64,000 bases of DNA from Mitsuaria chitosanitabida ATCC BAA-476 = NBRC 102408. GTDB taxonomy: Bacteria > Pseudomonadota > Gammaproteobacteria > Burkholderiales > Burkholderiaceae_C. The position numbers and the translations under genes were made by a program. This document shows positions 1-64,000 of the stretch, piece after piece. Location of the stretch: positions 1 to 64,000 of the forward strand of contig NZ_BCYP01000011.1 in the NCBI RefSeq assembly GCF_001598255.1, read 5' to 3'. Numbering within the stretch: the first letter of the stretch is position 1; every line of letters begins with the position of its first letter. The notes under the pieces were generated by a model, which saw only the letters and a list, made by a program, of their open reading frames with translations, made no database searches and was not told where the DNA came from.

Positions 1-137
<137 letters not shown>

Positions 138-146
138 GCGCTGGCG

Positions 147-195
147 GCTCCCTCGCCCGCTTGCGGGAGAGGGTTGGGGTGAGGGTCTTCGGGCT
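147..195. repeat. REP-like palindromic repeat, copy 1
   Basis: This 49-bp element begins GCTCCCTCGCCCGC and contains a hairpin: arms 150-160 and 163-173 form an 11-bp stem with one mismatch and a TT turn. A G-rich tail with GGGTGAGGGTCTTCGGGCT follows. An almost identical copy (48 of 49 bases by inspection) lies at 35956-36004. Hairpins of this kind with a GGGTGAGGG tail are common intergenic repeats in high-G+C proteobacteria. Confidence 0.85.
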
Positions 196-252
196 CTCCC
201 GCGCCCCTCTCCCGGGAAGGCGTGATAGCCGATTTACGCCTATCCATCGACG

Positions 253-290
253 TTCTGCTTCGTTCGGTGAATGACCGACGCTTCGCAGAA
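253..290. repeat. Imperfect inverted repeat upstream of ssuE
   Basis: Arms TTCTGC (253-258) and GCAGAA (285-290) enclose a second partial dyad, CGGT facing ACCG, so that about 38 bp can fold into one long hairpin. It ends 30 bp before the ssuE start codon. It could be an operator, a leader structure or a degenerate REP; the sequence does not decide. Confidence 0.5.
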
Positions 291-320
291 TGACCCGGTC
301 ACTCCTCATCCCCGACCGCC

Positions 321-881
321 ATGTCCGTCCTGCTCATCGCCGCCAGCCCCAGTCTCCACTCGCGCTCCGGCGCGCTGCTGGGCGCCGCGGCCGAACGTCT
401 CCACCACCACGGCCTTCCCACCCGCACCTTGAAGCTGCGCGATCTTCCCGCGCAGCCGCTGCTTCATGCGGATTTCGAGGATGCGACCCTGCGCGACGCG
501 CTCCGCACCGTCGCCGAGGCCCGCACCGTCGTCATCGCGACGCCGATCTACAAGGCGGCCTACAGCGGTCTGCTGAAGATCTTCCTGGACCTGCTGCCGC
601 AGGACGGCCTGGCCGGCAAGTCGGTCTGGACGCTCGCCACCGGTGGCAGCCTGGCCCATCTGCTCGCGCTCGACTACGGCCTGCTGCCGGTCCTGTCCGC
701 GCTGGGGGCCCGCGCCCACATCGACGGGGTCTACGCCGCCGATGCCCACATCGTGAAGCAGCCGACCGGGGAGTACCAGGTCGCCGACGAGATCCAGCGC
801 CGCCTGTCCGTGGGTGCCGCGCAAGTCCTCGACCGCACGCCGCGCCCAGCGCCGGTCACACCGCCCGCACTCGTCCTCTGA
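321..881 (+). CDS. ssuE: NADPH-dependent FMN reductase SsuE
   Basis: This is the flavin reductase that supplies FMNH2 to the alkanesulfonate monooxygenase SsuD in the cytoplasm. The 186 residues match the family length (about 190). The flavodoxin-like fold shows an N-terminal MSVLLIAASPS strand-loop with HSRSG, where the FMN phosphate binds, and the family stretch TPIYKAAYSGLLK near residue 74. The gene heads the order ssuE-ssuA-ssuD-ssuC-ssuB, the standard sulfonate-sulfur operon. The ATG at 321 gives the normal N-terminus. The operon is presumably induced under sulfate limitation through CysB/Cbl-type regulators, but no binding site could be assigned. Confidence 0.95.
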   Translation: MSVLLIAASPSLHSRSGALLGAAAERLHHHGLPTRTLKLRDLPAQPLLHADFEDATLRDALRTVAEARTVVIATPIYKAAYSGLLKIFLDLLPQDGLAGKSVWTLATGGSLAHLLALDYGLLPVLSALGARAHIDGVYAADAHIVKQPTGEYQVADEIQRRLSVGAAQVLDRTPRPAPVTPPALVL

Positions 882-1043
882 ATCCCCCGGCCGTGGCCGC
901 GTGCCGCCGCCATCGTTGCCACCAGACCGGCAGACCGGCAGACCGAGAAGCGGGCGAGCCGCCAGACCCTCGAACCGCCAGGCCACTTGACCGCCGCGGT
1001 CTCCACGCCCTCATCGACCACCGTCCTCCACGAGTACCCGCCC

Positions 1044-2015
1044 ATGAGCATCGATCTTCATCGCCGTCACGCCCTGGCCCTTGCCGCGGCTGCCTCGACC
1101 CTCGGCCTGACGGGGATCGCCCGCGCGCAGGCCAATCCCGCGGAGCTCCGCATCGGCTTCCAGAAGTACGGCACGCTGACCGTGCTGAAGGCCAAGGGTG
1201 ATCTCGAGAAGCGCCTGGCCCCGCTGGGCGTCACGGTGAAATGGACCGAGTTCCCCGCCGGCCCGCAATTGCTGGAGGGACTGAACGTCGGCTCCATCGA
1301 CTTCGGTACCGTCGGCGAGGCCCCGCCGATCTTCGCGCAGGCCGCCGGCGCGGACCTCGTCTACCTGGCCAACCAGCCGCCCGCGCCGACGGCCGAGGCC
1401 CTGGTCGTCCCCAAGGACTCGCCCATCCGCGGCCTGGCCGATCTGCGCGGCAGGAAGGTCGCGTTGAACAAGGGCTCCAACGTCCATTACCTGCTGGTCA
1501 AGCTGCTGGAGAAGCAGGGCCTCAAGTACACCGACATCCAGGTCGTCTACCTGCCGCCGGCCGACGCGCGCGCGGCCTTCGAGCGCAAGGCGGTCGATGC
1601 CTGGGTGATCTGGGATCCCTTCCTCGCCGCGGCCGAACGTCAGCTCGGCGCGCGCGTGATCGCCGATGGCACCGGCGTGGTGTCCAACCTGCAGTTCTAT
1701 CTGGCCGCGCGCGGCTACGCGGACAAGCATCCGCAGGTCGTGCAGGCCGTCATCGAGGAACTGGGCAAGCTGGACCGCTGGGCCGCGTCGAACGGTCGCG
1801 CCGTGGCGGAGCTGCTCGCGCCGCAGATCGGCCTGGACCTCGCGACGACCGAACTCGCCGCGAACCGCTTCTCCTACGGCATCCAGCCGATCACCTCGGC
1901 CGTCGCCGCCGAGCAGCAGAAGATCGCCGACGCCTTCCACGCGCTCAAGCTCATTCCCAAACCCATCCGCATCGCCGACGCGCTGCCCGCCTCGCTGCGC
2001 ACGGCGACCCGGTGA
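1044..2015 (+). CDS. ssuA: Aliphatic sulfonate ABC transporter periplasmic binding protein SsuA
   Basis: This protein captures sulfonates in the periplasm and delivers them to the SsuBC transporter. It has 323 residues. The chosen ATG gives MSIDLHRRHALALAAAASTL, a Tat/Sec-like signal peptide with cleavage expected after ARA-QA. An in-frame start 57 bases upstream would add 19 residues before the signal and is less likely. The mature part carries SsuA family segments such as RIGFQKYGTL, FPAGPQLLEGLNVGSIDFGTVGE and DAWVIWDPFLAAAE. The 162-bp gap after ssuE shows no other gene. Confidence 0.95.
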   Translation: MSIDLHRRHALALAAAASTLGLTGIARAQANPAELRIGFQKYGTLTVLKAKGDLEKRLAPLGVTVKWTEFPAGPQLLEGLNVGSIDFGTVGEAPPIFAQAAGADLVYLANQPPAPTAEALVVPKDSPIRGLADLRGRKVALNKGSNVHYLLVKLLEKQGLKYTDIQVVYLPPADARAAFERKAVDAWVIWDPFLAAAERQLGARVIADGTGVVSNLQFYLAARGYADKHPQVVQAVIEELGKLDRWAASNGRAVAELLAPQIGLDLATTELAANRFSYGIQPITSAVAAEQQKIADAFHALKLIPKPIRIADALPASLRTATR

Positions 2016-2081
2016 TCGCGTGATCCACCGCGTTCACGCCTTCGACGTCCGTTCCATCGACCACCCCCTCCAGGTCCTGCC

Positions 2082-3263
2082 ATGAAGATCCTCTGGTTCA
2101 TCCCCACGCACGGCGACTCGCGCTACCTCGGCACCTCCAAGGGCGCGCGGGTGGCCGACTTCGACTACTACCGGCAGGTCGCGATCGCGGCCGACAGCCT
2201 CGGCTACGAGGGCGTGCTGCTGCCCACCGGCCGCAGCTGCGAGGACAGCTGGATCGTGGCGGCCAGCCTCATCGAGGCCACGCGTCGCCTGAAGTTCCTG
2301 GTCGCGCTGCGGCCGGGGCTGGTGCAGCCGGTGCAATCGGCCCGCATGGCGGCGACGCTGGACCGGCTCTCCGGCGGCCGGCTGCTGGTGAACCTGGTCA
2401 CCGGCGGGGACCCCGAGGAGCTGGCCGGGGACGGCCTGTTCCTGCCGCACGAGGAGCGCTACGCGCTGTCCACCGAGTTCCTCACCGTGTGGCGCGACGT
2501 GCTGCGCGCCAGCCATGACGGCGAGTCCGTCGACTTCGACGGCGAGCAGCTGCGGGTCAAGGGCGGCAAGCTGCTGTATCCCCCGATCAACCGCCCGTAT
2601 CCGCCGGTGTTCTTCGGCGGCTCGTCGGGCCCCGCGATCGACCTCGCGGCCGAGCAGGTCGACACCTACCTCACCTGGGGCGAGCCGCCGGCGGCCGTCG
2701 CCCAGAAGCTCGACGAGGTGCGGCAGCGCGCCGCGGAGAAGGGCCGCACGCTCGAGTACGGCATCCGTCTGCACGTCATCGTCCGCGAGACGGAGGAGGC
2801 GGCCTGGGCCGCCGCCGGCGACCTGGTCAAGCACCTGGACGAGGATGTCATCGCCGCGGCGCAGGCCAAGTTCGCCTCGATGGATTCGGTCGGGCAGCGG
2901 CGCATGGCCGAGCTCCACCGCGGGTGCTTCGACCGCGACGACATCCGCGCCGGTCTCGAGATCGCGCCCAACCTGTGGGCCGGCGTGGGCCTGGTGCGCG
3001 GCGGCGCGGGCACGGCGCTGGTGGGCAATCCCCAGCAGGTGGCCGACCGCATCCAGGAGTACGCGGCGCTGGGTTTGAACTACTTCGTGCTGAGCGGCTA
3101 TCCGCATCTGGAGGAGGCCTATCGCTTCGCCGAGCTGGTGTTCCCGCTGCTGCCCCTGGACGTGCGCGAGAAGCTGGCCGCGCCCAAGCTGACGGGGCCC
3201 TTCGGCGAGATCGTCGCCAACAACTACGTCCCCGGCGCGCCCAAGCTGGCCGCGGCGAGCTGA
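2082..3263 (+). CDS. ssuD: FMNH2-dependent alkanesulfonate monooxygenase SsuD
   Basis: SsuD cleaves C1-C10 alkanesulfonates to an aldehyde and sulfite using FMNH2 from SsuE and O2. The 393-residue protein is a bacterial luciferase-like TIM barrel, slightly longer than the roughly 380 usual for the family. The signature [17 protein letters not shown] opens the protein, and [11 protein letters not shown] contains the conserved active-site Cys (residue 53). [13 protein letters not shown] and [13 protein letters not shown] are further family motifs. It lies between ssuA and ssuC, with one base separating its stop from the ssuC ATG, so co-translation is likely. Confidence 0.97.
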
Positions 3264-3264
3264 G

Positions 3265-4140
3265 ATGAACGGGCCTTCCTCGACGTCGGCGTCCGCGCGA
3301 TCGGTACCGGCGGCATCGACATCGACATCGGCGTCACCGTCGACCGCCTCCGCCGCTGGTGCGGCGGGGCGAAGCCGGGGCTTGCCCCTGGCGCCGCTCG
3401 CGCCCTGGCTGGTGCCGCTGGCGGTGCTGGCGCTGTGGCAGCTCAGCGCGCAGGCGGGCTGGTTGTCGACGCGGGTGCTGCCCGCGCCCTCGGCGGTGGC
3501 GCGCGCGGCCTGGGACCTGGCGGTCTCGGGCGAGCTCTGGCGGCATATGGTCGTCAGCACGGGCCGCGCCTTCATCGGCTTCGCGATCGGTGGCGGCGCG
3601 GGGCTGCTGCTGGGCCTGTTGACCGGCTCGCAGCGCTGGGCCGAGACGGCGCTGGACACGACGCTGCAGATGCTGCGCAACATCCCGCCGCTGGCGCTGA
3701 TCCCGCTGGTGATCCTGTGGTTCGGGATCGACGAGACAGCCAAGCTGTTCCTGGTCGCGCTGGGCGTGTTCTTCCCGGTCTACCTGAACACCTTCCACGG
3801 CATCCGCGGCGTGGACCGCGACCTGATCGAGATGGCGCGCTCCTATGGCCTGAGCGGCTGGGCGTTGTACCGGCGGGTGATCCTGCCGGGGGCGATGGCG
3901 TCCATCCTGGTGGGGCTGCGCTTCTCGCTGGGCCTGATGTGGGTGCTGCTGATCGTGGCCGAGACCATCTCGGCGCAGAGCGGCATCGGCTACATGACGA
4001 TGAACGCGCGCGAGTTCCTGCAGACGGACGTGGTGCTGGTGGGCATCCTGATCTACGCGCTGCTGGGCAAGCTGGCCGACGTCGCGGCACAGGCGCTGGA
4101 GCGCGCCTGGCTGCGCTGGCATCCGGGGTACTCATCATGA
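3265..4140 (+). CDS. ssuC: Aliphatic sulfonate ABC transporter permease SsuC
   Basis: SsuC is the inner-membrane permease for sulfonate import. It has 291 residues with about six membrane segments. The EAA-type loop that contacts the ATPase is seen as [23 protein letters not shown]. The first 35 or so residues form a Ser/Ala/Thr low-complexity extension absent from the usual protein of about 260 residues. A later internal start is possible, but the ATG at 3265 abuts the ssuD stop. The stop codon overlaps the start of ssuB in an ATGA junction. Confidence 0.93.
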
Positions 4141-5123
4141 TCAGCGTGACCGAGATCGACGTCCTGCACGACTGGCAGGATTCCCAACCCGCGGCGCTGC
4201 CCGAGCCGGATCGGGCGGTCGCGCCGGCGAGGCGAGGGAGCCATCGCGAGGCCGACGCGGAGACCCTCGACGCATCGCCCGCCGACGCGCCGCCCGCCGG
4301 CGCTCCTGCCGTGACCACCGCGCGGTCCTCCCTGTCGCCACGCGGCGGCCAAGGCGTGTCGCTCGAAGGTCTGGGCAAGTCCTTCGGCGAGCGCCAGGTC
4401 TTGCGCGACCTGGACCTGCGGGTCGGTGCGGGCGAGTTCGTCGCGGTGATCGGCCGCAGCGGCTGCGGCAAGAGCACCTTGTTGCGGTTGCTGGCCGGAC
4501 TCGACGCGCCGAGCGCCGGAACGCTGGAGGCCGGCGAGACGTCGGACACGCGCTTCATGTTCCAGGACGCGCGCCTGCTGCCCTGGGCGCGGGTGGTCGA
4601 CAACGTCGCCCTCGGCCTGGCGGGCGAGGACGCGCGGGACCGGGCGCTGGAGGCGCTGGCGCAGGTCGGCCTCGCCGATCGCGCGAACGAGTGGCCCGCC
4701 CGCCTGTCCGGCGGCCAGCGTCAACGCGTCGCCCTGGCGCGGGCGCTCGTGCATGCGCCAAAGCTGCTGCTGCTCGACGAGCCGCTGGGCGCGCTGGACG
4801 CGCTCACCCGCATCGACATGCAGCGTCTGATCGAGCGCGTCTGGACGCGCCACGGTTTCACCGCGCTGCTGGTCACGCACGACGTGGCCGAGGCGGTGGC
4901 GCTGGCGGACCGGGTGCTGTTGATCGAGGAGGGGGGTCTTGCGCTGGACCTGCGCATCGACCTCCCGCGCCCACGCCGCCGCGATGCGGTGTTCGCGGCG
5001 CTGGAGCAGCACCTGCTCGATCGGGTGCTGAGCACGCCTGATCGCGACGAGCGCGCGCCGCCCTTCGAGCGGGATCGGCTGCCGGTCGCCGTGCCGGCGC
5101 CGCGGCTGCGGTGGGCGGTCTGA
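4137..5123 (+). CDS. ssuB: Aliphatic sulfonate ABC transporter ATPase SsuB
   Basis: SsuB is the ATP-hydrolysing subunit of the sulfonate importer. The start ATG overlaps the ssuC stop (ATGA), giving 328 residues. Walker A is GRSGCGKST, the signature [15 protein letters not shown], Walker B LLLLDEP and the H-loop VTHDVAEA. The first 75 or so residues are an Ala/Pro/Asp-rich extension without a recognisable domain, so the protein is longer than the usual 255-270. The ABC core starts around [17 protein letters not shown]. It is the last gene of the ssu operon and converges with ybhN. Confidence 0.93.
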
Positions 5124-5189
5124 CGGAGGCCGCCGGCGGACTGTCGGGTGGGCCCCGGTGGTGTCCGACCATACCCATGCGGCGTCGCT

Positions 5190-6143
5190 TCACCGTCGCC
5201 CCCGCGCCTCCAGCACGAAGTACGCCGTCGCGGCGATGAGCAGCGGTCCGAGGTAGTACAGCGCCCGGTATGCGATCAAGCCGGCCAGCACCTGGCCATG
5301 GCCGAGCGTCGGTCCGAGCAAGGCGATGAACACGCCTTCCAGCACGCCCAGCCCGGCCGGCACATGGGTGACCGCGCCGGCCACCGCCGCGGCCAGCAGC
5401 ACGGCCAGCACTTGCGGGTAGGGCACGCCCTGGCGCAGCAGCACCCACACGATCGCGCCCATCACCATCCAGTTGGCGGCCGAGATCGCGATCTGCATCA
5501 GCGCGATGCGTGGCCCCGGCACGACGATGTCATGGCCGCGGACGCTGAATCCGCGTCCCTGCGCGAAGGCGCAGACGGCCACGTAGCCGACCACGACCAG
5601 CCACATCAGCGCACCCAGCCCACGCAGCGCCGCGGTGCCCACCGGCCACGTGGGTGGCGGCGCGAGCCACCCCGCCATCAGCAAGCCGCCGGCGAGCGCG
5701 CCATAGCCCAGCCAGTTGCTCGCCAGGCTCAGGCCCAGCACCTGCGTGGGGATCGGCTGCGCCAGGCCTTCGCGCGCGTACAGCCGCAGCCGCATCGCGA
5801 TCGCGCCCACCAGCGAGCCGAGGTTCAGGTTGAACGCGTAGCTGATGAAGGTGATCAGCATCACCCGACGCGCGGGCACCGCATGCCGGGTCCAGTGTTT
5901 GCCGATCAGGTCGTAGCCGCTGTAGACCAGATGGCTCAGCGCGCAGAGCGCCGCGGCGGTGGCGAGGACGCCGGCCGGGAGCTGGCGCAGCGCATCGCCC
6001 ACCTGGTCCCAGGCGACATGGCTCGCCGCCCAGGCCAGCAGCGCGACGATCGCGATCCCGAAGATCGCGCCCAGCCATCGACCCGGGCGACGCGCCGGCG
6101 GGTCGCGGCGCGGGTGGTCGGCCGCGGAACCGTCCGCCCTCAC
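5190..6143 (-). CDS. ybhN: YbhN/UPF0104 family membrane protein (LPG synthase-like transmembrane domain)
   Basis: This is an inner-membrane protein of 317 residues with about eight hydrophobic segments. It belongs to the YbhN/UPF0104 family, which shares its membrane domain with the flippase part of lysylphosphatidylglycerol synthases. Conserved stretches include ISYAFNLNLGSLVGA, SNWLGYG and THVPAGLGVLEGVF. The exact substrate is unknown. The start is GTG at 6141-6143, whose last two bases form part of the TGA stop of clsB (GTGA junction), so translation is coupled. The order ybhP-clsB-ybhN is the same as in Escherichia coli. Confidence 0.9.
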   Translation of the reverse strand: MRADGSAADHPRRDPPARRPGRWLGAIFGIAIVALLAWAASHVAWDQVGDALRQLPAGVLATAAALCALSHLVYSGYDLIGKHWTRHAVPARRVMLITFISYAFNLNLGSLVGAIAMRLRLYAREGLAQPIPTQVLGLSLASNWLGYGALAGGLLMAGWLAPPPTWPVGTAALRGLGALMWLVVVGYVAVCAFAQGRGFSVRGHDIVVPGPRIALMQIAISAANWMVMGAIVWVLLRQGVPYPQVLAVLLAAAVAGAVTHVPAGLGVLEGVFIALLGPTLGHGQVLAGLIAYRALYYLGPLLIAATAYFVLEARGRR

Positions 6144-7426
6144 TCGAGCGCTTCCTCGCCCAGCCGCCGCATGCCGTGCCATTGCCAGGCCTGCGCCGGT
6201 CCCGTCGACGGCGCGGGCACCACGACGGGCGTCTCGGCCGCCGGCTGCACGCGCTGGGGCTGCACCGGCAGACGGGCCAGCCAGCGCGGGAAATGTCGCA
6301 ACACGTGGAAGACCAGCGCCCCGACGCCGAAGCGCCACCACCAGCGCCTGACCGCCGTGTCCTCGACCCGCAGGCGCCGGCAGCTGTCGCGCATCAGCGG
6401 CTGCAGCTTGTCCCGCAGCGCCCGGTTGAAGCCGCGGTCCTCGATGATCAGGTTGGCCTCCAGGTTCAGCGAGAGGCTCAGCGGATCCAGGTTGCTCGAG
6501 CCCACCGTCGCCCACGCGTCGTCGACCAGCGCGACCTTGCCGTGCATCGGACGCTCGCAGTACTCGTGGATGTGCACGCCCGCGCGCATCAGCTGGCCGT
6601 AGACCATGCGCGCCGCCCATCGCGCCCAGGGGATGTCGGGCTGGCCTTGCAGCACCAGGTGCACCGCGACGCCGCGACGCGCCGCGCGCTGCAGGCTGCG
6701 CAGCAGCAGGAAGCCGGGAAAGAAATAGGCGTTGGCGATGATGACCTCGCGCTGGGCGGCATGGAGCGCCAGACGATACATGCGCTCGATGTCGTCGCGG
6801 TGCCGATGGTTGTCCCGGGTGACGACCACGGCCCTCGCCGGACCCGCCGCGGGCGGCGGGGAGGCGGGCGCGGTGGGCGTGGCGCCGCGAGGCGGCCACC
6901 AGCGGCGCGGCTCGTCCCCCGGCTCGAGCAGAGTCCTCGCCGTGTGCCGCAGCTGCGCGACCACGGGGCCGCGCACGCGCACCGCGTAGTCCTGTTTCGA
7001 TTCGGGACCGTAGTCCATCAGGTGGTCGGCCGAGAAGTTGATGCCGCCGATGAAGCCGATGCGGCCGTCGATCACCGCGATCTTTCGGTGCAGGCGGCGG
7101 AAGGGCCGCAGCCGGCGCGACAGGCGCGGCGGCGGATCGAAGACGTGGAGCCGGACGCCGGCCTCGGTGAGCCCGCGCACGAAAGTCTCCGACAGCGCCG
7201 GCGAGCCGAAGCCGTCGACGGTCACGTCCACGCGCACACCCCGCCGGGCCGCGTCGACGAGCACCTCGCGCAAGGCGAGCCCGACCTTGTCCTCGAACAG
7301 GATGAAGGTCTCGATCAGCACCTCGTGGCGCGCGGACTCGATCGCGGAGAAGAGGGCGGGAAAGAAGGACTCCCCGTTCTCCAGCAGGTCGATGCGGTTG
7401 CCCGCGGTCCATTGCGGGCGCTTCAC
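6140..7426 (-). CDS. clsB: Cardiolipin synthase B (phospholipase D superfamily)
   Basis: ClsB makes cardiolipin at the inner membrane by phosphatidyl transfer. Two HKD motifs are intact: HRKIAVIDGRIGFIGGIN in the first half and HGKVALVDDAWATVGSSN in the second. The chosen GTG at 7424-7426 overlaps the ybhP stop as GTGA and gives 428 residues, close to the 413 of E. coli ClsB (YbhO). A longer reading frame upstream of this GTG lies inside ybhP and is not family-like. A Pro/Ala-rich loop near residues 190-210 and a basic C-terminal tail are variable regions. Confidence 0.93.
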   Translation of the reverse strand: MKRPQWTAGNRIDLLENGESFFPALFSAIESARHEVLIETFILFEDKVGLALREVLVDAARRGVRVDVTVDGFGSPALSETFVRGLTEAGVRLHVFDPPPRLSRRLRPFRRLHRKIAVIDGRIGFIGGINFSADHLMDYGPESKQDYAVRVRGPVVAQLRHTARTLLEPGDEPRRWWPPRGATPTAPASPPPAAGPARAVVVTRDNHRHRDDIERMYRLALHAAQREVIIANAYFFPGFLLLRSLQRAARRGVAVHLVLQGQPDIPWARWAARMVYGQLMRAGVHIHEYCERPMHGKVALVDDAWATVGSSNLDPLSLSLNLEANLIIEDRGFNRALRDKLQPLMRDSCRRLRVEDTAVRRWWWRFGVGALVFHVLRHFPRWLARLPVQPQRVQPAAETPVVVPAPSTGPAQAWQWHGMRRLGEEALE

Positions 7427-8160
7427 AGCCGGATCTCCGCGGCGAGCGGCGCATGGTCGGACAGGTGCGACCACGGACGTCGCGGCAGCACGATGGGCTG
7501 GCGCACCGAGGCGCCGCGCACGTAGATGCGGTCCAGCGCGAGCAAGGGCCAGCGCGCCGGGAAGGTCCGCGCCGCCGCGCCGCGCGCGTGGACGAAGACC
7601 TCCTCCAGACCCGCGCAGCGGCTCAGCAGGCGGTGCGCGCGCTGGCGCCAGTCGTTGAAATCGCCCGCGACCACCACGGGCGCGTCGGCGGGCAGGCTGT
7701 CGATCAGCTGGCACAGGCGCTCGACCTGACGTTGGCGATGCGACTCGCGCAGGCCCAGGTGCACGCAGATGGCGTGCAGCTCGCGGCCCTCGGCCAGGCG
7801 CAGCACGCTGTGCAGCAGGCCGCGTCGCTCGGGACCCTCGATGGAGACGTCGTGGTTGCGGTGATGGGTGATCGCGAACTTGGACAGCAGCGCGTTGCCG
7901 TGATGACCCTGCGGATAGACCGCGTTGCGCCCATAGGCGAAGTCGGACCAGAGGCTGTCCGCGAGGAATTCGTAGTGGGGGGCCAGCGGCCAGGCGGGGA
8001 TGCGGGCCGCGTGCAGCTCATGCTCGCCGAGGACTTCCTGCAGGAAGACCACGTCGGCGGACACGGCCCGGACGGCTTCGCGCAGCTCGTGCAGGATGAA
8101 GCGCCGGTTGAAGAAGCCGAAACCCTTGTGGAGGTTGACGGTGAGGACGGTCAGTTGCAT
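7423..8160 (-). CDS. ybhP: Endonuclease/exonuclease/phosphatase family protein YbhP
   Basis: This 245-residue protein has the metal-dependent EEP fold: TVNLHKGFG, FLQEV with the metal-binding Glu, VVAGDFNDW, and the C-terminal SDHAPLAAEI with the catalytic Asp-His. E. coli YbhP is its counterpart, also first in ybhP-clsB-ybhN. The substrate is not established; the genetic link suggests a phosphodiester or phospholipid head group. The ATG at 8158-8160 (MQLTVLTVNLHKG) is preferred over one six codons upstream because the fold begins there and an AGGT-type ribosome site precedes it. Confidence 0.88.
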   Translation of the reverse strand: MQLTVLTVNLHKGFGFFNRRFILHELREAVRAVSADVVFLQEVLGEHELHAARIPAWPLAPHYEFLADSLWSDFAYGRNAVYPQGHHGNALLSKFAITHHRNHDVSIEGPERRGLLHSVLRLAEGRELHAICVHLGLRESHRQRQVERLCQLIDSLPADAPVVVAGDFNDWRQRAHRLLSRCAGLEEVFVHARGAAARTFPARWPLLALDRIYVRGASVRQPIVLPRRPWSHLSDHAPLAAEIRL

Positions 8161-8274
8161 GACCTGCCGTCGCGGCAAGCCCTGTGCCCGCGCCCCGATC
8201 GATAGCCACGCGCTATGCGCCGCGGCGCCGATCGGACCGGGCCGACCCGGAGGATCAGGCGGTCAGCGACCGCC

Positions 8275-8370
8275 TCATTCCTCGGGCGTCAGCATCATGG
8301 GTCCGACGCAGAGGACCCCGAAGGTGAGGGCGAAGGCGCCCACCAGAATCGCGCCAATCACTTCAAGCAT
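8275..8370 (-). CDS. 31-residue single-span membrane protein downstream of cydX
   Basis: A small gene encodes MLEVIGAILVGAFALTFGVL followed by CVGPMMLTPEE, i.e. one hydrophobic helix with an acidic C-terminus. AGGAG stands six bases before the ATG, a strong ribosome site. It is the last gene of the cyd cluster, 132 bp after cydX and on the same strand. It may be an additional small subunit or assembly factor of the bd oxidase, but this is inference from position only. No family could be named. Confidence 0.6.
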   Translation of the reverse strand: MLEVIGAILVGAFALTFGVLCVGPMMLTPEE

Positions 8371-8502
8371 GGGAAGCTCCTGAGAGGCCATGGAGCGACC
8401 CATGCTAGACCCGCATTCCCCGGCCCGCAATCGCGGGCAGCGGTGTCCCACCGCCGATTCAGGGGATTCAGCGGGCACCGGCGTGCGATGCCGCACGGAT
8501 GC

Positions 8503-8631
8503 TCAATCGCGGCCGCCCTGACGCACGCGCTTCTTCTGCGCCTCGTCATCCATCAGCTCGAACCACATCGCGTTCAGCACCGCGAATCCCGCCGCCAGCG
8601 GCAGGCCCAGCAACCAGGCGAAGTACCACAT
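8503..8631 (-). CDS. cydX: Cytochrome bd oxidase small subunit CydX
   Basis: CydX is the 42-residue third subunit that stabilises cytochrome bd. The sequence begins MWYFAWLLGLPLAAGFAVLN and continues AMWFEL, the family hallmark (MWYFAW...LxxxxAxxNAxW.E), then ends in a charged tail (DDEAQKKRVRQGGRD). AAAGGAAG lies upstream of the ATG. It follows cydB by 72 bp on the same strand. Confidence 0.93.
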   Translation of the reverse strand: MWYFAWLLGLPLAAGFAVLNAMWFELMDDEAQKKRVRQGGRD

Positions 8632-8703
8632 GAGCTCTTCCTTTCAAGTCGTTGACGCGGAACGGGATTCCCGCTCCACGTCGAGGTTGGTGGAGCGATC
8701 GCG

Positions 8704-9858
8704 TCAGTACGCGTGGTCGCCGTGGGTGATGTCCTGCGGTCGCACCTTGCCCCAGATGACGCTGTAGACCCAGGCTGTGTAGATCAGGATCAGCGGCACG
8801 AAGATCACCGCGCACACCAGCATGATGAACAGTGTCAAGTGGCTGGAAGAAGCGTCCCAGACCGTCAGGGCCGACGCCAGATGGGTCGACGAGGGCACGA
8901 TGAAGGGGAACATCGAGGCGCCCACGCTCAGGATGATCCCGGCGATGCCCAGCCCGCTGAAGATCACCGTCGGGCCCTGCCAGCGCGCGCGCAGGCCGAC
9001 CAGCGCCAGCAGCGTTCCGGCGAAGCCCAGCACCGGCGCGGCGAGGGTCCACGGGTGCGCGGCGTAGTTGTTCAGCCAGCCGGCGGCGACGCCCGATTGC
9101 ACGGTCTTCATCAGCGGATTCGACGGGCCGTTCTCGGGCAGCGGGCTGGTCCAGGCATAGCCCCCCACCAGCTTCCAGATCAGCAGACCGGCGAGGGCGT
9201 AGAGCACGACCGTGACGATCGCCGCGAGGCTGGCGAAGGCGCGCGAGCGCTCCGCCACCGCGCCTTCGGTGCGCACCGTCAGCCAGGCGCCGCCGTGCAT
9301 CACCAGCATGGCCACCGAGACCAGTCCGCACAGCAGCGCGAAGGGATTGAGCAGCGCGAGGAAGGAGCCCTCGTAGATCATCCGCATGTCCGGCGTGAAG
9401 TGGAACGGGACGCCCTGCAGCACGTTGCCGATCGCGACGCCGAAGATCAGCGACGGTACGAAACCCCCGATGAAGAGGCACCAGTCCCAGGTCGCGCGCC
9501 AGGCGGGGCTTTCCTTCTTGCTGCGGTACTTGAAGCCCACCGGTCGCAGGATGAGCGCGAACAGCGCGGCGAACATCGCCAGATAGAAGCCGGAGAAGGA
9601 CATCGCGTAGATGTGGGGCCAGGCCGCGAAGATCGCGCCGCCGCCCAGCACCAGCCAGACCTGGTTGCCTTCCCAGATCGGGCCGATGGTGTTGATGACG
9701 ACGCGGCGCTCCACGTCCTCGCGGGCGACGAAGGGCAGCAGCGTGCCCACGCCCAGGTCGAAGCCGTCGGTGACGGCGAAGCCGATCAGCAGCACGCCGA
9801 GCAGCAGCCACCAGATGACGCGCAGGACGTCGTAGTCCAAGAGCGTGTGAAGAATCAT
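8704..9858 (-). CDS. cydB: Cytochrome bd ubiquinol oxidase subunit II
   Basis: CydB is the second integral subunit of the quinol-oxidising, oxygen-reducing cytochrome bd complex in the inner membrane. It has 384 residues (379 in E. coli) and about eight to nine hydrophobic segments. Family landmarks are FAVTDGFDLGVG near the N-terminus, GPIWEGNQVWLVLGGGAIFAAWP and the C-terminal TLFIMLVCAVIFVPLILIYT. It lies 63 bp after cydA. Confidence 0.97.
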   Translation of the reverse strand: MILHTLLDYDVLRVIWWLLLGVLLIGFAVTDGFDLGVGTLLPFVAREDVERRVVINTIGPIWEGNQVWLVLGGGAIFAAWPHIYAMSFSGFYLAMFAALFALILRPVGFKYRSKKESPAWRATWDWCLFIGGFVPSLIFGVAIGNVLQGVPFHFTPDMRMIYEGSFLALLNPFALLCGLVSVAMLVMHGGAWLTVRTEGAVAERSRAFASLAAIVTVVLYALAGLLIWKLVGGYAWTSPLPENGPSNPLMKTVQSGVAAGWLNNYAAHPWTLAAPVLGFAGTLLALVGLRARWQGPTVIFSGLGIAGIILSVGASMFPFIVPSSTHLASALTVWDASSSHLTLFIMLVCAVIFVPLILIYTAWVYSVIWGKVRPQDITHGDHAY

Positions 9859-9921
9859 GTGTCGCTCCTCAAAGGGCGGGAGGGATGAGGGACGGGATCG
9901 AACGGCGGGCGTGGACGGCGC

Positions 9922-11505
9922 TCATGCGGTGTGCACCTTGCCGATCAGAGGCACGTCGGCGCTGGCGGGACGCGGCGCGTCGGGCTGCGGGCCCTTGCGG
10001 ATCGCACCCAGCATCAGCTTCATCTCGACCACGATCAGCACCGTGTAGACCGCGACGAAGCCCAGCAGCGTGAACAGCACCGTCTCGGCGCCCAGGTGGG
10101 ACACGGCGACGGCGGTCGGCAGCACGCCTTCCACGGCCCAGGGCTGGCGGCCGAGCTCGGCCACGATCCAGCCGCACTCGGCGGCGATCCAGGGCAGCGG
10201 GATGGCCCACACCGCCACGCGCAGCAGCCAGCGGTGCCGGTCCAGCGTGCGACGCGCCGACAGCACGAAGAAGGTCGCCGTCAGCAGGATGAAGAACATC
10301 CCCAGCCCGACCATGATGCGGAACGACCAGTACAGCGGCGCGACCTGCGGCACCGTGTCCCAGGCGGCCTTCTGGATCTGCGCGTCCGTGGCCTGGCGCG
10401 GGTCGTCCACGTAGCGCTTGAGCAGCAGCGCGTAGCCCAGCGTCGGACTCTGCGCGTCGAAGGCCTTGCACATCTCGGCCGGCACCGCGGTGCCGGGCGG
10501 CAGCCCGCGGATCTTCTCGAGCAGGTCGTAGGCCTGCTGGCCCTCGCGGATGCGCTGCTCGGCGAGCTTGACCAGATCCAGGATGCCGGGGATCTGCTCG
10601 GTCAGCGAGCGCGTGCCGATCAGGCCCATGACCCAGGGGATGTGCACGGCGTAGTGGGTCTCGCGCGCTTCCTGGTCGGGGAAGCCGAAGGCGGTGAAGG
10701 AGGCGGGCGCCGGCTCGGTGTGCCACATGGCCTCGATGGCGGCGAGCTTCATCTTCTGATGCTCGGAGGACAGGTAGCCGCTCTCGTCGCCCAGCACCAC
10801 GACCGACAGCGAGGACGCCAGCCCGAAGGCCGCGGCAACCGTCAGCGAGCGCTTGGCCAGGTCGACGTGCCGGCCCTTGAGCAGGTACCAGGCCGACACG
10901 CCCAGCACGAAGAGCGAGGCCACCACGTAGCCGGCCGACACGGTGTGCACGAACTTGGCCTGCGAGACGGGGTTGAAGACGACCTCGGCGAAGTTGCTGA
11001 CCTCCATGCGCATGGTCTGCGGATTGAGCTTGGCGCCGACGGGGTTCTGCATCCAGCCGTTGGCGATCAGGATCCACAGCGCCGAGAAGTTGGTGCCCAG
11101 CGCGGTGAGCCAGGTCACGATGCAGTGCGCGCGGCGCGACATGCGTTCCCAGCCGAAGAAGAACATGCCGACGAAGGTCGCCTCCAGGAAGAAGGCCATC
11201 AGCCCTTCGATCGCGAGGGGCGCGCCGAAGATGTCGCCGACGTAGTGGCTGTAGTAGCTCCAGTTCATGCCGAACTGGAACTCCATCACCAGGCCGGTGG
11301 AGACACCGATGGCGAAGTTGATGCCGAACAGCACGCCCCAGAACTTGGTCATCTGCTTCCAGATGGGACGGCCGGTCATGACGTAGACCGTCTCCATGAT
11401 GGCGAGCAGGATCGAGAGTCCGAGCGTGAGCGGCACGAACAGGAAGTGGTACAGCGCTGTCATCGCGAACTGAAGTCGCGACAGGCCGACGATGTCGAGG
11501 TCCAT
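9922..11505 (-). CDS. cydA: Cytochrome bd ubiquinol oxidase subunit I
   Basis: CydA binds haems b558, b595 and d and oxidises quinol. The ATG at 11503-11505, with GGAGGAA upstream, gives MDLDIVGLSRLQFAMTALYH. His20 corresponds to the haem ligand His19 of E. coli. A second haem region is seen in KFVHTVSAGYV. The long Q-loop (VKLAEQRIREGQQAYDLLE... up to SPTLGYALLLKRYV) places it in the long-loop, E. coli bd-I-like subfamily. The 527 residues compare with 522 in E. coli. The open frame extends upstream of this ATG but overlaps cydC and is not family-like. Confidence 0.97.
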   Translation of the reverse strand: MDLDIVGLSRLQFAMTALYHFLFVPLTLGLSILLAIMETVYVMTGRPIWKQMTKFWGVLFGINFAIGVSTGLVMEFQFGMNWSYYSHYVGDIFGAPLAIEGLMAFFLEATFVGMFFFGWERMSRRAHCIVTWLTALGTNFSALWILIANGWMQNPVGAKLNPQTMRMEVSNFAEVVFNPVSQAKFVHTVSAGYVVASLFVLGVSAWYLLKGRHVDLAKRSLTVAAAFGLASSLSVVVLGDESGYLSSEHQKMKLAAIEAMWHTEPAPASFTAFGFPDQEARETHYAVHIPWVMGLIGTRSLTEQIPGILDLVKLAEQRIREGQQAYDLLEKIRGLPPGTAVPAEMCKAFDAQSPTLGYALLLKRYVDDPRQATDAQIQKAAWDTVPQVAPLYWSFRIMVGLGMFFILLTATFFVLSARRTLDRHRWLLRVAVWAIPLPWIAAECGWIVAELGRQPWAVEGVLPTAVAVSHLGAETVLFTLLGFVAVYTVLIVVEMKLMLGAIRKGPQPDAPRPASADVPLIGKVHTA

Positions 11506-11537
11506 GGCGGGGGTTCCTCCTGGCGGATCGGTGAGGG

Positions 11538-13481
11538 TCAGGTGATGCCGGGCGCGGTCTGCGGCGCGGGGCGGGGGGACGGGGACGGTGAAGGAGGTGG
11601 CGCCGCGCGCATTGCGGGCGAGGGCGCGGGCGTCGCCGCGGGCCGCGGTCCTGGAGGCGAGCGGTCGGTCCGCAGCGAGCGCAGCGCGCGGTCGAAGGCC
11701 GGCGTTCCACGGACCAGGTCGGCGACGAGCCGGCCCGCGTCGAGCACCAGCAGGCGGTCGGCCAACTCGGCCTCGCGCCGCAGGTGGGTGGCGATCAGCA
11801 GCGTGCGGCCCGTCGCTGGCGCGCGCAGGCGCCGCAGCACGTCGGCGGCGGTGTCGGCGTCCAGGGCCTCGGTGGGCTCGTCGAGCAGCCACAGCGGCGA
11901 GGGACGCAGCAGCAGGCGAGCCAGCGACAGGCGTCGCGCCTGGCCGCCGGACAGGCCCAGGCCGCCTTCGCCCAGCGGCGTGTCGAGCTGGCGCGCGAAT
12001 CGCCGAACCTCGTCGGCGAGGCCGGCATCGCCCAGGGCGTGCCAGAGTCGCTGATCGTCGGCCCGTGGGGCGGCGAGGCGCAGGTTGTCGGCCAACGAGT
12101 CCTGGAAGAGCTCCACGCGCTGCGTCATCCAGGTGGCGGGCAGCGCGCGCACCAGGCCCGTCGAGGCCGGGAGCTCCCCGGCGATCAGCGCCATCAGCGT
12201 CGACTTGCCGGCGCCGCTCGCGCCGATCAGGGCGACGCGCTCGCCTTCCGCGATGCGCAGGTCCAGCGCGTGCAGCGCGGGGTGATCGGCGCCGTCGTGA
12301 ACGACGCCGACCGCGCTCAGCGAGACCGCGAGACCGGGCAGGGGGCGAAGGCGCGGGGCCTCGTGGTCATCGAGCTCGTCGCGCTTGTCGTGTTTCTCGC
12401 GCTGGTCGCCGCGCCGGTGCCCGCCTTCCGCGCCGGCGATGGCGGGGGAGCTGGACGAGCTCAGAGAGGCCGGCCGGAACGAGGCGGGAGTGGCGCCCAG
12501 GCGAGGCGCCAGACGCCGAGCGGCCAGCGCGGCGCGGCCGGCGTCGATCGCGCCGCGCCGCAAGGCGGCGAAGGGCTCCATCGCGGCGAGCGCGACCAGC
12601 AGGCCCAACGCCGCCGCCGGGGCGCCGATGAGGCGCTGTTCCATCAGCGCGGCGACGGCGATCAAGGTCGCGGCCAGGGTGAGGCTGCCGGCGATGGTGA
12701 ACGCGCCGCCCGCGCGGGTTTCCAGCCGATGCAGCGCGCGATCGGCCCGCGCGAGCCGCGCGTCGGCGGCCATCACCGCATCGCGCTGGGCGCGCAGCCG
12801 GCCCGCCATGACGAGGTCGGTCTGACCGGCGACGAGATCGATGGCGCGCTCGCGCAGACGCTCCAGCGCGACGGCGCGGCGCAGGGCCAGGGGGCGGGCG
12901 CGGCGCGCGGTCATCCCGGTCACGACGCCCCCGACGATCGTCAGCCAGACCGCGATCGCGAGGCCCAGTCGCGGGTCCAGCGTGCCGAGGAGGGCGCCGG
13001 CCAGCAGGGCCGCGCCCACGGCGACCAGGACCGGCACGCCGACGCGCAGGTAGAGCGACTCCAGCGCGTCGATGTCGGCCGTGAGGCGGAACAGCAGCCG
13101 GCCCGGGCGACGCAGCAGCTGCCGCGCGGCGCCGGGTCTCGCCCAGCCGCGGAAGAGGCGTTCGCGCAGCGCGGCGAGCACGGCCAGCGTCGCGTCGTGG
13201 GTGACGACGCGCTCGCCGTAGCGGGAGGCGGTGCGACCCAGGGCGAGGAGGCGCACACCGGCGCTCGGCAGGAAGACATTGAAGGCGACGGCGCCGGCGG
13301 TCGCGCCCGCCAGGCCGGCAGCGGTGATGAACCAGCCCGACAAGCCGAGCAGGGCAATGCCCGCCAGCGCGGACAACCCCGCGAGGATCACGCCGAGCGC
13401 GAGCCGCGTCCCCGCGGCGCGTCGGAACGCGCGCAGCACGAGGCGGAGGTCGGCGCGGTGAGCCGGCTTGGCGCGGTTCAT
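11538..13481 (-). CDS. cydC: Heterodimeric ABC transporter CydC, required for cytochrome bd assembly
   Basis: CydC with CydD exports cysteine/glutathione-type thiols needed for haem d oxidase maturation. The membrane domain covers roughly residues 1-320. The ATPase domain has Walker A GASGAGKST, the signature LSGGQARRLSLARLLL and Walker B LWLLDEPTEALD. At 647 residues it is longer than the 573 of E. coli. The extra length comes from a Ser-run plus charged linker (HRRGDQREKHDKRDELDDHE) between membrane and ATPase parts, and from a Pro/Ala-rich tail of about 45 residues. The start ATG overlaps the cydD stop (ATGA). Confidence 0.95.
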   Translation of the reverse strand: MNRAKPAHRADLRLVLRAFRRAAGTRLALGVILAGLSALAGIALLGLSGWFITAAGLAGATAGAVAFNVFLPSAGVRLLALGRTASRYGERVVTHDATLAVLAALRERLFRGWARPGAARQLLRRPGRLLFRLTADIDALESLYLRVGVPVLVAVGAALLAGALLGTLDPRLGLAIAVWLTIVGGVVTGMTARRARPLALRRAVALERLRERAIDLVAGQTDLVMAGRLRAQRDAVMAADARLARADRALHRLETRAGGAFTIAGSLTLAATLIAVAALMEQRLIGAPAAALGLLVALAAMEPFAALRRGAIDAGRAALAARRLAPRLGATPASFRPASLSSSSSPAIAGAEGGHRRGDQREKHDKRDELDDHEAPRLRPLPGLAVSLSAVGVVHDGADHPALHALDLRIAEGERVALIGASGAGKSTLMALIAGELPASTGLVRALPATWMTQRVELFQDSLADNLRLAAPRADDQRLWHALGDAGLADEVRRFARQLDTPLGEGGLGLSGGQARRLSLARLLLRPSPLWLLDEPTEALDADTAADVLRRLRAPATGRTLLIATHLRREAELADRLLVLDAGRLVADLVRGTPAFDRALRSLRTDRSPPGPRPAATPAPSPAMRAAPPPSPSPSPRPAPQTAPGIT

Positions 13482-15355
13482 GCGGCGCTCCTGACGCTGG
13501 CATCGAGGGGGCTGAGGAGGACGTCGGCGTCGGCGTCGACGTCGGCCGCCAGCGTGATGACCCGATCGAGGCGCTCGATCAGCGCCGTGTCATGCGTCGC
13601 CACGATCAGCGTCCGGCCGCGCGCCAGTCGCAGCAGCGCGTCGGTGACGCGCTCGGCGGTGTCGGGGTCGAGGTGGGCCGTCGGCTCGTCCGCCAGCACG
13701 AGTCCGGCGTCGTGCGCGATCGCGGCGCGCGCCAGCGCCAGCCGGACCTGCTCGCCGCCGGACAGGCCGGCACCGCGCTCGCCGAGCGGGCTGTCGAGCG
13801 AAGCGTTCAGGACGTCGTCCAGCCCCGCGAAGGCGATGGCGTCGCCGGCATCGGCGCGTGTCGCCCCGGGGCGATCCAGCGTCACGTTGCGCAGCACCGA
13901 GCCCGCGAACACATGCGGATGCTGACCGATCCAGGCGATGCGACCGCGCGCGGTAGGCACGGAGAGACCACCGGCTTCGCCGTCGGTATCGATGCGGGTG
14001 GGGCCACCGAAACGCACCGTGCCGGAAGTCGGTGTGGCGAGTCCGGCGATCAGCGCCAGCAGCGTGCTCTTGCCCGCGCCACTGGCGCCGGTGAGGGCGA
14101 CGCGCTCGCCCACATGAACGTCGAGGTCCACCCCGTGATCGCCGAACAGGGGTGACTCCCCGGCGTGAGCGAAGCGCAGACCGCGGAGGGAGACCGCGAT
14201 GGGGCCGACGAGTCCGATGGACCCGATGCGGGCGTCAGCGCGGGGAGCGACCGGGATGTCGGTCTCATCGAAGCGACCCGGGGCTGCGGGCTCACGCGCT
14301 TCGTCGACGCCATCGTCCAGTGCGCCGGGCAGCGGCGACCCCGCCTCTCGATGCCGCTCGAGCAATGCGAGCGCCGCCTGGCCGGCGGCCTGGTCGTGCC
14401 AGACGGCGGCGAGATCCCTCAGGGGCTCGAAGAACGCCGGCGCGAGCATCAGGATGAACAGGCCTTCACCCAGGCTCAAGCGACCGGACCAGGTGCCGAC
14501 GTGGAAGGTGCCGAGCAGGTGGAAGCCGACATACACGGCGACGAAGGCGACGGCCAGCGCGGAGAACAGCTCCAGCGCCGCCGACGACAGGAAGGCGATG
14601 CGCAGCACGCGCATGCTGCGCTCGCGCAGCGATTCGGCCGAGGTCCGCAGGCGCCGCGCGGTCGCGTCGACCGCGTCCAGCGACCGGATGGTCGACAGGC
14701 CGCGCAGCCGGTCCAGCAGGAAGGCGTTCATCTGGCCGAGCTCGACCATCTGCGCCTCGCTCGCGGCCTTGGCGCGCCAGCCGATCAGCGCCATGAACAG
14801 CGGGATCAGCGGCATGGCCACGATCAGGATCAGCGCGGCCACCCAGGATTGGCTCAGCACCGCCAACGCGATCAGCGGGGGCACCAGCATCACGCGCCAG
14901 CGCGCGCCGCGGTAGCGCGAGAGCCAGGGCACCACGGCCTCCGCCTGCTCGGCCAGGGCGCTCGCGGCCAGACCCGAGGCGGGCCGGTCGCGGTCCAGCG
15001 GGGAGCGACGGGCGAGGGCCTCCACCGTGGCGCGGCGCAGGCGGGTCAGGAAATCGCGTGACTGGTCGAAGACGCGGCGCGCGCCCCAGCCCTCGATCAG
15101 CGCCCGCATCACGCCCAGCAGCGCGATCAGCGCCGCCGGCATCAGCACCGCGCGCGCGCCCGAGCCCTCGGCCAGGTCTTGCACGGCCCCGGCCAGCAGG
15201 CCGGCCTGGGGAATCCACAGCAAGGCCGCGGCGCCCTGGGCGAAGGCGCCCGCGCCTGCGCGTGGCGGCTCGCCGAGCGGATCGGACGGCGCCGCGCCTG
15301 CGGGCGGGCAAGGCCGGTGACGGGCACCGGGGCTGGAGTCGGAGCTGGCCTTCAC
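13478..15355 (-). CDS. cydD: Heterodimeric ABC transporter CydD, required for cytochrome bd assembly
   Basis: CydD is the partner of CydC and the first gene of cydDC-AB-X. The start is GTG at 15353-15355, preceded by GGAGAG. The product has 625 residues (588 in E. coli). It has Walker A GASGAGKST, the signature LSGGEQVRLALARA and Walker B LVLADEPTAHLD. An Asp/Pro/Ala-rich linker (around SPLPGALDDGVDEAREPAAP) separates the domains. Gene order and overlaps indicate one operon with the oxidase genes. The promoter should lie in the 541-bp gap upstream, where no clear FNR box could be assigned. Confidence 0.95.
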   Translation of the reverse strand: MKASSDSSPGARHRPCPPAGAAPSDPLGEPPRAGAGAFAQGAAALLWIPQAGLLAGAVQDLAEGSGARAVLMPAALIALLGVMRALIEGWGARRVFDQSRDFLTRLRRATVEALARRSPLDRDRPASGLAASALAEQAEAVVPWLSRYRGARWRVMLVPPLIALAVLSQSWVAALILIVAMPLIPLFMALIGWRAKAASEAQMVELGQMNAFLLDRLRGLSTIRSLDAVDATARRLRTSAESLRERSMRVLRIAFLSSAALELFSALAVAFVAVYVGFHLLGTFHVGTWSGRLSLGEGLFILMLAPAFFEPLRDLAAVWHDQAAGQAALALLERHREAGSPLPGALDDGVDEAREPAAPGRFDETDIPVAPRADARIGSIGLVGPIAVSLRGLRFAHAGESPLFGDHGVDLDVHVGERVALTGASGAGKSTLLALIAGLATPTSGTVRFGGPTRIDTDGEAGGLSVPTARGRIAWIGQHPHVFAGSVLRNVTLDRPGATRADAGDAIAFAGLDDVLNASLDSPLGERGAGLSGGEQVRLALARAAIAHDAGLVLADEPTAHLDPDTAERVTDALLRLARGRTLIVATHDTALIERLDRVITLAADVDADADVLLSPLDASVRSAA

Positions 15356-15896
15356 GGGTCTGTCTCTCCGCTGACGGGGACATGAGGACCGGGGACTGCG
15401 TACTGCCGGGGCGCGGTCGGTGGGACGGGCCGACCGCTGGCTCGCATCGCGCGGAGTCCTGGGGAGGCAAGACCCGGCACGGCACGGCTGGCGCCGATTG
15501 TGGGTGAAACGCGGGCGGAAAGGTGTATCCGCGCGTCGTGTTCCAGGGACGCTCCCGCCGGGGAGCGAGCGCGTCGATCCGGTGCGGGCGGCTGGCCCTG
15601 GCCGTCGACCCGGGGACGGCCGTGGAGGACCGGGGGAGGTTCGGCGAGGGTGGGTGCGGAGACCATGGAGACGGAGGGCGGAGACTGCTGCCAGGCATTC
15701 TCCGAGCGCCCCAGCGGGCTTTCACGGACCTCGGTCCGAATCCGTCAAAGGCGGCGCGACGCGTTGTGCGCTGAGCGCGTGCCCGCCGACCGCGCCGCCG
15801 AATGCGCCGCCGAATGCGCCGTCGAACGCGCCGTCGAACGCGCCGTTCGCGGCGCCCCGAGGCACCCGCAGGCACGCATCGATGAACCGGGGCGGC
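15356..15896. other. 541-bp intergenic region upstream of cydD with a short tandem repeat
   Basis: No convincing gene is seen; frames open across it have no ribosome site and no recognisable product. It must hold the cydD promoter, but no strong -35/-10 pair or FNR-type dyad stands out. The half next to the preceding lipoprotein gene carries the 12-bp tandem repeat listed separately. Confidence 0.6.
15792..15851. repeat. 12-bp tandem repeat, five units
   Basis: Two units GCGCCGCCGAAT (15792-15815), two units GCGCCGTCGAAC (15816-15839) and a degenerate fifth unit (15840-15851) follow head to tail in the intergenic region downstream of the small lipoprotein gene. On the plus strand one frame would give NAPPNAPPNAPSNAPS, but no gene context supports translation. 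Confidence 0.85.
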
Positions 15897-16289
15897 TCAG
15901 CCGCCGCTGGCCGCGACCGTGGAGGCCGCGCAGGTCGCCGGCTGGAACCAGACCCGATCGCCAACCGCGACCGGCGCACCCGCGTCGACGGCGATCAGCG
16001 CGTGCTTCCAGTGGCGCGAGCGGCTGTAGCGCACCAACGCGTAGTCGCCGCGCGAGGCGGCGCCGTGATCCCGGCAATCGAGCGTCGCGGTCTCGACGGG
16101 ATCGTCGGCATGCTTGAGGGCCATGACCCAGCCGGCGCGCCAGCCGGCGGCTTGCGGATGGTCGGCGTCGTCGCGCTGCACCGCGGCGCAGCCGTGCAGC
16201 AAGGCCGCGGCGGACACCGCCGCGAGACCCAGGGAGAGCAGCGCGCAGGAGCGCGCCAGGCGCGTGACGCGCAGGTGGTCGTTAGTCAT
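15897..16289 (-). CDS. Small predicted lipoprotein at the end of the metal-efflux operon
   Basis: This 130-residue protein begins MTNDHLRVTRLARSC and has a hydrophobic stretch ending in the lipobox LLHGC, so it should be lipid-anchored. The mature part has two further Cys residues (TLDCRDHG and PATCAAS) and a segment VGDRVWFQPATC. Its ATG overlaps the stop of the RND pump gene, which places it in the same operon. Function is unknown; a periplasmic metal-handling or sensing accessory is inference from position. No family recognised. Confidence 0.7.
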   Translation of the reverse strand: MTNDHLRVTRLARSCALLSLGLAAVSAAALLHGCAAVQRDDADHPQAAGWRAGWVMALKHADDPVETATLDCRDHGAASRGDYALVRYSRSRHWKHALIAVDAGAPVAVGDRVWFQPATCAASTVAASGG

Positions 16290-19200
16290 CACCGGGCTCC
16301 GGCAGCAGGGGACCGCCGCGGTCGGGACGTGGCGGCGAGGACGTGGGGGGAGTGGCGGACGGCGAGATCGAGCCCGGCTCGCGATCGTCGGCGGCGCCCG
16401 GCCCGGCGCCACGGGAGCGGCCGCCGGCGACGCTCGCGTCCGCCGGCGCGAACCAGGCGAGGTAGAGCGCCGGCAGGACGAGCAGGGTCAGGAGCGTGGC
16501 GCTGACCAGGCCGCCGATGACGACGATGGCCAGCGGCCGCTGCGTCTCGGCGCCGATCTCGTGCGACAAGGCCATCGGCAGCAAGCCCAGCGCCGCCAGC
16601 AGCGCCGTCATCAGCACCGTGCGCAGGCGCTGCAGCGCGCCCTCGCGGACCGCCGTCAGCGCATCCATGCCGCGCTGGCGCAGCTGCTCGAAGACCGTCA
16701 GCATCACCACGCCGTTGAGCACCGCCTGCCCGGACAGCGCGATGAAGCCGATGGCCGCCGACACCGACAACGGGATCCCGCACAGGGCCAGCGCCACGAT
16801 GCCCCCGATCAGCGCCAGCGGCACGTTCAGCAGGATCAGCGCGGCCAGCCGGAACGAGTTGAACGCGTTGAACAGCAGCACGAAGATGAGCAGCAGCGAG
16901 ATCGGCACCACGATGGCCAGCCGGCGCATCGCGCGTTCCTGGTTCTCGAACTCGCCGGACCACGCCACCTCGTAGCCTTCGCCGACCTTCACGTGGGCGT
17001 CCAGCCGCGCTTTCATGTCCGCGACCACCGACCCCATGTCGCGGTCCTTGATGAACACGCCGATGGCCATGGTGCGGCGGCCGTTCTCGCGCGCGATGTT
17101 CATGACGCCGGTGGTCTCGCGGATGGTCGCGACCGCGTCCAGCGGCACCGTCCCGCCGGGGGCCGAGATCGGCGTGCGGGCCAGCTCGCCCAGCGCGCGA
17201 TGCGCCTCGGGCAGGCGCACGGTGACGGCGAACTTGCGCTCGCCCTCCCACAGGTAGGTCGCGGCGCGGCCGGCCAGCGCCGCCTCGATCACGTCCTGCA
17301 CGTCGGCGACGTTGAGTCCCAGGCGCGCGGCGCGGTCGCGGTCGATGTCGATGGCCACCTGCGGGAGCTCGCCGATGCGGTCGATCTCGGCCAGCGACAC
17401 GCCCGGCACCTGACGGATCTCGCGCTGCATGTCGGTGACGATGCGGCGCAGCTCGCCCAGGTCCTCGCCCGAGACCTTCACCACGATCTGGCCCTTGATC
17501 TGCGAGATCGATTCCAGCACGTTGTCGCGGATGGGCTGCGAGAACTCGGGCTCGATGCCGGGCAGGTCGGACAGCGCGGCGCTCATCTCGGCGATCAGGC
17601 GCTCGCGCGTCAGGCCGGGGCGCCACTGCTCCTGCGGCTTCACGTCGACGAAGACCTCGGCCATGCTGAGCGTCTTCGGATCGGTGCCGTCCTCGGGCTG
17701 TCCCGCCTTGGAGACCACGGTGCGGACCTCCGGCACCTGGCGCAGCCGCTCGCGCGCCAGGCGCAGCACGCGGATGGCCTCGGCCTGCGAGAGGCTGGAG
17801 GGCATGTTCCAGTTGACCCAGTAGGTGCCCTCGTCGAGCTCGGGCAGGAACTCCGAGCCCAGCCGCGTCGCCAGCACGGCGGCGCCGGCGAAGGCCAGCG
17901 CGGCGACCGTGAACAGCACGCCGCGGCGTCGGATGGCCCAGTCCAGCGCGGGCCGGTACAGGCGCTTGGCGGTGGCGACGACGCGGTTGTCGCCATGCGG
18001 CAGGCGCCGGCGCAGCAGCCGGTGCGCCAGCAGCGGCACCACCGTCAGCGAGCAGATCAGCGCGCCCACCAGCGCCATGCTCACCGACAGCGCCATGGGC
18101 TGGAAGATGCGGCCCTCGTGGCGCTGCAGCGCGAAGATGGGCACGTGCGCCGCGATGATGATCAGCATCGAGAACAGCGTGGGCCGGCCGACCTCGTCGG
18201 CGGCGTCGGCGACCAGGCGCAGCCGCGTGCGCGCGTCCAGGTTCTCCCCCTGGCCGGCCAGGCGATGCATGATGTTCTCGACCACGATGACCGCGCCGTC
18301 CACGACGATGCCGAAGTCCATCGCGCCCAGCGACAGCAGGTTGGCCGGCACGCCCATGACCTTCAATCCGAGGAAGGTGGCCAGCAGCGCCAGCGGGATC
18401 ACCGCCACCACGGCCAGGCTGGCGCGCAGGTTGCTCAGGAACAGGTAGAGCACCAGGGCCACGAGCAGCGCGCCCTCGACGAGGTTGCGGAACACGGTGG
18501 ACAGGGTCTTGTCCATCAGCCAGGTGCGGTCGTAGAAGGGCTCGATGCGCACGCCGCGCGGCAGGCCGCGGGCGTTGAGCTCGGCGATGCGCGCCTTGAC
18601 GCCGCGCAGCACCTCGGCGGCGTTCTCGCCCTTGCGCATCACGACGATGCCGGTGACCGCGTCGTCGTCCTCGTCCTGGCCGACCACGCCCAGCCGTGGC
18701 ACCGCGCCGACGACGACCTGGGCCACGTCGCGGATCAGGATGGGCGTGCCGTTGCGCGCGCCGACCACGATGTGGCCGATGTCGTCGGCCGAGCGCAGCA
18801 GGCCCAGGCCGCGGATGGCGTACTGCTGCGCGCCTTGCGCGACATAGGAGCCGCCCGCGTTGGCGTTGCCGCGGCCCAGGGCGTCCAGCAGGTTCTGGAA
18901 GCTCAGGCCCATGGCGCGCAGCTTGTCCAGGTCGGGCTGGACCTCGTACTGCTTGATGAAGCCGCCCATGCCGACCACGTCGGCCACGCCGCCGACCTGG
19001 CGCAGCGCGCGCTCGACGGTCCAGTCCTCGATCGATCGCAGCTCGGTGCTGGTCTTGCCGTCGCCGCGCAGGCGGTAGCGCAGGATCTCGCCGACCGGCG
19101 TGGCGTTGGGGGCGATGTCGGCGGTGACGCCGGGCGGCAGGTCCACGCCGCGCAGCCGCTCGACCACCTCCTGCCGGACCTGCGCGACCGTGGCCGCGTC

Positions 19201-19491
19201 GTCGTAGGTGACGACGGTGTAGGAGAGCCCGAACTGCGTGTGCGAGAACACCCGCACCGCATGCGGCAGGCCCGACAGCGCGACCTCGACGGGCAGGGTG
19301 ACCTGTTTCTCGACTTCCTCGGCCGCGTGGCCGGGGTGCAGGGCGATGACGGTGACCTGCGTGTCGGTGACGTCGGGAAAGGCCTCGACCGGCAGGTTCT
19401 GGAAGGCGATCAGGCCGGCGCCGGCGAACAGCAGCACCGCCATCAGCACCAGCACGGGCTGGCTCAGCGCGAAGGTGATGAAGCGTTTCAT
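16282..19491 (-). CDS. czcA: CzcA-type heavy-metal efflux RND pump
   Basis: This is the inner-membrane proton-driven pump of a tripartite metal exporter, with 1069 residues as usual for CzcA/CusA. The fourth membrane helix has DFGIVVDGAVIVVEN, matching the DFGxxxDGAxxxxEN pattern of the divalent-cation group (Zn, Co, Cd, Ni) rather than the pattern of Cu/Ag pumps. The N-terminus MKRFITFALSQPVLVLMAVL and the porter motif VEAFPDVTDTQVTV are typical. The C-terminal tail after the last helix is Arg/Pro/Ser-rich and variable. The exact metal cannot be read from sequence. It overlaps the adaptor gene upstream and the lipoprotein gene downstream. Confidence 0.93.
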   Translation of the reverse strand: MKRFITFALSQPVLVLMAVLLFAGAGLIAFQNLPVEAFPDVTDTQVTVIALHPGHAAEEVEKQVTLPVEVALSGLPHAVRVFSHTQFGLSYTVVTYDDAATVAQVRQEVVERLRGVDLPPGVTADIAPNATPVGEILRYRLRGDGKTSTELRSIEDWTVERALRQVGGVADVVGMGGFIKQYEVQPDLDKLRAMGLSFQNLLDALGRGNANAGGSYVAQGAQQYAIRGLGLLRSADDIGHIVVGARNGTPILIRDVAQVVVGAVPRLGVVGQDEDDDAVTGIVVMRKGENAAEVLRGVKARIAELNARGLPRGVRIEPFYDRTWLMDKTLSTVFRNLVEGALLVALVLYLFLSNLRASLAVVAVIPLALLATFLGLKVMGVPANLLSLGAMDFGIVVDGAVIVVENIMHRLAGQGENLDARTRLRLVADAADEVGRPTLFSMLIIIAAHVPIFALQRHEGRIFQPMALSVSMALVGALICSLTVVPLLAHRLLRRRLPHGDNRVVATAKRLYRPALDWAIRRRGVLFTVAALAFAGAAVLATRLGSEFLPELDEGTYWVNWNMPSSLSQAEAIRVLRLARERLRQVPEVRTVVSKAGQPEDGTDPKTLSMAEVFVDVKPQEQWRPGLTRERLIAEMSAALSDLPGIEPEFSQPIRDNVLESISQIKGQIVVKVSGEDLGELRRIVTDMQREIRQVPGVSLAEIDRIGELPQVAIDIDRDRAARLGLNVADVQDVIEAALAGRAATYLWEGERKFAVTVRLPEAHRALGELARTPISAPGGTVPLDAVATIRETTGVMNIARENGRRTMAIGVFIKDRDMGSVVADMKARLDAHVKVGEGYEVAWSGEFENQERAMRRLAIVVPISLLLIFVLLFNAFNSFRLAALILLNVPLALIGGIVALALCGIPLSVSAAIGFIALSGQAVLNGVVMLTVFEQLRQRGMDALTAVREGALQRLRTVLMTALLAALGLLPMALSHEIGAETQRPLAIVVIGGLVSATLLTLLVLPALYLAWFAPADASVAGGRSRGAGPGAADDREPGSISPSATPPTSSPPRPDRGGPLLPEPGDD

Positions 19492-20840
19492 CCGCGCGGC
19501 TTCCGTTGAGCCGAGACGTCGGCGCGGGTGTCGGCACCGGCGGGCGCGCTGCCGGCGGCCGCCGCGGGCGTCGCGTCGTCCGCGAGGCGCAGCTGGCGGG
19601 CCAGCAGCAGGGCGTTGTCGATCACGATGGGCTCGCCGGGGCGGACGCCGCCGGCCAGCGCGGCCTCGCGCGCGCCCAGGCGGGCCACCTTCACGGGGCG
19701 GGCCTCGAAGACACCGGGACCGGTCTGCACGAAGACGAGGTGGCGATCGCCGTCCAGCAGCACGGCGGCGGCGGGCACGGTGACGTCATCGGCCCGAGGG
19801 CGGCGCACGCGGGCGCTGCCCAGCATCTCGGCCTTGAGCAGGCGCTCGCGGTTGTCGACCTCGGCCCGGACCTTGATGCTGCGGGTCGCGGGATCGATGG
19901 CGTCGGCGGTCGCGGTGACCACGGCGTCGAAGGCGCGACCCGGCCAGGCGGGCACCTCCAGCGTGAAGCGCGTGCCGGGCCGCAGCGCGGCGAGGTCGTT
20001 TTCGCGCGCGTCCACGACCACCCACAGGCGCGACGGGTCGCTGATGACGAACAGTGCCGGCACGCCCGGGCCGGATTGGTCGGGCCGGATCTCGGCGCCG
20101 GGGTTCAGGTTGCGCTCGACGATCACGCCGGCGATGCCCGCCCGCAAGCCCAGTTGCTGGTCGACGCCGCCGGCCGCGCCGTACAGGCTCAGGCGGCTGC
20201 GGGCGCGGGCGGCCTCGGCATTGGCCCGGGCGCTGTCGGCCTCGGCCTGCTCCAGGTCGCGGCGGGCGACGATGCCGGCCTCGCTGAGCTCGCGCTGGCG
20301 CGTCAGCTGCTGCGCGGCCAGGCGCTGGTCGGCGAGCGCGCGGGCCGCGTCGGCCTGCACCTGGCCGAGATCGGCCGAGGACAGTCGCGCCAGCAGCGCG
20401 CCGCGCTGCACGGTCTGGCCGACGTCGGCGCTCAGCTGCTCGACCCGGCCGGCCAGCGGCGCATACAGGCGCTGGGTGCGGGACTCGTCCCAGACCACGT
20501 GGGCGGGGAGCTGGAGCTCGGCGTCCGTCTCGGAGCGAGCGGGCGCGACGCGCAGCAGCCGCAGCTGCGAATGGCCGGCGGGATAGCGCAAGACCTGGCC
20601 CTCGGCGACGGGCGGTGCCTCGGCGGCGGGCGCGGCCTCGTTGCGATCGCAGCCGGACAGGCCCAGCGACAGCACCAGCGCGGCGGCCAGCGCGAGCACC
20701 AGCGGCGCGCTCATCCCGGGAACGAGCTCGGGGAGCCCCTCCGGGAAGGTCCGCTTGAGCGCGCGCCGCAGGGCGCTGCGGGGCAGGCTGACGAGCAGGC
20801 AGCGCAGGGTGTGCGGATGGGGGGTGAGGCGAGGGGTCAT
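19488..20840 (-). CDS. czcB: Periplasmic adaptor (membrane fusion protein) of the metal-efflux system
   Basis: The adaptor links the CzcA pump to the outer-membrane factor. It shows the lipoyl/barrel-sandwich parts (APLAGRVEQLSADVGQTVQRG and GIAGVIVERNLNPGAEI) flanking an alpha-hairpin rich in Ala/Arg/Gln. The beta-barrel region includes VVVDARENDLAALRPG. A lipoprotein signal ends in LSLGLSGC. If translation starts at 20840 (450 residues), this signal is preceded by about 42 unusual residues. An internal ATG at 20712-20714 would give a normal lipoprotein N-terminus, so the true start is uncertain. No His-rich metal-binding tail is present. Confidence 0.9.
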   Translation of the reverse strand: MTPRLTPHPHTLRCLLVSLPRSALRRALKRTFPEGLPELVPGMSAPLVLALAAALVLSLGLSGCDRNEAAPAAEAPPVAEGQVLRYPAGHSQLRLLRVAPARSETDAELQLPAHVVWDESRTQRLYAPLAGRVEQLSADVGQTVQRGALLARLSSADLGQVQADAARALADQRLAAQQLTRQRELSEAGIVARRDLEQAEADSARANAEAARARSRLSLYGAAGGVDQQLGLRAGIAGVIVERNLNPGAEIRPDQSGPGVPALFVISDPSRLWVVVDARENDLAALRPGTRFTLEVPAWPGRAFDAVVTATADAIDPATRSIKVRAEVDNRERLLKAEMLGSARVRRPRADDVTVPAAAVLLDGDRHLVFVQTGPGVFEARPVKVARLGAREAALAGGVRPGEPIVIDNALLLARQLRLADDATPAAAAGSAPAGADTRADVSAQRKPRG

Positions 20841-20842
20841 GG

Positions 20843-22189
20843 TCACGGTCCGGTGAGCAGCCGCCACTGCGCGAGGGCGACATCGTGGTCATGGCGCGCG
20901 GCGAGCGCCTCCATCAGCGCGCCGCGCAGCGTGCGGCGGGCCTCGATCAGGTCGGTCAAGGTGCTGGCGCCCTTGCGGTAGGCGAGCTCGGCCTGGGCCA
21001 GCAGCGCGCGGGCTCGCGGCAGCAGGTCCTGCTCGTGCGCGTCCAGCAGGGTCCGGCTGGCGCTCAGCGCGGTCCAGCGTTGGCGCAGGTCGGCCTCGGA
21101 CTCGGCGCGCGCCTGCAGGGCTTGCTCGCGGGCCTGGTCCAGCTGGGCGCGGGCACGGCCGATCTCGCCCTGTTGCGCGTAGCCGATCTGCAGCGGCATC
21201 TGCAGGCGCAGCTCCAGCAGCCGGGTCGAGGTGCCGGGGTAGTGGTCCAGCGACATGCCCACCGTCACGTCCGACTTGCGGCTCGCGCGGGCCAGGTCGT
21301 AGGCGGAGAGCGCCGCCGTCTCGCGGGCCTGCGCGGCGGCGACTGTGGGGCTGGCGTCGATCGCGGCGTTCAGACCGGCGGCATCGGGGAAGGCGTCGGG
21401 GAAGGTGTCGGCATCCGTCGCCTGGGCGATGAAGCGCACGCCCGGTCGGCCCAGCAGGCGCGCCAGCGCCAGGCTGGCGCCGTCGCGATCGGCCTGGGCG
21501 GTGACGACGTCGTTGCCGGCCTTGCGGGCCTCGATCTCGGTCCGGGACAGGTCCTGTGGCGCCGCGTCGCCGGCGTGCACGCGCTGGCGCATCAGGCCGG
21601 CGAGCGATTCGGCGCTCGCGGCCAGTTCGGTCAGATCCTCGACCCGCGACTGGGCCAGCAGCAGGTCGTGGAAGGCCGCGGCGGCCTGCAGGCGCTGGTC
21701 GCGTCGCACGGTGCGCCAGTCCTCGCGCGCGGCGCCGGCCGCGGCCTGGGCCGCGGCGGTGCGGAGCTCGCGCTTGCCGCCACGCTCCCAGGTCCAGTCC
21801 ACGCCCAGGGACTTGTCGACGCGCTTGTCGTTCAGCCAGCTGCCCGGGCCGACACCGTGCTGCAGGTCCATCTGGCTGGCCTTGGCGGTCAGCACGGGCA
21901 GCGGGGCGTGATCGGCCGTGGCGATGTCGGCCTCGGCCGCGTCGACGCCCAGCCGGGCGATGCGGGCGTCCGCGTTGGTGGCCGCGCCATCGAGCACGTC
22001 GCGCAGGGTGACGGCCACGCCGGTGGCGACGCCTGCGCCGGCTGAGGTGGCGGGGGGGCTCGCTGGGAGGGGGGGCTCGGCGGCGGCCCGCGCGCTCGAG
22101 ACGGTCATGGCGACCAGCGCGGCGAGCAGGGCGACGACCGCCGGCGGTCGATGCGCGGCGGGTGGGGAGGGCGGGGCTTTCCTCGGCAT
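20843..22189 (-). CDS. czcC: TolC-family outer-membrane factor of the metal-efflux system
   Basis: This is the outer-membrane channel of the tripartite exporter, with 448 residues. A signal peptide (LLAALVAMTVSSARA) is followed by two Ala/Arg/Gln-rich repeats of coiled-coil character, the TolC/OEP pattern. The second ends near AYRKGASTLTDLIEARR, typical of CzcC-like proteins. It is the first gene of the operon czcC-czcB-czcA-lipoprotein and is divergent from the two-component genes. Confidence 0.9.
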   Translation of the reverse strand: MPRKAPPSPPAAHRPPAVVALLAALVAMTVSSARAAAEPPLPASPPATSAGAGVATGVAVTLRDVLDGAATNADARIARLGVDAAEADIATADHAPLPVLTAKASQMDLQHGVGPGSWLNDKRVDKSLGVDWTWERGGKRELRTAAAQAAAGAAREDWRTVRRDQRLQAAAAFHDLLLAQSRVEDLTELAASAESLAGLMRQRVHAGDAAPQDLSRTEIEARKAGNDVVTAQADRDGASLALARLLGRPGVRFIAQATDADTFPDAFPDAAGLNAAIDASPTVAAAQARETAALSAYDLARASRKSDVTVGMSLDHYPGTSTRLLELRLQMPLQIGYAQQGEIGRARAQLDQAREQALQARAESEADLRQRWTALSASRTLLDAHEQDLLPRARALLAQAELAYRKGASTLTDLIEARRTLRGALMEALAARHDHDVALAQWRLLTGP

Positions 22190-22212
22190 GGCCGGCGTTA
22201 TCGCAAACCAAG

Positions 22213-22230
22213 CCTGACCGGATCCTGACC
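22213..22230. promoter_or_regulatory. Direct repeat with 11-bp period in the czc/two-component intergenic region
   Basis: Two copies of CCTGACC (22213-22219 and 22224-22230) lie one helical turn apart in the 112-bp divergent region. Tandem half-sites of this spacing are the usual DNA target of OmpR-family regulators. It may be the site for the neighbouring response regulator, controlling both directions. No clear -35/-10 pair was assigned. Confidence 0.5.
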
Positions 22231-22301
22231 TTGGCGCGGTGCCGGAGGGCGGGGCCGGGTCTTGGTTCGTCTGTCATCGAGCCTGGGTTACCGTCGCGCC
22301 C

Positions 22302-22970
22302 ATGCGAATTCTTGCCGTCGAGGACGACGCCACGCTGCGGACCATCGTGCAGCGCAGCCTGAACGAATCCGGTCACCACTGCGACGCGGCGGCCACCGCG
22401 GCCCAGGCCGCCTACCTGTGGCGCATCCAGGTCTTCGACGCCGTGCTGCTGGACCTGGGGCTGCCCGACGGCGACGGCCTGCGTCTGCTGCGCGACGCGC
22501 GGGCCCGGGGCGACCGCACGCCGGTGATGGTGCTGACGGCCCGCAACCGGACCGACGAGCGCATCGCCGGCCTGGACGCCGGCGCCGACGACTACCTGGG
22601 CAAGCCCTTCGACCTGAACGAGGTCGAGGCGCGGCTGCGGGCGCTGATCCGGCGCCGCATGGACGTCAGCGACGACGTGCGCGTGGGGCGCCTGCGCCTG
22701 GACCGGCGGGCGCGCCGGCTCGCGATCGGCGACCAGGCGCTGGAGTTGCCGGCCCGGGAGTTCGACGTGCTGTGGGAGCTGCTCACGCCGCCGGGACGGG
22801 TGGTCAGCAAGCAGCAGCTGTCGGACAAGCTGTCCGGACTGGACGACGCGCTGGGCATGAACGCGCTGGAGGCCTTCATCTCGCGGCTGCGACGCAAGTT
22901 GGCGGGCAGCGGCGCCGGCATCCGGACGCTGCGCGGGCTGGGCTACCTGATCGAGGAGGAGGCCGCATGA
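22302..22970 (+). CDS. OmpR-family response regulator
   Basis: The 222-residue protein is a DNA-binding response regulator. The receiver domain has the acidic pocket EDD (residues 7-9), phospho-acceptor Asp51 (LLDLGLPD), the LTAR segment and Lys in GKPFD. A winged-helix domain follows (LELPAREFDVLWELL through VVSKQQLSDKL to the RRKL wing). The ATG at 22302 fits the family start MRILAVEDD. The closest character is QseB/TctD/CzcR type. Its position opposite the czc operon suggests metal control, which is inference. Confidence 0.92.
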   Translation: MRILAVEDDATLRTIVQRSLNESGHHCDAAATAAQAAYLWRIQVFDAVLLDLGLPDGDGLRLLRDARARGDRTPVMVLTARNRTDERIAGLDAGADDYLGKPFDLNEVEARLRALIRRRMDVSDDVRVGRLRLDRRARRLAIGDQALELPAREFDVLWELLTPPGRVVSKQQLSDKLSGLDDALGMNALEAFISRLRRKLAGSGAGIRTLRGLGYLIEEEAA

Positions 22971-24385
22971 GCGACCGGGGCGTGTCGCTGGCGCGGCGGC
23001 TGTCGCTGCACCTGATCCCGCCGCTGCTGGCGATCTGGGCGCTGGGCGGCGCGATCACGCTGGTGGCGGCGCACCAGGCGACCCAGCGTGCCTATGACCG
23101 CTCGATGCTGGACGACGCGCTGGTGCTCAGCGCCCATGTGATCCGGCAGGACGAGAAGCTCGCGCTGGTGATGAGCCATGGCGACCTGGGGACCATCCTG
23201 TACGACCAGAGCGAGCAGATGTTCTTCGCGATCCATGCGGCGGACGGCCGCCTGATCGCCGGCGAGGCCGACCTGAAGCCGGTCCGCCCGCCCGAGGCCG
23301 CCATCGCCTTCAGCGACGCGGTCTATCGTGGTCGCGAACTGCGGCTGGTCACGCTGCGCCGGGATGCGCTGGACGACGCGTTGATCGTGGTCGGCCAGAC
23401 CACGCGCAGCCGCACCGCGCTGCTGCATCGGCTGCTGTGGGCCTCGCTCCTGCCTCAGGCGCTGCTGGTGGCGCTGATGCTGTGGTGGATGCGCCGGACC
23501 ATCGCCGCGGACCTCGCGCCGGTCACGCGGCTGCGCGACTGGCTGGAGCGTCGGGGGCCGGGTCGCCACGACCCCTTGCCGGAGGCGCTGCGCTCGCCCG
23601 CCCAGACGCGCGAGGTCGCGCAGCTGAGCTCGGCCATCGACCGCCTGCTGGCGCGCATCGAGGCGGGCGCGGCGGCGCAGCGCGAGTTCGCCGGCACGGT
23701 GGCGCATGAGCTGCGCACACCGCTGGCCGGCGTGCGCGCCGCGGCCTCCTACGGTCTGGCGCAGCGCGACCCGCAGCGCTGGCGGGCCCAGCTGGAGGCC
23801 GTGCTGGCCAGCGAGGCGCGGGCCTCCCACATGATCGACCAGCTGCTGGCGCTGGCCCTGGCCGAGGAGAGCGAGGCGGGACTGAACCTGCAGCCGATGG
23901 CGCTGGACGCCTGCGTCCGGCAACTGCTGATCGACTGGCTGCCGCGGCTGGACCAGGCGGAAGTCCACCTGGACGCGCAGGGGCTGGACGAGCGCGTCCT
24001 GCTGCTGTCGGATCGCGCGCTGATCGAGGGCATCCTGACCAACCTGCTGGACAACGCGGTGCGCTACGGCCGTCCGGAGGAGGGCGCGCACCTGCTGTTC
24101 GTCGCGCTGCGCGACGGACCGGACGCGGCGGTCCTCAGCATCTGGGACCAGGGGCCCGGCCTGCCGCCGGAGGAGCTCGAACGCACCGCGCGGCGCTGGA
24201 CCCGCGGCCGTCTGGCGCGCGAGACCGGACAGGGCACGGGCCTGGGCCTGGCCATCGTGCGGCGCTATGCGGAGCTGCTGGGGGCGACCCTCACGATGGC
24301 GCAGGGGCCGGGCGGGCATGGGCTGCGCGTGGACGTGGTGCTGCCGCATCGACGCGTGGAGACGCCGCCGCCGGTGGCGCGATGA
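22967..24385 (+). CDS. Sensor histidine kinase, TctE/QseC type
   Basis: This is the membrane-bound kinase partner of the response regulator, 472 residues, with its ATG overlapping the regulator stop (ATGA). Membrane spans lie at about 13-35 and 154-174. Between them is a periplasmic domain with MFFAIHAADGRLIAGEADL, characteristic of the TctE-like 2CSK_N sensor. The H-box is FAGTVAHELRTPLAG with His247; the N-box is LTNLLDNAVRYG; G-boxes are DQGPGLP and GTGLGLAI. The TctE-like sensor type usually responds to carboxylates, so metal sensing is not assured despite the neighbouring efflux genes. Confidence 0.92.
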   Translation: MSDRGVSLARRLSLHLIPPLLAIWALGGAITLVAAHQATQRAYDRSMLDDALVLSAHVIRQDEKLALVMSHGDLGTILYDQSEQMFFAIHAADGRLIAGEADLKPVRPPEAAIAFSDAVYRGRELRLVTLRRDALDDALIVVGQTTRSRTALLHRLLWASLLPQALLVALMLWWMRRTIAADLAPVTRLRDWLERRGPGRHDPLPEALRSPAQTREVAQLSSAIDRLLARIEAGAAAQREFAGTVAHELRTPLAGVRAAASYGLAQRDPQRWRAQLEAVLASEARASHMIDQLLALALAEESEAGLNLQPMALDACVRQLLIDWLPRLDQAEVHLDAQGLDERVLLLSDRALIEGILTNLLDNAVRYGRPEEGAHLLFVALRDGPDAAVLSIWDQGPGLPPEELERTARRWTRGRLARETGQGTGLGLAIVRRYAELLGATLTMAQGPGGHGLRVDVVLPHRRVETPPPVAR

Positions 24386-24510
24386 GATCGCGACGCGGTC
24401 AATCCTGACGCCCGCGGGTCCCGACTTCCGACGCCGGACTTGATTTCGTTCAAGGACGGCGGGGGTGGGAGCGGGCACATTCGCGCGTCCGACTTCCTCC
24501 CCGCACCGCC

Positions 24511-25725
24511 ATGTCCAGTTCCGCTTCCCTGTTCGATCGCCTGGGCGCCGCGCGCCTGCAACCGCTGATGCTGGCCGGCCGGCGGCTGCTGCCCATCGTG
24601 CAAGGCGGCATGGGGGTGGGGGTGTCGGCGCACCGGCTGGCGGGCAGCGTGGCCGCGCTGGAGGCGGTGGGGACGCTGTCCTCCATCGACCTGCGCCGGC
24701 ATCACCCGGACCTGATGGCCCGCAGCAGCGGTGAGCGGGATCTCGAACGCCGCAAGGCCTTGATCGTCGAGGCCAACCAGACCGCGCTGGCGCGCGAGAT
24801 CGGCAAGGCGCGCGAGCTCTGCCGCGGCAGCGGCCTGCTGGCCGTGAACATCATGCGGGCCGTGAGCGATTACGCGGCCTCGGTCCGGACGGCCCTGGAG
24901 CAGGGCGTGGACGCGCTGGTCGTCGGCGCGGGCCTGCCGCTGGAGCTGCCGGACCTGGCCCGCGAGCACCCCGGGACCGCGTTGATCCCCATCCTGTCGG
25001 ACGCGCGCGGCGTGTCGCTGCTGTGGCGCAAGTGGGAGCGCCGGCAGCGCGTGCCCGACGCGATCGTCATCGAGCATCCGGCGCATGCGGGCGGGCACCT
25101 GGGCGCGGCGCGGGTGGAGGACCTCGGGGAGGCGCGCTTCGACTTCGAGCGCGTGCTGCCGGCGGTGAGGCAATGGATCCGCGAGGCCGGCATGGAAGGC
25201 CGCGTGCCGTTGATCGCCGCGGGCGGCGTGCGCCGCTGCGAGGACATCCAGCGCCTGCAATCGTTGGGCGCGGACGCGGTGCAGCTCGGCACGCCCTTCG
25301 TGGCCACGCACGAATGCGACGCGCATCCCGAGTTCAAGCGCGTGCTCGCGGAAGCGGGCGACGAGGACCTGGTCGAGTTCACCAGCGTGGCGGGCCTGCC
25401 CGCGCGCGCGGTGATGACCCCGTGGCTGCGCAAGTACCTGGGCGCGGAGATCCGCCTGCAGGCGAGCGCGCAGGTCAAGAAGCACTGCACGATGGCCTTC
25501 GACTGCCTGGCGCAGTGCGGGCTGCGCGACGGGTTGAAGGGCTGGGGTCAGTTCTGCATCGACCAGCGGCTCGCGGCCGGGCTGCGCGGTGACGTCGAGA
25601 AGGGACTGTTCTTCCGCGGGAAGGGGATGCTGCCTTTCGGCGCGGGGATCGCGTCGGTGCGGCAGCTGATGGAGCGGCTGCTGACACCGGGGGTGGCGCT
25701 CGGGACGCCTGCCACGACCGCTTGA
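24511..25725 (+). CDS. Nitronate monooxygenase family protein
   Basis: This FMN-dependent TIM-barrel enzyme oxidises alkyl nitronates, such as propionate 3-nitronate, to carbonyl and nitrite. The 404 residues carry QGGMGVGVSAHRLAG near the N-terminus, the family segment EHPAHAGGHLG, and the FMN-phosphate loops IAAGGVRR and GADAVQLGTPFV. The C-terminal KKHCTMAFDCLAQCG...FFRGKGMLPFG is typical of the larger bacterial subgroup. The substrate in vivo is unknown. The gene stands alone, 125 bp after the kinase gene, converging with the DUF2235 gene. Confidence 0.88.
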   Translation: MSSSASLFDRLGAARLQPLMLAGRRLLPIVQGGMGVGVSAHRLAGSVAALEAVGTLSSIDLRRHHPDLMARSSGERDLERRKALIVEANQTALAREIGKARELCRGSGLLAVNIMRAVSDYAASVRTALEQGVDALVVGAGLPLELPDLAREHPGTALIPILSDARGVSLLWRKWERRQRVPDAIVIEHPAHAGGHLGAARVEDLGEARFDFERVLPAVRQWIREAGMEGRVPLIAAGGVRRCEDIQRLQSLGADAVQLGTPFVATHECDAHPEFKRVLAEAGDEDLVEFTSVAGLPARAVMTPWLRKYLGAEIRLQASAQVKKHCTMAFDCLAQCGLRDGLKGWGQFCIDQRLAAGLRGDVEKGLFFRGKGMLPFGAGIASVRQLMERLLTPGVALGTPATTA

Positions 25726-25754
25726 GGTCGAGCGCCCACGCCACCCCTTCGGCG

Positions 25755-27413
25755 TCAGATCTTGCCGATGGTGCTCTGCGGCGGGGGGGCTGTTGTCGAG
25801 GTCCTGGCTGCGCCCGAGGGGAGCAGGTCCCGGTGGAAGCGCACGAGATCGAGTGCCGGGTGAGCCGACGCCTCGCCCACGAAGCCCATCAGACGAAGGG
25901 CGCGGAGGAGGCCGTCCGCACAGGCGTCGAATCGGGCATTCTCATTGGCGGCGTGGGCGGGGCTGGGCGCCGCGAGGGTGCCGAACCCGACGACCCGACG
26001 CGAGAGCTGCTGCGCGGCGGACATGATCGTGCCCTCCCGGTCCAGTAGTTCCCCGATGCACAGCGCCCGGGCGAATGCCTCGACCTCCAAGGCATCCGCG
26101 GGCCCGGTCGAGTGGATGAAGGTCTCGATGCGCGCCTGCGACGCGTCAAGCTCGGCGAGGGTCACGGAGCGCCACCACCGGTGGGTCGGGCGCTCGAACT
26201 GGAAGCCCAGCCAGTCGTTGGACGGCGAGAGCATCAGGCAGGCGCAGGCCCCGAGCGCGAGCCGGTCCACCAGGCGAAGCGCCTCGTTCACATGGGGGAA
26301 GGTGAACGCATAGTCCGCCTTGTCGGCCTGGAGCAGATAGGTCTTCGTCGTGTCGTGGAACACGTGGGTCCGCCAGAGATCCCGCTCGTAATGGAGCAGC
26401 ATGTCGCGCGGCTTCGGCCAGGAGGTGAGCAGGTACAGGCCGGTCATCGCGCTGTGGACGACCTCGCCGCGCGGCCGGTCGGCCCACCAGGCCACCTTCG
26501 ACGACAGGCGCAGCCCCAGGTCGTACGCTTCCTGCGCCATCCACCGGAGCGCGACGACGGAGAGGCCGTCCTCGCCTTCCGCATAGCCTCCGCCCACGTC
26601 GGAATGCGCGCCGGGGAACCAGACCTGCTTCAGGCGCGGATCGGGGTGCCAGGGCACGACCTCGAAGTCCGGCCGGATCTCATGCAAGGCGAGCGCGTGG
26701 CGCGCGTGCATGACCTGCGGGGGCAGGTCGTGATGGTGGAACTCCGTGAAGTTCGCGGTCAAGCGGGTGACGCGGGAGGGCAGTCCCAGCGAGCCCACCG
26801 TGTCCCAGACCCCCAGGAAATGCAGCGGCAGCGGCCGGTCGTCGTACCCCTGGATCCCTCGGAGCGGCCGCAGGAAGTCCTCCAGGGCCGATTGGGCGGG
26901 ATCGGTGCCGCGCTCGTACAGCGCGTAGGCCTCGTCGACCTTGTCCAGGTGATTCGACAGCAGCATCCCGACCTTGTCGACGAAGCCCGCCAGCGAGCGC
27001 ACGGCGAAGGCGCCTCGGCTGAAGCCGAACAGGAAGACCTGATCGCCGGTCTCGTAGTGCTGGCAGAGGAACGCGTAGAGCGCCTTGATCCGGGCCTCGG
27101 TGCCCCGGCCGAAGGCGCCTCCCATCAGGCCCTGGAGAAAGTCGTTGTCGTCGATGGGCAGGTCCTCGCCCAGGTGGCGCGAGAGCAGCACCGCATAGTC
27201 GGCTTCGGACAGGTTTCCGGCGTCCACGAGCGGCGCGGTGCCGACGCCCTGGACATACAGCTTGATCTGCGGCTTGCCCTCGCGGTCGACGTCGTCTACG
27301 GCGTCGAACAGCCGGGCGACGTTGGTGGGGGACTCGGCTTCCTTCTCGTTCCAGGTGCCGTCGATGAACAGGCAGATGTTCTTGCCGTTCGAGGGGGTGT
27401 TGCGGTCGTCCAT
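25755..27413 (-). CDS. DUF2235 domain protein (Tle1-like alpha/beta hydrolase)
   Basis: The 552-residue protein opens with NICLFIDGTWNEKEAE, the DUF2235 start. It contains the nucleophile elbow GFSRGA (Ser132), a conserved WDTVGS (Asp204) and GAHSDVGGGY (His270), matching the Ser-Asp-His arrangement of Tle1 phospholipases delivered by type VI secretion. The rest, to about residue 470, fits the longer family members. No VgrG, PAAR, adaptor or immunity gene adjoins it, and it has no signal peptide, so a housekeeping or orphan-effector role remains open. Its G+C is slightly lower than that of its neighbours. Confidence 0.8.
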   Translation of the reverse strand: MDDRNTPSNGKNICLFIDGTWNEKEAESPTNVARLFDAVDDVDREGKPQIKLYVQGVGTAPLVDAGNLSEADYAVLLSRHLGEDLPIDDNDFLQGLMGGAFGRGTEARIKALYAFLCQHYETGDQVFLFGFSRGAFAVRSLAGFVDKVGMLLSNHLDKVDEAYALYERGTDPAQSALEDFLRPLRGIQGYDDRPLPLHFLGVWDTVGSLGLPSRVTRLTANFTEFHHHDLPPQVMHARHALALHEIRPDFEVVPWHPDPRLKQVWFPGAHSDVGGGYAEGEDGLSVVALRWMAQEAYDLGLRLSSKVAWWADRPRGEVVHSAMTGLYLLTSWPKPRDMLLHYERDLWRTHVFHDTTKTYLLQADKADYAFTFPHVNEALRLVDRLALGACACLMLSPSNDWLGFQFERPTHRWWRSVTLAELDASQARIETFIHSTGPADALEVEAFARALCIGELLDREGTIMSAAQQLSRRVVGFGTLAAPSPAHAANENARFDACADGLLRALRLMGFVGEASAHPALDLVRFHRDLLPSGAARTSTTAPPPQSTIGKI

Positions 27414-27533
27414 GGCGTCCTCGGTGGGGTGTCGGTGTCACGGACATCGGGGTGATCCGGCCGCGCAGCCGCGCTTATAGCAAGGTGAGTGCTGCGCGGG
27501 TACACCCCCCGAGGGGTGGGTGGAGAGGGAGCG

Positions 27534-28049
27534 TCAACGGACGACCAGCTTCCCCACCATCCCGGCCTCGAAGTGACCGGGCTGGAGGCAGGCGAACTGG
27601 AACTCGCCGGCCTGGGTGAACTGCCAGACGATGTCACCGGTCTGGCCGGGCTTCACATGGGCCATGTTGGCGTCGGCGTGCTCCATGCCGGGGAAGCGCT
27701 GCATGAGCGCGGCGTGTTGCTTCAGCGCCTGATGCGTGCCCAGCACCATCTCGTGCAAGACCTGACCCGAGTTGCGGACGACGAAGCGAATCGTCTCGCC
27801 GCGCTTGATCTGGAGGTCTCCCGGCGTGAAGCGCATCGTGTCGGTCATGTCGACCGGGATGGTCCGGGTGACCTTCGCGGGGTTGCCTTCCTGGCCGAAC
27901 TCGGTCGGTTCGACCTGCTTCGCGTCATAGACGCGCGGAGCGGCGTGCTCGTCACCGTGGGCTTGGGCGCCGGTCGCGATGACCCAGGCGGCGATGCCGA
28001 TCGCGGCGAAGGGGGTGAGCGGGAAGGTCAGGAGAGGGCGTGCGTTCAT
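27534..28049 (-). CDS. Periplasmic cupredoxin (CopI-like)
   Basis: The 171-residue protein has a signal peptide ending near TGAQA-HG and one plastocyanin-like domain. The copper ligands are visible: His in GQVLHEMVLG, then Cys-x4-His in ACLQPGHFEAGM with the axial Met. A loop rich in His and Met (PGMEHADANMAHVKPG) may bind extra copper. Proteins of this type serve copper tolerance in the periplasm of related bacteria. A MerR/CueR-type promoter lies directly upstream. A short GC hairpin (27503-27518) without a T-run follows the stop. Confidence 0.85.
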   Translation of the reverse strand: MNARPLLTFPLTPFAAIGIAAWVIATGAQAHGDEHAAPRVYDAKQVEPTEFGQEGNPAKVTRTIPVDMTDTMRFTPGDLQIKRGETIRFVVRNSGQVLHEMVLGTHQALKQHAALMQRFPGMEHADANMAHVKPGQTGDIVWQFTQAGEFQFACLQPGHFEAGMVGKLVVR

Positions 28050-28083
28050 GGCGAGGTCTCGATCGTCGGGAAGTCGACGCCGC

Positions 28084-28114
28084 AGTCTGGAGCTTGCCCC
28101 CGTGGGAAGGTCAA
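28084..28114 (-). promoter_or_regulatory. MerR/CueR-type promoter and operator of the cupredoxin gene
   Basis: On the minus strand a TTGACC -35 (28109-28114) and a CAGACT -10 (28084-28089) are separated by 19 bases, the overlong spacer typical of promoters activated by MerR-family metal sensors. The spacer carries an imperfect dyad (28091-28111), ACCTTCCC facing GGGCAAGCT around ACGG, which resembles CueR operators. The predicted transcript begins about 28 bases before the cupredoxin ATG. The cognate regulator is not in this window. Confidence 0.75.
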
Positions 28115-28310
28115 GGGGGCACTCGCCTTCCCTGAACCTTGCGTCTACCTATTTGTCAGCGCTTGTTGGATATCGTTGTCGCTGGTGGATGCCCTAGGGC
28201 GTCAGCCCATCTTTCACCCTGAACCGCAGGATCGACCGTCTGTCGCAAATGCGCTGAGCATCGCTGTCGGCTTGCCTACGCTGCACGCCATTCAAAGACA
28301 GGGAGCTGCC

Positions 28311-29183
28311 GTGCTGCGAATTCAAGATGTCACCAAGACCTTTGGCAAGGTCAATGCGGTGGACAGCGTATCGCTGGACCTCTCGCCAGGCGTGGTGGGG
28401 TTGATCGGCCACAACGGCGCGGGCAAGAGCACGCTGATGCAGATGCTGGCCACGCTGACACCGCCGACTCGTGGACGCATCTTGCTGGATGGCCAGGACA
28501 TCGTCGCCAAGCCCGAACTGATGCGCCACCGGCTGGGCTACTTGCCGCAGGACTTTGGCGTCTATCCGCACCTCACGGCCCTCGAGTTTCTGCAGTACTT
28601 CGCTGCACTCAAGGGCGTGCGAGACGCCAAGCGCCTGCAGCACCTGCTCGAACTGGTGAACCTGCATGAGCAGGCTCACCGTCCGGCCGCCGGCTTCTCG
28701 GGCGGCATGAGACAGCGCCTGGGCATTGCGCAGGCGCTGCTGAACGATCCCGATGTGCTGATCGTCGACGAACCCACCGCGGGGCTGGACCCGGAAGAAC
28801 GTCTGCGCTTTCGCCGCCTGCTCGGCGATCTGGGCCGCAAGCGCCTGGTCATCGTGTCCACGCACATCGTGTCGGACGTCGAGAACATGGCGTCTTACCT
28901 GGCCGTCCTGCGTCAGGGTCGACTGGTGGCCTTCGAATCACCCGACGCCGTGTTGAGGCGTGCTGAAGGCACCGTCTGGACGGCGCTGCTTTCGCCCTCC
29001 GCCTACGAGGCCCTGCGCGAACAGGCCGCGGTGCATGTGCTGCAGGCGCAGCCGCTGGGTGCGCAGGTGCAGGTGCGCATGGCTCATGCCTCCCGACCCT
29101 GCGCCGAGGCCGAGCCGGCGCAGGCAAGCCTGGAGGAAGCCCTGATGGCGCAACGCTATGCCGATGCGCGGTTGGCGGCATGA
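28311..29183 (+). CDS. ABC exporter ATP-binding protein
   Basis: This 290-residue ATPase is of the type found with ABC-2-like export permeases. Walker A is GHNGAGKST, the signature FSGGMRQRLGIAQAL, Walker B DVLIVDEPTAGLD and the H-loop STHIV. The start is GTG at 28311 with GGGAG seven bases upstream; the longer frame upstream has no support. The last 80 residues, after the ATPase core, are a variable C-terminal domain. The coding sequence has more A/T in third positions than the surrounding genes. It overlaps the permease gene (ATGA). Confidence 0.88.
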   Translation: MLRIQDVTKTFGKVNAVDSVSLDLSPGVVGLIGHNGAGKSTLMQMLATLTPPTRGRILLDGQDIVAKPELMRHRLGYLPQDFGVYPHLTALEFLQYFAALKGVRDAKRLQHLLELVNLHEQAHRPAAGFSGGMRQRLGIAQALLNDPDVLIVDEPTAGLDPEERLRFRRLLGDLGRKRLVIVSTHIVSDVENMASYLAVLRQGRLVAFESPDAVLRRAEGTVWTALLSPSAYEALREQAAVHVLQAQPLGAQVQVRMAHASRPCAEAEPAQASLEEALMAQRYADARLAA

Positions 29184-30778
29184 ACGGCGCTCTCTTCGGG
29201 GCCCTGGTACTCAACGAGTGGCGGCTGCGCAGCCGGCGTCTCAGCAGCCTCGTCATCCTGCTCGCCGTGGTGGCCTTGAGCTGGCTGATGGTGCTGGATC
29301 CGAAAAGCGGTGCGGCCATGATGGTCAGCCACCGCCAGCGCTACGCCTATGACAGCCAGGCGCTGGCGTTTGCCACCACGCTGATCGCCTCGCTGTTGTT
29401 TGGCCTGATGGGCTTCTACCTTGCGCGTGGCCGCAGCCAAGAGGACATGCGCTGCGGGACGGCCGCCGCGCTGGCCGCCACGCCGGTGGGCAATGCCCAG
29501 CTGCTGGGCGCGCGATGGCTGGGCGCCTTCGGCTTCCTGCTGTCCTTGGGGACGGTGGTGATGCTGACCATCTGGGTGCTGCAACTTGTGCACGGCGAGG
29601 GGCCGCTTCAGCCGCTGCCTTATCTGCAGATGCTCGTTCTCGGTCTGGCACCTGGGCTGATGCTCTGCGCCAGCCTGGCGGTGCTGGCCGATGCTTGGGC
29701 ACCGTTGATGGGCAAGCGGGGCGATGCGCTCTACTGGATTTTCTGGATCGCGCAGTTCGCCTTTGTGCCGGCCGTGCTCGGGCAGAAGGTCATCGAGATG
29801 AGTGCCTGGCAGGTGTTCGACATCAACGGCATGTCGCCCCTGCTCGTCGGCGTCAGCCGCCTGCTTGATGTCAGCCGCATCAGCGTAGGCGGCGCCCCTT
29901 TCGACGCGACCTTGCCGGTGCTGCGCATGCCTGCCGGTCTTTGGAGCGCGGAGCTGGTGGCCCTGCGCGTGGGGGCCATGATGCTGGCCTTGCTGCCGCT
30001 GTTCCCGGCGGTGCTGCTGTTTCACCGCTACGCGCCGGATCATGTGAAGCCGCGCCATGCGAGCGGGCATTCGCGCATCGTGCAGGCCTTGCACTGGTCG
30101 TTGCAGCCGTTGATGCGCCCCCTGATGCTGGCCCTGCGCCTGCTGATGCGCGTCAGCGCCGGGCTGCCCGGCTTGCCCGGCCGCTGGCTGGCGGACCTGA
30201 GCCTGATGCTGCTGAGCCAACCGCTGCTGACCTTGGCGATGCTGAGCTGCAGCGTCGCCACGGTGCTGGTTCCGGCACAGCAACTGCCGGCCGTGCTGGC
30301 GGGCCTGCTGGCGGCCTGGGGGATAGCCGTGGCGGATGTCAGTTCGCGTGATCGGCAATACGGCACCCTGGCCTTGGTGAGCGCCGCCCCGGGTGGCGCG
30401 CGTGAGCGAGGTTGGCGTCAGGCGCTCGTCGCCTTCGGTTTGGGCTTGCTGCTTGCCACGCCGGCGCTTCTTCGTTGGTCGGCATCGGCGCCGCTGTCAG
30501 CGTTGGCCTGCTTGGCGGGGCTGCTCTTTCTCAGTTCGGCCGCCACCTTGTTGGGCCAGCTGACCCAGGGCTCGCGGACCTTTCTGGCGCTGTTTCTGTT
30601 CGGGCTCTATCTCAGTCTGCAGAAGACCGGCCTGGCGGTGTTGGACATGCTCGGCCTTTCTGGTGTGGCGACCTTCGGCAGCGTGGCCAGCTACGCGCTG
30701 GCGGGGGTGCTGGGATTCGCTCTGCTGCAGGTGCGATCCACGAGCCGTCCAAGCCTCGGCCTGGCGCGGCAGGCGTGA
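29180..30778 (+). CDS. ABC exporter permease, 12-TM type
   Basis: The 532-residue membrane protein has roughly twelve hydrophobic segments in two halves. A cytoplasmic-looking stretch near the middle includes HRYAPDHVKPRHASG. It resembles large ABC-2-type permeases paired with a single ATPase. The exported substrate is unknown. Its start codon overlaps the stop of the ATPase gene, so the two products are surely partners. Base composition is lower in G+C than the flanks, as for its partner, hinting at acquisition by transfer. Confidence 0.8.
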   Translation: MNGALFGALVLNEWRLRSRRLSSLVILLAVVALSWLMVLDPKSGAAMMVSHRQRYAYDSQALAFATTLIASLLFGLMGFYLARGRSQEDMRCGTAAALAATPVGNAQLLGARWLGAFGFLLSLGTVVMLTIWVLQLVHGEGPLQPLPYLQMLVLGLAPGLMLCASLAVLADAWAPLMGKRGDALYWIFWIAQFAFVPAVLGQKVIEMSAWQVFDINGMSPLLVGVSRLLDVSRISVGGAPFDATLPVLRMPAGLWSAELVALRVGAMMLALLPLFPAVLLFHRYAPDHVKPRHASGHSRIVQALHWSLQPLMRPLMLALRLLMRVSAGLPGLPGRWLADLSLMLLSQPLLTLAMLSCSVATVLVPAQQLPAVLAGLLAAWGIAVADVSSRDRQYGTLALVSAAPGGARERGWRQALVAFGLGLLLATPALLRWSASAPLSALACLAGLLFLSSAATLLGQLTQGSRTFLALFLFGLYLSLQKTGLAVLDMLGLSGVATFGSVASYALAGVLGFALLQVRSTSRPSLGLARQA

Positions 30779-30875
30779 ACCCGCATCGTTCGCTGCATTC
30801 GATCGACGGGGAAGAGGTCGGTATCGCAGCGAGAGCGGACAGGCAGGATTGACCCGGCTGGGCGCTACGGGCAAG

Positions 30876-30909
30876 AAAAAAGCTCTAGAGCGGTGATTCT
30901 CTAGAGCTT
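30876..30909 (-). terminator. Intrinsic terminator of tRNA-Ala
   Basis: A perfect 11-bp stem (30880-30890 with 30899-30909; arm AAGCTCTAGAG) has an 8-base loop and is followed on the minus strand by six T residues. A second, bulged hairpin (around 30918-30945, arms TTCCA/TGGAA and GACGG/CCGTC) lies between it and the tRNA 3' end. The first hairpin could also stop transcripts from the ABC genes on the plus strand, though the T-run there is poor. Confidence 0.9.
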
Positions 30910-30953
30910 CTTTGGTTTCCAGAGACGGCTTGGGACCGTCTGGAATGATGTGT

Positions 30954-31029
<76 letters not shown>

Positions 31030-31042
31030 AACGAAGACTCAG

Positions 31043-31048
31043 ACTATA
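31043..31048 (-). promoter_or_regulatory. -10 element of the tRNA-Ala promoter
   Basis: TATAGT on the minus strand lies 13 bases upstream of the mature tRNA 5' end, the spacing expected for a short tRNA leader. No strong -35 is visible; TGAGTC, at a 16-base spacing, is the closest candidate. Confidence 0.6.
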
Positions 31049-31136
31049 GCAGAGATTCCTTGGCGACTCATCATTCCGTCGAGGCGCGCACGCGAATCGC
31101 ACGATTCGCCGAAGACCCGGGAATCCGGCGTCGCGG

Positions 31137-32456
31137 TCACCACCGGCAACCCTTGTCGCGCATCGCGTCGCGCGCCAGCGGAACGACCGCCAGCAGGCCC
31201 TTGTCGGCATAGGCCTTGCGGCAATCCTGCTGGCCTGCCTTCCTCATCTCCTCGGCCAGGGCGTCCTTGTCGATCGGCGGCTTGGGGAGCGCCTGGATCA
31301 CGCCGGAGCCGTTGCCGCGCTGCGCCATCGGGCCGCGGGCCGGGTTCAGATCCAGATTGAGCTTGGGGGCGTTGGGGGGCGCCGAGGCGGGCGTCGCGAC
31401 GTCGTGACCGACACGCGCGCCCGCGTCCGGCGCGCCGACGCTTGGCTGGGTCGAGCTCTGTGACGTGGAGCCGTCGAGCGACACGCGATTCGCCGGGGCC
31501 TGCGTGGGCGTCGGGGTCGGCGCGCTGCGGGGCTGCGGGGTGGTGGTCGAGGGCGTCGCGGCAGGCGTGGTCGCGGCGGGTGGCGCGGTGGTGGGCGTCT
31601 GGGTCTGCGTGGGCGCAGGGGGCGTCGGTGCGGGCGCGGGTGTTGGCGTCGGAGCGGGCGCCAGCGGCGGCAACTCCGAGGGCGCCTTCAGCTCCGATGG
31701 CACGGGCTGGGGCGTCGAGCGCTCGACCGGGGCGCGATCCAGGCGACGCAAGGTGGTCGGTGTCTCGCTGAGCATGGGGGCGGGACGCTCGGGCAACTGG
31801 ACCGGCGCGGGCGCTTGCAGCGCCTCCGGCGTCGGGGCCGTCGCTCGCGTCGGTTGGACCTCACGAGCCGGCGCGATGCGCGTCGGCGTGGCGATGGCGG
31901 AGTCGCTCGGCATCGTGAGGGGTGTCGGAGTCGGCACCGGAGGCGGCAGGTCCACGGGCGGCGTCGGGGTCGGCTCCGCGGCCGGTGCGGGCGAGGTCTT
32001 CGCCGCGGGAATCGGCGGTGCGGGAGCAGGCGCGGGTGCCGGGGCCGTGGCCGCGGGAGGGGCCTTGCGGTCGCTGGGCGCGTCGCCCGTCAGTTCGTCG
32101 CCGGGCTGTTGGCGCCACTGCCCTTGGCGGGCGGCACCGGGGGTCTTGTGCTCCTCGGGCGTGAGGGGCTTTTCGCGTACGGCGCCGCCGGAGCGGGCCT
32201 GCTTCGCGTCGCCGATCGGGCCGCGATCCGGGATGACGATCGCCGGTTCGCCCGAGCCGGGTTCGTAGCGGTCACCCTGCAGTCGGATGTTGATCGGGCC
32301 CCAGGCGCCTTCGCCGGGCTTGGCGCTGCCGCCCGGCGCGGTCCCGACGATCAGGATCAGCAGCACATGCAGCAGCACCGCCAGCAGCAGGGCCTGGCCC
32401 ATCTGGTCGGGAATGCGGTGCGGGGAAGCCTGGACGGGGTCGAGGACGGCGGACAA
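31137..32456 (-). CDS. Proline/threonine-rich inner-membrane-anchored protein, TonB/TolA-like layout
   Basis: The 439-residue protein has one N-terminal membrane helix (ALLLAVLLHVLLILIVG) after a short cytoplasmic stretch. A periplasmic region of about 300 residues, very rich in Pro, Ala and Thr, follows. A small C-terminal part (around residues 385-439) has two Cys (QQDCRKAYADKG and DKGCRW) that may form a disulfide. The layout recalls TonB or TolA, but no TonB C-terminal fold is recognisable and no exbB/exbD genes are near. Function unknown. A Pro-rich spacer would let the C-terminal part reach across the periplasm. Confidence 0.75.
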   Translation of the reverse strand: MSAVLDPVQASPHRIPDQMGQALLLAVLLHVLLILIVGTAPGGSAKPGEGAWGPINIRLQGDRYEPGSGEPAIVIPDRGPIGDAKQARSGGAVREKPLTPEEHKTPGAARQGQWRQQPGDELTGDAPSDRKAPPAATAPAPAPAPAPPIPAAKTSPAPAAEPTPTPPVDLPPPVPTPTPLTMPSDSAIATPTRIAPAREVQPTRATAPTPEALQAPAPVQLPERPAPMLSETPTTLRRLDRAPVERSTPQPVPSELKAPSELPPLAPAPTPTPAPAPTPPAPTQTQTPTTAPPAATTPAATPSTTTPQPRSAPTPTPTQAPANRVSLDGSTSQSSTQPSVGAPDAGARVGHDVATPASAPPNAPKLNLDLNPARGPMAQRGNGSGVIQALPKPPIDKDALAEEMRKAGQQDCRKAYADKGLLAVVPLARDAMRDKGCRW

Positions 32457-32591
32457 GGGGGTGATCGCGGCGGTCGGCGCTGGGGCGCAGCATAGCCGCC
32501 TTCGATGGCCGCCAGTGTCAGGGCTTGTCTCCGACCGCCCGGTCGCTCAACGGTCGCTCGCAGGATGGGGAGTAGTCCCCGGAGCGGGAGA

Positions 32592-33737
32592 TCAGCCCGG
32601 ATTGGCCTGGTTCAGGTCGGCGCGACGCGCGCCGGTGAAGCGCTTGGCCCAGTAGGCCTCGCGCATGTCCTCGACGCGGACGGCGCCACCCACGCGGGGC
32701 GAGTGGATGAACTTGCCTTCGCCGACGTAGATGCCCACGTGGGAGAAGGTCTGGCGCATGGTGTTGAAGAACACCAGGTCGCCCGGCTTCAGGTCTTCCT
32801 TGCGGATGGGGACCAGGCTGGACATCTTGGCCTGCTCGTCGGCGCGGCGCGGCAGGACCAGGCCGACCGACATCTCGAAGATGTGACGGGTGAAGCCGCT
32901 GCAGTCGAAGCCGTTGGAGACCGAGTTGCCGCCCCGCTTGTACGGGACGCCGAGGAAGTTCATCGCCGACAGGACCAGGTCGGAAGCCTTGTCGCGGACC
33001 TGGTTCAGCAGGCCGGGATTGGTCGAGGCATTGACCGGCGCATCGGCCTGCGGCGTCTGCGTGGTGGCGGCCTGGGCCTGGGCGACGATGCCGCGCGACT
33101 GCAGGAAGCGGGCGACCGAATCGCCGGCGTTGCCGGCGGCGGCGCCCATCATCGCGGTGGCGGGCAGGGAAGCGTTCTGTGTGCCGGTCTGGGCGGCCGG
33201 CGCCGGCTGCGCCGCGGCCAGCGTGGCGGCGGTGCCCGCGGCGACCACGGTCGCGGCCGTCGCCGTCGCGGCGCCGGGCGAGCGCATGAGGCTCTGGCCG
33301 TAGGCGCCCATCATCGTGCCGGGCGGGGGCGAGGCCTCCGCGCGGACGTCGGGCTTGGCGTCTACCTTGGGATCGGTCTTGGCGTCCGACTTCTGGTCGG
33401 CGACCTTGGTGTCAGGCTTTGCGTTGGCGGTCGACGGGGTGTCGGTCGGCTTGTCCGCGGCGTGGGACTTGGTGTCCTTGGTCGCGACCTGCTTGCCGCC
33501 CTTGGCCGACTTGTCCGCCTTGGAGGGGGACTTCTGCGCCTGCTGCGAGGACTTGACCTTGGCGGCCGGCTTCGCGGCGGCCTTGGCGTGGGTCTTCTGC
33601 GGGGTGTTCGTTGACGATGTCGACTGTTGCGCCCAGCAACTTCCGCTCGCGAAGACGCAAATCAGCCCCAGTGCGGCCATGGCGCGCTGGAGCGGACGTC
33701 GACGGGGGGAGAGGGGGAAGGAGCGAACGGTTCTCAT
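32592..33737 (-). CDS. NlpC/P60 (C40) peptidoglycan hydrolase
   Basis: This secreted 381-residue protein has a signal peptide (core ALGLICVFASGSCWA) and a long Lys/Ala/Asp/Thr-rich linker to about residue 140. An Ala-rich region follows, then a C-terminal NlpC/P60 domain from about 245. The catalytic Cys279 is in FDCSGF, His333 in SHVGIYVG and the third polar residue His345 in FIHSP. Such enzymes cut peptide stems of peptidoglycan. Translation may start at 33737 or at a later Met just before the hydrophobic core. It lies downstream of a TTGACC-N17-TAACCT promoter. Confidence 0.9.
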   Translation of the reverse strand: MRTVRSFPLSPRRRPLQRAMAALGLICVFASGSCWAQQSTSSTNTPQKTHAKAAAKPAAKVKSSQQAQKSPSKADKSAKGGKQVATKDTKSHAADKPTDTPSTANAKPDTKVADQKSDAKTDPKVDAKPDVRAEASPPPGTMMGAYGQSLMRSPGAATATAATVVAAGTAATLAAAQPAPAAQTGTQNASLPATAMMGAAAGNAGDSVARFLQSRGIVAQAQAATTQTPQADAPVNASTNPGLLNQVRDKASDLVLSAMNFLGVPYKRGGNSVSNGFDCSGFTRHIFEMSVGLVLPRRADEQAKMSSLVPIRKEDLKPGDLVFFNTMRQTFSHVGIYVGEGKFIHSPRVGGAVRVEDMREAYWAKRFTGARRADLNQANPG

Positions 33738-34043
33738 CGTTGTTGGGCGCGGAGGTTAAAAACCCTCTCCGCGCCGGTCAAGCGCGTATGCCCTCGGGAA
33801 CGCGCTTGGCTAGGGAAAATCCGGGCATGGCCGTGACCTTCCCCAGGAGAAACCCGGATTGGACCACAGCCCTGTGACGAAACGCTGTGAAGCTTCGTTT
33901 CGGAAAGCCGCATTCCGTGCGTACTTCGCGCGGGTCAGCGTGACGTCAGACCGTCTGCTTGAAATCGCCCGCCAGAGCCCGCCCGATCCGATCGCGAACT
34001 CCGCGCCCGGATCGCGGACGGCCAGCACGACAAGGAGACAGCG
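33738..34043. other. 306-bp divergent intergenic region between the NlpC/P60 gene and prpE
   Basis: No gene is seen. The left third carries the NlpC/P60 promoter listed separately. Around 33879-33901 a short inverted repeat (GAAACG...CGTTTC) surrounds the palindrome GAAGCTTC. The prpE promoter must lie here, but no convincing elements were found. Confidence 0.5.
33753..33781 (-). promoter_or_regulatory. Candidate sigma-70 promoter of the NlpC/P60 gene
   Basis: On the minus strand TTGACC (33776-33781) and TAACCT (33753-33758) are 17 bases apart. Transcription would begin only about ten bases before the annotated start codon at 33737, which leaves room for either a very short leader or a downstream translation start. 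Confidence 0.5.
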
Positions 34044-35945
34044 ATGACCCCCTACGAGGCGTTCTACCGGCGCTCGATCGACGATCCCGAGGGTTTCTGG
34101 ACTGAGCAGGCGGCCCTGATCGACTGGCAGCGACCCTTCGACCAGGTCTGCGACGACCGCCGGCCGCCGTTCGCGCGCTGGTTCGTGGGTGGCCGGACCA
34201 ACCTCTGCCACAACGCGGTGGATCGCCATGCGGCCCGGCGGCCCGACGACGCGGCGCTGGTGTGGGTCTCGAGCGAGCTCGGCCAGGAGCGGGTCTACAG
34301 CTTCGCCGCCCTCAAGGACGAGGTGGAGGCCATGGCCGCGATGCTGCGCGAACAGGGCGTGGGTGTCGGCGACCGCGTGCTGATCTACATGCCCATGATT
34401 CCCGAGGCGGCCTTCGCGATGCTGGCCTGCGCGCGGATCGGGGCGGTGCATTCGGTGGTGTTCGGCGGCTTCGCCAGCCATGCGCTGGCCAATCGCATCG
34501 ATGATGCGGAACCGGTGCTCATCGTCAGCGCGGACGCGGGGAGTCGCGCGGGGCGGATCGTCCCCTACAAGCCGCTGCTGGATGAAGGGATCCGGCTGGC
34601 CGCGCATCCGCCGGCCAAGGTCCTGATGGTGGACCGCGGCCTGGCGGCCTTCGAGCGCGTCGAGGGGCGTGATCTGGACTACGCCGAGCAGCGGGCGCGG
34701 CTGCTGGGGGCGCGTGTCGCGTGCGAATGGCTGGACGCGGATGCGGTCAGCTACACGCTCTACACGAGCGGGACGACCGGCAAGCCCAAGGGCGTGCAGC
34801 GCGACGTGGGCGGCTACGCGGTCGCGCTGGCGGCGAGCATGAAGCACATCTACGACGGCCGGCCGGGGGAGACCTTCTTCTCGACCAGCGACATCGGCTG
34901 GGTCGTGGGGCACAGCTACATCGTCTACGGGCCGCTGATCGCCGGCATGGCGACGCTGATGTACGAGGGCACGCCCGTCGCGCCGGACGCGGCCGTCTGG
35001 TGGCGGCTGGTGGAGCGCTTCAAGGTGACGGTGATGTTCAGCGCGCCGACGGCGGTGCGGGTGCTCAAGAAGCAGGATCCGGCCTGCCTGACGCGGCATG
35101 ACCTGAGCTCGCTGCGGACGCTGTTCCTCGCGGGCGAGCCGCTGGACGAGCCCACGGCGCGCTGGATCGCCGACGCCATCGGCAAGCCGGTCATCGACAA
35201 CTACTGGCAGACGGAGACCGGCTGGCCCATCCTGACCTTGGCGCGGGGCGTCGCGCCGGCGCAGGCGAAGTTCGGCTCGCCCGGGGTGCCGATGTACGGG
35301 TATCGCGTGCAGTTGCTGGACGAGCAGACGGGAGAGGAGCTCACCGAGCCCGGCCGCAAGGGGCTGCTCGCGATCGGCTTCCCGCTGCCGCCGGGCTGCA
35401 TGCAGACGGTCTGGCGCGACGACGATCGCTTCGTCCGCACCTACTGGAGCGGGGTGCCGGGGCGGCAGGTCTACTCGACCTTCGACTGGGCGCTGCGGGA
35501 CGAGGACGGCTACTTCTTCATCCTCGGCCGCAGCGACGACGTGATCAACGTGGCCGGACACCGGCTCGGGACCCGGGAGATCGAGGAATGCATCGCCGGC
35601 CACCCGGCGGTGGCCGAGGTCGCGGTGGTCGGGGTGGCGGACACGCTCAAGGGTCAGGTCGCGATGGCCTTCGCGGTGCTCAAGGATCCGGGGCTGGCGT
35701 CGACCGGGGAGGGCGCCCGCGGGCTGGAGGCGGAGATCATGAAGCGCGTGGACCGGACGCTCGGGGCGGTCGCGCGGCCGGCGCGCGTGCGGTTCGTGGG
35801 GCTGCTGCCCAAGACCCGCTCCGGGAAGCTCCTTCGGCGCGCCATCCAGGCCGTTTGCGAGCAGCGCGACCCGGGGGACCTCATGACGCTCGACGATCCG
35901 TCCGCGCTCCAGCAGATCAAGGACCTGGTCGGCGAGCAGGGCTGA
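34044..35945 (+). CDS. prpE: Propionyl-CoA synthetase PrpE
   Basis: PrpE activates propionate to propionyl-CoA with ATP. The 633-residue protein is an acyl-adenylate-forming enzyme with the AMP-binding P-loop YTSGTTGKPKGVQRD, the PrpE-type start YEAFYRRSIDDPEGFW and NYWQTETGWP. The C-terminal LPKTRSGKLLRR contains the catalytic Lys that is acetylated in relatives. The 2-methylcitrate genes prpB, prpC and prpD are not adjacent, so this is a stand-alone copy. It starts at an ATG preceded by AAGGAGA. Confidence 0.93.
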   Translation: MTPYEAFYRRSIDDPEGFWTEQAALIDWQRPFDQVCDDRRPPFARWFVGGRTNLCHNAVDRHAARRPDDAALVWVSSELGQERVYSFAALKDEVEAMAAMLREQGVGVGDRVLIYMPMIPEAAFAMLACARIGAVHSVVFGGFASHALANRIDDAEPVLIVSADAGSRAGRIVPYKPLLDEGIRLAAHPPAKVLMVDRGLAAFERVEGRDLDYAEQRARLLGARVACEWLDADAVSYTLYTSGTTGKPKGVQRDVGGYAVALAASMKHIYDGRPGETFFSTSDIGWVVGHSYIVYGPLIAGMATLMYEGTPVAPDAAVWWRLVERFKVTVMFSAPTAVRVLKKQDPACLTRHDLSSLRTLFLAGEPLDEPTARWIADAIGKPVIDNYWQTETGWPILTLARGVAPAQAKFGSPGVPMYGYRVQLLDEQTGEELTEPGRKGLLAIGFPLPPGCMQTVWRDDDRFVRTYWSGVPGRQVYSTFDWALRDEDGYFFILGRSDDVINVAGHRLGTREIEECIAGHPAVAEVAVVGVADTLKGQVAMAFAVLKDPGLASTGEGARGLEAEIMKRVDRTLGAVARPARVRFVGLLPKTRSGKLLRRAIQAVCEQRDPGDLMTLDDPSALQQIKDLVGEQG

Positions 35946-35955
35946 CATCGGGGCA

Positions 35956-36004
35956 GCTCCCTCGCCCGCTTGCGGGAGAGGGTGGGGGTGAGGGTCTTCG
36001 GGCT
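35956..36004. repeat. REP-like palindromic repeat, copy 2
   Basis: This is the same 49-bp element as at 147-195, differing at one base in the G-rich tail, and in the same orientation. It begins 11 bases after the prpE stop. The hairpin could act as a 3'-end stabiliser or weak terminator for prpE. Confidence 0.85.
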
Positions 36005-36153
36005 AGCCGGATCAACCCTCGAATGACGGCTTCCGGCGACAGCCGATGTCCGGAGACGTCAGGACTTTCGGGACCGGGTCGGGCGGAGCGGAGAATCCGC
36101 CCCGCCGTCGCCGCCCACCCGGTCGCGCCGGCGCCATCCGACCAGGAGATCCC

Positions 36154-38148
36154 ATGTCCAAGAAGAACGCCCTCATCCTGAGCGCCGGTGCGCTGCTGGC
36201 CGCCGCGCTGGCGCCGGCCGGTGCCCTCGCCGCGACCCTGCCCACGCCCGCATTCCCGACCTTCGCCGACGCCAAGGCGGTCGACAGCTTCTGCGACACC
36301 GGCCTGAAGGCCGCTCGCGCCGATCTGCGCAAGCTCGAGCGCCGCAAGGTGGACGCCGGCTGGCTGGGCGCCTACGACGCGATGATGGCGCGCCAGGAAG
36401 ACGCCCACAGCCCGACCGACTTCGTGCTGAACGTGCATCCGGACAAGGCGGTGCGCGACGCGGCGCAGGCCTGCTCGCTGCGGTGGGCGGACTTCGCCAA
36501 CGGCCAGGCCCAGAACGAGACCCTCTATCGCGCGCTGCGCAAGGCGCCGGCCGCCGATGCGATCGATCGCGAACTGGTCCGCCTGGCCGCCGGGGCCTTC
36601 GAGGACAGCGGCGTCGCCCTGCCCAAGGCCAAGCGCCTGCGCGCCAAGCAGATCCTGGACAAGCTCAACGAGCTCGATCAGCAGTTCAACAAGGCCATCC
36701 GCGACGCCGGCGTGAAGGTGGTCTTCACCGAGGCCGAGCTCAAGGGCGTGCCCGAGAGCGTCTGGAAGAGCAAGCCGCGCGACGCCGAAGGTCGCGTCGT
36801 GCTGGGCGTGGACTACCCGAGCTTCGTGCCGGTGATGCAGCAGGCCGAGTCGGCCGTGGCCCGGGAGCGCATGTTCCGCGCCAAGTTCACGGAGGGCGGT
36901 CAGGCCAACCTGGACCGTCTGGCCGAGATCGCCAAGCTGCGCAAGGAGTACGCGGGGCTGTTCGGCTACTCCAACTTCGTCGACTTCAACCTGCGCCGCC
37001 AGATGGCCAAGGACGCGGCGACGGCCTGGCACTTCCTGGACGACGTCAAGGGCGTGGTGGCCGACGGCGAGCGCGCCGACCTGGTCGAGCTGCGCAAGGC
37101 CAAGGCCGAGCACCTGGGCACGCCGCTCGACGCGACCACCGTCGAGCGCTGGGACGCCACCTTCTATGCCGAGCGCATCCGCAAGGCCCGCTACACGGTG
37201 GACCAGGAAGCCTTCCGCGAGTACTTCCCGCCGGCGGAGAGCCTGGCCTTCGCCCAGCACGTGATCGACAAGATGATGGGCGTGAAGCACACCGAGGTGG
37301 CCAATCCCTCGGTCTGGCAGCCCGAGGTGAAGACCTTCGTCGTCAGCGACGCCGCCAGCGGCCAGCCGATGGCGACGCTCTACGTCGACCTCTACCCGCG
37401 CGAGGGCAAGTACAACCACGCCGCCGTCTGGCCGCTGCGCGCCAGCAGCACGGCGCTGGGCCGCAACCCGGCCTCGGCCCTGGTCGTCAACTTCGACCGC
37501 AAGGGCCTCACGCTGGACGAGCTGGAGACGCTGCTGCACGAGCTGGGCCATGCGGTCCACAACAACCTGTCCCACACGCGGTACGCGCTGCAGGGCGGCA
37601 CGGCGGTGATGCACGACTTCGTGGAGGCGCCGTCGCAGATGCTGGAGGACTGGGTCTACGACCCGAAGGTGCTCAAGCTGATGGCCGACGTCTGCCCGAC
37701 GTGCAAGCCCGTGCCCGACGAGCTGATCGCCAAGGCCCGCGCGGCCCGTGATTACGGCAAGGGCTCCAAGTTCGCCCGCCAGCATCTGTACGCGAGCTAC
37801 GACCTGGCCCTGCATGGCAAGGACACGCAGGACCCGATGGCGCTGTGGGCCGCCATGGAGGGCGCCACGCCGCTGGGCTATGTGAAGGGCACGATGTTCC
37901 CGGCCGGCTTCGCGCACATCGCGGGCGGCTACGGCGCCGGCTACTACGGCTACCTGTGGAGCCTGGTGGTGGCGATGGACCTGCGCACCGCCTTCGCGCC
38001 GGACAAGCTCAGCCCCGAGGTCGGCAAGCGCTATCGCGAGAAGATCCTCCAGCGCGGCGGCGAGCTCCCCGCGCCGGAGCTGGTCCACAACTTCCTGGGC
38101 CGGGACTCCAACTCGAAGGCCTTCTTCGACTATCTGAAGGCGCAGTGA
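36154..38148 (+). CDS. Secreted M3-family zinc metallopeptidase (oligopeptidase F/thimet type)
   Basis: The 664-residue protein starts MSKKNALILSAGALLAAALA with a signal peptide ending near ALA-ATL, so it acts outside the cytoplasm, which is unusual for this mostly cytosolic family. The zinc site is LHELGHAVHN (His462, Glu463, His466), and the third ligand Glu491 lies in FVEAPSQMLEDW. Other M3 marks are YVDLYPREGKYNHA and AGGYGAGYYGYLWS. AGGAGA precedes the ATG at 36154, which is preferred to an upstream in-frame start. Probably digests oligopeptides in the periplasm. Confidence 0.92.
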   Translation: MSKKNALILSAGALLAAALAPAGALAATLPTPAFPTFADAKAVDSFCDTGLKAARADLRKLERRKVDAGWLGAYDAMMARQEDAHSPTDFVLNVHPDKAVRDAAQACSLRWADFANGQAQNETLYRALRKAPAADAIDRELVRLAAGAFEDSGVALPKAKRLRAKQILDKLNELDQQFNKAIRDAGVKVVFTEAELKGVPESVWKSKPRDAEGRVVLGVDYPSFVPVMQQAESAVARERMFRAKFTEGGQANLDRLAEIAKLRKEYAGLFGYSNFVDFNLRRQMAKDAATAWHFLDDVKGVVADGERADLVELRKAKAEHLGTPLDATTVERWDATFYAERIRKARYTVDQEAFREYFPPAESLAFAQHVIDKMMGVKHTEVANPSVWQPEVKTFVVSDAASGQPMATLYVDLYPREGKYNHAAVWPLRASSTALGRNPASALVVNFDRKGLTLDELETLLHELGHAVHNNLSHTRYALQGGTAVMHDFVEAPSQMLEDWVYDPKVLKLMADVCPTCKPVPDELIAKARAARDYGKGSKFARQHLYASYDLALHGKDTQDPMALWAAMEGATPLGYVKGTMFPAGFAHIAGGYGAGYYGYLWSLVVAMDLRTAFAPDKLSPEVGKRYREKILQRGGELPAPELVHNFLGRDSNSKAFFDYLKAQ

Positions 38149-38273
38149 ACCTGCGGACCTGCCCGGAGCGACGGGCCGGCCTCCGGTGTCCCGGCGCTGA
38201 TCGGCGGGGGCGATCCCGGATCTGAATCCGAGCCTGGACCAGGACCCGGGCCTGGGCCTGGGCTGAACCCGGA

Positions 38274-39122
38274 TCAGGGCTTGATGCGGGTCGCCCAGTC
38301 CTCGCGGATGAAGTGCACCACGGCGTCCTCGTGATGAGGACCGATCACGCGGTGCGCGGCCAGCTTCACGTCGTCGCTGGCGTTGGAGACGGCCACCGCA
38401 TGGTGCGCCGCCTTCAGCATCGACAGGTCGTTCACCTGATCGCCGAAGACGACCAGCTCCCGCTCGTGCAGGGCATAGCGCTCGGCCAGCGTCTTGATCG
38501 CCTGGTCCTTGCTGGCGCGCCGGTCATGGATGTTCAGCCAGGGCCAGCCGGGCATGTACAGGTCCTCGGCCAGGTGCGTCGTCACCCGGTCGCCGCACAG
38601 CGCATGGATCTCCGCCTGCAGCGCGGCGAGCGGCTCCATCCGCGCCACCACCAGCATCGTCACCAGCGGATCGTCCAGCTCGTCCTGGATCCGCGCCGCG
38701 TGGCGCAGCCGCGGGTCGGCGTTGCGCTGGCGCTCGGTGACGAAGCGTTGCTGGCCTTCGTTCTGGACCTCCTGCCAGAAGAGCTGGTCGCCCTTCGCCC
38801 CATGGGTGGCGACGAAGGGCATCAGGCCGTGGCGCCGCACCAGGGCGAAGATCGCCTGGCCCAGCGACGGCTCCATCGCATTGACCAGCTCGTGCCGGCC
38901 GGTGCGCAGGTCGCTGATGTAGGCGCCGTTCGACGACACCACCGGCAGGCTGATCGGCAGCCCGTCCAGGATGCGGGCGATCGAGACGACGTGCCGCGCG
39001 CTGGCGACGGTGAAGGCCAGGCCTTCGGCCAGCAGCTCGGTGAGGTGGGCGCGGGTGACGCTCGAGAGCTGCGCCTGCGGGTCGAGCAGGGTGCCGTCGA
39101 GATCGGAAACGTAGAAGCGCAT
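38274..39122 (-). CDS. Cof-type HAD-IIB family phosphatase
   Basis: The 282-residue cytoplasmic phosphatase begins MRFYVSDLDGTLLD, the nucleophile motif with the first Asp at residue 7. Motif II is VVSSNGAYI. The later motifs are SKDQAIKTLAERY (with Lys) and VVFGDQVNDLSML (acidic motif IV). Family members dephosphorylate sugar phosphates or FMN; the substrate cannot be told. It converges with the M3 peptidase gene and diverges from the MFS gene across 146 bp. Confidence 0.88.
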   Translation of the reverse strand: MRFYVSDLDGTLLDPQAQLSSVTRAHLTELLAEGLAFTVASARHVVSIARILDGLPISLPVVSSNGAYISDLRTGRHELVNAMEPSLGQAIFALVRRHGLMPFVATHGAKGDQLFWQEVQNEGQQRFVTERQRNADPRLRHAARIQDELDDPLVTMLVVARMEPLAALQAEIHALCGDRVTTHLAEDLYMPGWPWLNIHDRRASKDQAIKTLAERYALHERELVVFGDQVNDLSMLKAAHHAVAVSNASDDVKLAAHRVIGPHHEDAVVHFIREDWATRIKP

Positions 39123-39268
39123 GGCAGGCGGGGACCGGTGGGCGAGGAGCGGGAGCGGCGGGTGAGGGCCGGCGAGGGTGTTCGGCGGCGGTGGGGCGCT
39201 GAGCGGCATTCGTACGCCGCGGGAAGGGTGGACATCGTACGCCGGGTGTGGCGGCCGATACTCGGGCC

Positions 39269-40852
39269 ATGTCCGCCGACGCTCGCCTGCCACAGGACGG
39301 TTCCTCCGCGACCGATCCCGCCGCCGCTCCCCCCGCTCAGCCCATTCGCGTCGATCACCCGGCCGCGCCCGGCGCCTCCTCGGGCGCCGCCGCGCCTCCC
39401 AGCGCGGCCCTGGCCGCCGCGGCCGCGGGCCGTCCACCGCTGGACGAGCCGACCCGGCGCTGGTTGCCGTGGGTGGTGGCGCTGGCCTTCTTCATGCAGA
39501 CGCTGGACACGACCATCCTCAACACGGCGCTGCCGGGCATGGCCCGCAGCCTGGGCGAGGATCCGCTGCGCATGCAGTCGGCCGTGGTCGCCTACCTGCT
39601 GACGGTGGCGCTGCTGATCCCGGCCTCGGGCTGGCTGGCCGACCGCTTCGGCACCCGCACGGTGTTCATGTGGGCGATCGGGCTGTTCAGCCTGGGCTCG
39701 CTGGCCTGCGCGGTGTCGCCCAGCCTGCATGTGCTGGTCGTCGCCCGCATCGTCCAGGGCGTGGGTGGCGCGCTGCTGGTGCCGGTCGGCCGGCTGGCGG
39801 TGCTGCGCGCCTTCCCGAAGTCCGAGTTCCTCTCGGTGATGACCTTCATCAGCCTGCCGGGCCTGGTCGGGCCGTTGCTGGGGCCGACGCTGGGTGGCGT
39901 GCTGACCCAGTTCGTGAGCTGGCACTGGATCTTCCTGATCAACCTGCCGGTGGGATTGGCCGGCGCCTGGGCCTGCCGCCGCTACATGCCGCAGATCCTC
40001 GGGCCGGTGGGCCGGCGCTTCGATTGGGGCGGGTATCTGCTGTTCGGGGTCGGGCTGATGCTGATGTCGCTGGCGCTGCAGGGCTTCGGCGAGCACGTGG
40101 TGAGCATCGCCGTCTGCGTCGTGATGCTGGTGGCCGGCGTGGCCTGCATGATGGCCTACTGGCTGCATGCGACCCGTACCGAGGAGCCGCTGTTCTCGCC
40201 CGCGCTGTTCAAGGTGCCGACCTTCCGCATCGGGCTGCTGGGCAATGTCTTCGCCCGGCTGGGGAGCGGCGCCACGCCCTTCCTGACACCGCTGTTCCTG
40301 CAACTGGGCCTGGGCTTCACGCCCAGCGAGGCGGGGCTGTCCATGATCCCGTCCGTGCTGGGGGCGATGTTCACCAAGACCTTGGCGACCCGGCTGATCC
40401 GCCGCGCCGGATACCGCCAGGTGCTGATCGTCAACACGCTGCTGCTGGGCGGGTTGATCGCGAGCTTCGCGCTGATTCCGCACGATGTCGGCCACGTCTG
40501 GCTGGCCATCCACCTGGGCGTCTTCGGCATGGTCAACAGCATGCAGTTCACCGCGATGAACACACTGACGCTGGGCGACCTGGACGAGCGCACCGCCAGT
40601 GGCGGCAACAGCCTGCTGGCGGTGGTGATGCAGCTGTCGATGAGCCTGGGCGTGGCGACGTCCAGCGCCTTCCTGCTGCTGTTCTCGCACGGGTTGCCGC
40701 GCAGCGAGGGCACGGCGCTGGTGCCCGCCTTCCACATGACCTACCTGGCGCTGGGCGCCATGGCGGCGATGGCCGCGTTCATCTTCTACCAGCTGCGCCG
40801 GGATGAGGGAACGGCCGAGGAAAGCGCGGACTCGAAGCTGGCCGGGGAGTGA
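39269..40852 (+). CDS. DHA2-family MFS drug exporter (MdtD-like)
   Basis: This 527-residue inner-membrane transporter has about 14 membrane segments after a long Ala/Pro-rich N-terminal tail of about 65 residues. It contains the DHA2 motif LDTTILNTALPGMA in the first helix, the MFS loop GWLADRFGTRTVF and RIVQGVGGALLVPVGR. It resembles MdtD/EmrB-type proton antiporters; no adaptor or outer-membrane partner is adjacent. The ATG at 39269 is preferred to a GTG seven codons upstream. Confidence 0.87.
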   Translation: MSADARLPQDGSSATDPAAAPPAQPIRVDHPAAPGASSGAAAPPSAALAAAAAGRPPLDEPTRRWLPWVVALAFFMQTLDTTILNTALPGMARSLGEDPLRMQSAVVAYLLTVALLIPASGWLADRFGTRTVFMWAIGLFSLGSLACAVSPSLHVLVVARIVQGVGGALLVPVGRLAVLRAFPKSEFLSVMTFISLPGLVGPLLGPTLGGVLTQFVSWHWIFLINLPVGLAGAWACRRYMPQILGPVGRRFDWGGYLLFGVGLMLMSLALQGFGEHVVSIAVCVVMLVAGVACMMAYWLHATRTEEPLFSPALFKVPTFRIGLLGNVFARLGSGATPFLTPLFLQLGLGFTPSEAGLSMIPSVLGAMFTKTLATRLIRRAGYRQVLIVNTLLLGGLIASFALIPHDVGHVWLAIHLGVFGMVNSMQFTAMNTLTLGDLDERTASGGNSLLAVVMQLSMSLGVATSSAFLLLFSHGLPRSEGTALVPAFHMTYLALGAMAAMAAFIFYQLRRDEGTAEESADSKLAGE

Positions 40853-40920
40853 GCGCGGCCGCGACATCGCGTCGCGGCGCCTGACCGCCGCCTGCGTCCC
40901 CGGGTTCTCTCGCGCCCATG

Positions 40921-40945
40921 AAAAAAGCCACCCCGAGGGGTGGCT
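40921..40945 (-). terminator. Intrinsic terminator of the phoH-like gene
   Basis: The stem AGCCACCCC/GGGGTGGCT (40926-40934 with 40937-40945) has a two-base turn and is followed on the minus strand by six T residues. It ends the transcript of the PhoH-PIN gene. On the plus strand it is a weaker stop for the MFS gene, with only TTTGTCGTT after the stem. Confidence 0.9.
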
Positions 40946-40991
40946 TTGTCGTTGCGGAGCCCGTGCCGGGGCAGGGCGCCCGCGGCGTCGA

Positions 40992-42707
40992 TCAGAGGAC
41001 CTCGGAGGCGAAGTCCGCCAGGCGCGAGCGCTCGCCGCGCGCCAGGGTGACGTGGCCGCTGTGGGCCCAGCCCTTGAACTTGTCGACCGCGAAGGTCAGA
41101 CCCGAGCTGCCTTCCGTCAGGTAGGGCGTGTCGATCTGCGCCAGGTTGCCCAGGCAGACGATCTTCGTGCCCGGACCCGCGCGCGTGATCAGCGTCTTCA
41201 TCTGCTTGGGCGTCAGGTTCTGCGCCTCGTCGATGATCACGTACTTGTTCAGGAAGGTGCGGCCACGCATGAAGTTCAAGCTCTTGATCTTGATCTTGCT
41301 GCGCACCAGGTCGTTGGTGGCCGCGCGGCCCCACTCGCCGGCGGTGCTGTCGCCGCGCGCCAGCACTTCCAGGTTGTCGTCCAGCGCGCCCATCCACGGG
41401 CTCATCTTTTCCTCTTCCGTGCCGGGCAGGAAGCCGATGTCCTCGCCCACCGGGACGGTCACGCGGGTGACGATGATCTCGCTGTAGCGGCGCTCGTCCA
41501 GCACCTGCGACAGTCCCGCCGCCAGCGTCATCAGCGTCTTGCCGGTACCGGCCGAGCCGGTCAGCGTGACGAAGTCGCAGTCGGGATCCATCAGCAGGTT
41601 CAGGGCGAAGTTCTGCTCGCGGTTGCGTGCGGTCACGCCCCACACCGAGTGCTTCTGGTGGCCGAAGTCCTTCAGCGTGCGCAGCACCGCGGTCTTGCCG
41701 GTGATCTCCTGGACCTTGGCGTACAGCGGCGCGGCGCCGGGCGCTTCCAGGTAGACCAGTTGGTTGACCAGCAGCGTCGGCACCAGCGGACCGCTGATCC
41801 GGTAGAAGGTGGTGCCGCCTTGCTGCCAGCTCTCCATGGTCTTGCCGTGGCGCTCCCAGAAGTCCGCCGGCAGGGCCTGGACGCCGGTGTACAGCAGGTC
41901 CGAGTCCTCCAGTGTCTTGTCGTTGCGGTAGTCCTCGGCCGGCAGGCCCAGCGCCCGGGCCTTGATGCGCATGTTGATGTCCTTGGACACCAGCACCACC
42001 TCGCGGCCCGGCTGTTGCGCCTTCAGGGCCTGGACCACGCCCAGGATCTGGTTGTCGGCCTTGCCTTGGGGCAGTCCCTGAGGCAGCGGGGTCTCGAACA
42101 GCGTCGTCTGGAAGAACAGCTTGCCGCCGGCCTCGCGGTGGCCGGTCTGGTCCAGCGGCAGGCCCTTGGACATCTCCTCGATGGAGCTGGACTTGAGCGA
42201 CGCGGCCAGCGCGTCCAGATCACGGCTGACCTGGCGCACGTTGCGGGCGACTTCCGTCATGCCCTTCTTGTGGCCGTCCAGCTCCTCGAGCGTGATCATG
42301 GGGAGGTAGATGTCGTGTTCCTCGAAGCGGAACAGCGACATCGGGTCGTGCATCAGCACGTTGGTGTCGAGCACGAACAGCTTGGGGTCACCGACCGTCT
42401 TGCGCGTCTTGGCGCGACTCGGGGCGGCTTTCTTGGCGGGGGCTTTCGGGGTCGACGGGGCGACCAGCGCCAGCGACGGCGAAGTGCCGCCGCGGGCTTC
42501 CACGGGCTCGGCGCGCGACCGGCCTGCCGCGGCCCTGGGCTGCGGCGCGGCGGCCGACGGCAACTCCGCGTGGGCGGTGTTGACGGCGGCGGTGACGGTC
42601 GTGGGGGCCTCGAGCGCGGGAGGACGTTTGCTGGGCGACAGATCGGTCGCGAAAGCTTCGGGGTCTAGGCGACTGGCGCGCTTGGTCGGAGGCTTGGGCA
42701 GTGGCAT
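40992..42707 (-). CDS. PhoH-like ATPase with N-terminal PIN domain
   Basis: The 571-residue cytoplasmic protein joins a PIN nuclease domain (from about residue 108, FVLDTNVLMHDP with the acidic metal ligands, and VVLVSKDINMRIKAR) to a C-terminal PhoH ATPase with Walker A TGSAGTGKT and Walker B YVIIDEAQN. Proteins of this PhoH2-like build act as RNA helicase-nucleases in relatives. The first 100 residues are a Pro/Ala/Ser-rich disordered lead. The gene order phoH-bcp-Mth938-alaA is the usual one in Burkholderiales. A promoter-terminator unit lies in its leader region. Confidence 0.9.
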   Translation of the reverse strand: MPLPKPPTKRASRLDPEAFATDLSPSKRPPALEAPTTVTAAVNTAHAELPSAAAPQPRAAAGRSRAEPVEARGGTSPSLALVAPSTPKAPAKKAAPSRAKTRKTVGDPKLFVLDTNVLMHDPMSLFRFEEHDIYLPMITLEELDGHKKGMTEVARNVRQVSRDLDALAASLKSSSIEEMSKGLPLDQTGHREAGGKLFFQTTLFETPLPQGLPQGKADNQILGVVQALKAQQPGREVVLVSKDINMRIKARALGLPAEDYRNDKTLEDSDLLYTGVQALPADFWERHGKTMESWQQGGTTFYRISGPLVPTLLVNQLVYLEAPGAAPLYAKVQEITGKTAVLRTLKDFGHQKHSVWGVTARNREQNFALNLLMDPDCDFVTLTGSAGTGKTLMTLAAGLSQVLDERRYSEIIVTRVTVPVGEDIGFLPGTEEEKMSPWMGALDDNLEVLARGDSTAGEWGRAATNDLVRSKIKIKSLNFMRGRTFLNKYVIIDEAQNLTPKQMKTLITRAGPGTKIVCLGNLAQIDTPYLTEGSSGLTFAVDKFKGWAHSGHVTLARGERSRLADFASEVL

Positions 42708-42846
42708 GAGCGGGAATGTCGTTCTTGCTTGGGGAGCCTGGGTCCACGCGGACCAGGGGTCATGCCCCGACCCTGACGGGCGGTGGCGGTGCCGGAGGTG
42801 TCGGCGGCACCGGGGGCCTCGAAGCCGTCAGCGCTGCCCAGAAGAC

Positions 42847-42874
42847 AAAAAGCCGCACCGGGGGCGGTGCGGCT
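42847..42874 (-). terminator. Intrinsic terminator in the phoH leader region
   Basis: The perfect 9-bp stem AGCCGCACC/GGTGCGGCT (42851-42859 with 42866-42874) has a six-base loop and runs into five T residues on the minus strand. It lies 140 bp before the phoH start and about 50-80 bp after a candidate promoter, far past the bcp terminator, so it ends some separate short transcript or works as an attenuator. Confidence 0.85.
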
Positions 42875-42921
42875 CGTCCGAGGGGATTGATTCGCTGCGT
42901 TCAGGGGCAGGGGCATGCGGC

Positions 42922-42950
42922 CGATTATGCACAAGTCGCCGCCTGTCCAA
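42922..42950 (-). promoter_or_regulatory. Candidate promoter of the phoH leader or a short RNA
   Basis: On the minus strand TTGGAC (42945-42950) is followed after 15 bases by CATAAT (42924-42929), or after 17 bases by TAATCG (42922-42927). It points toward the terminator at 42847-42874 and phoH. A transcript from here to the terminator would be about 70 nt long. Confidence 0.55.
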
Positions 42951-43003
42951 ATGACGGACAAATTGCGTGCCCGCCGACCCGCGTCGCCCCGGTCCGGGCA
43001 ATG

Positions 43004-43047
43004 AAAAACCCGCGGACGCGGCCTCGGGCGAGACCGCATCGGCGGGT
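43004..43047 (-). terminator. Intrinsic terminator of bcp
   Basis: A long hairpin (43008-43047), outer arms ACCCGC/GCGGGT and inner arms TGCGGTCTCG/CGAGGCCGCG, is followed by five T residues on the minus strand. It lies 45 bases after the bcp stop. Confidence 0.85.
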
Positions 43048-43092
43048 GGGCGGATCGCCCCGAGACCGGGGTGATCAGGCGTGATCAGCGGA

Positions 43093-43572
43093 TCAGGCGG
43101 CTTCCTTCTTCAGGGCCTTGACGGCCTTGAGGACCTCGTCGACGTGGCCGGCGACCTTGATGCCGCGCCATTCTTCGCGCAGGATGCCCTGGGCGTCGAT
43201 CAGGAAGGTCGAGCGCTCGATGCCCTTGACCTTCTTGCCGTACATGATCTTGTTCTTCACCACGCCGAACATGTGGCAGAGCTTCTCTTCGGTGTCGGCG
43301 ATCAGGTCGAAGGGCAGTTCCAGGTTCTGCTTGAACTTGTCGTGCGAGGCCATGTTGTCGCGGGACACACCGAGCACCACCGCGCCGGCCTTGACGAATT
43401 CCTTGTGGTGGTCACGGAACTGCATCGCCTCGGTGGTGCAGCCCGGGGTGTTGTCCTTGGGGTAGAAGTACAGCACCACGACCTTGCCCAAAAAGGCTTG
43501 CGGGGTGAACTTCACGCCTCCCGTGGCAAGAGCTTCAATGTCCGGGAGAGGTTTGTTGAGCGCTGGCGTCAT
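43093..43572 (-). CDS. bcp: Thiol peroxidase Bcp (peroxiredoxin Q)
   Basis: Bcp reduces hydrogen and organic peroxides in the cytoplasm using thioredoxin-type donors. The 159-residue protein has the AhpC/TSA fold with VVLYFYPKDNTPGCTTEA, where Cys45 is the peroxidatic residue. The resolving Cys usually five residues later in E. coli Bcp is replaced by Met50; the only other Cys is Cys99. Translation from the ATG at 43570-43572 is chosen because the upstream ATG at 43608 lies too close to the predicted transcription start. Confidence 0.93.
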   Translation of the reverse strand: MTPALNKPLPDIEALATGGVKFTPQAFLGKVVVLYFYPKDNTPGCTTEAMQFRDHHKEFVKAGAVVLGVSRDNMASHDKFKQNLELPFDLIADTEEKLCHMFGVVKNKIMYGKKVKGIERSTFLIDAQGILREEWRGIKVAGHVDEVLKAVKALKKEAA

Positions 43573-43616
43573 GTGGAGTTCTTCAGAGAGATGTGCCCGG
43601 GCGGGCATAGCCAGCG

Positions 43617-43622
43617 ATTATA
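43617..43622 (-). promoter_or_regulatory. -10 box of the bcp promoter
   Basis: A perfect TATAAT lies on the minus strand 44 bases before the bcp start codon. The -35 region is poor (GGCGAG at 17-base spacing), so an activator may be needed. Confidence 0.6.
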
Positions 43623-43760
43623 CGTTGAATGGGTCGTTCCTCGCCCCAGGTGGCCTGTACCTGTGCCTCGCTCCCCAGAGAGAGGGATAGGTGCGTCCTA
43701 TCTCCACGCCAAGTCGGCGATGGACGCGGGTGGCCGATGCCGCGACCCGCGGCGGGCCGC

Positions 43761-44135
43761 CTACGCTTCGATCAGCAGCGCCGCCAGCACGGCGCGCCCT
43801 TCGCTGGCCAGGACGTTGTAGGTGCGGCAGGCCGCGCCGATGTCCATGGTCTCCATGCCGATGCGGGCCTGGATCAGCGGTCGGTACAGGTTGGGCTTGG
43901 CGAAGCGCAGCTTGGGCCCGCTGCCGAAGATCACCAGTTCCGGCTTGAGCGCCAGGATGCGCTCGAAATGGGCCTCGGTGAGGTCCTCGAAGCGGGTGAC
44001 TTCCCACAGCTCGGGCTTGTCTTGCCACGGCACCAGCAGGCTCTGGCGGTGCTCCACGCCGTTGACCCACACGTGATGCAAGTCGTGCTTGGAGATGTTG
44101 TTGCCGCCCTGCGGCTGGTCGAGTTGAAATTTCAT
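43761..44135 (-). CDS. Mth938-domain (DUF498) protein
   Basis: The 124-residue protein begins MKFQLDQPQGGNN and shows the Mth938/NDUFAF3-like pattern: VNGVEHRQSLLVPW, ELVIFGSGPKLRFAKP and a C-terminal GMETMDIGAACRTYNVLASEGR with the family's conserved segment. The mitochondrial relative is a complex I assembly factor; the bacterial role is unsettled. The ATG at 44133-44135 is the family start; the longer open frame upstream overlaps the alaA promoter region. It diverges from alaA. Confidence 0.85.
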   Translation of the reverse strand: MKFQLDQPQGGNNISKHDLHHVWVNGVEHRQSLLVPWQDKPELWEVTRFEDLTEAHFERILALKPELVIFGSGPKLRFAKPNLYRPLIQARIGMETMDIGAACRTYNVLASEGRAVLAALLIEA

Positions 44136-44256
44136 TGAGGCTGATTTTGGCAGCGACGCAGGGTGGGCCCGCGCATGGGCGGGATTACCCGGGATGCCCC
44201 TGTGTTTAAATCGACGGTTCGCATTTTCCCCTCTGAAACTCACCGCCGGAGTCATC

Positions 44257-45483
44257 TTGAGAACCGTCACCAAGTCCAGCAAATTGGCCAATGTCTGCTA
44301 CGACATCCGTGGACCCGTGCTGGACAAGGCCCGGCAGATGGAGGAAGAGGGCCAGAAGATCATCAAGCTGAACATCGGCAACATCGCCGCCTTCGGCCTG
44401 ATGCCGCCGGACGAGATCGTCCAGGACATGATCCGCAACCTGCCCGATGCCGCGGGTTACACGGACTCGAAGGGCCTCTTCGCCCCGCGCAAGGCGGTGG
44501 TGCATTACTGCCAGGAGAAGGGCATCACCGGCGTGGGCGTCGACGACGTCTACCTGGGCAACGGCGCGTCCGAGCTGATCGTGATGTCGCTCAACGCGAT
44601 GCTGGACAACGGCGACGAGGTGCTGCTCCCCGCCCCGGACTACCCGCTGTACACGGCCGCGGTCGCGCTGTCGGGCGGCACGCCCGTGCACTACATCTGC
44701 GACGAGTCCAGCGACTGGTTCCCCGACATCGCCGACATCAAGGCCAAGATCACGCCGCGCACCAAGGCGATCGTCGTCATCAACCCCAACAACCCGACCG
44801 GCGCGCTGTACCCCGAGCCGCTGCTGCGCGAGATCGTCGAGATCGCCCGCCAGCACCAACTGATCATCCTGGCCGACGAGATCTACGACAAGACGCTGTT
44901 CGACGGCAACGTGCACACCAGCATCGCCTCGCTGGCCGAGGACGTGCTGACGCTGACCTTCAACGGCCTGTCCAAGAACTACCGCAGCTGCGGCTACCGC
45001 GCCGGCTGGATGGTGGTCTCCGGCGACAAGCGCCACGCGACCGACTACATCACGGGCCTGAACATGCTGGCCTCGATGCGGCTGTGCGCGAACACGCCCG
45101 GCCAGCTCGCGATCCAGACCGCCCTGGGCGGCTACCAGTCGATCAAGGACCTGGTGGCCCCGGGCGGCCGGCTGGCGCGTCAGCGCGACCTCGCGTACGA
45201 GCTGCTGAGCCAGATTCCCGGCGTGAGCGTGGTCAAGCCGCGCGCCGCGCTGTACATGTTCCCCCGCCTCGACCCCAAGATCTATCCGATCGAGGACGAC
45301 CAGCAGTTCGCCTATGAGCTGCTGGCCGAAGAGAAGGTGCTGATCGTCCAGGGGACGGGCTTCAACTGGAAGTCTCCCGATCACTTCCGACTGGTGTTCC
45401 TGCCGAACACGGACGATCTCCGTGAGGCCGTGGGCCGCATCGAACGCTTCCTGGCGACCTACCGCAAGCGCCACGCGCGCTGA
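44257..45483 (+). CDS. alaA: Glutamate-pyruvate (alanine) aminotransferase AlaA-like
   Basis: This PLP-dependent class I aminotransferase makes alanine from pyruvate and glutamate. The 408 residues (405 in E. coli AlaA) carry INPNNPTGALYP, ILADEIYDKTLFD and the Schiff-base Lys240 in GLSKNYRSCGYRAGW. The start is taken as TTG at 44257, giving an N-terminus RTVTKSSKLANVCYDIRGP like that of relatives and having GGAG six bases upstream. An ATG 63 bases further up adds an unrelated lead. It precedes hom by 27 bp. Confidence 0.9.
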   Translation: MRTVTKSSKLANVCYDIRGPVLDKARQMEEEGQKIIKLNIGNIAAFGLMPPDEIVQDMIRNLPDAAGYTDSKGLFAPRKAVVHYCQEKGITGVGVDDVYLGNGASELIVMSLNAMLDNGDEVLLPAPDYPLYTAAVALSGGTPVHYICDESSDWFPDIADIKAKITPRTKAIVVINPNNPTGALYPEPLLREIVEIARQHQLIILADEIYDKTLFDGNVHTSIASLAEDVLTLTFNGLSKNYRSCGYRAGWMVVSGDKRHATDYITGLNMLASMRLCANTPGQLAIQTALGGYQSIKDLVAPGGRLARQRDLAYELLSQIPGVSVVKPRAALYMFPRLDPKIYPIEDDQQFAYELLAEEKVLIVQGTGFNWKSPDHFRLVFLPNTDDLREAVGRIERFLATYRKRHAR

Positions 45484-45510
45484 CCTCCCGACCTTCTGAA
45501 AGAGATAGCG

Positions 45511-46821
<1,311 letters not shown>

Positions 46822-46846
46822 CGGGCCGGCCCCGCGCGCGAGACCG

Positions 46847-48202
46847 ATGAGCGCCTCCCCGCTCGCCCTGCTGCTGGACGACTTCGCCCGGGTGCTGGCC
46901 AACGACCCGGGCGCGCTCGACGTCGACAGCGGGCTGTACGTGCCCAACCTCCACGGCGTGGCCGCGGAGGACGTCATCGCGCTGCTGCAGCGGGAGATCC
47001 TGCGCTCGTCCGACGAGGGGCACCTGCATTACTTCAGCGGGCAGCGGGGCACCGGCAAGAGCACCGAGCTCAAGCGCCTGGCCTCGATGCTCAATGGACA
47101 CGCCGAGGTCCGGGCCTACATCGTCGACGCGCTGGAATACATCAGCGACACCCATCCGCTGGACACGCTGACGCTGTTGCTGATCACCGCGGTCGCCTTC
47201 GCCGATCGGCTGGCGGCGGCGGACGGGCTGGGCGGTGACGCGCCCGGGCGCGAGGAAGGGTTGCTCGCGCGCTTCGTGCGATGGCTGGACACCGAGGTCG
47301 AGATCTCCGGCGTGTCCGTCGGCGCGGTGAAGGCGGAGTTCCGCAACCAGCAGCAGAGCATCGTGCAGCGCCTGCGCGATTTCGACATGAACCGCCAGGA
47401 GCGGGTCATGGCCGACTGCCGCCGCTACATCGGCGAGATGGCCGACGCGGTGCGGGCCAAGTGGGGATGCCGCAAGGTGATGCTGGCCATCGACTCGCTG
47501 GAGCGCCTGCGCGGCATCGGCGGCGAGGCCTCGGAGATGTTCGATCGCGTCGTGCGCGTCTTCGACGGCGGCATCGGCCAGCTCCGGATTCCCGGTGTCC
47601 ACATGGTCTACGCCGTCCCCCCGTATCTCCCGTACCTGACCAACGTCAAGGTGCTGGTGCGGCTGTTCATGCTCGCCTCGGTGCGGGTCTGCCGCACGCC
47701 CCGCGACGGCCGCCGGCAGCCCCGCGAGGCCGGCATCCACGCGATGCGCGAGGTGGTGCAGCGGCGCTGCGCCCGCTGGCGCGAGCTGATCACCGAGCCG
47801 GCGATGGACCGGCTCATCCTGGCCTCCGGCGGCGACCTGCGGCAGCTGCTGCGCCGCCTGCTGCTGGACGTCCTCGACGAGGCCTACTTCCAGCAGGACC
47901 GCCTGCCGCTGCGCGCCGACGATCCCATCCTGGACGTGGTGCTGCGCCGTCACGGCAAGGAGCTGGCCAACATGGTCGTGGGCGACGAGTACCCGCTGCT
48001 CAAGGGCATCGCCGACTCCAACGACCTCAAGCTGAATCGCCGCGAGGACCTGCCGGTCGCGGCGCATTTCTTCAATCTTCGCGTGGTGCTGAACTACCGC
48101 AACGGCGAGGAATGGCTGGACCTGAACCCGCTGCTCTGGGACCTGATCGACCACTGGGAACCCGCCGCGACGGGTGCCGGCGAGGTGCCGGCCGGTGGCT
48201 GA
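46847..48202 (+). CDS. P-loop ATPase of a two-gene module between hom and thrC
   Basis: The 451-residue protein has no signal or membrane segment. An N-terminal stretch SGLYVPNLHGVAAEDVIALL leads to Walker A GQRGTGKST (residues 65-73) followed by ELKRLASML. A likely Walker B is VMLAIDSLE (211-219), and IPGVHMVYAVPPYLPYL may be a sensor region. The C-terminal part is helical (GGDLRQLLRRLLLDVLDEAYF) and ends in a winged-helix-like VVLNYRNGEEWLDLNPLL. It fits AAA/STAND-like ATPases of unassigned role. It overlaps the next gene by 8 bp. Co-transcription with hom is likely. Confidence 0.75.
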   Translation: MSASPLALLLDDFARVLANDPGALDVDSGLYVPNLHGVAAEDVIALLQREILRSSDEGHLHYFSGQRGTGKSTELKRLASMLNGHAEVRAYIVDALEYISDTHPLDTLTLLLITAVAFADRLAAADGLGGDAPGREEGLLARFVRWLDTEVEISGVSVGAVKAEFRNQQQSIVQRLRDFDMNRQERVMADCRRYIGEMADAVRAKWGCRKVMLAIDSLERLRGIGGEASEMFDRVVRVFDGGIGQLRIPGVHMVYAVPPYLPYLTNVKVLVRLFMLASVRVCRTPRDGRRQPREAGIHAMREVVQRRCARWRELITEPAMDRLILASGGDLRQLLRRLLLDVLDEAYFQQDRLPLRADDPILDVVLRRHGKELANMVVGDEYPLLKGIADSNDLKLNRREDLPVAAHFFNLRVVLNYRNGEEWLDLNPLLWDLIDHWEPAATGAGEVPAGG

Positions 48203-49928
48203 GTCCGGGCTGGATCCCGCTTGGCGCCCCATCGAGCGGCGCCTGTCGCAGTTGGACGGATTCGGGCTTCTCGTGGTGTTCGTGCGGGACACGCGACGCG
48301 TGCCGGCGCTGCGCCGGGCGGTCGAGGACTGGGCCGCCGCGCGGCATCGTCCGCTGGTGAGCCTGGCCGAGCGCGATCGTGAAGGCTTTGCGGCGCGCAT
48401 GCTCACGCAGCTGTACGCGTCGCTGACACCGGGCGCGCGGCCGATGCTGTGGGTCGAGGCGCAGCGCGAGGAGGGCGACCCCCTGTGGGACGAGGAACGC
48501 GCCCGTCTCCTGAATCGCCTGAACGAACAGCGCGGCCGCCTCGAGGCCGAGGTCGGTCCGATGCTGCTGCTGGTGCCCGCCGATTTCATGCGCGAGACGA
48601 TCTCGCTGGCGCAGGACCTCTGGCATGCCCGCTACCTCAGCCTGGAGCTTGGCGCGGACACCGCGCCTGAAGCCGCCGCGGCGCCGGACGGACGTGGTGG
48701 ACCCGAGGCCGCGAAAGGCCTCGAGGGCAGCGGCGCCGAGGCGTCCTGGCTCTCGCAGGTCGACGAGGTCGAGGAGCTCCCGCGCGACGTGGACGAGGAA
48801 CTCGCGCGCTGGGACGCCGAGCTCGGTCCCCGGCTGGCGACGGTCGAGGACCTGAAGTCCGGTGCGCTGCGCGATTTCTGGATCCCGGACGCGGTCGCGA
48901 CGGTGCGCCGCGCGGTGCGGGATGACCGCCTCCCTTCGGCGAAGCGACTCGCCGGCCGGCTCGTGTCGCTGGCGCGTGCGCGCGTGCAGGCCCAGGCCGG
49001 CGTCTTCGGTGTGTTCGCCGCGCGGGACCTGGTCCGCGCGCTCCAGGTCGAGGGCTATGTGCGCTGGTCCGATGGCGCGCTCGACGAGGCGGCGACGCTC
49101 TACCGCGAGGCGGCGGCCGTCTGCCGCGCCTCGCTGAACACCGCGCCGGACGATGCCGACGATCAGCTCCTGCTGGCGCGCGTGCTGGACGATCAGGCCC
49201 AGCTCACCGAGCGGCTCGGCGATCTGGAGGCCGGCATCGCCCTGGCCGAGGAGGCCGTGTCGCTGCGCCGCCGGGTGCTGGCGGCCGCCGGCGACGAGCC
49301 CGCCCTGATGCGAGAACTGGCCAGGGGGCTCGAATCCGCGGCGCGTCTGTACCGGCGCCACGGCAATTTGTCGCGCGCCTCGCGCACGCTGACCGAGGCC
49401 GTGGACCTGCGTCAGGCCGCCACCGAGGTCGAGGCCGCCCTGGGGATCGACGATCCCCAGGCGACCCGTCGTCTGGCCGATGCCCGGCAGCAGCTCGGCG
49501 ACCTGCGTCTGCAGCGCGGCGAGCCGGACCTGGCCGTGGCGGAGCACGCGCTCAGCGTCGAGATGCGGCGCGTCCTGGCCGATGGCGGTGAGGATGCCGA
49601 GGCCACCCATGCGCTGGTGCTGGGCCTGGAGTCCCTGGCGATCGCGGCCGGCGCCGCGGGCCAGTCCGATCTCGCCGAGCAGGCCTGGGAGGAGGGCATC
49701 GCCATCGCCCGCGATCAGCTCGGCGCGGACGGGCCGACCCGCGCGGCGCTGGAGACCCTGGGCGAGCTGCTCGTCAACCGCATGTCCGCCGACCCGGCGC
49801 GCCAGCAGCGATGGCGCGCCGAGGCCCTCGATCTCTACGCGCGACTCGTGGAACGATTCCCCGAGGACGCCAAGACTTCCCTGTACGCGTCGATACTCCA
49901 GGAACTCCGGAGTCCGACGCAGGCCTGA
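48195..49928 (+). CDS. Tetratricopeptide-repeat protein paired with the ATPase
   Basis: This 577-residue soluble protein starts at GTG 48195, overlapping the ATPase stop; a second GTG 21 bases upstream is possible. The first 155 residues (FGLLVVFVRDTRRVPALRRA through PMLLLVPADFMRET) look like a P-loop-type alpha/beta domain that lacks a Walker A motif. An acidic linker follows, then from about residue 220 helical repeats with TPR character (SDGALDEAATLYREAAAVCR, GDLEAGIALAEEAVSLRRRV, GEPDLAVAEHALSVEMRRV). Such a build suggests a scaffold or sensor for the neighbouring ATPase. No known family is certain. Confidence 0.72.
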   Translation: MAESGLDPAWRPIERRLSQLDGFGLLVVFVRDTRRVPALRRAVEDWAAARHRPLVSLAERDREGFAARMLTQLYASLTPGARPMLWVEAQREEGDPLWDEERARLLNRLNEQRGRLEAEVGPMLLLVPADFMRETISLAQDLWHARYLSLELGADTAPEAAAAPDGRGGPEAAKGLEGSGAEASWLSQVDEVEELPRDVDEELARWDAELGPRLATVEDLKSGALRDFWIPDAVATVRRAVRDDRLPSAKRLAGRLVSLARARVQAQAGVFGVFAARDLVRALQVEGYVRWSDGALDEAATLYREAAAVCRASLNTAPDDADDQLLLARVLDDQAQLTERLGDLEAGIALAEEAVSLRRRVLAAAGDEPALMRELARGLESAARLYRRHGNLSRASRTLTEAVDLRQAATEVEAALGIDDPQATRRLADARQQLGDLRLQRGEPDLAVAEHALSVEMRRVLADGGEDAEATHALVLGLESLAIAAGAAGQSDLAEQAWEEGIAIARDQLGADGPTRAALETLGELLVNRMSADPARQQRWRAEALDLYARLVERFPEDAKTSLYASILQELRSPTQA

Positions 49929-49973
49929 GTGGCCACCCGAATCCTGCATCCCCGCTTTCGAGACCGACCCATC

Positions 49974-51383
49974 GTGAAATACCTCAGCACCCGCGGCGAC
50001 AAGGCCGAACGCCACTTCAGCGACATCCTCCTCGAGGGGCTGGCCCCGGACGGCGGCCTGTACCTGCCGATCTCGTATCCGCAGGTCGACGCCGCGACCC
50101 TCGCGCGCTGGCGCGGCCTGTCCTACGCGGATCTGGCGATCGAGATCCTGTCGCTCTACATCGACGACGTGCCCGCCGCGGACCTGCGCGCGCTGGTCGG
50201 CCGCACCTACACCGAGGCCGTCTTCGGCACGCCGCAGATCACGCCGCTCAAGCCGCTGGCGCCGAACCTCGCGCTGGTGGCCCTGTCCAACGGCCCGACG
50301 CTGGCCTTCAAGGACATGGCGATGCAGCTGCTGGGCCAGCTGTTCGAGTACGAGTTGAAGCGCCGCGGCGAGACGCTCAACATCCTCGGCGCGACCTCCG
50401 GCGATACCGGCAGCGCCGCCGAGTACGCGATGCGCGGCAAGGCCGGCATCCAGGTCTTCATGCTCAGCCCGCACGGCCGCATGAGCCCCTTCCAGCAGGC
50501 GCAGATGTTCAGCCTGCAGGAGCCCAACATCCACAACCTGGCGCTGCAGGGCGTGTTCGACGACTGCCAGGACATCGTCAAGGCCGTCTCCAACGACCTC
50601 GAGTTCAAGCGCAAGTACCGCATCGGCACGGTCAACTCGATCAACTGGGCGCGGCTGCTGGCGCAGGTCGTCTACTACTTCGCCGCCTACTTCCAGGCGA
50701 CGACGAGCGACACGGCGCGTGTCAGCTTCACCGTGCCCTCGGGCAACTTCGGCAACGTCTGCGCGGGCCACGTGGCGCGCCAGATGGGCCTGCCCATCGA
50801 GCAACTGGTCGTCGCGACCAACGAGAACGACGTGCTGGACGAGTTCTTCCGCACCGGCGTCTACCGTCCGCGCGGCGCCGAGCGCACGCTGGAGACCTCC
50901 AGCCCCTCGATGGACATCTCCAAGGCCAGCAACTTCGAGCGCTTCGTGTTCGACCTGCTGGATCGCGACGCGGCCCGCGTGAAGCGCCTGTTCGGCGAGG
51001 AGCTGGCCTCCAAGGGCTTCTTCGAGATCACACCCGAGGAGCGCGCCCGCATGTCCGAGCGTTACGGCTTCGTCTCGGGCCGCAGCACGCACGAGGACCG
51101 GGTGAAGACCATTCAGCTCTGCCACCAGCGCTATGGCGTGGTCATCGACACGCACACGGCCGACGGCCTGAAGGTGGCGCTGGAGACGCGCCGCGAGGGC
51201 GTGCCCATGCTGGTGCTGGAGACGGCGCTGCCGGCCAAGTTCGCCGCCACCATCGAGGAGGCGCTGGGCATCGTCCCGCCGCGTCCGGCGGCGCTGGCCG
51301 ACCTCGAGGACCGACCCAAGCGCGTGACCGTGCTGCCGGTGTCGGTGGATCTGGTGAAGCAATTCCTGGTCGACCATGTCTGA
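49974..51383 (+). CDS. thrC: Threonine synthase
   Basis: ThrC converts O-phosphohomoserine to threonine with PLP. From GTG at 49974 the product has 469 residues starting VKYLSTRGDKAERHFSDILL, the family N-terminus; an earlier GTG at 49929 adds 15 unmatched residues. The PLP Lys113 lies in GPTLAFKDMAMQ. SGDTGSAAEYA and VPSGNFGNVCAGHVA are phosphate-binding loops. Its stop lies inside the moeA start region (8-bp overlap). Confidence 0.96.
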   Translation: MKYLSTRGDKAERHFSDILLEGLAPDGGLYLPISYPQVDAATLARWRGLSYADLAIEILSLYIDDVPAADLRALVGRTYTEAVFGTPQITPLKPLAPNLALVALSNGPTLAFKDMAMQLLGQLFEYELKRRGETLNILGATSGDTGSAAEYAMRGKAGIQVFMLSPHGRMSPFQQAQMFSLQEPNIHNLALQGVFDDCQDIVKAVSNDLEFKRKYRIGTVNSINWARLLAQVVYYFAAYFQATTSDTARVSFTVPSGNFGNVCAGHVARQMGLPIEQLVVATNENDVLDEFFRTGVYRPRGAERTLETSSPSMDISKASNFERFVFDLLDRDAARVKRLFGEELASKGFFEITPEERARMSERYGFVSGRSTHEDRVKTIQLCHQRYGVVIDTHTADGLKVALETRREGVPMLVLETALPAKFAATIEEALGIVPPRPAALADLEDRPKRVTVLPVSVDLVKQFLVDHV

Positions 51384-52647
51384 CGAGAAGAAGCCCGCCG
51401 CGCCGGTGCGCGCGCCCATGCTGCCGATGGACGAGGCGGTCGAGCGGCTGCTGTCGCAGGTGGTGTCGCTGGGTCGCACGGAGTCGGTGACGACGGCGCT
51501 GGCGCGCGGTCGTGTGCTGGCGCGCGACCTGATGTCGCCGCTGGACGTGCCGCCCTACGACAACAGCGCGATGGACGGCTATGCGATGCGCGCGGCCGAT
51601 GTCGCTGCCGCGGGGGGCGAGGGCGCGGTGCTGCCGCTGTCCCAGCGCATCCCGGCCGGCACCGTGCCGACGCCGCTGCAGCCCGGCACGGCGGCGCGCA
51701 TCTTCACCGGCGCGACGGTGCCGGAGGGCGCCGACTCGGTGCTGATGCAGGAGATGTGCGAGGCCGTCCCCGACGCCGCGGGCGGGCTGGGGCAGGTCCG
51801 CATCCTCGGGCCGCTGGTCGAGGGCCTGCACATCCGCCGCCGGGGCGAGGACCTGCGCGTCGGCCAGGTCGTGATCCCCGCCGGCGCGCGCCTGAACGCC
51901 GCCTCGCTGGGCCTGGCCGCGACGGCCGGCGCGGCGACGCTGGAGGTCGCGGCGCGGCCGCGCGTGGCGCTGTTCTCCACCGGCGACGAGCTGGTGCTGC
52001 CGGGCCAACCCCTGGGCCCGGGGCAGATCTACAACTCCAACCGCACGACGCTGCATGCGTTGCTGCTGGCCATGGGCTGCGAGGTGCGGGACCTGGGCAT
52101 CGTCCCGGACTCGCTCGAAGCGACCCGCGCCGCGCTGCGCGAGGCGGCCAAGGACGCGGACCTGATCCTGAGCTCGGGCGGCGTGTCCGTCGGCGAGGAG
52201 GACCACCTCAAGCCCGCGCTGGAGCGCGAAGGCCGCCTGGACCTGTGGCAGATCGCGATCAAGCCGGGCAAGCCGCTGGCCTTCGGCGAAGTCACCAGCG
52301 TCGGTGGCCGCACCTGGTACATGGGCCTGCCCGGCAATCCGGTGTCCAGCTTCGTGACCTTCCTGCTGTTCGTGCGGCCGGTGCTGCTGCGGATGCAGGG
52401 CGCGACGCAGCTCTCGACGCGCGGCTATCAACTGCCGGCGGAGTTCACCTGGACCAAGGCCGACAAGCGCCGCGAGTTCCTGCGTGCGCGGGTGACGGAG
52501 ACGGGGGGGCTGGCGCTGTTCGGCAACCAGAGCTCGGGCGTGATGAGCTCGGCCGCCTGGGCCGACGGCCTGATCGACCTGGCGCCCGGCGCGACGGTGG
52601 AGCCGGGTCAGCTGCTGCGCTTCCTTCCCTTCAACGACCTGTTCTGA
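51376..52647 (+). CDS. moeA: Molybdopterin molybdenumtransferase MoeA
   Basis: MoeA inserts molybdate into adenylylated molybdopterin. The 423-residue protein contains DVPPYDNSAMDGYA near the N-terminus, GTAARIFTGATVPEGADSVL, STGDELVLPG, LSSGGVSVGEEDHLK and GLPGNPVSS, the complete set of MoeA motifs, ending in domain IV (LAPGATVEPGQLLRFLPF). It overlaps thrC by 8 bp and is followed by moaD after 21 bp. Confidence 0.97.
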   Translation: MSDEKKPAAPVRAPMLPMDEAVERLLSQVVSLGRTESVTTALARGRVLARDLMSPLDVPPYDNSAMDGYAMRAADVAAAGGEGAVLPLSQRIPAGTVPTPLQPGTAARIFTGATVPEGADSVLMQEMCEAVPDAAGGLGQVRILGPLVEGLHIRRRGEDLRVGQVVIPAGARLNAASLGLAATAGAATLEVAARPRVALFSTGDELVLPGQPLGPGQIYNSNRTTLHALLLAMGCEVRDLGIVPDSLEATRAALREAAKDADLILSSGGVSVGEEDHLKPALEREGRLDLWQIAIKPGKPLAFGEVTSVGGRTWYMGLPGNPVSSFVTFLLFVRPVLLRMQGATQLSTRGYQLPAEFTWTKADKRREFLRARVTETGGLALFGNQSSGVMSSAAWADGLIDLAPGATVEPGQLLRFLPFNDLF

Positions 52648-52668
52648 CGACTGAAGAGCTGTACCGAC

Positions 52669-52920
52669 ATGACGATCACCGTCCGCTATTTCGCCTCGCT
52701 GCGCGAGGCCCTCGGAACCGACGAGCGCATCGAGCATCACGCGGGCGCGACGCTGGGGTCGATCCGCGATGCCCTGATCGCGAAGGACGCGGCGCACGCC
52801 GAGGCGCTCGCCCGGGGCCGCGCCATCCGCTGCGCGGTGGATCAGCAGATCCAGCCGGAGGACACGCCGGTCAAGGACGGATCGGAAGTGGCGTTCTTTC
52901 CGCCGGTGACGGGCGGGTGA
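52669..52920 (+). CDS. moaD: Molybdopterin synthase small subunit MoaD
   Basis: MoaD is the ubiquitin-like sulfur carrier of molybdopterin synthase. The 83 residues have the beta-grasp start MTITVRYFASLREALG and end in the required Gly-Gly (FFPPVTGG), which is thiocarboxylated. GAAGAG lies before the ATG. Its partner moaE, normally the next gene, is not present downstream in this window. Confidence 0.95.
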   Translation: MTITVRYFASLREALGTDERIEHHAGATLGSIRDALIAKDAAHAEALARGRAIRCAVDQQIQPEDTPVKDGSEVAFFPPVTGG

Positions 52921-52934
52921 CCTGCCGCTGATGG

Positions 52935-53001
52935 CTGGCACGCGATGGCGTGCCAGGTCTTGCCCGATCGACGAGGCCCTCGCGAAAGCGGGCGCTCGTC
53001 G
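52935..53001. other. Two hairpins downstream of moaD
   Basis: The first is a perfect 9-bp stem CTGGCACGC/GCGTGCCAG with a GATG loop (52935-52956), without a T-run. The second (52969-53001) pairs CGACGAG with CTCGTCG and has an inner CGC-GAAA-GCG stem-loop with a GNRA-type tetraloop. They may end or protect the moaD mRNA. No gene lies in the 213 bp before higB. Confidence 0.6.
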
Positions 53002-53122
53002 TGGCTGACGGGCTCCCCGTCGAACAAGCCCCGCGGATTCCAGTGAGTCGAACCGCCATCCGTGTCGGTCATGAGTCCAGGTCGTGCAAGATGTTCTGAT
53101 TGGCGGATTCCGTCGCGCGGAA

Positions 53123-53136
53123 CATGCTGTGGCATG
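53123..53136. promoter_or_regulatory. Inverted repeat covering the higB start codon
   Basis: CATGC (53123-53127) and GCATG (53132-53136) face each other around TGTG, with the higB ATG inside the right arm. It may be the HigA operator or an RNA structure limiting toxin translation. No strong ribosome site precedes higB. Confidence 0.4.
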
Positions 53137-53412
53137 ATCTGCTCATTCGCCTGTGCCGACACCGAGGCACTGTTCCTCAGCCGAGCGGTGCCTCGCTTCA
53201 TGCGCATTGAGCGAGTAGCGAGACGAAAGCTGCTGATGCTCAGCGCGGCGACGGTGCTGGGGGCGCTGAAGGTTCCGCCCGGCAACCGCCTCGAGGCCCT
53301 GCTCGGAGACAGGAAGGGACAGCACAGCATCCGGATCAATGATCAGTGGCGCATCTGCTTCGCCTGGCGGCCCGATGGTCCGCATGACGTCGAGATCGTC
53401 GACTATCACTAG
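53134..53412 (+). CDS. higB: HigB-type toxin (RelE/ParE superfamily mRNA endonuclease)
   Basis: The 92-residue basic protein fits HigB: MICSFACADTEALFLS at the start, RKLLMLSAATVLGALKVPPGNRLEAL in the middle, then LLGDRKGQHSIRINDQWRICF and the C-terminal VEIVDYH. Family members cut mRNA on the ribosome. The internal ATG at 53134 is chosen because the family begins there; 24 upstream residues from an earlier start are unrelated. The antitoxin gene follows 7 bp after the stop. Confidence 0.92.
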   Translation: MICSFACADTEALFLSRAVPRFMRIERVARRKLLMLSAATVLGALKVPPGNRLEALLGDRKGQHSIRINDQWRICFAWRPDGPHDVEIVDYH

Positions 53413-53419
53413 GACTCTT

Positions 53420-53731
53420 ATGGCGACGTTGCTCGACGAGATTCACCCCGGGGAGATCCTCCTCGAGGAGTTCATGAAGCCCATGAAGCTGACTGCGAGG
53501 CAGTTGGCGGCCGATATCGATGTGCCGCCGAGCCGGGTGAGCGATCTGGTGAACGGCCAGCGTCCCGTGACCGTGGATACGGCCATGCGCCTCGGATTGT
53601 TCTTCGGCATGGACCCGAGGTTCTGGCTCAACCTCCAGGCGGAGTACGACATCCGCGTCGCGACGCGTGAACTCAGGCCGCTGCTGGAGTCGAGGATTCG
53701 TGTCTATCAGCCCGTGCCGCTCACTCCTTGA
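53420..53731 (+). CDS. higA: HigA-type antitoxin (XRE helix-turn-helix)
   Basis: The 103-residue protein begins MATLLDEIHPGEILLEEFMK, the HigA hallmark, and has the HTH stretch TARQLAADIDVPPSRVSDLV followed by NGQRPVTVDTAMRLGLFFG. It neutralises HigB and should repress the pair. The last 11 bases overlap the 3' end of the convergent thioesterase gene. Confidence 0.93.
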   Translation: MATLLDEIHPGEILLEEFMKPMKLTARQLAADIDVPPSRVSDLVNGQRPVTVDTAMRLGLFFGMDPRFWLNLQAEYDIRVATRELRPLLESRIRVYQPVPLTP

Positions 53732-54530
53732 AATAGACCATCTGATGCGTCGAGGCCAGCATCTGGCCCTCGTCGCTCCAGACCTCGGCCGTCTGGTCGA
53801 AGTAGCCGTTGCGGAAGTTGAGCGCCTTGGCCGTCGCGAGCACGTGGCGGTCGCCCTGTTGCGCGAGCATGGCCGTGTCGGCGTGGAAGTAGGTCGACAG
53901 CGTCACCGTGCCGATTGGCGCGGGACGGCGGCGGCGGATGAAGATCCGCGGGAAGAAGCAATCGCAGATCGCCGCGAGGGAGGGGAAGTCCATCGGCCGA
54001 GGCGGCTCGTCGCGGACCCAGAAGCGGCTCGTCGAGTGCGACTGCTCCTCACCGTTGAACGGGCCCGGCGCGTAGCCCGGCAGGAAGCGCATGTCGTAGC
54101 GCGACACCCAGGCCGGCGAGCCCGCCGTGGGCAGACGCCTGAGCTCGGAAGCCGGTGGCACGTCCGGCGGCAGTGCGGCCTCCTGCGCCGACCAGGTGTC
54201 GCGGCGCTGCGCGAAGACGGCGCTGCCGGTGGCGGCCACCTCGCCGTTCTGCGTCAGCGCCAGCACCCAGTGCTGGGTCGAACGGTTCGTGCGAGCGGGG
54301 CGGGCGTCGATCTCGAAGGCGCCGTCGGCGAGGGCGCTCGCGAAGTTGACGGTCAGCGCGATCGGCTCGCCGATGCGCTCCGGATGCAGCAGCACCGCGT
54401 TGAGCATCGCCGCGCTGGTCGTGCCGCCGAAGGGGCCGACCATGTTGGCGTAGGCCGGCGTCGTCGCGCCGGCGAAGCGGTGGCCACCGGCGGGCGCCAG
54501 CAGGATGGCCTGATCGAGGTCGTGAGGCAT
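53721..54530 (-). CDS. Acyl-CoA thioesterase family protein (double hotdog)
   Basis: The 269-residue protein matches the TesB-like thioesterase family with two hotdog folds: YANMVGPFGGTTSAAMLNAVL in the first half and GTVTLSTYFHADTAML with NGYFDQTAEVWSDEGQMLASTHQ in the second. It should hydrolyse acyl-CoA; chain length is unknown. The ATG at 54528-54530 (MPHDLDQAIL) is preferred to one 21 codons upstream. It is read in the same direction as the FAD gene 136 bp before it, and converges with higA. Confidence 0.85.
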   Translation of the reverse strand: MPHDLDQAILLAPAGGHRFAGATTPAYANMVGPFGGTTSAAMLNAVLLHPERIGEPIALTVNFASALADGAFEIDARPARTNRSTQHWVLALTQNGEVAATGSAVFAQRRDTWSAQEAALPPDVPPASELRRLPTAGSPAWVSRYDMRFLPGYAPGPFNGEEQSHSTSRFWVRDEPPRPMDFPSLAAICDCFFPRIFIRRRRPAPIGTVTLSTYFHADTAMLAQQGDRHVLATAKALNFRNGYFDQTAEVWSDEGQMLASTHQMVYFKE

Positions 54531-54666
54531 GGGCGGCTCATGGCGAATGAAGATCCGCCGATTCTGGGCAAGGCCGACGCCCGGCGCTGTCACGTCGAGG
54601 ACCGATGGACTGGAGACTCGTCTCTAGACGCACGCGTGGACAGCGATGGGGTCCCGCGCGTCGGGC

Positions 54667-56322
54667 TCAGCGCGTGCGCGGACCCGCCGACGAGCGTGCC
54701 GCCTTGAGCAGCCGCGCCGCCACCATCTCGCCCTGCGTGAACGCCTCCTCGAAGACCGAGTAGCCCGCCAGGTCCGCATGCGCGACATGCAGTCGACCTT
54801 GCGCCTGCTCGCGCAGCGCCGTCAGCGCCGGCGAGCCGCGCAGGCCCGGATGCGGGATGCTCATCGCGTGGCCGTAGCGCATCAGCTCGACGCGCTGCAG
54901 CCGCTCCGGGAGGTCCGGGTGCAGGGGCGCCATGTCGGCCAGCACGCGCGCGGCCCAGGCGCGCCAGTCGTCCTGGAGCAGGTCCTTGCGTTGCGACTCG
55001 CGCAGCGCGCGGTAGGCGGTCAGCACCATCGGACCGCGGCTCGGGTCGAGCGATTGCTGGTTCGCGTTGACGTAGCCCAGCGACTCGCCCCCGTAGACCA
55101 CGTTGTCCCAGGACAGCGGCGCTCCCAGCCGCTCCAGCGGATCCGTGTCCAGCAGCAGGTTCGCGACCAGCCACGGGGCGTAGCGCATGCCCGACGCGGC
55201 GTCGATGAGCGCCGCGGGCGGCTGCTCCACCAGGCGCGACGCGATGAACAGCGGCATCGCGAGCACCACCTGGTCCGCCTCCCAGCGCTCGGCGATCTGC
55301 TCGCGGTCGTTCCAGACCAGCACCGACACGCCGTGCCGTTCCTCGCGCACGCGCAGCGCCGTGTGACCGCCATGGAAGGCCTCGGCCAGCGGCGCGGCCA
55401 GGCGCTCGGACAGCCAGCCATTGCCTTGCGGCCAGGTGAGCACGGCCTCGCGCTCCTCGCCGCTCATGAAGCCGTGGCGGCTGCCGAAGTAGTGCAGCCC
55501 GGCCCAGGCCGAGACCTGCGACGCGTCCGCGCCATAGTCGTCGCGGCAGCAGTAGTCCAGGTACCAGCGCAAGGGGGCCGCGTCCAGGCCGTGCTCGTCC
55601 AGCCAGGAGGCGAAGGTCCGCGCGTCCAGCGCCTGATGCGCGGGCGTCCAGGCATGACGCGGCGTCGGCATCGAGAACCCGACCTCGTGGCGCGCCTGCT
55701 CGACCCGCTCGCCGAAGCGGCGGTACTGGGCGAGCACCTCGGGTGACTCCGCGGGCGGCAGCAGGCCGTCGACCCACTGGTCGTGCCACCAGAGCCGCTC
55801 CTGCGGGCTGTGACAGAGCCAGCGTTCCTCGTAGACCCAGCGGCCCGCCTCGTGGCGCGCGAGCCCGAGGTCCTCGAGCAGCGCCTGCACCTCGACGGCC
55901 TCGGGATTGGGCGTGGGCAGGTAGTGCGCGCCGAGCGGGCAACGCAGGCCCTCGCCGAGCTCGGGGCCCGCGCCGATGCGATGCCCGCGGCTGTTGCCGC
56001 CGGGCCGGTCCTCCAGGTCCAGCAGGGCGACGTCCACGCCGCTCAGGCGCAAGCGGCGCGCGCAGGCCAGGCCCGCGATGCCGGCGCCCAGCACCAGCAC
56101 CTGCGCCCGCTTGGGCGTGTCCTTCGCCGCGGCCCAGACGGGCAGGGCGCCGCGCAGGCGATGGCCGCGTTCCCAGGCCGCGCCGGTCCAGCCGCCGGGC
56201 AGCTCGGCCACGCGGGCGGCGAGGCGATCGGCGACCGGGCGCGCATCGCGGCCGCAGGCCGAGAGCAGCGGCAGCAGCGACAACGCCAGCAGGTCGCGGC
56301 GCTTCAATGCAGCTTGCCCCAT
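54667..56322 (-). CDS. FAD-dependent amine oxidase-like lipoprotein
   Basis: The 551-residue protein begins with a Tat-like signal KRRDLLALSLLPLLSACG ending in a lipobox, so it should be folded in the cytoplasm and lipid-anchored. The dinucleotide-binding motif is VLVLGAGIAGLACARRL, followed by DLEDRPGGNSRG, as in flavin amine oxidases. The C-terminal part includes LHVAHADLAGYSVFEEAFTQG, the FAD-contacting end. The substrate is unknown; the spermidine synthase-like gene directly upstream (overlap of 19 bp) suggests a polyamine or related amine. A TTG 15 bases inside, overlapping the upstream stop, is an alternative start. Confidence 0.82.
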   Translation of the reverse strand: MGQAALKRRDLLALSLLPLLSACGRDARPVADRLAARVAELPGGWTGAAWERGHRLRGALPVWAAAKDTPKRAQVLVLGAGIAGLACARRLRLSGVDVALLDLEDRPGGNSRGHRIGAGPELGEGLRCPLGAHYLPTPNPEAVEVQALLEDLGLARHEAGRWVYEERWLCHSPQERLWWHDQWVDGLLPPAESPEVLAQYRRFGERVEQARHEVGFSMPTPRHAWTPAHQALDARTFASWLDEHGLDAAPLRWYLDYCCRDDYGADASQVSAWAGLHYFGSRHGFMSGEEREAVLTWPQGNGWLSERLAAPLAEAFHGGHTALRVREERHGVSVLVWNDREQIAERWEADQVVLAMPLFIASRLVEQPPAALIDAASGMRYAPWLVANLLLDTDPLERLGAPLSWDNVVYGGESLGYVNANQQSLDPSRGPMVLTAYRALRESQRKDLLQDDWRAWAARVLADMAPLHPDLPERLQRVELMRYGHAMSIPHPGLRGSPALTALREQAQGRLHVAHADLAGYSVFEEAFTQGEMVAARLLKAARSSAGPRTR

Positions 56323-57899
56323 TCGCGCTCGAACTCGTGCACCAGCACCTGGTTGGACAGCCGATTCACTTCCAGCCCCTCGGGCCGCGCCATGTCCGGC
56401 GGGAAGTTCATCAGCGACGGGATGCCGGCGATCGTCAGGAAACGCAGGCCGGGCGGCAGCTGACGGGGCATCGACCAGGGCCGGCGGCTGGCCAGCACAT
56501 AGCCCCATTCGCCGAAGCTCGGCACATGGGCGTGGTACGGCGTGGCGATCAGACCGACCGATTCCACCGTGTTCACCACGGTCCAGTAGGCGCGCGGCGC
56601 CACCAGCGGCGAGGTCGCCTGGATCACCGCGTAGCCGGACGCGGCCAGGTGCTGGTCCATCAGCTTGTAGAAGCTGGCCGTGTAGAGCTTGCCCAGCGCG
56701 AAATTGCTGGGATCGGGGAAGTCGATGACGATGACGTCGAAGGTCTGGTCCGTGGTCTCCAGCCAGCCGAAGGCGTCGGTGTTGACGATCTTGAGCTTGG
56801 GGCTGAGCAGCGCATCCTGGTTCAGCTGGCGCAGCAGCGGCATGGTCCCGAACAGCCGCGTCATGTGCGGATCGAGCTCGACCAGCGTGACATGCTCGAC
56901 CGAGGGATAGCGCAGGATCTCGCGCACGGCCATGCCGTCGCCGCCGCCCAGCACCAGCACGTTGCGCGGCGCGCCTTGCGCGGCCATCGCGGGATGGACC
57001 AGGGCCTCGTGATAGCGGTACTCGTCGCGCGAGTGGAACTGCAGGTTGCCGTTCAGGAAGAGCCGCGTGCCGGCCGCGCCTTGCGTGACGACGATGCGCT
57101 GGTAGTCGCTGCTTTCCTTGAACACGATGTGCTCGCCGTAGAAGCGGTCCTCGGCCCAGGTGCTGAGGCGGTCCGCGCCGGCCATGGCCACCACCAGCAC
57201 GAGCACGCTGCCCGCGCAGGCCAGCGCGTGCGAGCGCCAGGCGCGCAGCTCCGGCCGGAACAGCCACAGCGCCCACACCGCGACCGCGACGTTCAGCAGG
57301 CCGAAGAACAGGCCCGTGCGCACCAGACCGAGGTTGGGTACCAGCAGCAGCGGGAAGGCGACGGCGACCAGCAGCGCGCCCAGGTAGTCGAAGGTCAGCA
57401 CCTGCGAGACCAGTTCCTTGAGCGCGTAGCGCTGCTTGAAGTGGCGCTTGAGGATGCGCATCACCAGCGGGATCTCGAGCCCGACCAGCGTGCCCACCAG
57501 CAGTACCAGCCCGTAGAGCAGGATGCGGAAGGCGCCGACCTGGGAGGGGGGCAGCAGGCTGTGCGCGGTGAACAGCGCCGCGGGCATCAGCCCGCCGACG
57601 ACACCGACGAGCAACTCCAGCCGCAGGAAGTGCGCGACCAGTTGCCGGTCGATGTAGCGCGACAGCCAGGACCCCAGGCCCATCGCGAAGAGGTAGCTGC
57701 CGATGATGGTCGAGAACTGCAGGACCGAGTCGCCGAGCAGGTAGCTGGCGAGCGCGCCCGCGGCGAGCTCGTAGACCAGGCCGCAGGCCGCGATGACGAA
57801 GACGCTGGTCAGCAGCAGGACCTCGGGCAGCGAGGTGCGGCCCGGGTCGTGGGCGCCGCCGTCGTGGGGCGACGGGGGGGCGATGTGGGGTTCGGACAT
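56304..57899 (-). CDS. Membrane-embedded polyamine aminopropyltransferase (spermidine synthase-like)
   Basis: The 531-residue protein has seven or eight N-terminal membrane helices (from about residue 25 to 240) and a C-terminal SAM-dependent domain. The latter has VLVLGGGDGMAVREIL, the Glu-containing VTLVELDPHM, the catalytic-region DFPDPSNFALGKLYT and SFGEWGYVLASR. Soluble spermidine synthases move aminopropyl from decarboxylated SAM to putrescine. The membrane-fused group is widespread, but its true substrate is not established. No speD is nearby. ATG at 57897-57899 is chosen; one six codons upstream exists. Confidence 0.88.
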   Translation of the reverse strand: MSEPHIAPPSPHDGGAHDPGRTSLPEVLLLTSVFVIAACGLVYELAAGALASYLLGDSVLQFSTIIGSYLFAMGLGSWLSRYIDRQLVAHFLRLELLVGVVGGLMPAALFTAHSLLPPSQVGAFRILLYGLVLLVGTLVGLEIPLVMRILKRHFKQRYALKELVSQVLTFDYLGALLVAVAFPLLLVPNLGLVRTGLFFGLLNVAVAVWALWLFRPELRAWRSHALACAGSVLVLVVAMAGADRLSTWAEDRFYGEHIVFKESSDYQRIVVTQGAAGTRLFLNGNLQFHSRDEYRYHEALVHPAMAAQGAPRNVLVLGGGDGMAVREILRYPSVEHVTLVELDPHMTRLFGTMPLLRQLNQDALLSPKLKIVNTDAFGWLETTDQTFDVIVIDFPDPSNFALGKLYTASFYKLMDQHLAASGYAVIQATSPLVAPRAYWTVVNTVESVGLIATPYHAHVPSFGEWGYVLASRRPWSMPRQLPPGLRFLTIAGIPSLMNFPPDMARPEGLEVNRLSNQVLVHEFEREWGKLH

Positions 57900-57968
57900 G
57901 GGGCGCGAGGCTATCACGCGCCAGGGCGGGCGAAGGGCACCCGAGAGGGTGAGATCCGCCCCGCGGGA

Positions 57969-58952
57969 TCACATCCCGGTGATCTTCTTCTGCAGCGCCT
58001 TGTACTGGTCCAGGCGGGGGCCGCCGAGCGCCACCGCGCGCTCGATCGCGAGCGAGGCCTTGTAGCGCATGCCTTGCTCCATCAGCACCTGCGCCAGGTT
58101 GTTCCAGCCGTCCGGAATGTCCGGCCGCACGTCGGTCAGGCGGGCATAGGCCTTGACCGCGGCACGGCGGTCCTTGGCGGCATAGGCGGTGTTGCCGGCG
58201 CCCATCAGCAGCACCGGCTCGCCGGGCCAGCGCGTCAGCGCGGACGCATAGCCCTTGCGGGCCGCCGGCGCGTTCAGGCGCTCCAGCGCGGCCAGCGCCG
58301 CGCCGGCCTGCGCGCCATCCAGCGAGGCGGGCAACTGGTCCAGCGGCATGGTCGTCATGGCCCAGTGCTCGCCCCGGGCCCAGGTGCGCTCGAAGACGGC
58401 CAGTTCCACTTCCTGCCGTTCGGTCGTGCCGCTGTGCAGCAGGATCGTGCGGCGCTCGCGGTCGTAGCCCACGGCCACGGCGTAGTGCCACACCGGCGCG
58501 ATGTCCAGCGACAGGTTCTGGAACACGACCACCGGGTGACCCGCCGCGACTTCCGTCAGCAGCGCGTCCAGCCGCGGCGGCAGCACGTAGGCCGGCAGAC
58601 CCTGGCGGCGCGTGGCCACCAGCATCTCGGTCTGCAGCGAGCCCTTGCGGCCAGGCAGGAAGACCTGCGGCTTGAGCTGCTCGATCGTGGCCGGGCGGCC
58701 CGCCGAGCGCAGCAGCATCGCCAGCGCGGCCGGGCCGCATTCGTAGTCGTCCTGCGCGATGAAGGGCGTGCGCGAGGACAGGTCCGCGCGCGGCGGCAAC
58801 TGGGCCGGCCACTGCGACTCCAGCGCGCTGACCTGCGGGGGCATGCTCGCGCAGCCGCCCAGCAGCAGGGTCGTCGCGACCGTCAGCGCCAGCAGCGCCG
58901 ACGACGCGGACGATCGACGCGGGAGGCCGAAGGAGCGGACCGCGGCGCGCAT
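57969..58952 (-). CDS. PA2778-family C39-like cysteine peptidase lipoprotein with TPR
   Basis: The 327-residue protein has a lipoprotein signal ending LLLGGC (Cys34). A papain-like C39 domain follows: catalytic Cys72 in QDDYECGPAALAMLL, His156 in VWHYAVAVGYD. A C-terminal helical region (about 230-320) contains TPR-like repeats. It belongs with PA2778 of Pseudomonas aeruginosa and lies 7 bp after its usual partner, a PA2779-like gene. C39 domains cleave after double-Gly leaders, but no substrate peptide was found near. Confidence 0.88.
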   Translation of the reverse strand: MRAAVRSFGLPRRSSASSALLALTVATTLLLGGCASMPPQVSALESQWPAQLPPRADLSSRTPFIAQDDYECGPAALAMLLRSAGRPATIEQLKPQVFLPGRKGSLQTEMLVATRRQGLPAYVLPPRLDALLTEVAAGHPVVVFQNLSLDIAPVWHYAVAVGYDRERRTILLHSGTTERQEVELAVFERTWARGEHWAMTTMPLDQLPASLDGAQAGAALAALERLNAPAARKGYASALTRWPGEPVLLMGAGNTAYAAKDRRAAVKAYARLTDVRPDIPDGWNNLAQVLMEQGMRYKASLAIERAVALGGPRLDQYKALQKKITGM

Positions 58953-58959
58953 GTCGACC

Positions 58960-59385
58960 TCAGCGGATCGAACGGGTGAACGGGAAGACCTTGGTGAAGC
59001 CGAGGATGTCGGTCACCAGCAGGATGACGAAGACGGTGAAGATGATGCCCAGCACCTCGCCGCCGGCCGGGGCCTGCGCGATGCGGCCGTCCAGGGCGCG
59101 GATCTCGTCGTCGGACATGGCGTCCACGCGGGCCTGCGCGGCGGCGCCGTCCACGCCTTCCTTCACCATCGCGCGGCGCACGTCGTCGCGGGCGAAGAAG
59201 GCGTTGACGCGGGCGCGGCTGTCGGCGATGTCACCGGTGGCCTGCGGCTGGACCAGCGCGTCCGTCGGGACGACCTGGGCGCTGGCGTGCATCGGCACGG
59301 CCATCAGCGAGCACGACGCGATCAGCGCCGAGGCGATCGTGCGCTGGGTCAGGGAAGGACGGGAGGCTTGTGGTTCGCGGTTCAT
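58960..59385 (-). CDS. PA2779-family protein
   Basis: This 141-residue protein has a signal peptide (ASALIASCSLMAVPMHASA), a short helical periplasmic region (VNAFFARDDVRRAMVKEGVD...AQARVDAMSDDEI) and a C-terminal membrane helix (VLGIIFTVFVILLVTDILGF). This matches PA2779, which is constantly paired with the PA2778-like peptidase. The function is unknown. Confidence 0.88.
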   Translation of the reverse strand: MNREPQASRPSLTQRTIASALIASCSLMAVPMHASAQVVPTDALVQPQATGDIADSRARVNAFFARDDVRRAMVKEGVDGAAAQARVDAMSDDEIRALDGRIAQAPAGGEVLGIIFTVFVILLVTDILGFTKVFPFTRSIR

Positions 59386-59517
59386 CGGAGGACCTTGGAA
59401 GGAAGATTGGTGAAATCCTAGGTCCCCGCCCGCCGCTGTTACAAGTTCGATTACCGGGCGTCACATCGGATGCAACTCCGCTTCCCGAACACGCGAGCGG
59501 AACGTGTTAAGGCGGCG

Positions 59518-60342
59518 TCAGGGTTCGCAGCGGGCGCCGCTGGCGCTGCGCAGGATCCAGTGGTCGGTCTTGCGCGAGAGCAGCGCGGTCGAGGCGACCG
59601 TGCCCAGGCCACAGGTGGACGGATCGACCTGGGCGAACTGGGTCAGCTCGGCGGTGTCCGCGTCGCGCCAGCGCAGGAAGCGGAAGCTGATGGCGTTCTG
59701 CTCCGGCGTGGGTTGGAAGCGGTAGCGCTGGACCAGCCGGCCGTCCTCCAGGCTCCAGAGAACGACGCCGCTGAACTCCGCGCCGCTGGACGCATGCGTG
59801 ACGATCAGGTGGCGGCCGTCCGGCGAGGGGTGGACGTTCCCATGCATCGCGTAGCGCGTGCCGTCCGCGCGCGAGATCCACAGCAGCTCGCTGCCGGCCA
59901 GCGTGGTCGCGCGCACGACGTAGAAGCCGCGGTCCGGCGAGAGGCCGTCGAAGCGGTAGTCGACGTAGGGGATGGCGCTGTCGATGGGATCGGGGCGCAG
60001 GCTGTCGAGCACCACCGGGCGGCCCTTGGCGACGGGCATCCACAGCCGCAGCGACTCGCGCCGCACGGGGAGGGCGAGACGGCGCAGCACGTCGCTCTCG
60101 GCCTGGGCGCGGAACTCCTCGTCGGAGCCCGCCTCGGCGGCCGGGACGGTGTCGCGCGCGGTGGCGACGTCGGGCGCGATGAGCTCGCCGCGCGGGGCGA
60201 TCCCCATCGCGCGGACCGGCGTCGCGGGGCTGGGCATCGTGCTGGCGACGGCGGTTGCGCCGATGCCGACGACCCAGGGCGACAGCGCCAGCAGCAACGC
60301 CGCATGGACGCGGCGGGCAGGGGGGAGGGACGAGGCAGACAT
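59518..60342 (-). CDS. Secreted protein of unknown function, paralogue A
   Basis: The 274-residue protein has an N-terminal hydrophobic signal (AALLLALSPWVVGIGATAVA) and then a soluble domain with YRFDGLSPDRGFYVVRATT, LLWISRADGTRYAMHG and SPDGRHLIVTH, which suggests beta-propeller-like strands. A conserved Cys pair lies near the end (DPSTCGLGT and GARCEP). It is clearly related to the gene immediately upstream on the same strand. No named family recognised. Confidence 0.75.
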   Translation of the reverse strand: MSASSLPPARRVHAALLLALSPWVVGIGATAVASTMPSPATPVRAMGIAPRGELIAPDVATARDTVPAAEAGSDEEFRAQAESDVLRRLALPVRRESLRLWMPVAKGRPVVLDSLRPDPIDSAIPYVDYRFDGLSPDRGFYVVRATTLAGSELLWISRADGTRYAMHGNVHPSPDGRHLIVTHASSGAEFSGVVLWSLEDGRLVQRYRFQPTPEQNAISFRFLRWRDADTAELTQFAQVDPSTCGLGTVASTALLSRKTDHWILRSASGARCEP

Positions 60343-60500
60343 CGAACGCGGGACGGACGCCGGGAGCGGTGGAGGCGCGGCAGTCTAGAAGCGCTCTGTG
60401 CGGTGGTCCACCCAGGGTTACCTGCGGTGACAACACCTGACCCCACGACCCGTCGGATCGTGAAGTCGGTCACGCTGGATGGGCGGTGACGTCTGGAGGG

Positions 60501-61367
60501 TCAGGTCTTGCAGCGGAGGGCGGTCAGCTCCTTGAGCGTCCAGCGGTCGCCGTCGCGGACCAGCGCCGCCAGCGATTCGCCGGTGCCGCCGCCGCAGGTG
60601 CTGCCGTCGATGACCAGGCGCTCGAGCTCGACCGTGCGGTTGTCCTTCCAGCGCATGACGCGATAGAAGCCGGACTGGGCGCCCTCGGGCTCGAGCCGGA
60701 AGCGCTCGACCAGCCGGCCGGCGCTGCGTTCCCACACGATGATGCCGTTGAAGTCGCGGGCGGCGGAGCCGTGGGCCATCACCAGCAGGCTGCCGTCCGG
60801 CGAGGCCTGCGGCCGCCCGTGGACCGCGTAGCGGGTGCCGTCCTGGCGCGAGACCCAGTAGACGTCCGAGCCTTCGTAGAAGGTGACGCTGACGACGTAG
60901 AACTCCCGGTCCGGCGACAAGCCGTCGAAGCGGTAGTCCTGGTAGTTCTCGCCACTGGCGTCGGTGGTGGCGCCGATGACGCTGTCGAAGACCACGGGCC
61001 GGCCCGTCGCGGTGGGCAGGATCAAGCGCGCGCCGGCGCGCTTGATCGGCAGGGCGCTGCGGCGCAGCGCGTCGGCCTCGGCCTTGGCGCGGAAGGCCTC
61101 GTCGGAACCTTCCTCGGGTGCCGCGCCGCTGGCGGCCGGCGGCAGCCCCGCGGTGAAGTCGCCCTTGGGCGCGACCGCCGTCGGCTTGGGGCCGGGCGGC
61201 GGCGTGTAGGGCCGCTGCTGGGCGAGTGCCGTTTCCGTCGTCAGGAGCGAGAGGCAGGCGACCACGCCCAGCCCCAGGCCGCTCCGGAGGCCACGCGCGG
61301 CCGTTCGCAGGACGCGGGGGGCGCGGATGGCACGGGCGCTCACGAGGCGGGCGGCGGGTCGGCGCAT
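60501..61367 (-). CDS. Secreted protein of unknown function, paralogue B
   Basis: The 288-residue protein has a signal segment (LGLGVVACLSLLTTETALA) and a domain parallel to paralogue A: DYRFDGLSPDREFYVVSVT, VYWVSRQDGTRYAVHG, SPDGSLLVMAHG, and the Cys pair DGSTCGGGT with ALRCKT at the very end. The two Cys may form a disulfide in the periplasm. It sits 4 bp after the DUF350 gene, so it is co-transcribed with it. Confidence 0.75.
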   Translation of the reverse strand: MRRPAARLVSARAIRAPRVLRTAARGLRSGLGLGVVACLSLLTTETALAQQRPYTPPPGPKPTAVAPKGDFTAGLPPAASGAAPEEGSDEAFRAKAEADALRRSALPIKRAGARLILPTATGRPVVFDSVIGATTDASGENYQDYRFDGLSPDREFYVVSVTFYEGSDVYWVSRQDGTRYAVHGRPQASPDGSLLVMAHGSAARDFNGIIVWERSAGRLVERFRLEPEGAQSGFYRVMRWKDNRTVELERLVIDGSTCGGGTGESLAALVRDGDRWTLKELTALRCKT

Positions 61368-61371
61368 CGGA

Positions 61372-61596
61372 TCAGCCGTGGATCGCCGCGGCGACGATCT
61401 GGCCGATGGAGATGCACATCGCCGCGACCACGACGGCCAGGGCCATGTTCTTGTGCTCGACGATCTCCTCCCACAGTTTGTAGGGGGTGAGCTTGTCGAT
61501 GATGATGAAGCTGATCCAGAAGACCAGCACGCCGATCACGGCGTAGAGGATGGAGCCCAGCACGATGCTCGGCTTGAGCCAGTCGAATCCGTCCAT
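61372..61596 (-). CDS. DUF350 family membrane protein
   Basis: The 74-residue protein has two membrane helices (IVLGSILYAVIGVLVFWISF and NMALAVVVAAMCISIGQIVA) with the charged loop DKLTPYKLWEEIVEHKN between, the DUF350 unit. Family members occur beside DUF4178, SPFH and spermidine synthase-like genes, as here; the role is thought to be in membrane stress or ion permeation but is not proved. AGGAGAG precedes the ATG. Confidence 0.88.
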   Translation of the reverse strand: MDGFDWLKPSIVLGSILYAVIGVLVFWISFIIIDKLTPYKLWEEIVEHKNMALAVVVAAMCISIGQIVAAAIHG

Positions 61597-61716
61597 GTCG
61601 CTCTCCTGAGAATTCCGTTCGATGCCTGATCTGTCGCCGTCCGTCGTCGCCCCCGACGGGGCGGATCGCCGGCCACTGTAAGCGGCCGGGGCGGGACGGC
61701 GGGCCTGGGGCGCGGC

Positions 61717-63318
61717 CTACTTGTGGCCGCCGCCTCCGCTGCTGTAGCCGCCGTAGGAGCCGCCGCTGGAGCCGACGTAACCGACCCCGCTGCCGCGGCT
61801 GCTGCGCTTGCACTGCTGGTACTCGGCGCTGCTCTCGCCGTAGGTGTCCTTGTAGCGCTGGCAGTCGTCGCTGCTGCAGGCCTTCACCAGCGCGACGATC
61901 ACCACCAGCACCACCAGCGCGATGATGAAGTTGCGGATGATCTTGCCCTGGTCCATGCCGGACGAGACGTCGCGCGCCAGCGCCGGCATCTGGTCCTCGG
62001 GCAGCGAGAAGAAGCGGCGGACTTCCGCCGCCTCGACCGCCCGGCCGTGACTCCAGGTGACCTCGTTGCCGGTCTGCTCGCTGCTGAGCAGCTCCAGCCG
62101 GTTGCCGTTGCGCCATTCGAAGTCACGGACCAGCGCGCGTTCCTCGCGCTTGACGCGCCAGTAGAACTCGCCCAGGACGTAGGTGACCTTGGCGGTGTAG
62201 GTCCACTTCTTCTTGAAGGGCTTGTCCTGGTAGCTGACCACGCCACTGCCGGACACCGAGGGCGCGCCGGTCATCGGACGGACGATGCTCCAGCCATCCT
62301 CGGTGTCGACCAGGAAGCAGAAGCCTTCCATGCGGTTGAACAGCAGGTACTCGCGCCAGAAGGTCTGCTCGTCCTCGGCGGTCTCGGGGAGGTCGCAGCG
62401 CTCCATGTAGCCGACGACCTGCCACTCCTTGGGGGTTCCGCCGCTGACGGCCAGCAGGCCGGTCGTGCCCAGCGGGATCTGGGGCGGCGTGCCGTTGGTC
62501 TGGCGGTAGGCGGCCAGATCCGAGCCCGCGCCCTGGGAAATGTCGACCACCGACTGGCACTGGGCGCAGACGATGGATTGCGTGGTCTCGAGCTTGGGCT
62601 CCAGCGAGGCGCCGCAGTTGGGGCAGGGGATGGCCTTGGATTGCAGCGTCGCGCCGCTGGCCTCGCGCAGCCCCGTCAGCGACAGATCCGCGAGCGCGAC
62701 GGCGCGCCCCACCGACCAGGTCGGCTGGCTGGGGTCGCCGTACTCAAGCGTCCCGACCTCGTTCTGCGTGTTGCGCAGGTCGACGATGGGATAGCTGGAG
62801 GCCATCCGCGGCGGGTGCGGCAGCTCGCCCTGCGCGGCGGCGATGGTGGCGTCGACGATGGACGCGACCTGCCAGGCCGAGCCGGCCAGGAACTGCATGC
62901 CGGCGGGGCGCAGGGAGGCGGGATCGGGCGCTCGCTCGGTGAGCGGGGCCTCGAAGCTGACGACGAAGCTGCCGTTGTCCTCGGCCAGCCAGCCGCTGCG
63001 GGGCGGCTGATCGGCGTTGGCGTCGAACAGGATGTGCCACTCGTTCCAGCTGCCGTCGGCATAGGCCATCTGCAGCCGGCCGACCACAACGAAGGACGCG
63101 CCCGCGTAACGGCCGGCGGCGCCGATCTGCAGCGGGGAGTAGTCCTCGAAGAGCTCGGCGCTGGTGCCGATCTTGCGGAGCGTGTCACCGTCACGCAGCA
63201 GCGTGGAGCGGCAATAGCTGCAGACCGCGCTGGCGGAGGCGGCGGAGGCGAACTCGACGGGCGCACCGCAATTGGGGCAGTGCGCCTGCCAGCGGCGCTG
63301 GGGAGACGGGGTAGCCAA
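61717..63318 (-). CDS. DUF4178 protein with two zinc ribbons and a membrane helix
   Basis: The 533-residue protein opens with a zinc ribbon (Cys14, Cys17, Cys33, Cys36 in CPNCGAP...CSYC). A first DUF4178-like domain follows (GAAGRYAGASFVVVGRLQM), then a second ribbon (CPNCGAS...CAQC) and a second DUF4178-like domain (EWQVVGYMERCD). A membrane helix lies near residue 460 (FIIALVVLVVIVALVKACS), and the tail is Gly/Ser/Tyr-rich. Such proteins accompany SPFH and DUF350 genes. The function is unknown. Confidence 0.85.
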   Translation of the reverse strand: MATPSPQRRWQAHCPNCGAPVEFASAASASAVCSYCRSTLLRDGDTLRKIGTSAELFEDYSPLQIGAAGRYAGASFVVVGRLQMAYADGSWNEWHILFDANADQPPRSGWLAEDNGSFVVSFEAPLTERAPDPASLRPAGMQFLAGSAWQVASIVDATIAAAQGELPHPPRMASSYPIVDLRNTQNEVGTLEYGDPSQPTWSVGRAVALADLSLTGLREASGATLQSKAIPCPNCGASLEPKLETTQSIVCAQCQSVVDISQGAGSDLAAYRQTNGTPPQIPLGTTGLLAVSGGTPKEWQVVGYMERCDLPETAEDEQTFWREYLLFNRMEGFCFLVDTEDGWSIVRPMTGAPSVSGSGVVSYQDKPFKKKWTYTAKVTYVLGEFYWRVKREERALVRDFEWRNGNRLELLSSEQTGNEVTWSHGRAVEAAEVRRFFSLPEDQMPALARDVSSGMDQGKIIRNFIIALVVLVVIVALVKACSSDDCQRYKDTYGESSAEYQQCKRSSRGSGVGYVGSSGGSYGGYSSGGGGHK

Positions 63319-63371
63319 TCAGGTTCCGGAATCGGTCAGGTCAGCGATCAGTGAAACGGCGAAGGGACGGT

Positions 63372-63393
63372 GGCCCGAGCCTGAGCTCGGGCC
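63372..63393 (-). other. Intergenic hairpin between the SPFH and DUF4178 genes
   Basis: A perfect 9-bp stem GGCCCGAGC/GCTCGGGCC with a 4-base loop follows the SPFH stop. There is no T-run after it, so it is more likely an mRNA processing or stability element than a terminator. Confidence 0.6.
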
Positions 63394-63402
63394 CGGTCAG
63401 GC

Positions 63403-64000
63403 TCAGGCCAGCTTCTTCAGCAGCTCGGCCTTCTTGGCGGCGAATTCCTCGTCGGTCAGGATGCCCTTGGCCTTGAGGTCGCCGAGCTTCTCCAGCAGCA
63501 GCAGGACCTCGTCGGCGCCCTGGCTGGCGGGCTGCGGTTGAGGGACCGGCTGCTGGGCGGCCTGAGCGGCCGCGTTGGCGCCGGTCAGCCCGGCCTGCAG
63601 TTGCTGGGCCATGGTCTGGCCGAGCGCCAGACCGGCGCCCAGCCCCATTGCGTCGCCGGCGATGCCGGAGCCGCCGCCGGAGCCCACGCCTTCGGCGAGC
63701 TTGGGGATGGCCTGGGCGGTCTGGTACTGCATGAACTGGCCCATGTTCTGGCCGATCATGCCCATGCCGATCTTCTGGTCGAGGATCTTCTGCAGTTCCT
63801 CGGGCAGCGAGACGTTCTGCAGGGTGACCATCTCGAGCTTGAGGCCGAGCGCGTCGAAGGCGGGCTGGGTCGCTTCCTGCAGGGCCTTCGCGAACTCGAC
63901 CTGATTGGCGGCGAGGTCGAGGAAGGGGATGCCGGACTGGGCGACGGCGTCGCTGATGTGCTGGAGCATCAGGCCGCGGAGCTGGCCGTCGAGCTCGGTG
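63403..64000 (-). CDS. SPFH-domain protein with C-terminal SHOCT (partial, 5' end outside window)
   Basis: The visible C-terminal 199 residues hold the end of an SPFH/band-7-type domain (EFAKALQEATQPAFDALGLKL, then TLQNVSLPEELQKILDQKIG). A Gly/Ala/Gln-rich linker and a SHOCT module (LLLEKLGDLKAKGILTDEEF and AAKKAELLKKLA) follow. The open frame continues to the window edge without a start being needed. Related proteins (YdjI/virion-core-like) assemble at membranes and recruit partners. It is the first gene seen of the co-oriented stress-like cluster. Confidence 0.85.
   Translation of the reverse strand, partial: TELDGQLRGLMLQHISDAVAQSGIPFLDLAANQVEFAKALQEATQPAFDALGLKLEMVTLQNVSLPEELQKILDQKIGMGMIGQNMGQFMQYQTAQAIPKLAEGVGSGGGSGIAGDAMGLGAGLALGQTMAQQLQAGLTGANAAAQAAQQPVPQPQPASQGADEVLLLLEKLGDLKAKGILTDEEFAAKKAELLKKLA

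Follow-up and report, generated by a model that had tools for sequence, protein, structure and literature searches.

Why should an ATPase gene and an overlapping gene for a TPR protein stand between hom and thrC in the threonine operon of Mitsuaria chitosanitabida, and what might such a pair do there? In the window, the 64,000-nucleotide stretch of DNA analysed here, all genes concerned lie on the forward strand. Hereby, hom (homoserine dehydrogenase, 45511..46821; NCBIfam NF004976, E 4.6e-176, above cut-off) forms the upstream flank and thrC (threonine synthase, 49974..51383; TIGR00260, E 1.6e-70, above cut-off) the downstream flank. Between them, as the preliminary description had stated, open reading frames are found for a 451 aa AAA+/STAND-like ATPase, the putative switch of the pair (46847..48202; assigned from ORF, AlphaFold2 model and Foldseek), and for its TPR partner (48195..49928; ORF and structure model). 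The frame of the latter is open already from GTG 48174 (584 aa), the version that the residue numbers used here follow; judged by eye, GTG 48195 (577 aa) is the likelier start, with GAGG at 48182-48185. The tight spacings described before hold throughout: the ATPase ATG at 46847 lies 25 bp past the end of hom (46821), the two genes overlap by 8 bp when counted from GTG 48195 to the end of the ATPase stop codon (48202), and the thrC start GTG 49974, which aligns across 21/21 loci compared, follows the TPR gene stop (ending at 49928) by 45 bp. The genes surrounding the pair are alaC-like, hom, thrC and moeA; the assignment of moeA downstream of thrC stands as a match to the domain model, while its scores stay below the cut-offs of the MoeA equivalogs. 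A search for sigma-70-like promoters from 44000 to 53500 found 0 vs 0.4 expected. Joint transcription with the threonine operon is plausible, and the pair, which has no visible promoter of its own, probably rides the low, steady transcription of that operon.

The ATPase and its partner protein

The Walker A motif read earlier, GQRGTGKST, was confirmed at ATPase residues 65-73 (47039..47065). It is followed by a Walker B-like strand ending in D216-S217-x-E219 (47480..47503; strand 210-216 in the model) and by a C-terminal beta hairpin, YRNGxxWxDLNP (48086..48130; model strands 414-419 and 421-426). G65, G68, G70, K71 and T73, D216, S217 and E219, as well as Y417 and W423, are invariant in 79/79 aligned rows, where the invariance of Walker A is biased because the loci were partly found through this motif, and the hairpin pattern was likewise among the search patterns. 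The AlphaFold2 model (pLDDT 91.5, pTM 0.90) yields Foldseek matches to the archaeal MNS-type ATPase 2qen, ORC/Cdc6 (Cdc6/Orc1), Apaf-1, CED-4, RdrA, TnsC and Avs3, with modest TM-scores to known STAND folds (0.24-0.40 on the query). Sequence-based matches are more limited: Pfam AAA_22 and AAA_16 are reached only below their cut-offs, and profile matches to PDB entries cover little outside the nucleotide-binding half. Helices 379-411 together with hairpin 414-426 have a winged-helix-like appearance. The window protein thus shows the P-loop with Walker A and B and the ORC/STAND-like AAA+ fold by which STAND ATPases are recognised, and its chain of 451 aa is the ATPase region alone, lacking the usual fused STAND sensor or effector. 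Sequence and model together show gene 1 to encode an ORC/STAND-type AAA+ ATPase whose C-terminal part is winged-helix-like and to which no other domain is fused.

The structure model of the partner (pLDDT 89.2, pTM 0.76) comprises an N-terminal alpha/beta domain (residues 12-162, 48207..48659), a linker of low confidence (residues 164-197, 48663..48764; pLDDT <50) and a TPR helical array (residues 206-579, 48789..49910, placed by the helices of the model). Consistent with the earlier view of a Walker-less domain, the alpha/beta part has five strands and no P-loop. N117, R120, D148 and W150 are invariant in alignment A4, which holds 70/77 partners (left out: L081 and L097, lost at a filter for N in the sequence, and L100, L121, L131, L144 and L148), and in A5, which is A4 minus nine further rows. 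Eight members of the domain compared with Pfam gave no significant match, and a comparison with PDB sequences gave nothing below E 0.48. As regards the array, Pfam TPR_12 scores just below its cut-off (29.7 vs 30.1 bits), TPR_MalT is matched by 16/71 partner rows at E 0.01, and the 50 Foldseek matches listed for the whole protein model are TPR superhelices throughout. Gene 2 hence encodes an alpha/beta domain with few invariant residues, followed by a fast-diverging TPR array.

Pairing and the hom-thrC junction

Scanning genome contigs for close relatives with a single protein found nothing. A contig scan with alignment A1 gave 134 relatives, the best 80 of which make up the ATPase loci considered here (A3 omits two of these, the incomplete L092 and L143). 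When these homologues were tabulated, the partner domain was found directly downstream in 77/80, in five phyla; of the remaining three, L137 and L153 seem by eye to be degenerate, and L107 meets a stretch of masked bases. Distances between ATPases and between partner domains correlate with r 0.84 over 60 loci, a value equalled in 0/1000 permutations. Among 16 genomes of the genus, five carry a full-length ATPase and the same five, and no other, carry the partner domain; neither gene occurs in the other 11, a sixth, weak and partial ATPase match in G572 (E 5.7e-4) being set aside. As both genes occur in the same 5/16 genomes, all at hom-thrC, the pair is not a matter of chance. At the level of these sequences the two genes co-occur, adjoin and have trees that go together. 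Within the order, the partner-domain profile matches 4/250 genomes; in one of them, G608, the expected place of the ATPase is cut off by the end of the contig. The corresponding ATPase-profile count (225/250) was not used: the matches listed span mostly ~40-110 positions round Walker A, for which DnaX is the likely source, and among them full-length ones occur at four places in three genomes.

In the 11 congeners lacking the pair, hom and thrC overlap (7 by GTGA, 1 by TGATG) or lie 2 to 7 bases apart, and inspection of the junction by eye revealed neither a repeat nor an integrase nor any other component of a mobile element. The pair had been described as inserted. This is right as a state, since some genomes have it between two genes that touch in the others, while gain and loss are indistinguishable. 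In a wider set of 40 relatives, 38 have hom and five have the pair at hom-thrC; 28 without the pair have a thrC of the same type downstream at a distance of at most ~370 bp, the only ORFs noted in gaps >150 bp being two small ones (111 and 107 aa), and in five no thrC of the same type follows hom. Besides the pair there is no large cargo at this junction among the relatives, and the idea of a general cargo hotspot is therefore unsupported.

Of the named loci (best 80 of 134), 19 are located at hom-thrC, where distant lineages of the family recur, while in 61 no hom or thrC was seen next to it, some of their contigs ending early. On a quick ATPase tree, in which the second copy of L015 and the long branches L017, L111, L090 and L135 are placed unsurely, the hom-thrC label requires 9 changes, gains and losses pooled, vs a shuffled mean of 21.7, the label "other" including loci on contigs too short for a flank. 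Seven of the changes are forced by starred branches, and a single ancestral insertion was thus rejected.

Divergence, probable allele exchange and other sites

Divergence is graded, hom being slowest, the ATPase faster and the TPR array fastest: between the window and G566, dN is 0.037 for hom, 0.081 for thrC, 0.201 for the ATPase, 0.364 for the partner alpha/beta domain and 0.631 for the TPR array. The TPR dN/dS ranges from 0.22 to 1.07 and is raised yet <1 in most comparisons, with dS near saturation in several. Two comparisons speak for allele exchange. Between G573 and G574 the dS of the ATPase is 1.67, whereas hom (0.43) and thrC (0.42) stay far lower; conversely, the ATPases of L079 and L081 are identical at 447/454 positions although their core genes are further apart. 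Many relatives have a partner with near-identical 48-residue repeats of variable copy number, and 32/57 partner genes (55 distinct loci) contain tandem DNA repeats whose unit measures 138-144 bp or a multiple thereof. L106 and L108, the ATPases of which share 95.4% identity, differ in copy number (9.0 vs 4.0). TRF reported tandem repeats in 0/11 sequences tested from the window's clade.

Most loci inspected adjoin housekeeping genes: the window's own clade is located in a biosynthetic operon, and other sites lie beside glyQ-glyS, metG, greA, dxs, aceE, fumC, dnaE, ilvA and other core genes. One distant lineage (L218, L219, L220) resides in restriction-modification islands, in the order hsdM-hsdS-gajA-gajB-[pair]-hsdR in L220, which thus once adjoins Gabija; in L218 the order is [pair]-type III methyltransferase-Fic-type III restriction enzyme. 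The island ATPases (L136, L144, L146) are ~30% identical to that of the window and were counted once, as they form one clade. Mobile elements are a frequent vehicle of defence systems, whereas the pair was found in none of the phage records (50,697) and viral contigs searched and in 2/72,556 plasmids, which counts against a defence role. Movement between loci, one of the points to be checked, is seen over long time scales and only on those.

Function and relation to known systems

The pair does not occur in every relative in a housekeeping capacity, nor is it matched by the profile of a characterised system. In our judgement it is, with somewhat better than even probability, a two-gene conflict module resembling innate immunity, i.e. 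a STAND/NLR-type machine split across two chains, with a putative role in defence. Near-obligate pairing, fast divergence and repeat variability, along with the island residence of one distant lineage, support the conflict-type ATPase/TPR module without a fitting name that had been proposed from the outset. Mechanistically, the alpha/beta domain would dock the TPR protein onto the ATPase, and the array would recognise a ligand that varies, in the simplest case a protein of phage or other foreign origin. Ligand binding could then free the ATPase for nucleotide exchange and assembly, and the assembly may act via the alpha/beta domain (N117, R120, D148, W150) or via a host target, the pair containing no recognisable effector. 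Alleles would be swapped, gained and lost between strains through recombination in the flanking core genes. A wider claim, namely that this is a widespread split NLR for which core operons, chiefly hom-thrC in betaproteobacteria, serve as scarless exchange sites for hypervariable alleles, free of mobile elements, is tentative and rather less probable than not.

Chaperones commonly combine an AAA+ protein and a TPR partner, and the pair often adjoins core genes such as glyQ-glyS, metG, greA and dxs. It might accordingly be a quality-control or assembly factor whose ATPase remodels clients delivered by a TPR adaptor, e.g. nascent operon products. We regard this as unlikely given the patchy occurrence (5/16 genomes of one genus), host operons without a common pathway, a TPR array that diverges much faster than its neighbours, and the one lineage in restriction-modification islands. 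To a similar, low degree the hypervariable, fast-diverging repeats, the clean presence/absence pattern at a single site and the exchange of alleles would suit a module for competition or self/nonself discrimination (kin recognition or poison-antidote) kept by selfish or social selection instead of phages; on general inspection no toxin-like domain, secretion signal or small antitoxin was noted, and the island lineage favours defence. A MalT-like regulator (STAND ATPase plus TPR sensor) acting on the threonine operon or on amino-acid supply, for which the tight spacing within the operon and the 19/80 loci at hom-thrC would speak, is improbable because the pair sits beside many unrelated genes (61/80 without hom or thrC, some of them on contigs that end early), 11/16 congeners manage without it, and Pfam showed no DNA-binding domain in the two window proteins.

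If the split STAND/NLR reading is true, bacterial immunity of the NLR type also comes in a two-chain form, and core operons join the places in which to look for defence genes. Searches based on keywords or islands would miss this form because it lies in housekeeping operons and no family model covers its partner domain. The pair would moreover offer a simple genetic system for the diversification of immune sensors, with one site that is occupied in some sister species and empty in others, and alleles available at every stage of divergence. It also delimits an alpha/beta domain in which four residues are strictly conserved, their role being directly testable.

The pair fits no catalogued defence system well. 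PADLOC 2023 gave no match for the window pair at E 0.001, and the weak matches above it (PtuA 0.0034, mad8 0.019) are at the level of the Walker region. The MADS component mad8 is matched by 20/79 ATPases at E 0.001 (best 4.7e-08), but by the window ATPase only at E 0.019, with no further mad genes at its locus. RdrA of RADAR is a remote Foldseek match of the window ATPase (E 5.1e-05); unlike RADAR, the pair has no adjoining gene for an RdrB-like deaminase. In a literature search with most subscription journals outside its reach, and covering parts of PMC13092281, PMC7159879 and PMC10907252, no description of the pair was found; it is absent from the portions of PMC7159879 examined. According to those portions, MoxR-vWA ternary and NTP-dependent conflict systems likewise combine an NTPase with superstructure-forming repeats and diversify rapidly in operons (PMC7159879), whereas no vWA, MoxR, VMAP, iSTAND or FtsH component lies beside the window pair. 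With TPR STAND regulators of the MalT type the pair shares the logic of ATPase plus TPR; unlike these, it consists of two genes, and no DNA-binding output domain was found in either window protein against Pfam at E 1. Likeness also extends to STAND NTPases and bacterial NLR-like proteins (Avs, bNACHT) and to Apaf-1 and CED-4 of animals. In the parts of PMC10907252 consulted, STAND defence proteins consist of an effector, a STAND domain and a C-terminal sensor, e.g. TPR, which binds phage proteins. The pair similarly has an ORC/STAND-type ATPase core, the end of which looks winged-helix-like in the model, and a fast-diverging, superhelical repeat array as putative sensor; unlike the usual STAND protein, its ATPase carries no fused sensor or effector, and the array belongs to a separate chain, where an undescribed alpha/beta domain precedes it.

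The gene pair at the hom-thrC junction

Between hom (45511-46821) and thrC (49974-51383), two open frames encode an ATPase of 451 aa (46847-48202) and a TPR protein (GTG 48195 to 49928; longest start, GTG 48174), and the spacings of 25 bp, 8 bp and 45 bp claimed in the preliminary description agree with these coordinates. Both genes are present as single copies in the 5.8-Mb Burkholderiales genome. Within the genus, a full-length ATPase match was obtained in 5/16 genomes, along with one weak partial match; the partner domain occurs in the same five, and all five carry the pair between hom and thrC. In the 11 pair-free genomes, hom and thrC overlap in eight (GTGA, n = 7; TGATG, n = 1) or are separated by 2, 2 and 7 bases. 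Carriers and empties are intermixed on the alaC + hom + thrC tree, and no repeat or target-site duplication was seen at the occupied junctions. Two relatives (L232 and L237) carry small ORFs of 111 and 107 aa in the hom-thrC gap. In the window, the strand opposite alaC-hom contains an open frame of 923 aa (minus strand, 44206-46977) that is probably a high-GC artefact, and two small overlapping frames at 53062-53731 resemble, judged by eye, a HigB/HigA-type toxin-antitoxin pair.

In a family sample, 10/200 genomes match and hom adjoins the ATPase in six; the other four comprise G047, where the gene lies elsewhere, one contig that is too short and two weak partial matches. Among the best 80 of 134 relatives, hom or thrC adjoins the pair at 19 loci. 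The hom-thrC label requires nine changes on the ATPase tree, at least seven of them on starred branches, and distant module lineages thus reached or left this junction more than once. Genome G181 shows an ATPase-TPR-ATPase arrangement between hom and thrC (L015, 7106-11635), whose second ATPase is very diverged (end branch 4.1), suggesting that modules may accumulate here. Ten neighbour genes were tested against NCBIfam, while others were identified by eye. NCBIfam confirmed that in L083 glyQ precedes the pair by 8 bp and glyS follows it by 34 bp. It likewise confirmed metG 51 bp (L084), dxs 89 bp (L109), greA 55 bp (L113) and ilvA 274 bp (L105) before the pair, fumC 21 bp (L143) and dnaE 65 bp (L127) after it, as well as a pyruvate carboxylase/oxaloacetate decarboxylase subunit (L114) and aceE (L137) as neighbours.

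Pairing, architecture and divergence

ATPase loci were collected by scanning one-genome-per-species contigs, and the best 80 of 134 relatives fall into Pseudomonadota, Thermodesulfobacteriota, Myxococcota, Acidobacteriota and Actinomycetota. At 77 of these 80 loci the N-terminal domain of the partner follows directly downstream on the same strand, with a spacing of -38 to +219 bp (75 loci measured); of the other three, one enters masked bases and two appear decayed. The pair is near-obligate. ATPase and partner-domain distances correlate with r = 0.84 (60 loci), a value reached in 0/1000 permutations. The two apparently decayed loci are L137 and L153, where the ATPase partner looks, by eye, decayed or lost. 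The module family is rare, with the partner domain present in 4/250 genomes of the order and 7/398 of the phylum, strong in only two of those seven.

The ATPase model (pLDDT 91.5, pTM 0.90) retrieves 2qen (E = 2.4e-07), Cdc6/Orc1 (2.1e-06), Apaf-1 (1.6e-05), RdrA (5.1e-05), TnsC (6.2e-05), CED-4 (8.8e-05) and Avs3 (7.1e-04) in Foldseek (query TM-scores 0.24-0.40), and all Pfam matches stay below cut-offs. K71, D216, E219, R307, Y417 and W423 are invariant in 79/79 rows, although the search for these loci had itself used two of the motifs. In L216, a diverged pair of paralogues gives weak AAA_16 and NACHT matches, both below cut-off. The partner model (pLDDT 89.2, pTM 0.76) comprises a five-stranded alpha/beta domain (residues 12-162) without a P-loop, a low-confidence linker and a TPR superhelix. 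In this head, N117, R120, D148 and W150 are invariant in 71/71 rows; eight members gave no significant Pfam match, and PDB sequences nothing better than E = 0.48.

Between the window and genome G566, amino-acid identity is 0.95 for hom, 0.89 for thrC, 0.72 for the ATPase and 0.43 for the TPR protein, and dN rises from 0.037 (hom) and 0.081 (thrC) to 0.201 (ATPase), 0.364 (alpha/beta domain) and 0.631 (TPR array). The pair consists of two adjacent genes, a motif-intact ATPase and a TPR partner whose head is constant and whose array changes rapidly. Since dS is high in several of seven pairs, the array dN/dS of 0.22 to 1.07 denotes fast change, with positive selection not proven. Between G573 and G574, dS is 1.67 for the ATPase versus 0.43 for hom and 0.42 for thrC, as if the alleles predated the species. 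The reverse holds for L079 and L081, which share 447/454 ATPase residues but have more distant core genes. Although opposite in direction, both patterns fit allele exchange. In 32 of the 57 partner genes tested, TRF found tandem repeats with a unit of 138-144 bp or a multiple of it, at 72-97% similarity and in 1.8 to 15.4 copies. The 57 genes represent 55 separate loci, as L074 and G578 denote one contig and so do L089 and G574. Of the 11 sequences tested from the window's clade, none carries such repeats. L106 and L108 share 417/437 ATPase residues, with 9.0 versus 4.0 repeat copies.

In G826 (L217/L221), a 2269-aa open frame (2397-9206 of L221) starts with a relative of the alpha/beta domain, followed by TPR and, below cut-off, a weak match to the phosphorylase superfamily (PNP_UDP_1); it is possibly an effector fusion and could hint at the module's missing output. 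A more distant pair in G824 (L222, 5770-9403) has a GHRGSGKSTEL ATPase overlapping a gene that encodes the alpha/beta head and a different kind of near-identical repeat, LRIRTEEQLPVYERLGD; head and repeats of the same kind occur at a contig end in G608 (L172/L225).

Defence islands, proposed working and known systems

One clade (L136, L144, L146; 100% support), a single lineage distant from the window's, carries the pair inside defence islands. Around L146 (L220), the order is type I methyltransferase (PADLOC E = 3.6e-254), specificity subunit (3e-105), GajA (7e-194), GajB (6.1e-214), pair and type I restriction enzyme (2.5e-32). Around L136 (L218), the pair is followed by a type III methyltransferase (4-bp overlap; E = 2.1e-188), Fic (1.6e-109) and a type III restriction enzyme (2.6e-212); this methyltransferase is also found at L144 (7.7e-172). 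Within a reach of close to moderately distant kin, tblastn with the window ATPase gave 0 matches in 50,697 phage records and two in 72,556 plasmids (28% and 23% identity), and a pattern scan of viral contigs did not find the module.

Variability, patchiness, the island lineage and the fold kinship with NLR-type ATPases together make a conflict module somewhat probable, and chaperone, competition and regulation roles jointly take up most of the remainder. In a conflict module, the head would tether the TPR array to the ATPase, the array would recognise a changing foreign ligand, the ATPase would switch and assemble, and output would pass through the head or another target.

No published description of the pair was found in the literature searched, and it matches no PADLOC system; mad8 matches 20/79 ATPases weakly and the window ATPase not at all at E = 0.001. 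The ATPase would work like a STAND/NLR switch, but the pair departs from the usual single-chain layout. Judged from sequence and structure models, the pair appears to be a split-layout relative of the STAND/NLR-type switch, outside the PADLOC systems.
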